A stretch of DNA of 34,558 nt, taken from assembly GCA_947305865.1 (NCBI GenBank), contig CAMZEU010000005.1, positions 1-34,558 of the forward strand. The letters run 5' to 3'. Position numbers and translations under genes: made by a program. Within the stretch, counting starts at the first letter, position 1; every line of letters begins with the position of its first letter. Origin of the DNA: an uncultured Clostridia bacterium. Lineage in GTDB: Bacteria; Bacillota; Clostridia; Christensenellales; CAG-917. The notes under the pieces are model-generated. The model worked only from the letters and a program-made list of their open reading frames with translations, did no database searches and was not told the origin of the DNA. Positions 1 through 34,558 of the stretch are shown piece after piece.

Positions 1-2134
1 AGATAATTCCTGTTACTTGACCTTTATCGTTTACAAGAACTTCCTTTGGACCCCAAGCATTGCAAATCTCAACGTTTTCTTCGAGAGCTTCTGCAACTTC
101 TTCTTTGCTTGCTGGCATTTCTTCTCTTGTTTCAAGAGAGAACATTTTAACTGATTTTGCATTTAATCTATGTGCATTTCTTGCACAGTCAATAGCAACG
201 TTGCCACCACCAACAACTACAACATCTCCTGTGAAGTCTTTTCTGTCTTCATAGTTCTTTCTGAGATATTCTACTGCGATGTCTGTTCCTTCTGCTGTAT
301 CATTTGCAACACCAGGTCTTCTTCCGCCTTGGCAACCAATTGCAATATAGAATGCTTTGTATCCTTCTGCTTTGAGTTGTTCTATTGTGATATCCTTACC
401 AACTTCTACTCCAGTCTTAATCTCTGCACCAAGTTGTCTAATGACATCTATTTCTGCTTCGATAACGTCTTTTTCAAGTTTGTAACTTGGGATACCATAT
501 GTTAACATACCACCGAGTTTCTTATTCTTTTCGAATACTGTTGGTTTGTAACCCATTTCTGCAAGATAGTATGCTGCTGATAATCCAGCTGGACCGCCAC
601 CGATGATAGCAATCTTTTCATCAAACTTGCCATATACAGATTGAACAACTTTCTCTGGCACATAACGGTCTTTAGAATTTAATTCTAAATCTGCTACGAA
701 TTTCTTAACTGCATCGATTGAAACTGGTGCATCAATCTTTCCTCTTGTACATTCTGCTTCACAACGTTTATTACATACTCTACCACAAACACTTGGGAAT
801 GGGTTTTCTGTCTTAATCATTGCAAGAGATTCACGATATTTTCCTTGTTTTGCAAGGTCTAAATATGCTTGAATTGGTACATGAGCTGGACATGCTGCTT
901 TACATGGTGCACTACCTTTGTCATATGTATTGGATTTAACTTGGTTATCTCTATAGTCTTCGTCCCATGCATATTCACCCCATCTGATTGCATCTGGAAG
1001 TGGAACATGTTTGTACTTAACTTCGTTTCCTGCTTTGTCACAAAGCTTTTGTCCAAGTTTAACAGCACCTGCTGGACAGATTTCTACGCACTTTCCGCAA
1101 GCAACACACTTTTCTTTTGTAACTCTTGATGTATATGCGCTTCTTGAAAGGTTTGGTGTGTTGAATAACATTGATGTTCTTAATGCGTTACAAATTCTTA
1201 CGTTACAGTTACAGATATCAAAGATATGTTCTGAACCGTCTATGTTTGTAATTTGGTGTACATAACCATTCTTCTCTGCTAAAGCAAAGATTTCGAGTGC
1301 TCTTTCTTTTGTAATATAGTGTGCACGTTTTGTTTCAACTGTGTAGTCTGCCATATCACCTAATTGGATACACCAGTCATTGCAGTCGTCTGTACATCCA
1401 TCACCTAATACTGCACGTGAAGCACGGCAAGAGCAAATACCAGCTGAAATATGACCTTCATATTTATCAAGCCAGTGTGAAATGTGTTCAAGGTCTACTG
1501 ATTCGTTCTTTGCATCAATTTTTTGATCTAAAGCAATAGACTTAACTGCTTTATCTGCATCATCAATTGCTTTTTCAACTGGGATAACGTGCATACCAAT
1601 ACCCATACCACCAGGTTGAACCATTTGTGTGATATTTGCAAGAGGTATAAATGTCATTCTTTCAAAGAAAGAAGTAACTGCTGGGTTTTTCTCAATTCTA
1701 TCTAATGATGAATTGAATAATTCTGCTGAACCTGGTACGAAGAAAGGAACACGATAACGTTTTGTACGTGGGAAATTCTTTTCGTCATTAATTGGATGGT
1801 CATGAGCATAACGGTCTGAATAGTCATATTCAATAATTCCAATATATGACATATCGTCCAACAATTTTTGGAAATCGATTGCTTCGTATTGTGGGTTCAT
1901 TTTGAGTAATTCTTCGAAATAATAGAATTTACGAAGTTTCATTTTGTTACAAACATCTACCATCTCTGGTGTAAGAACTTCTCTTAATCCCCAGTATTCT
2001 GGATGATCTGCTTTAACACCAAGTAATTTGTGTGGAACAACGTCTGTAATCCTTTGACCAAGTTTGCAGTATGCCTTTTGGACATCCTTCTCATTTTGGT
2101 ACTTACTGATAATCTTATCGTTCTGTTTTGGCAT
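1..2134 (-). CDS. FAD/NAD(P)-dependent oxidoreductase, GltD-like, with N-terminal 4Fe-4S ferredoxin region (C-terminus truncated by window edge)
   Basis: Hand translation of the minus strand from ATG at 2134 (MPKQNDKIISKYQNEKDVQKAYCKLGQ...) stays open to the window edge. It contains CSCRASRAVLGDGCTDDCNDWC, CVACGKCVEICPAGAV (4Fe-4S), CKAACPAHVPIQAYL and CGRVCNKRCEAECTRG (GltD-type Fe-S), then IAIIGGGPAGLSAAYYLAEMGYKPTVFEKN (FAD Rossmann) and VVVVGGGNVAIDCARNA (NAD(P) Rossmann). SD-like GGAG upstream. Absent from the ORF track, presumably because it has no stop in the window. Confidence 0.9.
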   Translation of the reverse strand, partial: MPKQNDKIISKYQNEKDVQKAYCKLGQRITDVVPHKLLGVKADHPEYWGLREVLTPEMVDVCNKMKLRKFYYFEELLKMNPQYEAIDFQKLLDDMSYIGIIEYDYSDRYAHDHPINDEKNFPRTKRYRVPFFVPGSAELFNSSLDRIEKNPAVTSFFERMTFIPLANITQMVQPGGMGIGMHVIPVEKAIDDADKAVKSIALDQKIDAKNESVDLEHISHWLDKYEGHISAGICSCRASRAVLGDGCTDDCNDWCIQLGDMADYTVETKRAHYITKERALEIFALAEKNGYVHQITNIDGSEHIFDICNCNVRICNALRTSMLFNTPNLSRSAYTSRVTKEKCVACGKCVEICPAGAVKLGQKLCDKAGNEVKYKHVPLPDAIRWGEYAWDEDYRDNQVKSNTYDKGSAPCKAACPAHVPIQAYLDLAKQGKYRESLAMIKTENPFPSVCGRVCNKRCEAECTRGKIDAPVSIDAVKKFVADLELNSKDRYVPEKVVQSVYGKFDEKIAIIGGGPAGLSAAYYLAEMGYKPTVFEKNKKLGGMLTYGIPSYKLEKDVIEAEIDVIRQLGAEIKTGVEVGKDITIEQLKAEGYKAFYIAIGCQGGRRPGVANDTAEGTDIAVEYLRKNYEDRKDFTGDVVVVGGGNVAIDCARNAHRLNAKSVKMFSLETREEMPASKEEVAEALEENVEICNAWGPKEVLVNDKGQVTGII

Positions 2135-2151
2135 AAGTAACTCCTTATAAT

Positions 2152-2814
2152 TTATTTGTTTGTTTTCCTTTTAAAAAATTCTACAACATCATCTATTCCA
2201 TCACCCTTCTTTGCAGAGATAGGAATAACTGTTGCGTTTTTGTTTCTGTAACTAATGTTTCTTCTAACATTTTCCATACTGAAATTGAAGTATGGGAGAG
2301 TATCTATTTTATTAATTAGAACTAGCTCGCACTTTTGGAAAATAAGAGGATATTTTAATGGCTTATCATCCCCTTCTGGAACAGAAAGAATCATCATGTC
2401 TAAATGTGCTCCTGTATCATACTCTGCTGGACAAACCAAGTTCCCAACATTTTCCAAAAATACAAGATCCAAATCTTCCAATCCGAGTTCCATTAGTCCT
2501 TGTGTAGTCATACCTGCATCCAAGTGGCACATACCACCAGTATGGAGTTGAATAGATTTACAACCCGTTTCTTTTGCTACTTTTATAGCATCTACATCCG
2601 AGTCTATATCTGCTTCCATAATTCCTACACGGAGGAATTTTGAGAGCTTATTAATAAGAGCAATTAATGTTGTTGTTTTTCCAGCACCTGGAGAAGACAT
2701 TACATTAACTAGAAAAACTCCTTTGTCCTTTAAGAACAAGCGGAGTGCATCTGCTTCTTTATCATTCTCTTCAAAAACGCTTTTAGATAGGACTATTGTT
2801 CTAACTTCTTTCAT
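2152..2814 (-). CDS. HypB-like SIMIBI GTPase (hydrogenase/urease Ni-insertion family), paralog 1
   Basis: Walker A SSPGAGKTT, EADIDSDVDA, HTGGMCHLDAGM, FLENVGNLVCPAEYDTG, LSVPEGDDKPLKYP, LINKID; the HypB G-domain metal-site Cys-His and Cys are retained. Start placed at MKEVRT (2814) with AGAGGAG just upstream; the ORF-track start (GTG at 2844) lies inside a hairpin. Confidence 0.85.
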   Translation of the reverse strand: MKEVRTIVLSKSVFEENDKEADALRLFLKDKGVFLVNVMSSPGAGKTTTLIALINKLSKFLRVGIMEADIDSDVDAIKVAKETGCKSIQLHTGGMCHLDAGMTTQGLMELGLEDLDLVFLENVGNLVCPAEYDTGAHLDMMILSVPEGDDKPLKYPLIFQKCELVLINKIDTLPYFNFSMENVRRNISYRNKNATVIPISAKKGDGIDDVVEFFKRKTNK

Positions 2815-2830
2815 ACTCCTCTTATATAAA

Positions 2831-2863
2831 TGTAGGACTCCCACAAAAAGTGGAAATCCTACA
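2831..2863 (-). promoter_or_regulatory. Intergenic hairpin between the FAD-oxidoreductase and hypB-like 1
   Basis: TGTAGGA(ctc)CCAC-AAAAA-GTGG(aaa)TCCTACA: 7 bp plus 4 bp stem with a symmetric internal loop. It fills most of the gap between stop (2878) and start (2814). Confidence 0.55.
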
Positions 2864-2877
2864 CCAATATTTATATT

Positions 2878-4338
2878 TTAGAAGAATCTACCTACGATAT
2901 CTTTACTTGCAGCACATGTGTCTTCCATATCACCGAAGGAAATAATTTCTCCAGCATAGAATGTGTTCTTTGTTCCTTGGAGTGCTTCGAGTTTGTCATA
3001 CCAACCATCTGCATAATCTTGTGCAGATACGTGTGGACAATAGTAAACTTCTTGTGCAAAGTGTTTTTCTTTGATTGGGAAGCCAACTCTCTTCATATCT
3101 TCGTCCATTGTCTTCATAACATCATCGAAATCCTTGTCTGGAGAACCTGTGTGGTTAGCAAGAGCATAAACAGTTGCTGGACAGTCTCTGTCAAGACATT
3201 GCCAACGATTGTAATAAACCATTGCGTGTCCAAGTCTTTCTGGAACCATGTTTTCAACCATGTAACCTGAAATGTTAGGGCTCTTTCCTGGTTCGAATGT
3301 TGCAATGTAGTCACAGTATCTTTCATGTACGATCTTTGCAAAGAGTTCTGCTTCTTCTTTAGTTGCATCTGCATATTTTGCAAACCAATCAAGTGGTGTT
3401 GTTACAACGAGTTTGTCGAATTCTTCTGTTGTTTCTTTTCCGTCTTTGGATCTAATTGTTACAAGAACTTTACCCTCTGGACGTTCAACCTTAACAACTT
3501 CTGTTTCAAGAATTGCTGGGTGTTTAAGTTTGTCATTAACTCTCTTGTAGATTTCTTGTGTTCCATCTTGCCATGTCCAAAGTCTAAGGTTAACAAATTC
3601 AAGTGCTGTTGTAACGTCTAAGTACTTCATAACAAGAGCTGCTGGGATTTCATCAAAGAATCCATAACCGAAAGATGTAAATGGAGCAATCCAAATTCTC
3701 ATAACTTCTTCTACTCCATTGAGTTTACAGAATTCTGCGAAAGGAAGTGCTAAATCTTTAAGATTTGGGTTTGTTCCCTTGATGTAGTTAGGGAATGAAT
3801 TTTCAGCTGTTGCACCACAGTGTCCATCAACACCTTTGGAAATTCCATAGTATTCACCCTTTGCAACACCGATGTGGCCATAACAGTCATAACCAACATA
3901 CTTTGTTTGCATGAGTTCGTTTAATTTCTTCATTTGTTTCTTAAGTTTGAGAAGTCCAAATAATTTCTTGAAAGAGAAATTTGCCTTTGGATTTGTCCAT
4001 TCATCTACTACGCCATCAAGTGTACGGAATTCACGGCGCATATTTGGTTCGCCTGGTTTGAAGTCTGGTCCCTTGTGATAGTAACCACCGAATTCTTCCA
4101 TTTCTGATACTGCATGATATGTGATTGCACCCATAATTGCACCAGTTTCAAAACTCTTTTCTTCTGTCTTTCCATTGTGTGTGACTTTGAGTTTTGGAGA
4201 CCAGCATTTTCCACCAACTTTGTTTAACTTTTCATAGATAACGTAGTTGGAATAACCTTTCTTTTCAAGGTACATTGCGGTAGATAATCCTGCAGGACCG
4301 CCACCAATAATACAGATTCTTTCATTTGTGTTGCTCAT
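2878..4338 (-). CDS. FAD-dependent (amine-oxidase-like) oxidoreductase
   Basis: 486 aa; N-terminal ICIIGGGPAGLSTAMYLEKKGYSNYVIYEKLNKVGGKCWSP dinucleotide-binding motif; C-terminal YAGEIISFGDMEDTCAASKDIVGR resembles the FAD-contact end of the amine-oxidase family. AAGGAGATT RBS. Confidence 0.8.
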   Translation of the reverse strand: MSNTNERICIIGGGPAGLSTAMYLEKKGYSNYVIYEKLNKVGGKCWSPKLKVTHNGKTEEKSFETGAIMGAITYHAVSEMEEFGGYYHKGPDFKPGEPNMRREFRTLDGVVDEWTNPKANFSFKKLFGLLKLKKQMKKLNELMQTKYVGYDCYGHIGVAKGEYYGISKGVDGHCGATAENSFPNYIKGTNPNLKDLALPFAEFCKLNGVEEVMRIWIAPFTSFGYGFFDEIPAALVMKYLDVTTALEFVNLRLWTWQDGTQEIYKRVNDKLKHPAILETEVVKVERPEGKVLVTIRSKDGKETTEEFDKLVVTTPLDWFAKYADATKEEAELFAKIVHERYCDYIATFEPGKSPNISGYMVENMVPERLGHAMVYYNRWQCLDRDCPATVYALANHTGSPDKDFDDVMKTMDEDMKRVGFPIKEKHFAQEVYYCPHVSAQDYADGWYDKLEALQGTKNTFYAGEIISFGDMEDTCAASKDIVGRFF

Positions 4339-4380
4339 AAATAATCTCCTTTTTTGTTTTTTTGATATTATGGTATGATA

Positions 4381-4409
4381 ATTATATCATTTTTAATTAC
4401 TAGAGTAAA
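4381..4409 (-). promoter_or_regulatory. Sigma70-type promoter for the FAD-oxidoreductase gene
   Basis: On the minus strand: TTTACT (4404-4409), 17 nt spacer, TATAAT (4381-4386), upstream of ATG at 4338. Confidence 0.6.
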
Positions 4410-4441
4410 TATATATTTAGTTTTACTTAAATATTATATAG

Positions 4442-5116
4442 CTAAATGCGAATCGTTTTTGTGATTTGATCAGTTAGATACTCGCATAATTCATCTACTC
4501 CATCTTGTTTTACAGCCGAAGTTACAAACACTTTTGCATCCTTATTTCTATATGCAATATTCTTTTTTGCCTTTTCTACATCGAAATCAAATGCAGGAGC
4601 TACATCCATTTTTGTTAAAGCCACAACAGATGCAACTTCAAACATTAAAGGATATTTCAAAGGCTTATCATCGCCTTCTGGAACAGATAATAAAACTAGA
4701 TTTTGTGTTGCACCCGTATCGAACTCTGCTGGACATACCAAATTGCCTATGTTTTCTAAGATAACGAAATCGACATCATCTATTCCAAGTTCTACCAATG
4801 CCTCCCAAGACATTTGACAAGTGATATGACAAGCACCTCCAGTGTGCATCTGCATAACCTTAACTCCGGTTTGTTCTGCTATAGTTTTTGCGTCTACATC
4901 TGAGTCTATATCCGCCTCGATTATCCCTATTCTAAACTTGTCTTTTAGCCTATTTACTAGTTGTACTATAAGCGTTGTTTTTCCACTTCCTGGCGAAGCC
5001 ATAACGTTAAGATAGAAAATCCTTTTTTCAGCTAAGTCTTTTTTGATTTGTTTAGCTTGTTCGTTGTTTCTTGATTTAATGTCTTCTTTTATTTCTACAA
5101 TTTTATACTCTTCCAT
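4442..5116 (-). CDS. HypB-like SIMIBI GTPase, paralog 2
   Basis: 224 aa; ASPGSGKTT, EADIDSDVDAKTIAEQTG, HTGGACHITCQM, ILENIGNLVCPAEFDTGAT, LSVPEGDDKPLKYPLMF, LTKMDV; extensive identity to the 2152-2814 product. Confidence 0.88.
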   Translation of the reverse strand: MEEYKIVEIKEDIKSRNNEQAKQIKKDLAEKRIFYLNVMASPGSGKTTLIVQLVNRLKDKFRIGIIEADIDSDVDAKTIAEQTGVKVMQMHTGGACHITCQMSWEALVELGIDDVDFVILENIGNLVCPAEFDTGATQNLVLLSVPEGDDKPLKYPLMFEVASVVALTKMDVAPAFDFDVEKAKKNIAYRNKDAKVFVTSAVKQDGVDELCEYLTDQITKTIRI

Positions 5117-5126
5117 ATTTCCTCTT

Positions 5127-5687
5127 TTATGCAGTTAATACTGGGATTATTAAATTGAAGTAGTTATCTGCCATTTCCTCAGGTGTTTTATCACAGTTTC
5201 TATTTACCCACCAAAGTGTTAATTCTGTTAATGTTGTGATTAAATGATTTGCAAGTAAACTTTCGTCCATTTTTTTACATTCATATTCTTTGAATATGTA
5301 ATCATATACCAATTCGTTTAAATGCTCTTTTAAATCTTGTATAAATATTTCTTTACCTTCCGAATTCAAAATGCCTTTTATTTCATCTTTATCTTCAGCA
5401 AAATGGTAGAACATATGAGTGATTACGTGTCTATAATCATTTGTGTGTGAAAAATCATGATGTGTCTCTGGCTCTAATTCATGACAAAAAACGTGAGAGA
5501 AAATCTCTTTGCATATTGAATGCAATAATTCTTCCTTGGTTTTATAGTGTTCGTAAAAAGTGGATCTACAAATATCTGCTGTATCCAAAACATCTTGAAT
5601 TGTAATTTCAGAATATTTCTTTGTTTGTAATAACTGAGAAAATGCCCCTCTAATTGCCTTAATAGTTTTTGCTTTTCTCCTGTCCAT
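5127..5687 (-). CDS. TetR/AcrR family transcriptional regulator
   Basis: 186 aa; N-terminal HTH TIKAIRGAFSQLLQTKKYSEITIQDVLDTADICRSTFYEHYKTKEELL is typical of TetR_N. Confidence 0.9.
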   Translation of the reverse strand: MDRRKAKTIKAIRGAFSQLLQTKKYSEITIQDVLDTADICRSTFYEHYKTKEELLHSICKEIFSHVFCHELEPETHHDFSHTNDYRHVITHMFYHFAEDKDEIKGILNSEGKEIFIQDLKEHLNELVYDYIFKEYECKKMDESLLANHLITTLTELTLWWVNRNCDKTPEEMADNYFNLIIPVLTA

Positions 5688-5732
5688 AATCTATCCCCTG
5701 TATGTTTTCAAACAAATTGTTCACTAACTAAC

Positions 5733-5761
5733 ATTATATTCATTTACTTATTAAAAGTAAA
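5733..5761 (-). promoter_or_regulatory. Promoter of tetR-hypB-like 2, with an overlapping palindrome
   Basis: Minus strand TTTACT (5756-5761), 17 nt, TATAAT (5733-5738). The -35 overlaps the inverted repeat TTTACTT-ATTAA-AAGTAAA (5743-5761). Confidence 0.6.
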
Positions 5762-5778
5762 GATTTATAAAATAACCA

Positions 5779-5807
5779 TTGACCGGCTCATAGCATCTTG
5801 TTATAAT
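5779..5807 (+). promoter_or_regulatory. Sigma70-type promoter for the ABC importer operon
   Basis: TTGACC (5779-5784), exactly 17 nt, TATAAT (5802-5807). Confidence 0.7.
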
Positions 5808-5828
5808 TACCATACAAAACAAATATTT

Positions 5829-6935
5829 TTGTTTGATAACATAGAAAATAAAGGGATTTGTACGGAATTGAAGACAGACTTATTAAAAGACCAAATAGAA
5901 GCCTATTCCAAAAATAGATTGAAGAATTGGATTATTATAATCTGCTTTTTAGTGGCAGTTTTCCTTTTGTTTATTATCAGTCTTTTCGTTGGACAAGCAA
6001 GATTAAGTCCTTTGGAATCTTTAAGAGCTTTCTTCCGTATTGGACCAGATAGAAATATAAGAATGGTTTGGCTAATAAGAATGCCAAGAATAGTTGCCGC
6101 ATTAGTTGTTGGCTTTGGTCTTGCCATTTCTGGTCATGTAATGCAAGTTAATCTTCAAAACCCACTTGCATCCCCTACTTCTTTAGGTGTTTCCTCTGCT
6201 GCAGTTTTTGGTGCGAACATTGCAATCATTTGTGGTGCAGGAATTTATACAGGAACAGTTGGAAGCACTCTCAATTTTAATAATCCTTACGTAGTAACAG
6301 TTGCAGCATTCATATTTGCATTTGGCAGTGTACTTGCAATCCTTGGCATATCTAAGATTAGAAATTTCTCACCTACCACTGTAATCCTTTTAGGTGTTGC
6401 AGCGACTTCACTATTCACTGCACTAACTACACTTGTTCAGTATCTGGCAAATGACCAAGCATTATCTGCTGCAGTATATTGGACTTTTGGAGATTTAGGA
6501 AGAGCATCTTATTTAGAGATTTTAATAATGGCTTGTGTTGTTTTTGCATCCTTCATTGTTTTCTTCATCTTAAGATGGAAATACAATGCGATGGGTTCTG
6601 GAGATGACATTGCCAAGACATTAGGCATTCACGTTAACGCATTAAGATTAGTTTCATTATTGCTTGCATCTTTAATAACAGCTGTATGTGTTTCATTCGT
6701 TGGAACAATTGGATTTATTGGAATAGTATGTCCTCAACTTCTAAGAAGATTTATGGGATCTGATTCTAGATTCTTACTACCTGCTTCTGGACTACTTGGT
6801 TCTATATTACTTTTAATCTCAGATTTAATTGCAAGAACTGTAGTCCCTGGAATGAATATTCCAGTTGCGGCTGTAACAGCAATTATTGGAACCCCATTCT
6901 TTGTATATATCTTGTTAAGGAGGAAAAGAGCATGA
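5829..6935 (+). CDS. FecCD-family metal/chelate ABC transporter permease
   Basis: 368 aa; VWLIRMPRIVAALVVGFGLAISGHVMQVNLQNPLASPTSLGVSSAAVFGA and GTIGFIGIVCPQLLRRFMGSDSRFLLPASGLLGS are FecCD hallmarks. The track start is TTG; an in-frame TTG at 5868 is an alternative. Confidence 0.93.
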   Translation: MFDNIENKGICTELKTDLLKDQIEAYSKNRLKNWIIIICFLVAVFLLFIISLFVGQARLSPLESLRAFFRIGPDRNIRMVWLIRMPRIVAALVVGFGLAISGHVMQVNLQNPLASPTSLGVSSAAVFGANIAIICGAGIYTGTVGSTLNFNNPYVVTVAAFIFAFGSVLAILGISKIRNFSPTTVILLGVAATSLFTALTTLVQYLANDQALSAAVYWTFGDLGRASYLEILIMACVVFASFIVFFILRWKYNAMGSGDDIAKTLGIHVNALRLVSLLLASLITAVCVSFVGTIGFIGIVCPQLLRRFMGSDSRFLLPASGLLGSILLLISDLIARTVVPGMNIPVAAVTAIIGTPFFVYILLRRKRA

Positions 6936-7702
6936 ATGAAATTTTAAATGTTAAGAATTATTCTTTCTCCTATGACAAGAAAAAGATACTAGACAACGTA
7001 TCATTTAGTGTTAACGATTATGAAGCCACTGTTTTAATTGGTATTAATGGTGCTGGCAAGTCTACACTTATTAAATGTATAGCAGGTTTGCTTAAAAGCA
7101 AAGTTGGAGAAATAACACTCCTTGGAAAGAATATAAATGAATACAAGAGACAAGAATTTGCAAAGAATATTGCATATGTTCCTCAAAGTATTTCATTTGA
7201 AAGTATGAGTGTTATAGATGCCATATTGCTTGGCAGACTTCCATATTTCTCTCACCCAGGGAAATTAGATTATGAAAAGGTGTACGAAATAATTAAAAAA
7301 CTCGGCATAGAACATATTGCCAATGCGGATGTACAGAAATTATCTGGTGGTGAAAGACAAAAGGTTGCCATAGCAAGAGCACTTGCAGGAGAAGCAAAAC
7401 TATTACTATTAGATGAACCCACTTCAAATCTAGACCTAAAGAGCCAATATGAAACTCTTCAAATGATTAATGCTCTTAAGAAGGAAGGTATTGGAATAAT
7501 TATTAGTATGCATGACATAAACCACGCCCTTGAGGTTGGAGATAAGTATATAATACTTAAAGATAACAATATTGTTGCACAAGGAGATGTATCCATTCTC
7601 ACAGAAGAACTACTTGGTGATATCTATGGACTACACTTCCACTTGATACAACATGGTAATACAAAGCATTTTCATATAGGAGAGGAAGAAAATGAAGATT
7701 AG
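6932..7702 (+). CDS. FecE-type ABC transporter ATP-binding protein
   Basis: 256 aa; Walker A GINGAGKST, signature LSGGERQKVAIARAL, Walker B LLLLDEPTSNLD. Overlaps the permease stop by 4 nt. Confidence 0.94.
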   Translation: MNEILNVKNYSFSYDKKKILDNVSFSVNDYEATVLIGINGAGKSTLIKCIAGLLKSKVGEITLLGKNINEYKRQEFAKNIAYVPQSISFESMSVIDAILLGRLPYFSHPGKLDYEKVYEIIKKLGIEHIANADVQKLSGGERQKVAIARALAGEAKLLLLDEPTSNLDLKSQYETLQMINALKKEGIGIIISMHDINHALEVGDKYIILKDNNIVAQGDVSILTEELLGDIYGLHFHLIQHGNTKHFHIGEEENED

Positions 7703-8909
7703 AAAAATTGCATTCGTTTTATCTGTAGTTTTAGTGCTTGCACTAATGTTATCTATGCTCGTTGGATGCTTAGATAAAAAAGGTAACAACCATGAACAAC
7801 CAAGTGGTGGGAATACTCCATCAGCATCAAACGTAATTACTGTGACAGATATGTTTAACAGACAACACACAATAGATACAAATGCTATTAATAGAGTTGT
7901 TTGTGTTGGTGCAGGTGCCTTAAGACTCTACACTTATGTTGGAGATATGAGCAAAATCGTTGCAGTAGAAGAAATTGAATCAAAAGCTTCTATGTCAGCT
8001 AAGTTCGTATCAAAGAGACCATACCAAGTTGCTTATAATGATCAATTTGTTTCTTTAATTAATGCACATAAGACAGTTGGAGCAGGTGGACCTCAAGCCC
8101 AAAGTCTAGCCATTGATGCAATTTGGGAACAAGAACCAGATATCGTATTCTCTTGCTTAACATTATCTGCAGATGACCTTGCAACTGCAGAACAACAATT
8201 AGGTTGCCCAATCATTTCATTAAAGTATGGTGCTGAAAAAGCATTCTCACAAGAAATCATCCAATCTATTCAGTTAGTTGGCAAGATTATGAATGCAGAA
8301 GCAAAAGCAACAACTTTAACAAATTATATGTCTTCTCTAAAGACAGATTTGGCATCCAAAACACAACAAAATGGAAAGAGCGTATTCCTAGCATGTAACT
8401 CTAACTGGGGAACAAAGGGATTTTTATCTACATCTAAGAACTATCCACTCTTCACTATTTCTGGAATCACAAATGTAATGGACAATCAAGCTTACACACT
8501 TACAGAAGGTTTTGCAGACATGGAAGATGTTTTAGCAACCAACCCAGATGTTATCCTTTTAGATGCAGGTGGTCTTGCAACATTCAAAGGAGATTATAAT
8601 AAAGATGGTTCTCTCTTGCCTGGACAACTTGCAGGATTGGATGCATGGAACAACAAAGAAGTCTATCTTATGATGCCAAACAATGCCTATGATGCAAACG
8701 TTGAAATGTACTTTATTAATGCATATTATGCATTAACAGTTGCTTATCCAACAGTATACGGAGCAAATGGTACAAACCCAATTAACATTGAAACAAAGGC
8801 AACAGAAATCCTTAATGCATTCTTCGGAGCAAACAAGGTTGCTTACAATGATATTCTTCTTTATGGTGGATATCAAAAACTTAACTTACCAGACACATGG
8901 CCTCTCTAA
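7692..8909 (+). CDS. FecB/TroA-type ABC transporter substrate-binding lipoprotein
   Basis: 405 aa; signal peptide with lipobox-like MLVGC|LDKK; VITVTDMFNRQHTIDTNAINRVVCVGAGALRLYTYVG and NPDVILLDAGG fit the periplasmic metal/chelate-binding family. Confidence 0.88.
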   Translation: MKIRKIAFVLSVVLVLALMLSMLVGCLDKKGNNHEQPSGGNTPSASNVITVTDMFNRQHTIDTNAINRVVCVGAGALRLYTYVGDMSKIVAVEEIESKASMSAKFVSKRPYQVAYNDQFVSLINAHKTVGAGGPQAQSLAIDAIWEQEPDIVFSCLTLSADDLATAEQQLGCPIISLKYGAEKAFSQEIIQSIQLVGKIMNAEAKATTLTNYMSSLKTDLASKTQQNGKSVFLACNSNWGTKGFLSTSKNYPLFTISGITNVMDNQAYTLTEGFADMEDVLATNPDVILLDAGGLATFKGDYNKDGSLLPGQLAGLDAWNNKEVYLMMPNNAYDANVEMYFINAYYALTVAYPTVYGANGTNPINIETKATEILNAFFGANKVAYNDILLYGGYQKLNLPDTWPL

Positions 8910-9478
8910 TAAGTGAAATAGCAAGCAAAGAATTCTTTGATGAATTATCTAAAACCTGGGACTCTACCAACACAAAAAGTCCCAGTGTTGTCTTTGCTAA
9001 TATAGAAATAAAAAAGGATGACCAAGTCCTAGATGTTGCATGTGGTACTGGAGTATTAGAACCATACCTATGCAAACTTACGAACAAGAAAGTTATTGGT
9101 ATAGATATTTCAGATGGAATGATTGAGAAAGCAAAAGTAAATAATGCATCTTTAAATGTTGAATACATCGTTGGTAGTTTTTATGACTACAACAAAGGTG
9201 GTTTTGATAAAATCATTGTTTACAATGCTTTCCCTCATTTCGTTGTTTTGGAAAAATTCAAACAAGCCTTATACAACAACCTAAAAAATGGTGGCGAGTT
9301 TATTATTTGCCACTCCCTATCTAGAGCAGAATTAGACCAACATCACATCAAATGCTCTGAAAATATTTCTAGAAGTTTACAAGAAGTTGAAAAAGAGGCG
9401 GATTTCTTTAAGGATATTTTCCAAATAACAACTGCAAAAGAGGATGACCACTCATTTGTAATAGTTGGTAAAAAGTAG
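8897..9478 (+). CDS. Class I SAM-dependent methyltransferase
   Basis: 193 aa; motif I DQVLDVACGTGVLEPYL, IGIDISDGMIEKAK, FDKIIVYNAFPHF. Start overlaps the end of the binding-protein gene by 13 nt. Confidence 0.85.
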   Translation: MASLISEIASKEFFDELSKTWDSTNTKSPSVVFANIEIKKDDQVLDVACGTGVLEPYLCKLTNKKVIGIDISDGMIEKAKVNNASLNVEYIVGSFYDYNKGGFDKIIVYNAFPHFVVLEKFKQALYNNLKNGGEFIICHSLSRAELDQHHIKCSENISRSLQEVEKEADFFKDIFQITTAKEDDHSFVIVGKK

Positions 9479-9501
9479 TTTATTACTATAAATATTATTT
9501 A

Positions 9502-9530
9502 TTGACAATCTATTATTGACTATGTATTAT
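9502..9530 (+). promoter_or_regulatory. Sigma70-type promoter for the SSS symporter
   Basis: TTGACA (9502-9507), 17 nt, TATTAT (9525-9530); ATG at 9555 with GTGAGG upstream. Confidence 0.65.
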
Positions 9531-9554
9531 TTTCTTACATTGTGAGGTAAGATT

Positions 9555-11255
9555 ATGTTTAATTCACTAATTAGCGCAGAAAGAAGTCCTGGTGGCATAG
9601 CATTAATTGCTGTCATGATTTTTTTATTTTCTGCAGCAATGGTATTTGTTGGCATTTACACTAGAAGAAAGGCCAGAGACGTCAACGGATTCGTACTAGG
9701 CGGAAGAAGTATTGGCCCATGGCTTACAGCTTTTACCTATGGTACATCTTATTTTAGTGCAGTTATTTTCATTGGATACGCAGGACAATTTGGATATTTA
9801 TTTGGTGTAGCAAGTACTTGGATTGGTATTGGTAATGCAGTCCTTGGTTCATTGCTTGCTTGGGTAGTACTCGGAAGAAGAACAAGAATTATGTCTCAAA
9901 GCTTAGACTCCAAGACAATGTCTGATTTCTTTGGAAAGAGATATCTATCTAAGGGCTTAAAACTTGCAGCTGCAATTATTATCTTTATTTTCTTAATTCC
10001 ATATACTGCTTCCCTATTCAATGGTTTATCTAGATTATTCACCGTTGCTTTTGGATTTAAAAATGAAAACCTCGCATATATTATTATTGTATTAATAATG
10101 GCATTACTCACTGGCATATATGTATTATTTGGTGGTTATAGAGCAACAGCTATTAATGACTTCATCCAAGGTATCATTATGTTAATAGGTATTATTGCTG
10201 TTATCGCAGTTGTTCTCAATGCTAATGGTGGTCTTACAGGATCTATGCAAGCATTATCTGAACAAGCTGGTTGGAAATACACATCATTCTTCGGTGCGGC
10301 ACCAATATTCTTAATATTTGTTGTAATTCTAACTTCGTTAGGAACTTGGGGATTACCTCAAATGGTTAATAAGTTCTATGCAATTAAGAGCGAAAACGAT
10401 ATTAAGAAAGGAACTATCATTTCAACTGTCTTCGCTATTATAGTTGCTGGTGGTTGTTATTTCCTTGGTGGCTTCGGAAGATTATTCGCAGAACCAGGAA
10501 CTCCATTTGATGCAGTAGTACCAACAATTCTTGAAAAGACTGTTACATCTGACTTCTTAATGGGTATTGTGGTTATCTTAGTATTAAGCGCATCTATGTC
10601 TACCCTTTCTAGTTTAGTATTAACATCTTCAAGTACATTAACACTAGACTTAATTAAAGGACATATCGTTAAGGAAGAAAACTTCACAGAAAAGAAACAA
10701 ATGATTATTATGCGTATCTTCCTTGCAATATTCATTATCATTAGTGCTGCTATAGCAATTATTCAAAAGTTATATAATGTCTCAACTATCGCTCAATTAA
10801 TGGGTGTAAGCTGGGGTGCTCTTGCTGGCGCTTTCCTTGCTCCATTCTTATATGGCTTATACAGCAAGAAAGTTACAAAGAGTGCAGTTTGGACTTCATT
10901 TGTTGTTGGTATAGTAATTGCAATCTTCTCATTAGTAATGTCCATCACTAAAGGAACATTCATGACAGTAACCTTCTCCTCTGGAGAAACATTAAACTTT
11001 GCAAACGCAGTTGTAATGGGTGCTATTGCAATGGTTGCAGGATTAATCATTGTTCCATTAGTAAGCCTTTGCACATACAAGCTTGAAGTTAAGAAAGGAA
11101 TCTTGGATGTCGAGGCAACAGAAAGAATGTTTGATTGCTTCAAGGGTAAAGTTGTTGTAAGCAGAAAGTCATCTCTTGGCGAAGACGTTATAGATGAAGT
11201 TCCAAGCAACGAAGAAGCAAAAGAAGAAATCTTAATGGAAGAAATCGAAAAATAA
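9555..11255 (+). CDS. Sodium:solute symporter (SSS family), substrate unknown
   Basis: 566 aa polytopic protein; FVLGGRSIGPWLTAFTYGTSYFSAVIFIGYAGQFGY, FGGYRATAINDFIQGIIM, ASMSTLSSLVLTSSSTLTLDL are SSS motifs. Confidence 0.92.
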   Translation: MFNSLISAERSPGGIALIAVMIFLFSAAMVFVGIYTRRKARDVNGFVLGGRSIGPWLTAFTYGTSYFSAVIFIGYAGQFGYLFGVASTWIGIGNAVLGSLLAWVVLGRRTRIMSQSLDSKTMSDFFGKRYLSKGLKLAAAIIIFIFLIPYTASLFNGLSRLFTVAFGFKNENLAYIIIVLIMALLTGIYVLFGGYRATAINDFIQGIIMLIGIIAVIAVVLNANGGLTGSMQALSEQAGWKYTSFFGAAPIFLIFVVILTSLGTWGLPQMVNKFYAIKSENDIKKGTIISTVFAIIVAGGCYFLGGFGRLFAEPGTPFDAVVPTILEKTVTSDFLMGIVVILVLSASMSTLSSLVLTSSSTLTLDLIKGHIVKEENFTEKKQMIIMRIFLAIFIIISAAIAIIQKLYNVSTIAQLMGVSWGALAGAFLAPFLYGLYSKKVTKSAVWTSFVVGIVIAIFSLVMSITKGTFMTVTFSSGETLNFANAVVMGAIAMVAGLIIVPLVSLCTYKLEVKKGILDVEATERMFDCFKGKVVVSRKSSLGEDVIDEVPSNEEAKEEILMEEIEK

Positions 11256-11277
11256 TAATATATAATAACTAGTTATT

Positions 11278-11306
11278 AAAAGATGGGAACCAACTCCCAT
11301 CTTTTT
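11278..11306. terminator. Bidirectional rho-independent terminator between the SSS symporter and sufB-like gene
   Basis: AAAGATGGGA-ACCAAC-TCCCATCTTT followed by T-run; A-run on the 5' side allows function for the convergent minus-strand gene. Confidence 0.85.
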
Positions 11307-11328
11307 TATATCAAATTGTTTGTGATGA

Positions 11329-12255
11329 TTATCTTAAGAAGCCGTTTACTATCTCTTCTTCAGCCTCTTTTTCTGTAAGGCCGAGAGTCATTAATTTGTC
11401 TAATTGTTCTCCAGCAATCTTTCCAATAGCAGCTTCGTGAATAAGCCTTGCTTCTGTAGTATGAGCATTTACCATAGGTACTGCATCCACTTGTCCGTTG
11501 TCCATCAAGATAGCGTCACACTCTGTGTGTCCGTTACATCTGTTGTTTCCGTTTACGCAAGAAATATATTTTTGATATGAGTCCTCAGTTGCTACAGAAC
11601 GAGAGATAACATGTGCCCCACTGTCTACTCCATCCAAATCTACAAGGAAATCTGTAGTGGCCTTTTGGTGTCCATGTGTTAATATCTTTTCTCTTATAAC
11701 AAGAATAGCTCTATCTCCAAGCTTTGCTTTTGTCTTTCTATATGTAGAATCCACTCCTCTAATTTGAGAAGTCTCCATCTCCATATATCCACCTTCATCT
11801 ATTTCAACTTCTGTTGTTGGATTTAAGATCTTTTCTCCAGTTCCTTCGCCTTCACCATAATGGTTTTCTACATACTTAACTTTTGCATTCTTTCCAACGT
11901 GGAAAGCGTGAATACCATCATGCTCGGATTTAAGACCACCAGCATTGTGAATTCCACAACCTGCGACTATTAATACATCTGCGCCTTCGCCAATGTAGAA
12001 ATCATTGTATACAAGGTCATCTAAACCAGTTTCAGTTAGAATAACTGGGATGTCTACTCTTTCGTTCTTTGTGCCTGGCTTAATAATGATATCTATCCCT
12101 GGTTTATCTGTCTTAGTTTGGATATCTATATTGGCTGTTGTTCTACGTCCAGCAAGAGCTCCATTTGAACGAAGATTATATGCACCTTCTGGAATTTCTT
12201 CATATCCAGCAATTTCTTTTAACATATTCTTTTGAATTGCACTTAGCTCGCTCAT
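11329..12255 (-). CDS. SufB/SufD-family Fe-S cluster scaffold, short (SmsB-like) form
   Basis: 308 aa; IVAGCGIHNAGGLKSEHDGIHAFHVGKNAKVKYVENHYGEG, GDRAILVIREKILTHGHQKATTDFLVDLDGVDSGAHVISRSVA, HTECDAILMDNGQVDAVPMVNAHTTEARLIHEAAIGKIAGEQLDKLMTLGLTEKEAEEEIVNGFL. Confidence 0.9.
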   Translation of the reverse strand: MSELSAIQKNMLKEIAGYEEIPEGAYNLRSNGALAGRRTTANIDIQTKTDKPGIDIIIKPGTKNERVDIPVILTETGLDDLVYNDFYIGEGADVLIVAGCGIHNAGGLKSEHDGIHAFHVGKNAKVKYVENHYGEGEGTGEKILNPTTEVEIDEGGYMEMETSQIRGVDSTYRKTKAKLGDRAILVIREKILTHGHQKATTDFLVDLDGVDSGAHVISRSVATEDSYQKYISCVNGNNRCNGHTECDAILMDNGQVDAVPMVNAHTTEARLIHEAAIGKIAGEQLDKLMTLGLTEKEAEEEIVNGFLR

Positions 12256-12263
12256 ATTTCACC

Positions 12264-12983
12264 TCACATATTATCTGCAAGAGTCTTGCAAACATTTGCG
12301 GACAATAGTCCAGGAAGGATTTCATCTTTTGGTCCATCTTGAGAAACTTTGCCACTTGTAATAACAATTACTCTTTGAGCCATATTTAAAATACGCTCTT
12401 GGTGTGAAATGATAAGAATAGAACCATTTGTTTGTTCTTCTAATTTTTCAAAGACTGAAATAAGATTGTTAAAACTCCAAAGATCTATTCCAGCTTCCGG
12501 TTCATCAAAGAGAGTAAGTTTAGGAGATTTTGCCATTGCTGTTGCAATTTCAATTCTCTTTAATTCTCCACCACTTAATTCGTTGTTTACTTCTCTGTCT
12601 ACATATTCTCTAGCACAGAGACCAACTTGAGAAAGGTATGAACATATTTCTGTTACATTAAGTTTTTTACCACTAGCAATAGAGATTAAATCTCTAACCG
12701 TAATTCCTTTGAACTTAACTGGTGCTTGGAATGCATATCCAATACCAAGTTTAGATCTGTCTGTGATGGACATTTCTGTAATATCTGTGCCATCAAAGTA
12801 AATCTTGCCACTAGTTGGTTTATATAAGCCCATTATGAGTTTGGCAAGAGTACTCTTACCACCACCATTAGGACCTGTAAATGCAACAAACTTCTCATCT
12901 ATCTTGAGAGAAATGTTGTCTATAATTTTCTTTTCACCAAATTCTGTTTGTACAGCAAAGGTGACGTTCTTTAGTTCTAACAT
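12264..12983 (-). CDS. SufC-family Fe-S assembly ATPase (SmsC-like)
   Basis: 239 aa; TGPNGGGKSTLAKLIMG, GIGYAFQAPVKFKGITVRDLI, LSGGELKRIEIATAMAKSPKLTLFDEPEAGIDLWS. Confidence 0.92.
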   Translation of the reverse strand: MLELKNVTFAVQTEFGEKKIIDNISLKIDEKFVAFTGPNGGGKSTLAKLIMGLYKPTSGKIYFDGTDITEMSITDRSKLGIGYAFQAPVKFKGITVRDLISIASGKKLNVTEICSYLSQVGLCAREYVDREVNNELSGGELKRIEIATAMAKSPKLTLFDEPEAGIDLWSFNNLISVFEKLEEQTNGSILIISHQERILNMAQRVIVITSGKVSQDGPKDEILPGLLSANVCKTLADNM

Positions 12984-13056
12984 ACCTTAATCTCCTTAAT
13001 GTGTATGTGATTATAGCAAATAAATATTATTTATGCCACCATAATTATTCATTAAC

Positions 13057-13085
13057 TTGCTAATTCAAGTGCAATACTTTATACT
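13057..13085 (+). promoter_or_regulatory. Probable promoter for the malic enzyme gene
   Basis: TTGCTA (13057-13062), 17 nt, TATACT (13080-13085). Confidence 0.55.
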
Positions 13086-13110
13086 AACTTACATAAAAGG
13101 AACAGGAACT

Positions 13111-14283
13111 ATGAACTATTTTGAAGAATCTCTTAAATTACACAAAGAATGGAAAGGCAAATTAGAAGTTGTTTCTCGTGTAGAAGTTTCTACAAAAGAC
13201 GAACTCTCTTTAGCATACACTCCAGGGGTTGCACAACCATGTTTAGAAATCCAAAAAGATGAAAATAAGTCTTATGACTTAACAAGAAGATGGAATACTG
13301 TTGCTGTTATTACAGACGGCACAGCTGTCTTAGGTCTTGGAGATATTGGTCCTATAGCTGGAATGCCAGTTATGGAAGGCAAATGTGTACTCTTCAAAAA
13401 GTTCGGTGGCGTAGATGCAATTCCTCTCTGTATCAAATCTAAAGATGTAGATGAGATTGTTAAAACCATTTCATTATTATCCGGTTCCTTTGGTGGCATC
13501 AACTTAGAAGATATATCTGCTCCACGTTGTTTTGAAATAGAAGAAAAACTCAAAGCTTGTACAGATATACCTATTTTCCATGATGACCAACATGGTACAG
13601 CTATCGTATGTGCTGCTGCTATTATTAATTCTCTTAAGGTTGTTGGAAAGAAAATAGAAGATTGTACCATAGCAATTAGTGGTGCTGGTGCAGCTGGTGT
13701 TGCTATTTGCAAATTACTCCAAAAACTAGGAGCAAAAGATATTATACTTACAGATAAATTCGGTGTAATTTCAAGAACAAGCAGAACAGGAGATGACTAT
13801 ACTGCAAAATTAGCGCTCACAACAAATAAGAATAATGTTAACGGAACAATTGCAGATGCTCTTAAGAATGCGGATGTATTTATTGGTGTTTCTGCTCCAC
13901 ATATCGTTACAAAAGAAATGATTAAAACAATGGCAAAAGATCCAATAGTATTTGCTATGGCAAATCCAACACCAGAAATTGAACCAGAGGATGCAAAAGA
14001 AGCCGGTGCTGTAATAGTTGGAACAGGAAGAAGTGATTATCCTAACCAAATAAATAATGTTCTCGCCTTCCCTGGTGTCTTTAGAGGAACACTAGATGCA
14101 AAAGCAAGGACTATTAACGAAGAAATGAAGATTGCTGCTGCAAAGGCTTTAGCATCTTTAGTATCTGACGAAGAATTAAATAAGGATTACATTTTACCAA
14201 AGCCATTTGACAGTAGAGTCTGTGGTGCTGTGGCAGAAGCTGTAAAGCAAGCCGCTATAGACAGTGGTGTTTGTAGAGAATAA
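13111..14283 (+). CDS. NAD(P)-dependent malic enzyme
   Basis: Start moved from 13057 to ATG 13111 (MNYFEESLKLHKEWKGKLEV) with AAAGGAACAGGA upstream. Motifs LSLAYTPGVAQPCLEI, GTAVLGLGDIGPIAGMPVMEGKCVLFKKFGGVDAIPLC, FHDDQHGTAIVCAAA. Confidence 0.95.
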   Translation: MNYFEESLKLHKEWKGKLEVVSRVEVSTKDELSLAYTPGVAQPCLEIQKDENKSYDLTRRWNTVAVITDGTAVLGLGDIGPIAGMPVMEGKCVLFKKFGGVDAIPLCIKSKDVDEIVKTISLLSGSFGGINLEDISAPRCFEIEEKLKACTDIPIFHDDQHGTAIVCAAAIINSLKVVGKKIEDCTIAISGAGAAGVAICKLLQKLGAKDIILTDKFGVISRTSRTGDDYTAKLALTTNKNNVNGTIADALKNADVFIGVSAPHIVTKEMIKTMAKDPIVFAMANPTPEIEPEDAKEAGAVIVGTGRSDYPNQINNVLAFPGVFRGTLDAKARTINEEMKIAAAKALASLVSDEELNKDYILPKPFDSRVCGAVAEAVKQAAIDSGVCRE

Positions 14284-14289
14284 AAATAA

Positions 14290-14317
14290 ACCAGGGCCGA
14301 AACCCTGGTATTTTTTT
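14290..14317. terminator. Rho-independent terminator downstream of malic enzyme (possibly bidirectional)
   Basis: ACCAGGG-CCGAAA-CCCTGGT then ATTTTTTTA; T-rich on the minus strand as well. Confidence 0.85.
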
Positions 14318-14326
14318 ATGTTTATT

Positions 14327-16846
14327 TTAGATATCGTACTTAGATAAGATTTCTGCTGGTCTCTTGTTCATAAGAGTCATTATTGGCAACAGTGAAATCA
14401 AGATACATACACCATATAAGAATGCAAGTGCAGCAAATCCTACCCAAACTGGATAATAAATCATTCCATATACTGCTGAACCATATGTCATTAACTTCCA
14501 CATAATTGCACTCATAATTACAAATCCAATCAAAACTGTCATTGTAATTACACACAAACTTTCTGCGAAGAACTTGAATATGATGTTTTGCTTTCTTACA
14601 CCAATTGCTCTATAAATACCAACTTCTCTTATTCTTGTTAGCAATGAAGATCTCATTACAAAGTATAAGCACAAGCCCATAACGGCTACTATTACAAGTA
14701 AGCTTATAAGCTTAGGTAAGAATGTTTTAAGAGATTCGTTAGATAATTTTGTAGGCATTGTAATTTCTAAAGAACCATCTAAATTCTTAATTGCCTTTGC
14801 AACTGTATCCACACTAGCAAGACTCTTAACACTAACTGCTAATGTATAATAGTCATATCTTTGAGAGCCATTGCCATATAAATAGTATGAAAGATGTGCC
14901 ACATAATCTTCATCGTTAAGAATAATCATGCTCTCGTAGTTGGTTGGATCTGAATCAACATTAGACATAACCTTTGAAACAGTATAATGATGTTGTGCTG
15001 TATCTCTAAAATCTTCTACATATAAAGAGTCCCCAACATGATACTTTGTAATACCTAATGTATTTGGAACTGATACCTCTTTACCAACATATGCTTTGCC
15101 CTTTTCAATTGTTCCTACATTTGGATACATGCTGTTTGCATATACCTTTCTTGTTCCAAACCATCCAGAACCAATAGTCTTCTTAAGATATACCCAAGTT
15201 AATATCTCTCCTGAGAAATATGCACAAGGATTTGTTTCTCTTACAACACCAACAATTTTGCTGATACTGAATTCATTTTCTTCTCCATATGAATCATAAG
15301 AATATACTCTTAGACCAATAACACCTTTATAGTCTGAGATTTCACTCATTCCTATACTTTCAATGATTAGTTTTGCTAAAGATGTGCTTACTAACATCTC
15401 GCTATATTTAGTTGGTCTTACACCTGCGACTAAATCTAAGTTAGCTGCATCTTTAATGTTTTTATCAAATGAATTAACTGAAGCATTGAAGTTTTCAGCT
15501 GCAGTATCATAATCTCCAACGACTATTGTATGAGATTGTTTTCTATTATCTGTATTTTGAATAAATCTTGTACTTGAAACCTCTCCCATATTGTTAATGT
15601 TTGAAATAAGGTCTTGGATAACCTGTGTATTCAGTTGAGGATCTGTAGTTACTGAGGAATTAACTTTCTTTGTGAAGTTTACATAGATAGTCTTGCTATC
15701 TGCATAATTGTTTAGATTTCTGATGTCTACGCCAAGAAGTGCAACCACAATAATGAATGCCATTGCAAATAAAGCCAGTATAGTTGTTAGCGCCTTTCTT
15801 CCTGCTGCTTTCTTACTAAGCATTAGTTTATATCCTTCAACAAAAGACTTGCCAAATGTGAACAATCTACCAGTTCTCTTCTTAGGCTCTATCTTTGTTA
15901 AAGTAGACATATCTATATCTTCTTTTTCTCTCTTCAAATAGTCTTCTTTTTTGCCTTCAAAAACCTTTGTATCACTGGTGTTATTTATGACTTTTATCTC
16001 TGGATCATTAGAGTATAAGAAAACCTTATTTCCGTCATTAATGATAGTTAAAGTCTTATTTTTGGATAGTTCATCTCCGTAATATGAGATTTGGAAGCCA
16101 TTTGTACTTATCTCAGTTTTATTCAAATCTCCGAGGTAAATCTTGTTTCCAGTATATCCTACTTGTGATGCCTCTCCTGTGCCTTTTGTAGCTGATACAA
16201 TCTTGCCATCTACAATGTTAATAATGTTGTCGCAATACTCATTTACGAGGTTTTCTTCATGAGTTACAAGCAATACCAATCTATCCTTAGAAATAGCCTT
16301 TAGTATGTCCATAACCATATATGTATTTTCTTCATCTAGGTTACCTGTAGGCTCGTCTGCAAGGATAATATCTGAACCCTTTACAATTGCTCTTGCAATA
16401 GCTACTCTTTGTTGTTGGCCACCAGAAACAGTTTGTGGATTACGTCTTGCAAACTTCTGCATACCAACATTATCTAGGGCTGCCATAACTCTCTTATCTA
16501 TCTCTTTCTTGTCTTTAATTCCAAGAAGTTGGAGAGATGTTGCAACGTTGTCATAAATTGAGATGTTATAATCTAGATTATAATTTTGGAAAATATAACC
16601 TATTCTTTCGTTTCTAATATCATCTGTATTTTTCTTAATGCTTTGGTCATCAATCAATACTTCACCGGAGTCAAACTTATCTAGTCCACCAATAACATTA
16701 AGTAGTGTTGTTTTACCACATCCACTTCTACCAAAGATTGCTATCATTCCTTTGGATGGCAATTTAAGGGAAACATTGTTTATAACATGAATCTCGTTAG
16801 ACTTTTTCTTATTGAAAAATTTATTTAAATTTTTAATCGTAATCAT
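14327..16846 (-). CDS. ABC transporter, fused MacB-type ATPase and FtsX-like permease
   Basis: 839 aa; [48 protein letters not shown], then TM / large extracytoplasmic region / TMs with [25 protein letters not shown] (FtsX). Confidence 0.9.
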
Positions 16847-16848
16847 GT

Positions 16849-18966
16849 CTATTTCCCCCTACCCATATTTTTACGAACAGACTGGCCAAATATCTTCTTA
16901 TTAAATGACCTTGCTGTTCTAAGAACGATAAATGCAACACCACAAAGTATTACAATATAACTCCACCATGGAAGGAATGGGAGAAATTCACTTGCTGGAG
17001 ATAGATACATTGCTAAGCAGAATGCTATAGCAACAATAATTGATATCAAACTGCTTATGGATACTTGTGTGTACATAGACTTTTTAATAACTGCTCTCTT
17101 AATTCCCATAGAACGGAATATAGCAACATCTGCCTTGTCTGCTGCTAATGCTCTAGAGAATACCAATCTAATGAATAATGCGAGGAATAATACTATTAAT
17201 ATCCAAAGAATTATATATCCTATTCTTCCCACTAAATTAAGAACTGCCGCACTACTATTTACATAGGTTGTATTAGATACAATTGCGTTATAACCTTTTT
17301 CTCTTAATGCAGGAAGATTATCTTGTGCATCTTCATCTGATTCAAAGAATAATGATGCTTGCTTATGCATTGTTGGTGCAAGCTCAGTAAAAATTGAATT
17401 TGCTTTCTCACTAGAAATATATACATTATATGTATATGCATCGTTATCTATTAACTTAATGTTCTTAATTTGAAGTATTTCTTCTTTATTTAAATAGTTT
17501 GAACTTACTCTAAGAGTAACAGCATCTCCAACATGATAATAATCTGGAGTTTGAATATTGCTTTCTACAATTACTTCATTCCCAGAAAGAGTATTATCTA
17601 CCTGAATAGTTGGATATACAGTTTGATATGCTGCATTTACAAGTTGAGTACTCATCCTTTCAAAATAATATGACTTAGTTAGTCTATCAAATCCTTCATT
17701 TGTTAACACGATTTGTGCAGACTTCATATTATCATAATAATATCTATATCCAACGACAACATATGGAGTACGATAAATGGTTTTTATTAGTCCAAGTTCG
17801 CCATATTCATCTTTTGCATATGCTGGAATAGATAAGAATACCTCATTATCCTTCTCTGGTAATCTTCCTTTTGAAATCTTCCCATCATAGGATGTTTTAA
17901 AATAACCATCTGGCAATGAATGTTTTCCATTGTTGAAATAATATATGGTGTCATATAGGTCATCATATAAACAACAAGAATCTGCGTGTAGGTCTATTCT
18001 TAATGTATTTACATCTGCCGATGTCACTGATTTACCATCTGTTCTGCTTATTACAACTCTACCCTCTATATGTGTAAACACATATGTCTTTTGGTCTTTT
18101 AATGCAAATCCAAAATATGCAGTGGCAAATATTAGTCCAACAAGACCAATTATCATAATAATTGTCATGAAGAATGCAAGCTTAGGTTTTGCAAAGAACT
18201 TATGAATACCTAAAATAATACTATTCTTTAAATCATCCTTTGCATTACTGCTCTCACACTTTCTAACTTCAGTTGGTTCATCCTTTTGTCTTAAAGCATC
18301 ATCTGCCTCAACTGCACCATTTGAAATTCTAATGTTTCTTGTTGCATAGTCTTCAAAGAGGTCAAATGAGTGTGTAACAACTATTACTAATCTATCCTTT
18401 GAAATTTCTTTCAAAAGCTCAACAATTTCTTTGGAAGTTTCGCTATCTAAGTTTCCAGTTGGTTCGTCTGCGAGAATAACTGGACTCTCTTTTGCTAGTG
18501 CTCTTGCAATAACTGTTCTCTGCTTTTGACCACCAGACAACTTACTTCCTTTACTCTTCATGAATTTGGTTAATCCAACTTTATCTATAATTTCTAGCGT
18601 TCTCTTTCTTCTCTCTTTTGGATCTCTAATATTCATTAGAGCAAGTTCAATATTCTCATATACAGTGAAGCTTTCTATAATCTTGTAATCTTGGAAAACA
18701 AAAGATATATAGTCCTCTCTATATTTCTCCCAATCTTTTTGTATATAGTGTGAAGTTGGCTCTCCCTCAACTAAGAGTTCACCTTCCTCATACGTATCTA
18801 ACCCACTTATGATATTTAAGAGTGTAGTCTTACCAGATCCACTTGGACCAGTAATGGTTACAAACTCACCTATATCAAATTCTAGGTTAACATTTCTAAT
18901 ACCTATTGCAAGAGTACCCTCTGACGAATAAATCTTGCCGATATTATTTAGTTTAATAAATGCCAT
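16849..18966 (-). CDS. ABC transporter, fused MacB-type ATPase and FtsX-like permease
   Basis: 705 aa; [55 protein letters not shown]-terminal FRSMGIKRAVIKKSMYTQVSISSLISI (FtsX). Confidence 0.9.
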   Translation of the reverse strand: MAFIKLNNIGKIYSSEGTLAIGIRNVNLEFDIGEFVTITGPSGSGKTTLLNIISGLDTYEEGELLVEGEPTSHYIQKDWEKYREDYISFVFQDYKIIESFTVYENIELALMNIRDPKERRKRTLEIIDKVGLTKFMKSKGSKLSGGQKQRTVIARALAKESPVILADEPTGNLDSETSKEIVELLKEISKDRLVIVVTHSFDLFEDYATRNIRISNGAVEADDALRQKDEPTEVRKCESSNAKDDLKNSIILGIHKFFAKPKLAFFMTIIMIIGLVGLIFATAYFGFALKDQKTYVFTHIEGRVVISRTDGKSVTSADVNTLRIDLHADSCCLYDDLYDTIYYFNNGKHSLPDGYFKTSYDGKISKGRLPEKDNEVFLSIPAYAKDEYGELGLIKTIYRTPYVVVGYRYYYDNMKSAQIVLTNEGFDRLTKSYYFERMSTQLVNAAYQTVYPTIQVDNTLSGNEVIVESNIQTPDYYHVGDAVTLRVSSNYLNKEEILQIKNIKLIDNDAYTYNVYISSEKANSIFTELAPTMHKQASLFFESDEDAQDNLPALREKGYNAIVSNTTYVNSSAAVLNLVGRIGYIILWILIVLFLALFIRLVFSRALAADKADVAIFRSMGIKRAVIKKSMYTQVSISSLISIIVAIAFCLAMYLSPASEFLPFLPWWSYIVILCGVAFIVLRTARSFNKKIFGQSVRKNMGRGK

Positions 18967-18983
18967 ATTGCCTCCATTTGGCT

Positions 18984-19028
18984 TTTACATTGTATGTAAA
19001 TTATACACACTTAATACTTTTTAGACAA
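18984..19028 (-). promoter_or_regulatory. Promoter of the ATPase-FtsX pair with adjacent palindromic operator candidate
   Basis: Minus strand TTGTCT, 17 nt, TATAAT (19000-19005), immediately followed by TTTACAT-ACA-ATGTAAA (18984-19000). Confidence 0.6.
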
Positions 19029-19065
19029 CAAAAGAGACATTTAACTCTCCTTTATGTGTCATATA

Positions 19066-19095
19066 TTGCAAACTTGGTGTAATTTAGATTATAAT
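19066..19095 (+). promoter_or_regulatory. Probable promoter for fbp
   Basis: TTGCAA (19066-19071), 18 nt, TATAAT (19090-19095). Confidence 0.5.
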
Positions 19096-19129
19096 ATTAT
19101 GGCAGTATAATATTATTTTGGGGGATTTT

Positions 19130-21067
19130 ATGGATAATCTTAAATACTTGAAACAACTTTCAATAGAGTATCCAACCGTATCTAGTGCAGCATCTGAAAT
19201 TATTAACTTGTCTTCCCTTTTATACCTTCCAAAAGGCACAGAACACTTTATTTCAGACATCCATGGAGAAAGAGATTCTTTCCTACATATTCTAAAGAAT
19301 GGTTCTGGTTCTATTAGACAAAAGATAGATGACGAATTTGGAAATGAATTAGATGAAGATACAAAAAGAGATTTAGCAACTTTAATTTACTATCCAGAAG
19401 GAAAACTTAAATTAGTTGAAGAAGAAAACAAAGATTTCGATGCTTGGTGCAGACAAATGCTTTTATTCTTAGTCCGTATTACTAGAAGAATATCCTCCAA
19501 ATATCCTAGATACAGAATAGAAGGTGCACTAAAGAAAGAGTATCAATACATTATTGAAGAACTCATTCTAGAACGTTCCGAAGTTCCAGATAAAGAAGCA
19601 TATTATAATGAAATTATATCCTCTATTATCTACACAAACAGATCCAGAGAATTTATAACCGTTATTGCAAGACTTATCCAACACTTAGCTATAGATAGGC
19701 TACACGTTATTGGTGATGCCTATGACAGAGGTCCAAATGCTATTGCTGTTATGGACAGACTTATGACATATCATTCAGTAGACGTTCAATGGGGAAACCA
19801 CGATGTTCTTTGGATGGGTGCTGCTTGTGGTAGTGCTGTTTGCGTTGCCCACGTAGTGAGAATATGTGCAAGATATGGAAACTTGGGCACACTTGAAGGA
19901 TATGGTATAGACTTGCTTCCACTAATTCTTATGGCACAAAAAACATATGGAGATGATGATGTTTCTGCATATGCTCCAGCAATGAAGAATATGAAAGAAG
20001 TACACCTTTTAGAGTGTGTAAATAAAGCTATTTCCATTATTCAATGGAAATTAGAAGGACAACTTGCAACACGTAGACCAGAATTCTTAATGGAATCTAG
20101 AAAGAATTTGGAAAGAATAAACTTTGATAAAGGTACTGTATGTGTTGAAGGAAAAGAATATGAATTAAAAGATCCATATTTCCCAACAGTAAACAAAAAC
20201 AATCCATATGAATTATCTAACAATGAACAAGCTGTTTTAGATGCACTTGTTTCTTCTTTCAAACATAGCGAGAAACTTCAACAACATGTTGAATTCTTCT
20301 ACAAGAGAGGAAGTATGTACCGTATTTACAACGGTAACCTCCTATATCATGGATGTATTCCTATGAATAAAGATGGTTCATTCCAAGAAGTCACCATAGA
20401 TGGAAAGCAATATAAAGGTAAAGCTCTTTGTGATGAACTAGATAAATGGATGAGAAAACTTAGATATACCACAAACAACAAAGAAAAGGAATATGCAAAA
20501 GACTTAGTATGGTTTGTTGGAACTGGTGAACGCTCTCCTCTATTTGGAAAGGAAAAGATGGCAACATTTGAATCAACTCTTATCGAAGATAAGTCCTCAT
20601 ATGTTGAGAAGAAGAATCCATACTACGAATTATATAATGATCCAAAGTATGTTAAGTTAATCTTTGATGAATTTGGCATAGACTGGGAAACTGGACATAT
20701 TATCAATGGACATGTACCTGTAAAATACAAAGATGGAGAATCTCCAATACACTGCAATGGCAAGGTTATCGTCATAGATGGTGGCTTCTCAAAGGCATAT
20801 CAAAGAGTAACAGGTATTGCAGGATATACTCTTGTATGGAACTCTAGAAATCTTAAACTTGTTGCACACGAACCATTTGTATCTCAAGAAAAAGCAATTA
20901 GAGAAGGAACAGATATTCACTCTTCAACTGCAATAATTGAATACCAAAAGAAGAGACTTTGTATCGCAGATACAGATAAAGGTAAAGATATGCAAACAAA
21001 GATACAAGATCTCAACGAATTAATTAAAGCATATAAAGATGGTATTATTAGAGAGCATCAATCCTGA
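19130..21067 (+). CDS. fbp: Fructose-1,6-bisphosphatase class III
   Basis: MDNLKYLKQLSIEYPTVSSAASEIINLSSLLYLPKGTEHFISDIHGERDSFLHILKNGSGSIRQKI, HVIGDAYDRGPNAIAVMDRLM, WGNHDVLWMGAACGS, ERSPLFGKEKMATFE; GGGGGA RBS before ATG 19130. Confidence 0.95.
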   Translation: MDNLKYLKQLSIEYPTVSSAASEIINLSSLLYLPKGTEHFISDIHGERDSFLHILKNGSGSIRQKIDDEFGNELDEDTKRDLATLIYYPEGKLKLVEEENKDFDAWCRQMLLFLVRITRRISSKYPRYRIEGALKKEYQYIIEELILERSEVPDKEAYYNEIISSIIYTNRSREFITVIARLIQHLAIDRLHVIGDAYDRGPNAIAVMDRLMTYHSVDVQWGNHDVLWMGAACGSAVCVAHVVRICARYGNLGTLEGYGIDLLPLILMAQKTYGDDDVSAYAPAMKNMKEVHLLECVNKAISIIQWKLEGQLATRRPEFLMESRKNLERINFDKGTVCVEGKEYELKDPYFPTVNKNNPYELSNNEQAVLDALVSSFKHSEKLQQHVEFFYKRGSMYRIYNGNLLYHGCIPMNKDGSFQEVTIDGKQYKGKALCDELDKWMRKLRYTTNNKEKEYAKDLVWFVGTGERSPLFGKEKMATFESTLIEDKSSYVEKKNPYYELYNDPKYVKLIFDEFGIDWETGHIINGHVPVKYKDGESPIHCNGKVIVIDGGFSKAYQRVTGIAGYTLVWNSRNLKLVAHEPFVSQEKAIREGTDIHSSTAIIEYQKKRLCIADTDKGKDMQTKIQDLNELIKAYKDGIIREHQS

Positions 21068-21815
21068 TGTAGTTACTAAAGTTGAAAACCTATTACCTGG
21101 AACTATCACTATCCAAGTTAAGGATAGTGTTACATCCACCAATACTGTTTTAAAAGAATATGCATCAAAAGGATTATCCAACTATATATTAGTTGCCAAA
21201 GAACAAACAGGTGGCAGAGGAAGATATAATAGGTCTTACTTCTCACCTAACGGAACTGGCATATATTTTTCTTTATTACTAGACTTTAATAAAGATTTAT
21301 CTTTATTGCCCCTCATTACACCTCTTTGTGGTGTTGCTGTTTGTGAGGCTTTGGAAAAGTTTGATTTAGATGCTGACATCAAATGGGTTAATGATGTTAT
21401 ATACAATGACAAGAAAGTATGTGGCATCTTAGTTGAAACCATCATGAAAGAAACACCAGCTGTTATTATAGGCATTGGAATAAACCTATATAAACCAAAA
21501 GATGGATTCCCAAAGGATATTCCTAACGCAGGTTATCTGCTTGAATACGAAAAAGACAACTTTGATGTAGACCTATTAAACGAAGTACTTAGTAACCTTC
21601 TCTATTACTACAACAACATAGAAAAGAAAGGGTTTGTACAGTATTATAAAGACCATTGCATAACACTTAATAAGGATATTCAGTTAGTAGATCAAGATGG
21701 AAATACAAAAAATTGTAAGGCAATATCCCTAACAGATAATCTTGAATTGGTTGTTGATAATAAGGATAATTCAATCCAAACAATAAGGACTGGAGAAGCC
21801 TCTATTTTATATTAA
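21039..21815 (+). CDS. birA: Biotin-[acetyl-CoA-carboxylase] ligase, catalytic-only type
   Basis: VKDSVTSTNTVLKEYA, VAKEQTGGRGRYNRSYFSPNGTGIYFSLLL, IKWVNDVIYNDKKVCGILVE, IIGIGINLY. No N-terminal HTH. Overlaps fbp by 29 nt. Confidence 0.93.
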   Translation: MVLLESINPDVVTKVENLLPGTITIQVKDSVTSTNTVLKEYASKGLSNYILVAKEQTGGRGRYNRSYFSPNGTGIYFSLLLDFNKDLSLLPLITPLCGVAVCEALEKFDLDADIKWVNDVIYNDKKVCGILVETIMKETPAVIIGIGINLYKPKDGFPKDIPNAGYLLEYEKDNFDVDLLNEVLSNLLYYYNNIEKKGFVQYYKDHCITLNKDIQLVDQDGNTKNCKAISLTDNLELVVDNKDNSIQTIRTGEASILY

Positions 21816-23920
21816 ATAACGAAATATTTTAAGGAAGATTTGGATAAAATGTTATCCATTTTTTTATTTTCTAAAAACATATTGAAGTAGCAGAAGCCCA
21901 CTTTCTCACGAACAATTTGTATAGATAAACTATTTGTTGTGTAATTAAACGGTTTTGTATATTTGCAGTTAGCACACGTACATTTTGTATTCAATTGCAC
22001 TGGACAATGAGATAGTGTCATAACTTGTATTTTGTCTGAAACATATACATACCCATCGCTAATTTCACCAGGCAATAACTCAACACTATTAACATAATTA
22101 GCAATACCATAAACATCTGCTGCTCTTGAGTTGAATATGTTAAGTCCTGTGCCACCAATAACCTTTAATCCGTTATCTCTAGCAAACTGTATAGCATATA
22201 TATTCTCTGCAACAACACCTTCTATATTGTTCTTAATCTCAGTAATTAATGATGATATTACTTTGTAATCCTTGCCCCTACATATCTTAGGCAACTTTAT
22301 ATAGAGCTTTGTATTTTCATCCAATTGGGATAATATCTCTTTGCCAAGCTCTCTCTTTGAATAATCGTTTATCTGTAAGATAACTATGCCTTTACTTGCA
22401 TATGTTGGGATATCATTAATATTGCTTATCTCATACATATTCTGAGATATCTTTTCATCATCTGTAATCTTTTTAAGATTAACTCTCATATGGAGCATAT
22501 CTTTCTCGTATAGATCTATGCACTTATTCTTTAATTCATCAAGCACGTCTCTTCTGGCCTCATTAAACTTGGACATAGGAACAAAGAGACCATCTTTAAC
22601 CTTAACAGTTGCTTCAACCTTAAAGAAATCATTGCCTTTTATCTTTTCTATAATATCTGCCTCTGTAATTGCCCTATTTTGTGCTTTGGATACTATATTG
22701 TATTCTTTTTCAACCTTAATGCCGTTGTGCTCTACAACGAATTTGACGGCCTTATCTACGATACATTCAACCTTTGCCGGCAATGCCAAGTCTATATTTT
22801 CATACTTTTTAGCTATTTCGTTCTCATGTGTTAGATGAATACTAGAACCAATTGGATAGTTTTTGTTGTTTTTTATTAAAAACAATCCATCCTTCTTTTC
22901 TACATTGTCAATACCGAATCCACCAAGTTCTCTATTATCTTTTACAACCTTGACACCATCTCCAATCTTGAAATCATAGTTAGAAGAGATAGTATATGTA
23001 GCACCTTTTCTATTTAGTATTTCTCCAACCTTTTCTCCTATGCTGTTTTGGATGTCTATACTCATTAGCTTGTTGGTATCATCATAGTTATATCCTGCTG
23101 TAAAATGGCCTCTATTATATGCCCTATATAATGTGGACATATAATTACCATCTAGGTTTCCATCTAGTGCTTGTCTATAACTCCTTACAACTTCTCCTAC
23201 ATAATGAGCAGACTTTAATCTTCCTTCAACTTTAATAGAATCTATGCCCAATTTTTCTAAGTCTTTTAATTTATTAATTAAACATTGATCTGCTGGAGAT
23301 AAATAATACTTGTTCTCACCGCTTAAACTGGACTCATAACAAAGCCTACAAGGTTGCTTGCATAATCCTCTATTTCCACTTGTTCCTGTTAATACAGAGC
23401 TTAATAAGCAGCCACCAGAGAAAGATACACAAAGTGCACCATGTACAAAGTACTCAATTTCAAGAGATGTATTCTCTTTGATTTTCTTTATGTCTTCAAA
23501 TAATGTCTCTCTAGAAAGGATCACTCTCTTGAATCCTAACTTCTCAACAAACTTAGCACCATCTAGATTATGTATACCCATTTGTGTAGAAGCATGTAGT
23601 GGTACATCATATTTAGCAAATACTGTTAAAGCACCTAAATCTGTTACTATAAATGCATCTACTTTTGCATCTACACATGCCTTAACATCTTCTTCAAATT
23701 CTTCAAACTCTATATCTTTAATAAGAGTATTAAAAGTAATATATACTTTTACACCATGCAAATGACATAATTCAACATACTCCCTCACATTTTCTTTTGT
23801 GAAGTTGTCTGCGTTAATTCTCGCATTGAATTTGTCTAGTCCGAAATAAACTGCATTTGCTCTAGAACAAATGGCTGCACGTAATGCATTTGGACTTCCT
23901 GCTGGTGCTAATAATTCCAT
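21812..23920 (-). CDS. U32 family peptidase / RlhA-like protein
   Basis: 702 aa; MELLAPAGSPNALRAAICSRANAVYFGLDKFNAR, ASTQMGIHN, EYFVHGALCVSFSGGCLLSSVLTGTSGNRGLCKQPCR, SIKVEGRLKSAHYVGEVVRSYRQALD, plus C-terminal Cys cluster CPVQLNTKCTCANC. Confidence 0.92.
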   Translation of the reverse strand: MELLAPAGSPNALRAAICSRANAVYFGLDKFNARINADNFTKENVREYVELCHLHGVKVYITFNTLIKDIEFEEFEEDVKACVDAKVDAFIVTDLGALTVFAKYDVPLHASTQMGIHNLDGAKFVEKLGFKRVILSRETLFEDIKKIKENTSLEIEYFVHGALCVSFSGGCLLSSVLTGTSGNRGLCKQPCRLCYESSLSGENKYYLSPADQCLINKLKDLEKLGIDSIKVEGRLKSAHYVGEVVRSYRQALDGNLDGNYMSTLYRAYNRGHFTAGYNYDDTNKLMSIDIQNSIGEKVGEILNRKGATYTISSNYDFKIGDGVKVVKDNRELGGFGIDNVEKKDGLFLIKNNKNYPIGSSIHLTHENEIAKKYENIDLALPAKVECIVDKAVKFVVEHNGIKVEKEYNIVSKAQNRAITEADIIEKIKGNDFFKVEATVKVKDGLFVPMSKFNEARRDVLDELKNKCIDLYEKDMLHMRVNLKKITDDEKISQNMYEISNINDIPTYASKGIVILQINDYSKRELGKEILSQLDENTKLYIKLPKICRGKDYKVISSLITEIKNNIEGVVAENIYAIQFARDNGLKVIGGTGLNIFNSRAADVYGIANYVNSVELLPGEISDGYVYVSDKIQVMTLSHCPVQLNTKCTCANCKYTKPFNYTTNSLSIQIVREKVGFCYFNMFLENKKMDNILSKSSLKYFVI
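21841..21870 (+). terminator. Rho-independent terminator for birA, embedded in the 3' coding end of the convergent U32 gene
   Basis: TGGATAA-AATG-TTATCCA followed by TTTTTTTATTTT on the plus strand, about 25 nt after the birA stop. Confidence 0.75.
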
Positions 23921-23927
23921 AATTAAA

Positions 23928-23949
23928 AGTGCCCCATTTCTGAGGCACT
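23928..23949 (-). terminator. Hairpin between oadB and U32 gene: terminator or 5' regulatory hairpin
   Basis: Minus-strand AGTGCCTCA-GAAA-TGGGGCACT (9 bp stem including one G-U, GAAA tetraloop) followed by TTTTAATT. Confidence 0.7.
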
Positions 23950-23954
23950 ATGTT

Positions 23955-25178
23955 TTACGCTGAGAATACTGCCATTAAGAAACCAGCCGCAACTGCAGAT
24001 CCTATAACACCTGCAACGTTTGGTCCCATAGCATGCATTAGCAAGTAGTTGCTTGAATTGTACTTCAAACCTACTTGGTTACTTACTCTAGCTGCCATTG
24101 GAACAGCAGATACACCTGCTGAACCGATGAGTGGGTTGACCTTGCCTCTAGAAAGAACATATAAGAGTTTGCCAAGGAGTAATCCACAGATTGTAGCGAA
24201 TACAAATCCTGCAAGACCTAAAGCAATAATCTTTAATGTGCTTAGAGATAAGAAGTTTGTTCCAATTGCTGTAGCACCAACTGAGATACCTAAGAACAAT
24301 GTAACAATATTCATTAATGCATTTGAAGCAGTATCTGAAAGACGAGCTGTAACGCCTGTTTCTCTTAAGAGGTTACCAAACATTAAGCATCCGAGAAGTG
24401 GTGCGACTGAAGGTAATACTAAGCAGGTTAATAGTGTAACTATTATTGGGAATAAAATCTTCTCTCTCTTTGTTACAGGTCTTGTTGGCTTCATCATAAC
24501 CATTCTTTCCTTTGGTGTTGTTAATGCCTTCATAAGAGGAGGTTGAATCAAAGGAATTAATGCCATATATGAATATGCTGCAACTGCAATAGGCGCAAGT
24601 AAATTTGGTGCTAATGATTTAGTTAACCAAATAGCTGTTGGGCCATCTGCTCCAGCAATAATTGAAATAGATGCTGCCTCACCACCATTGAATCCCATCA
24701 TGCAAGCAAAGAAGAATACGATATAAATACCGCCTTGTGCTGCTGCGCCAAGTAATAATGACTTAGGATTTGAAATCAAAGGTTCGAAGTCTGTCATTGC
24801 TCCTACACCGATGAAGATTAAGCAAGGATAAACACCTGTCTTTACGCCAATATAAAGAATATCTAGCAAACCACCATTTTGAAGAATATATCCGTAATTG
24901 ATATGTCCTTCTGCATCCATGGCAGGAGATATGCCACCTTCAAAGCCTTGACCAGTCCACCATGTTGCATGGAAGATAGAATCTGAGATATTCCCTACTG
25001 GCAAGTTTGTTAACAAAATTCCAAACGCAATTCCTACGAGAAGAAGAGGTTCGAATTTCTTCTTAATAGCGAGGTATAACAAGATGCATGCTATTACTAG
25101 CATGACAATGTTTTGCCAAGTAAAATTAGCAAAGCCACTTGTTCCCCATAATTCTTTTAATGTTTCACCAATATTCAT
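23955..25178 (-). CDS. oadB: Sodium-translocating decarboxylase beta subunit (OadB/GcdB/MmdB family)
   Basis: 407 aa polytopic; ILLTNLPVGNISD, MTDFEPLISNPKSLLLGAAAQGGI, FNGGEAASISIIAGADGPTAIWLTKSLAPNLLAPIAVAAYSYMALIPLIQPP, SAGVSAVPMAARVSNQVG, HAMGPNVAGVIGSAVAAG. Confidence 0.95.
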   Translation of the reverse strand: MNIGETLKELWGTSGFANFTWQNIVMLVIACILLYLAIKKKFEPLLLVGIAFGILLTNLPVGNISDSIFHATWWTGQGFEGGISPAMDAEGHINYGYILQNGGLLDILYIGVKTGVYPCLIFIGVGAMTDFEPLISNPKSLLLGAAAQGGIYIVFFFACMMGFNGGEAASISIIAGADGPTAIWLTKSLAPNLLAPIAVAAYSYMALIPLIQPPLMKALTTPKERMVMMKPTRPVTKREKILFPIIVTLLTCLVLPSVAPLLGCLMFGNLLRETGVTARLSDTASNALMNIVTLFLGISVGATAIGTNFLSLSTLKIIALGLAGFVFATICGLLLGKLLYVLSRGKVNPLIGSAGVSAVPMAARVSNQVGLKYNSSNYLLMHAMGPNVAGVIGSAVAAGFLMAVFSA

Positions 25179-25187
25179 TTTCTAACC

Positions 25188-25574
25188 TCACTGAATCTCG
25201 CAAAGTGGTGCGCCTGTTTCTACTGTTGCGCCTTTTTGTACGAAGATATTTGCTATCTTTCCATCTCTATCTGCTGGGATATCATTTTCCATCTTCATTG
25301 CCTCGAGGATGAATAATACATCTCCTTTCTTAACTGTTTGTCCAACTTGAACCTTAACTGCGTTAATTGTTCCTGGAAGAGGTGATTTAACTGCATTTCC
25401 ACTTCCTGCTGGTGCAGGTGCTGCTGCAGGAGCTGCTTGAGCAACTGGTGCTTGTGGTGCTGCTACTGGTGCTGCAACTGGAGCTGCTGCTTCATATTCC
25501 TTTTGGATAATTGCTTCACCCTTTTCTACATCTACTTCATAAATCTTTCCATTTAATGTTACTTTGTAAATCAT
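25188..25574 (-). CDS. Biotin carboxyl carrier protein of the decarboxylase complex
   Basis: 128 aa; Ala/Pro-rich linker AAPVAAPVAAPQAPVAQAAPAAAPAPAG, then SPLPGTINAVKVQVGQTVKKGDVLFILEAMKMENDIPA with biotinyl-Lys motif EAMKM. Confidence 0.94.
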   Translation of the reverse strand: MIYKVTLNGKIYEVDVEKGEAIIQKEYEAAAPVAAPVAAPQAPVAQAAPAAAPAPAGSGNAVKSPLPGTINAVKVQVGQTVKKGDVLFILEAMKMENDIPADRDGKIANIFVQKGATVETGAPLCEIQ

Positions 25575-25575
25575 C

Positions 25576-26004
25576 TTATTTCTTCTCCTCTTCCACTAAT
25601 TTAATAGACTTAAAATGCAATTGATTTAATGGAGTTTCAAGAGTATCTGCAACAATTGCCATAATCATGGCTGCATCTCTATCTGAGGTATTAACTAATA
25701 CCAAGTCTCCACATGAACCCTTTGCAAGTTCTTCTGTATTTTCTGTTGTTTCTGTTGCTGTAGTTGCTGCTTTCTTTTTCTTTGGCTTAAATGCATCTTT
25801 AACTTTTTGCACGAATGCTGCATATTTTGGATGTTTTTCTGCAAATCCTTGAGTTTTGGTCATCAATAAACCAACTAAGTAAAGAATTCCCATTAAGAAA
25901 GCAAGCACTACGAAAACAATTGCTATACCAATAAGCGCTATATATAGCGAATCTAGTACACCAACTTTATCTGTTTTGGATAATGCCGCTAAAATAACTT
26001 CCAT
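25576..26004 (-). CDS. Decarboxylase gamma subunit (OadG-like)
   Basis: 142 aa; single N-terminal TM SLYIALIGIAIVFVVLAFLMGILYLVGLL, position between OadA and BCCP, low-complexity linker. Confidence 0.8.
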   Translation of the reverse strand: MEVILAALSKTDKVGVLDSLYIALIGIAIVFVVLAFLMGILYLVGLLMTKTQGFAEKHPKYAAFVQKVKDAFKPKKKKAATTATETTENTEELAKGSCGDLVLVNTSDRDAAMIMAIVADTLETPLNQLHFKSIKLVEEEKK

Positions 26005-26007
26005 GTA

Positions 26008-27396
26008 CTAGTCCTCCTTTATAGGCTCGATTGTGTACTTAACAACTTTTTCTTCTCTCTCTTTACGAGCTGCGAAGTATTTTTCTGTTACTTGTGGGAA
26101 AGCAATATATGATAGAACTTCTTCATCATTTCTTGCAATGCCCTTTAATTCTTCTTTTGTCTTTTCGAATACTGGTTCTAAGGAGTCTGCATATCTTCCT
26201 TCTACTGGTTTAACATCTCCTAAAACTTTCTTCTTAACATCTTCATTTATCTTTCCAGGAGCAGTGCCATATTCACCACGACAGTATGCAATAACTTCTT
26301 TAGAGATATTTTTATATCTCTCACCAGCGAGGACATTTGCTGTTGCTTGTACACCAACCATTTGGCTCATAGGTGTAACAAGTGGAGGATATCCTAAATC
26401 TTCTCTTACCTTTGGTGTTTCTTCTAAAACAGCATCAAATTTATCCATAGCATTTTGTGCTTTCAATTGTGAGATAAGGTTAGAAAGCATACCACCAGGA
26501 ATCTTGTATACAAGAGCATCTGAGTCTGTAGACAATGCCTTTGGATCTAACTTTCCTTCTTTTACAAATTGGTCTCTAATTGGTTTAAAGAAGTCATTTA
26601 CTTCTTTAAGAACCTTTGCATCCAATCCTGTATCATATCCAATTTGTGTTAATGCATAATGAATTGTTTCTGTTGAAGGTTGGCTTGTACCACCGCTGAA
26701 ACATGATGTTGCTGTATCTATAACATCTACGCCAGCTTCAACTGCTGCATAATATGTCATATAAGCCATACCTGTTGTGCAGTGTGTGTGAAGTACTACT
26801 GGAATCTTAACTTGCTTTTTAATTGCTGTGATAAGTTCTGTAGCCTCACCTGGACTCATTGTTCCAGCCATATCTTTAATACAGATTGTTTGTACACCCA
26901 AGTTTTCCATTTGTTTTGCATATTCTGCAAAAGCTTTAATGGTATGTACTGGGCTTTGGGTATAGGAAATAGTACCACTTACTGTTGCACCTTTCTTAAT
27001 TGCTTCGTCTGTTGCAACTTCAATGTTTCTAATATCATTGAGTGCATCAAAGATACGAATAATGTCTATACCATTGTCTACTGACTTATCTACAAACATT
27101 CTTACAACCTCGTCTGGATAATGCTTATAACCTAAAATGTTTTGTCCTCTTAATAACATTTGAAGTTTTGTATTTGGCATTCCCTTACGAATCTTTCTTA
27201 ATCTTTCCCATGGATCTTCATTGAGGTATCTTAAACATACATCAAATACTGCTCCACCCCAACATTCACTAGAATAATATCCAGCTTTGTCCATTGTTGG
27301 TAAGATATCTGCAAACATATCAAATGGCAATCTTGTTGCTATTAATGATTGGTTTGCATCACGTAACACTGTCTCGGTTAAACCGATCTTCTTCAT
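26008..27396 (-). CDS. oadA: Oxaloacetate decarboxylase alpha subunit (carboxyltransferase domain, no biotin domain)
   Basis: 462 aa; ETVLRDANQSLIATRLPFDMF, ECWGGAVFDVCLRYLNEDPWERLRKIRKGMPNTKLQMLLRGQNILGY, IFDALNDIRN, CIKDMAGTMSP, VVLHTHCTTGMA. Confidence 0.94.
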   Translation of the reverse strand: MKKIGLTETVLRDANQSLIATRLPFDMFADILPTMDKAGYYSSECWGGAVFDVCLRYLNEDPWERLRKIRKGMPNTKLQMLLRGQNILGYKHYPDEVVRMFVDKSVDNGIDIIRIFDALNDIRNIEVATDEAIKKGATVSGTISYTQSPVHTIKAFAEYAKQMENLGVQTICIKDMAGTMSPGEATELITAIKKQVKIPVVLHTHCTTGMAYMTYYAAVEAGVDVIDTATSCFSGGTSQPSTETIHYALTQIGYDTGLDAKVLKEVNDFFKPIRDQFVKEGKLDPKALSTDSDALVYKIPGGMLSNLISQLKAQNAMDKFDAVLEETPKVREDLGYPPLVTPMSQMVGVQATANVLAGERYKNISKEVIAYCRGEYGTAPGKINEDVKKKVLGDVKPVEGRYADSLEPVFEKTKEELKGIARNDEEVLSYIAFPQVTEKYFAARKEREEKVVKYTIEPIKED

Positions 27397-27422
27397 TTTG
27401 TTGCTCCTCCCAATTATATGTT

Positions 27423-28967
27423 TTATTGTTTTCTTTCGTTATGATAAAACCTCTGTTCTGGCATTTTTGATGTTTTTGCCTTCTTGGTCTTATCTGCTTG
27501 TTTATTGTTATTTTTTGGTTTCCCAACCGGTTTATTGCTTCTCTTGTTGTTGCTCTTTTTAGTGGCAACTTTCTTAGGTCCAGCCACCTCTATGGACAAC
27601 ACTCTCCCAAATGCCTTTATGCCATTAATGGCTAATATTTCGTCCTTATATTTGGCATCTATTTCCACGAAAGAGTATATGTCATGGATCTTGTATGCAT
27701 ATATGTCTCTCTTAGGCATATGGACTTTAGCACATATCATATTCTCTATATCTTTTTGTTCTGCACCATCTTTAGAACCTATATTCATAAAGAAACGAAC
27801 TGTTGGTACAGCAAACTTCTGTCCATCTTTCTTATTATTAGTAACTCCATCTATTATAAACTCAGTGAGTTTATTTTTGGAAGTGTTTTCACATAATTCT
27901 AGATTTTTCTTATCTTTTGGTGTACAGAAAGAATATGCTACTCCATTCTTATTAGCCCTTGCAGTTCTTCCAATTCTGTGTATGTATTGCTCTGGGATAT
28001 ATGGGATATCATAGTTGAATATTGCCTCAATTCCTTCTACATCTATTCCTCTTGATGCTACATCTGTTGCAACAAGAACATTTACATCATGAGCTTTAAA
28101 TAGTTTCATTGCCATATCTCTATCTCTTTGGTTCATATCTGAATGCAAGCACAAAGAGTTAATGTTGTCTTTGTTTAGTCTCTTGTTTAGATTTTCTACT
28201 CCGGCTTTAGTATTTAAAAATACTAATATATTCTTATATCCCTTCTGCCAGATTATCTCTTTAAGAGATGCGTATTTCTTTTCTTCGCTAATATGTAATA
28301 CATATTGCTTAATGTCTGGTATTTCTTGTCCGGCTACAGTTGTTTTAATACAAACAGCATCTTTTTGGTAGTTCTTAGATATTCCAACAATTTCTGGAGG
28401 TATTGTAGCTGAGAACATTGCTGTTTGAACATTCTTTCCCTTGAACTTAGAGAACACCTCGTCTATATATTCCCTGAATCCAATATCCAACATTTCATCC
28501 ACTTCATCTAATACAACTCTCTTTAGTCCACCAAGTTTTAATTGATTGTGATTGATATTGCTTACAACTCTTCCTAGTGTCGCAACAATGATTTGTGGTT
28601 TTTGCCTTAAATATGCAAGTTGTCTATCTAAATTCTGTCCGCCATATATAGGAGCAATCTTTAATCCTTCTACTCCACTTGCCATTTTCTTGAGTTCTTG
28701 GGCAACTTGAATGGTGAGTTCTCTTGTGGGTGTGAGAATTATGGTTTCGGTACATTTTGCATTAACATCTGACATATTGATGATTGGTATACCAAATGCA
28801 GCCGTCTTTCCTGTACCAGTTGGTGCTTGCACTAAAACATCTTTGCCACTAAGAATCAAAGGGATAGCCTGCTCCTGTACTGGAGTAGTTTCAATGAAGC
28901 CTAATTTGTTTACACCAATTAGGACATCTTCTCTTATTCCTTCATTTCTTAATTGCGAAAAATTCAT
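27423..28967 (-). CDS. DEAD-box ATP-dependent RNA helicase with DbpA-type RNA-binding domain and basic tail
   Basis: 514 aa; APTGTGKTAAFGIP, TPTRELTIQ, DEVDEMLD, FSATIPPE, ATDVASRGIDVEGIEAIFNYDIPYIPEQYIHRIGRTARA; C-terminal MNIGSKDGAEQKDIENMI..IYSFVEIDAKYKDEILAINGIKAFGRVLSIEVA; Lys/Asn-rich tail. Confidence 0.95.
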   Translation of the reverse strand: MNFSQLRNEGIREDVLIGVNKLGFIETTPVQEQAIPLILSGKDVLVQAPTGTGKTAAFGIPIINMSDVNAKCTETIILTPTRELTIQVAQELKKMASGVEGLKIAPIYGGQNLDRQLAYLRQKPQIIVATLGRVVSNINHNQLKLGGLKRVVLDEVDEMLDIGFREYIDEVFSKFKGKNVQTAMFSATIPPEIVGISKNYQKDAVCIKTTVAGQEIPDIKQYVLHISEEKKYASLKEIIWQKGYKNILVFLNTKAGVENLNKRLNKDNINSLCLHSDMNQRDRDMAMKLFKAHDVNVLVATDVASRGIDVEGIEAIFNYDIPYIPEQYIHRIGRTARANKNGVAYSFCTPKDKKNLELCENTSKNKLTEFIIDGVTNNKKDGQKFAVPTVRFFMNIGSKDGAEQKDIENMICAKVHMPKRDIYAYKIHDIYSFVEIDAKYKDEILAINGIKAFGRVLSIEVAGPKKVATKKSNNKRSNKPVGKPKNNNKQADKTKKAKTSKMPEQRFYHNERKQ

Positions 28968-28987
28968 AATCCCCTCTAGATAAAGAG

Positions 28988-28993
28988 ATTATA
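28988..28993 (-). promoter_or_regulatory. Extended -10 element upstream of the DEAD-box helicase
   Basis: Minus strand TGGTATAAT; -35 weak (TTCATA, 17 nt upstream). Confidence 0.4.
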
Positions 28994-29044
28994 CCACAAA
29001 TAAAAAATAATATGAATATGATTTTTTAGAAAAGCCTATAATAT

Positions 29045-30934
29045 TTAGTTATTCAAACTTTCCCATTCTTCAACAAATGGTTCTAATTGTTTGTTAAGTT
29101 CATCTATTTGTTTTTGAATTTCTTCTATCTTTTTATAATCCGAGAAAACTTCACTGGAATTGAGCTTATCTTTTAACTTTTGAATCTCGTTCTCAATCTT
29201 TTGGATTTTATCTTCTAAAACCATTATTCTATGTTTTCTTCTAGCCTCAAGAGTGCTATCTGATACTCTCTTGCCTTTTTTATTCTTGACTTCCTTTACT
29301 TCTTCAGCAGCAATCTCTTCTTCTTGTTCTTGCATTAAGAGTTCGTAGTCTGCATATGTACCATCATACAAAGAAAGCTCTCCATTCTTAAATACACCAA
29401 GTCTATTACAAACTCTGTTGATGAGATATCTGTCATGAGAAACAACTATTACTGTTCCAGAATAATTCTTTAGGAAGTCTTCAAATGTTTCCTTCCCAAC
29501 AATGTCCATATGGTTTGTTGGTTCGTCTAAGATTAAAACATTTGGTCTGTGCTTCATTATCTTGCATAGCGCCAATCTTACCTTTTCACCACCAGACAAA
29601 TCACAAACTCTCTTAAAAACATCATCTCCAACAAGCATGAAAGAAGCCAGTGCAGATCTTGCCTCTGTTTGATTTAAAAGTGGGAACTCATTTCTAAATT
29701 CATCTAGTACAGTTTCAGTTGAATAAGACTGTGTTGCGGTCTGGTCAAAGTATCCAACTTTGGAGTTTAGACCGAAATAACATATGCCAGATAATGGTGG
29801 TAGCATTTTCATTATTGTATGCAAAAGCGTAGTTTTACCACATCCATTTGCTCCGATAAACCCTAGTTTTTGTCCTTTCTTAACGATTGTATTGATTTGT
29901 CCTAATGGTTCGTTATAACCAAATACAAGGTCTTCCATAACTATGGTATTTTCTACTGATTCGTAGTCCGGAGAGAAGTTTGCATGGAAGGTTCTAGTGT
30001 CTGCTTTTAGTGGCATAGCAATAGTTCCCATTCTTTCTATTTGGCTTAATTTCGCTTGTGCCATGGCTGCTTTGTTCGCCTTATATCTAAACTTCTCAAC
30101 TATTCTCATTAGTCTCTCAACTTCCTTTTGTTTAAGAGACATATCCTTTACTGCTTTCTCATAATCTTGTTGTTTTTGCTCTACAAATTGAGAGTAATTG
30201 CCTTTATATCTTTTGGTTTCTCCGTACTCGATTTCATAAACAATATTGATAGATCTATCCAAGAACATTCTGTCGTGAGATACAACAACAAATGCATTCT
30301 TATAATCTCTTAGATAGTTTTCTAGCCATTCAATAGCCTCAAAATCTAAGTGGTTTGTAGGTTCGTCTAGCAATAATAAATCTGGTTTAGAAAGTAATAG
30401 TTTTAGAAGAGCAATCTTTGTCCTTTGTCCTCCAGAGAATTGGTTAAGAGGTTTCTTCTTGTCTTCGTCGCTAAATCCAAACTTTTTAATTGCTGTTAAA
30501 ACTTCTTTCTTATAGGTATAGCCACCATTGTATTCATATTGGCTCATAAGATGGTCATAAGACTTTACGGCCTCTTCTGTACCATCTTTTTCCATTGTTT
30601 CTAATGCTTGTGCAATTTTATTCTCTAACTCTAGTAATGGGGCATATGCCTTCATGACCTCATCTAACATACAAACATTAGGATCTGAAAAAGCAACTTG
30701 CTCTAAATAACCAATAGTTGGTTTACCAGTAGTATAAAATCCTAGGTTTTCATCTCCTATTCCTTTAACTAATTCAACTTCACCTGCTATTGCCTTTAAA
30801 AGCGTGGTTTTTCCACATCCATTTCTTCCAACTAATGCGATTTTCTCGTTTTCTCTAATAGTAAAGTTGATGCTGCTTAATACAGCAACACCATCATATT
30901 CTACAGAACCATTAGTTATTGAAATCTGAAACAT
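29045..30934 (-). CDS. ABC-F family ATPase (YdiF/Uup-like) with C-terminal coiled coil
   Basis: 629 aa; two ATPase domains ([16 protein letters not shown] / FSGGQRTKIALLKLLLSKPDLLLLDEPTNHLDFEA and [14 protein letters not shown] / LSGGEKVRLALCKIMKHRPNVLILDEPTNHMDIV), no TM segments, charged linker and C-terminal coiled coil. Confidence 0.94.
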   Translation of the reverse strand: MFQISITNGSVEYDGVAVLSSINFTIRENEKIALVGRNGCGKTTLLKAIAGEVELVKGIGDENLGFYTTGKPTIGYLEQVAFSDPNVCMLDEVMKAYAPLLELENKIAQALETMEKDGTEEAVKSYDHLMSQYEYNGGYTYKKEVLTAIKKFGFSDEDKKKPLNQFSGGQRTKIALLKLLLSKPDLLLLDEPTNHLDFEAIEWLENYLRDYKNAFVVVSHDRMFLDRSINIVYEIEYGETKRYKGNYSQFVEQKQQDYEKAVKDMSLKQKEVERLMRIVEKFRYKANKAAMAQAKLSQIERMGTIAMPLKADTRTFHANFSPDYESVENTIVMEDLVFGYNEPLGQINTIVKKGQKLGFIGANGCGKTTLLHTIMKMLPPLSGICYFGLNSKVGYFDQTATQSYSTETVLDEFRNEFPLLNQTEARSALASFMLVGDDVFKRVCDLSGGEKVRLALCKIMKHRPNVLILDEPTNHMDIVGKETFEDFLKNYSGTVIVVSHDRYLINRVCNRLGVFKNGELSLYDGTYADYELLMQEQEEEIAAEEVKEVKNKKGKRVSDSTLEARRKHRIMVLEDKIQKIENEIQKLKDKLNSSEVFSDYKKIEEIQKQIDELNKQLEPFVEEWESLNN

Positions 30935-30935
30935 A

Positions 30936-32237
30936 TTATTCTATTCTTCCTAATACAACCTTTCTTAACTCTGCTTTATCTTTAGATATAGTAGTGCTTT
31001 CTGCAAGTTTTTTCTCTGCTTGTTCAAACTTGGACTTATCTGAAGTATGCATTACGGCTATTGTATCGCCTTTCTCGACATATTCTCCCAAGCTCTTAAC
31101 AATCTTTATACCTGCACTAAAATCTATCTTATCTTCTATCTTGTTTCGTCCAGCGCCTAAGTATAATGAAGCAAGTCCATATCCCTCTGTATTAACATAT
31201 GAGATATAACCGGATTTATTAGCTACAAATTCTTTTGTTTCACCGAGGTCAAATAAAGATGTATCTTCAAGATATCTAACGTCTCCACCTTGTTCTTTAA
31301 CCATTTCATAGAACTTCTTGTATGCTGAGCCGTTTTCTAGGTTCTTTCGTGCAATTTCTCTACACTCTTCTAAAGTTCCCATGCCTGCAAGATTTATCAT
31401 ATTTGCTGTAAGTTCTATAGAAAGGTCTACTAACCTCTCGTTTCCTTTTCCAGTCTTAAGAACATTAATTGCTTCTATAACCTCAATGCTATTTCCTATT
31501 GTATATCCAAGAGGTTGATTCATATCTGTTAAAACAGCAACTGTTTTCTTTCCTGCAGCATTACCTATATCTACCATTACTCTTGCAAGAGTTATGCCAT
31601 CATCTATTTTTTTATTAAAACTACCATTGCCTACAGTTACTTCTAAAACTATTCCATCATCTGCGGCTGCGAGTTTCTTGCCCATAATACTAGATGCAAT
31701 TAGAGGAAGGCTATCTACTGTTGCTGTTACGTCTCTTAATGCATATATCTTTTTATCTGCTGGAGCAAGTTCTTGGCTTTGTCCAATAACACTTACACCA
31801 ACTTTATTAACTATTTCTTGGAACCTGTCTATAGAAAGTGATGTTTGATATCCTGGGATTGATTCTAACTTGTCTACTGTTCCGCCAGTGTGTCCTAAAC
31901 CTCTTCCACTAATCTTTGCAACTTTAATGCCACAAGCAGCCGCAAGTGGTGCAACTACGAATGTTGTCTTATCTCCAACACCACCTGTTGAATGTTTGTC
32001 TGCTTTGTATCCCTTAACATCTTTAAGATTAACATGGTCTCCAGAGTTTTCTATACATCTTGTTAATGTAACAGTCTCTCTAGTTGACATACCTTGATAA
32101 TATACTGCCAACAAAAATGCGGACATTTGATAATCCGGAATAGAGCCTCCCATATAACCACTAATGGCATATTTTATTTCGTCATCTGTTAGCTCAAAGC
32201 CGTTTCGCTTCTTTTTGATAATATCGCACATTCTCAT
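30936..32237 (-). CDS. pdp: Pyrimidine-nucleoside phosphorylase / thymidine phosphorylase
   Basis: 433 aa; DIIKKKRNGFELTDDEIKYAISGYMGGSIPDYQMSAFLLAVYYQGMS, KADKHSTGGVGDKTTFVVAPLAAACGIKVAKISGRGLGHTGGTVDKLESIPGY. Confidence 0.95.
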   Translation of the reverse strand: MRMCDIIKKKRNGFELTDDEIKYAISGYMGGSIPDYQMSAFLLAVYYQGMSTRETVTLTRCIENSGDHVNLKDVKGYKADKHSTGGVGDKTTFVVAPLAAACGIKVAKISGRGLGHTGGTVDKLESIPGYQTSLSIDRFQEIVNKVGVSVIGQSQELAPADKKIYALRDVTATVDSLPLIASSIMGKKLAAADDGIVLEVTVGNGSFNKKIDDGITLARVMVDIGNAAGKKTVAVLTDMNQPLGYTIGNSIEVIEAINVLKTGKGNERLVDLSIELTANMINLAGMGTLEECREIARKNLENGSAYKKFYEMVKEQGGDVRYLEDTSLFDLGETKEFVANKSGYISYVNTEGYGLASLYLGAGRNKIEDKIDFSAGIKIVKSLGEYVEKGDTIAVMHTSDKSKFEQAEKKLAESTTISKDKAELRKVVLGRIE

Positions 32238-32240
32238 AGT

Positions 32241-32639
32241 TTATTTCTCCAATTTAAACGATAAAGGTAGTAGTTCTGCAAAAAGAAATGTTTTATAATC
32301 ATCCTTACTTTTTGCTAGAATAACATCAAAATCTTCTCTAACAAACTCTGATAAAGCCTGTCTACAAGCGCCACAAGGAGGAGTGATTTCACCAGAACTA
32401 GACACTATTGCAATGCCTATAAAATCTCTTTCTCCTTCGCTTACAGCCTTAAATAAAGCCACTCTTTCTGCGCACATTGAGGTTGGATAAGCACCATTTT
32501 CTATGTTGCATCCTCTATATATATTCCCATCTTTACAAAGGATAGCAGCACCTACTGCAAACTTTGAATATGGGCTATAACTATTGCTTTTAGCCTCTAT
32601 TGCTGCCTCTATTAATTTAGAAATAATTACATTATCCAT
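32241..32639 (-). CDS. cdd: Cytidine deaminase
   Basis: 132 aa; SYSPYSKFAVGAAILCKDG, GCNIENGAYPTSMCAERVALFKAVSEG, PPCGACRQALSEF. Confidence 0.96.
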   Translation of the reverse strand: MDNVIISKLIEAAIEAKSNSYSPYSKFAVGAAILCKDGNIYRGCNIENGAYPTSMCAERVALFKAVSEGERDFIGIAIVSSSGEITPPCGACRQALSEFVREDFDVILAKSKDDYKTFLFAELLPLSFKLEK

Positions 32640-33801
32640 TGTATATTTCCTCCCAGAAAGATGTACCTTCTATATCTCCATCCATATCAAAACTAGACAA
32701 AATACTCTTTGCCATATCTGCAAATGTATATCTTATACCCAAGTCTTTACTCTTAATTTTTTTGCCATATGCCAGCAAGAATACATACTCCCTGCTGTGG
32801 TCTGTACTTGGTGTAATTGGATCACATCCATGGTCTGCTGATATAAGTAAATAATCATCTTCTCCAAGTTCGTTCATAAATGTTCCGAGCCATTTATCAA
32901 ACTCTGTGATAGCTTTTGCATAGCCATCTACATCATTCCTATGGCCATAGAGCATATCAAAGTCTACTAGGTTTACAAAACATATACCTTTGAAGTCTTT
33001 CTTAAGATATTCACTTGTTTTTTGCATCCCATCTGTATTACCAGTAGTTCTTACAAACTCACTAATACCTTTCCCGGCAAAGATATCATATATCTTTCCT
33101 ACACCAATTGTATCTAATCCGTTTCTCATCATTATATCCAACATTGTATCCTTTGGTGGTTTTAGTGAGAAATCGTGCCTATTGCTTGTTCTAACGAAGT
33201 TAGGATACTCTCCGACAAATGGTCTAGCGATTACTCTACCAACGCCGTGTTCGCCTTGTAGAAGGTTTCTAGCGATTTCACAGACCCTATATAACTCTTC
33301 AACAGGGACTATATCTTCATGTGCTGCTATTTGGAATACGCTGTCTGCAGACGTATAGACAATTAATGCCTTTTCTTTTATATGTTGTTCTCCATAATCT
33401 TTGATTACTTCTGTACCAGAATATGGCTTGTTGCATATGGTTTTATATCCAGATTGTCTTTCAAACTCTTTTATTACTTCTTCTGGGAAACCATTTGGAT
33501 ATGTTGGAAATGGTTTATTAGATACTAATCCTGCTATTTCCCAATGTCCTGTGGTTGTATCCTTACCCTTGCTTCTTTCTGCGAATTTTCCATATGCTCC
33601 AAGAGGTTTTGCAACCTTTTCTCCTGCGCAATCACAGCCATCTATATTAAATAGACCCAATTTCTGCATATTTGGAGCATTAAAGAAAGTAGATGTGGAA
33701 ACCGAACGTAGTGTATTACTTCCTACATCATTAAAATCTGCAGCATCTGGCATTTCACCTATACCAAAGCTATCTAGGATTATAAAGAACAGTCTTTTCA
33801 T
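32632..33801 (-). CDS. deoB: Phosphopentomutase
   Basis: 389 aa; MKRLFFIILDSFGIGEMPDAADFNDVGSNTLRS, KGKDTTTGHWEIAGL, ISADHGCDPITPSTDHSREYVFLLAYG. Confidence 0.96.
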   Translation of the reverse strand: MKRLFFIILDSFGIGEMPDAADFNDVGSNTLRSVSTSTFFNAPNMQKLGLFNIDGCDCAGEKVAKPLGAYGKFAERSKGKDTTTGHWEIAGLVSNKPFPTYPNGFPEEVIKEFERQSGYKTICNKPYSGTEVIKDYGEQHIKEKALIVYTSADSVFQIAAHEDIVPVEELYRVCEIARNLLQGEHGVGRVIARPFVGEYPNFVRTSNRHDFSLKPPKDTMLDIMMRNGLDTIGVGKIYDIFAGKGISEFVRTTGNTDGMQKTSEYLKKDFKGICFVNLVDFDMLYGHRNDVDGYAKAITEFDKWLGTFMNELGEDDYLLISADHGCDPITPSTDHSREYVFLLAYGKKIKSKDLGIRYTFADMAKSILSSFDMDGDIEGTSFWEEIYNG

Positions 33802-34499
33802 GCTAATTCTAATGAAAGTTTCATCATATCCTCAAAGGATGTTTGTCTTTCTTCTGCACTTAATGCTTCACCTGTTACTAAGCTATCACTAATAGTGCAA
33901 ATAGTTAGTGCTTTTTTCTTTGCCTTTTCTGCAACAGCATACAATGCTGCACTTTCCATTTCTACTGCCACAGCACCCATTGCTACAAACTCATCATTTC
34001 CTCTTGTTCCATAGAATACATCTGAAGAAAATAGTGGTGCCACTTTATATCTTAAGTTCATTTCTTTTGCAATTTGTTCAGCTTTTTGGAGTAATTCCTT
34101 GTCTGGAAGTGCTGGGATATTTTCTCCAATATATTCTTGTATGAATGTGGAATGATAGAAAGATTGGCTACCAAGTACTATATCTCCAACATTAATATCT
34201 TTTACCAAAGCACCAGCAGAACCAACTCTTATAATTGTTTGGATATCATAGAAATTAAACAATTCATGTGCATATATACCAATTGCTGGCATACCCATAC
34301 CAGAAGCCATTACAGATACCTTTTTACCCTTATAGTATCCAGTATACCCTTGCACTCCTCTTACATTGTTAACTAGCTTTGCATCCTCTAGGAATCTTTG
34401 TGCTATATATTGAGATCTTAATGGATCTCCTGGCATTAATACAGTTTGCCCAAAATCTTCAATTCCGGCTGTTATATGTGGTGTTGGTACGTTTTTCAT
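33798..34499 (-). CDS. deoD: Purine-nucleoside phosphorylase (DeoD type)
   Basis: 233 aa; MKNVPTPHITAGIEDFGQTVLMPGDPLRSQYIAQRFLEDAKLVNNVRGVQGYTGYYKGKKVSVMASGMGMPAIGIYAHELF, AVEMESAALYAVA. Confidence 0.96.
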   Translation of the reverse strand: MKNVPTPHITAGIEDFGQTVLMPGDPLRSQYIAQRFLEDAKLVNNVRGVQGYTGYYKGKKVSVMASGMGMPAIGIYAHELFNFYDIQTIIRVGSAGALVKDINVGDIVLGSQSFYHSTFIQEYIGENIPALPDKELLQKAEQIAKEMNLRYKVAPLFSSDVFYGTRGNDEFVAMGAVAVEMESAALYAVAEKAKKKALTICTISDSLVTGEALSAEERQTSFEDMMKLSLELA

Positions 34500-34558
34500 T
34501 TCCCTAATTGCTCCTTTGCTATCTTGACCAAAGCACTTGTTCCTAATCTAGATGCACC
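34496..34558 (-). CDS. deoC: Deoxyribose-phosphate aldolase, C-terminal end only (truncated by window edge)
   Basis: Minus-strand translation of the last 63 nt: GASRLGTSALVKIAKEQLGK*, matching the DeoC C-terminal RxGTS motif; ATGA overlap with deoD. Not in the ORF track. Confidence 0.75.
   Translation of the reverse strand, partial: GASRLGTSALVKIAKEQLGK

Follow-up and report, generated by a model that had tools for sequence, protein, structure and literature searches.

Two HypB-type GTPases of an uncultured Clostridia bacterium probably load nickel onto an adjoining protein of the IsrA family, and the operon that holds them probably forms a unit for the anaerobic biohydrogenation of polyunsaturated fatty acids. 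The window that we analysed, 34,558 nucleotides in length, covers the full length of contig C5 in a draft genome (1.3 Mb, 110 contigs, about 76% complete). On its minus strand the genes follow each other in the order tetR, hypB2, a gene for a relative of the polyenoic fatty acid isomerase (PAI), hypB1 and an isrA-type gene, within which the contig ends. The features of the locus are as follows.

5127..5687, minus strand: TetR-family regulator (PF00440 and TetR_C_8), first gene of the operon
4442..5116, minus strand: hypB2, IsrA-linked HypB GTPase of 224 aa (TIGR00073, 222.6 bits), which groups with the matching copies of other operons
2878..4338, minus strand: PAI-type polyenoic fatty acid isomerase relative (FAD), matched to 2b9w by sequence and fold
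2831..2863, minus strand: hairpin between the PAI-type gene and hypB1, TGTAGGATTTCCACTTTTTGTGGGAGTCCTACA, kept in loci L015 and L016
2152..2814, minus strand: hypB1, IsrA-linked HypB GTPase of 220 aa with an ATG at 2814 (TIGR00073, 215 bits), placed by the tree
2..2134, minus strand: Fe-S flavoprotein assigned to the IsrA family by its domains and six-cysteine site, truncated by the contig end to 711 of about 974 aa
5829..9478, plus strand: divergent operon of FecCD permease, FecE ATPase, substrate-binding protein and methyltransferase

The preliminary description had placed an FAD oxidoreductase between the two HypBs, in the company of a second Fe-S flavoprotein, a TetR regulator and a metal/chelate-type ABC importer. 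This arrangement stands: the FAD protein (4338-2878) lies between hypB2 and hypB1, and the Fe-S flavoprotein (2134 to the contig end), the regulator gene tetR (5687-5127) and the importer, a divergent FecCD/FecE/PBP set, are all present. The identity of the FAD protein, on the other hand, had to be corrected to a relative of PAI-type isomerases. By sequence, the nearest solved structure is 2b9w, a fatty acid isomerase (PAI) from Propionibacterium acnes that produces conjugated linoleic acid (CLA); phmmer gave an E-value of 3e-100 for it and 3e-8 for the next. An AlphaFold model of the protein (19 homologues, pLDDT 83.6) matched 2b9w with an E-value of 5e-46 and a target TM of 0.94, and the next fold match stood at 6e-23. 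The fold, the FAD motif and the substrate-site residues are common to the two proteins; a comparison of 14 close PAI-type proteins showed the equivalents of Arg88, Phe168 and Phe193 conserved in every one. These three were reportedly described by Liavonchanka in 2006 as the substrate-site residues of PAI. The window's protein differs from the P. acnes enzyme in its company, a reductase and nickel chaperones, and in an insert at about 158-193, which clostridial PAI-type proteins carry, which 2b9w lacks and which was modelled with low confidence at 170-181. Because the same fold also covers amine oxidases and CpaO, the PAI sequence leaves the substrate unfixed. A plasmid search with the flavoprotein gave weak matches only, and a single-protein scan of genome contigs matched only two very close relatives.

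The PAI-type gene goes together with the hypB-isrA cassette. Among 200 sampled genomes, all 12 that carry a PAI gene were found within the 20 that carry the IsrA-linked HypB type; the hypergeometric chance of this overlap is about 2e-14, a figure that ignores kinship (4 families). When 396 genomes were drawn, the number with PAI rose to 24, and 10 previously unseen ones served as a check. Six of these 10 (families f24, f14, f32, f19 and f1) had the order hypB2-PAI-hypB1-isrA-hypA, or the part of it held by the contig; two had an IsrA-type gene nearby in another arrangement, one had PAI alone within 20 kb and one was cut by the contig end. Conservation of the neighbourhood, proposed in the preliminary description as a check, was borne out: two hypB genes, PAI and isrA recur in 13 of the 24 PAI genomes, from 7 families, and in a 14th the contig end cuts the locus before hypB2. 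An IsrA-type gene lay within about 10 kb of PAI in 20 of the 24; of the other four, two had the cassette elsewhere, one was contig-cut and one is unexplained. Since the sampled genomes are related, these counts are not independent. The class sample held two PAI matches outside the source genome (one distant, 28%), both in genomes with an IsrA-type gene. Many IsrA-type cassettes lack PAI, and therefore other substrates must exist.

The Fe-S flavoprotein can be assigned from its sequence to the IsrA family, by architecture, cysteine spacing and neighbours as described in PMC10134865. The full-length relatives in the genus-mates (L015 and L016) are 974 aa long and consist of a Pfam-free N-terminus, a 4Fe-4S motif, Fer4_20, a GltD-like FAD/NAD(P) domain and, at the C-terminus, a second 4Fe-4S motif. 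An architecture of this kind, at a length of about 900 aa, marks the IsrA family (clade 9 oxidoreductases); Kronen et al. (2023, PMC10134865) describe it for IsrA itself, a putative isoprene reductase from Acetobacterium wieringae. The CxC motifs C234/C236 and C308/C310 are spaced by 74 residues, and those of IsrA, at 180-182 and 254-256, are likewise 74 residues apart (PMC10134865). All six cysteines of the six-cysteine site were invariant in 36 homologues. The gene adjoins hypB and, in the genus-mates, hypA, as isrA does, and among the neighbours of 988 IsrA homologues, HypA (0.73), HypB (0.56), DUF5692 (0.4) and TetR (0.21) were reported (PMC10134865); each of the four was seen again in our loci, and TetR and DUF5692 are neighbours common to these loci and to the wider family. 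No fold match at E<=0.001 was found for the N-terminal model, and nothing matched the six-cysteine part; the DsrD-like winged helix 1ucr stands out for the N-terminus (probability 0.99, target TM 0.69). The organism that carries IsrA can reduce isoprene, and strain Y, an isoprene reducer, can reduce 1,3-butadiene as well (PMC10134865). Both compounds are conjugated dienes, the type of product that PAI makes. IsrA is only putative as the isoprene reductase, and nickel in it is unproven (PMC10134865). In A. woodii and A. fimetarium, an oleate hydratase lies near the IsrA homologues (Kronen et al., PMC10134865).

These observations leave some room for another polyene substrate. It is unlikely, if still worth weighing, that the same machinery acts on a terpenoid, a plant polyene or a carotenoid-like lipid instead of dietary C18 fatty acids. 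The proposal of isoprene for IsrA, the varied substrates of PAI-fold enzymes, the insert not found in 2b9w and the phytoene-desaturase-like proteins in some related clusters (L021, L022 and L025) would all fit such a substrate. However, the closest solved relative is by far a fatty acid isomerase, whose Arg88, Phe168 and Phe193 have kept equivalents, and the genes flanking other PAI copies, for an AMP-binding ligase, an acyl carrier protein (ACP) and an acyl-ACP thioesterase (L021-L026, L152-L154 and L157), are a fatty-acid setting. The same flanking genes would suit an operon that tailors the cell's own acyl chains, in membrane or secreted lipid, and not free dietary fatty acids. We consider this improbable, as the ligase, ACP and thioesterase genes are absent from the window-type operon and the substrate of the P. 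acnes PAI is linoleic acid in free form (PMC13365329). In four loci (L021, L022, L025 and L152), the genes that come after PAI encode a phytoene-desaturase-like FAD protein, a 2Fe-2S FNR-like reductase and an IsrA-type protein, and no hypB is nearby.

The absence of hypA, which the preliminary description had remarked on, holds for what is in view, but only because the contig ends inside the preceding IsrA-type gene. In L015 and L016, the start of hypA (PF01155) lies no more than a few bases from where that gene ends. The MH(D/E) motif of HypA was found in 43 of 48 ORFs and the zinc cysteine motif in all 48. A HypB pair without HypA was rejected, since the genus-mates have hypA shortly after the point where the window's contig stops. 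The idea of a GTPase pair serving a non-hydrogenase target is thus to be kept for its target, given the HypBs' own branch and conserved neighbourhood, and dropped for the free-standing pair, as hypA completes the set. The likely target is the adjoining IsrA-family protein and not the bracketed FAD protein, because hypA and hypB accompany isrA even where PAI is missing.

Both HypBs score far above the curated TIGR00073 hypB cut-off of 121.2 bits and are 48% identical to each other. A longer hypB1 with a GTG start at 2844 would begin within the hairpin. The motifs pointed out earlier, Walker A (SPGSGKTT / SPGAGKTT), HTGGxCH and NLVCPAE, are kept and align with the HypBs of H. pylori (4lps) and M. 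jannaschii (2hf8), with which the window's copies have the G domain and the Cys-His and Cys metal residues in common. The draft genome holds exactly two HypBs, both in the window. A HypB profile search of 200 genomes of the order gave two separate groups of scores, 325-382 and 194-218 bits. As the profile was made from the first, high-scoring group, a tree is the fairer test. In a quick tree without bootstrap, 47 IsrA-linked HypBs split from 9 canonical ones with an SH-aLRT of 100, and both window copies were placed outside canonical HypB. The two fall into different sets of the tree, each with matching copies from other operons; the duplication is therefore older than these species. All 47 IsrA-linked HypBs have His before TxGxCH, whereas the canonical ones have Asn (8) or Thr (1). 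By contrast with canonical HypB, the partner gene is isrA and not a hydrogenase gene: the high-scoring hypB genes examined adjoin an IsrA-type gene, hypA or both, whether PAI is present or not.

Within the window the preliminary description had seen no hydrogenase or urease gene, and the search of the draft genome for hypD, the NiFe large subunit, urease, prismane/CODH and larA found none either. Nor was a hyp/hydrogenase operon that would lack a hypB of its own found elsewhere in the draft genome. These absence claims are weakened by the draft state of the genomes. Among the 20 genomes with IsrA-linked HypB, hypD and the NiFe large subunit were found in one, which also has a canonical HypB, and were not found in the other 19, most of them >90% complete. 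The source genome has an FeFe hydrogenase, the maturation of which, to our knowledge, makes no use of HypA or HypB. We rejected a canonical hydrogenase or urease role for the window's HypBs on the strength of the draft-genome searches and the tree.

That the client of HypA and HypB is a nickel enzyme encoded outside the operon, or that the metal they handle is not nickel, is quite improbable. In favour, IsrA is not proven to contain nickel, the draft has a completeness of 76% and the extra His at the HypB metal site could alter the metal preference; on the other hand, hypA and hypB stay beside isrA across the class, the HypA motifs are kept at the frequencies given above and no other known client was found in the draft genome. 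Least probable of all, to the point of being negligible, is that these are canonical HypBs whose NiFe hydrogenase or urease the assembly has missed: the draft is incomplete and both proteins pass the TIGR00073 cut-off, but the lack of hypD and NiFe in 19 of 20 genomes with this HypB and the separate branch with its own His signature speak against it.

We thus favour nickel loading of the IsrA-type protein in a fatty acid biohydrogenation operon, which would work in two steps. First, the PAI-type flavoenzyme would shift one double bond of a methylene-interrupted polyunsaturated fatty acid of the linoleic or linolenic type and give a conjugated diene. Second, the IsrA-type enzyme would reduce the conjugated diene to a mono-ene, as an electron sink and/or for detoxification, with electrons passing presumably from NAD(P)H to FAD, the 4Fe-4S clusters and the six-cysteine site. 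HypA, HypB1 and HypB2 would deliver nickel to the IsrA-type enzyme, most simply at the six-cysteine site; nickel loading of IsrA by HypA/HypB was also suggested by Kronen et al. (PMC10134865). Ruminal biohydrogenation is known to begin with isomerisation and to go on with reductions (PMC6037716). The strong hairpin at 2831-2863 may hold isomerase transcripts above those of the downstream genes. TetR might control the operon, perhaps as a fatty-acid sensor; its gene has the same position in L015, L016, L018, L019 and L110, and an operator search found AT-rich palindromes (TTTACT...AGTAAA) upstream of tetR, kept in genus-mates only. The divergent importer set, also present in L015, L019 and L110, is a possible metal-chelate importer, and its link to nickel is one that we infer.

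The hypA-hypB-isrA core is already known. The operon of the putative isoprene reductase in A. wieringae ISORED-2 consists of isrA, two hypA, hypB and a ferredoxin gene (PMC10134865), and has in common with our loci the IsrA-type flavoprotein, the six-cysteine site with the same CxC spacing, and HypA plus HypB. The A. wieringae genome has no NiFe hydrogenase or hypCDEF (PMC10134865), and in the source draft neither the NiFe large subunit nor hypD was found. The window-type operon differs in that hypB occurs twice and hypA once, that no additional ferredoxin gene was seen, that a PAI-type isomerase lies inside the operon, and that its hosts are gut or rumen Clostridia; a rumen origin is known for one close relative only (L015). 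Linoleic acid and the rumen are not mentioned in PMC10134865, and a literature search with partial coverage and few subscription journals found no publication that pairs HypB with a linoleate isomerase or biohydrogenation. The coupling to PAI therefore appears new as far as we found. The CLA-HY/DH/DC/ER pathway of Lactiplantibacillus plantarum would give the same net saturation of linoleic acid, by contrast via hydroxy and oxo acids and with unrelated enzymes (PMC13365329).

This conserved operon of uncultured gut and rumen bacteria offers strong candidate genes for the oxygen-free saturation of dietary polyunsaturated fats. More tentatively, an operon dedicated to anaerobic biohydrogenation may join linoleate-type isomerisation to a nickel-dependent conjugated-diene reductase, be spread through uncultured Clostridia of gut and rumen together with a HypB branch of its own, and possibly be a source of the trans-10 route of biohydrogenation in ruminants. 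Trans fatty acid intermediates bear on milk fat and the human diet, so the operon genes would be useful as markers if the proposal is true. It would also give the large uncharacterised IsrA enzyme family a natural substrate, account for the persistence of HypA/HypB without hydrogenases, and point to a nickel enzyme working on unactivated conjugated C=C bonds. The operon provides one isomerase and one reductase, which can be expressed and assayed jointly.

Several further features were seen around these cassettes. The membrane protein family DUF5692 (PF18948, confirmed for L095:2215-3261) adjoins the hypB/isrA/hypA cassette in eight class-level loci (L094, L095, L096, L097, L102, L103, L104 and L105). 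Directly upstream of hypB and isrA in two of them lie distant PAI-like flavoproteins (L104:10660-11919 and L105:10647-11900; about 23-28% identical) with Tyr at the Phe168 position and DUF5692 nearby. A class-I methyltransferase family with an HSxS...H motif repeatedly occurs beside or inside the hypA/hypB/isrA operon (window 8897-9478, L092:11312-12070, L105:4344-5447, L111:3585-4733, L147:8333-8932, L150:8155-9330 and L151:7898-9040), and is fused to an ECF transporter S-component in L111, L150 and L151; one might guess at a role in nickel uptake. In A. wieringae, a methyltransferase with its gene outside the isrA operon was also induced with isoprene (PMC10134865). Elsewhere in the window, a SufC-like ATPase gene and, after it, a 308-aa SufB/D-like gene (11329-12983), both named from sequence only, possibly make up a minimal Fe-S cluster assembly system, and the cluster at 23955-27396, likewise named from sequence only, looks like a sodium-pumping oxaloacetate (or related) decarboxylase.
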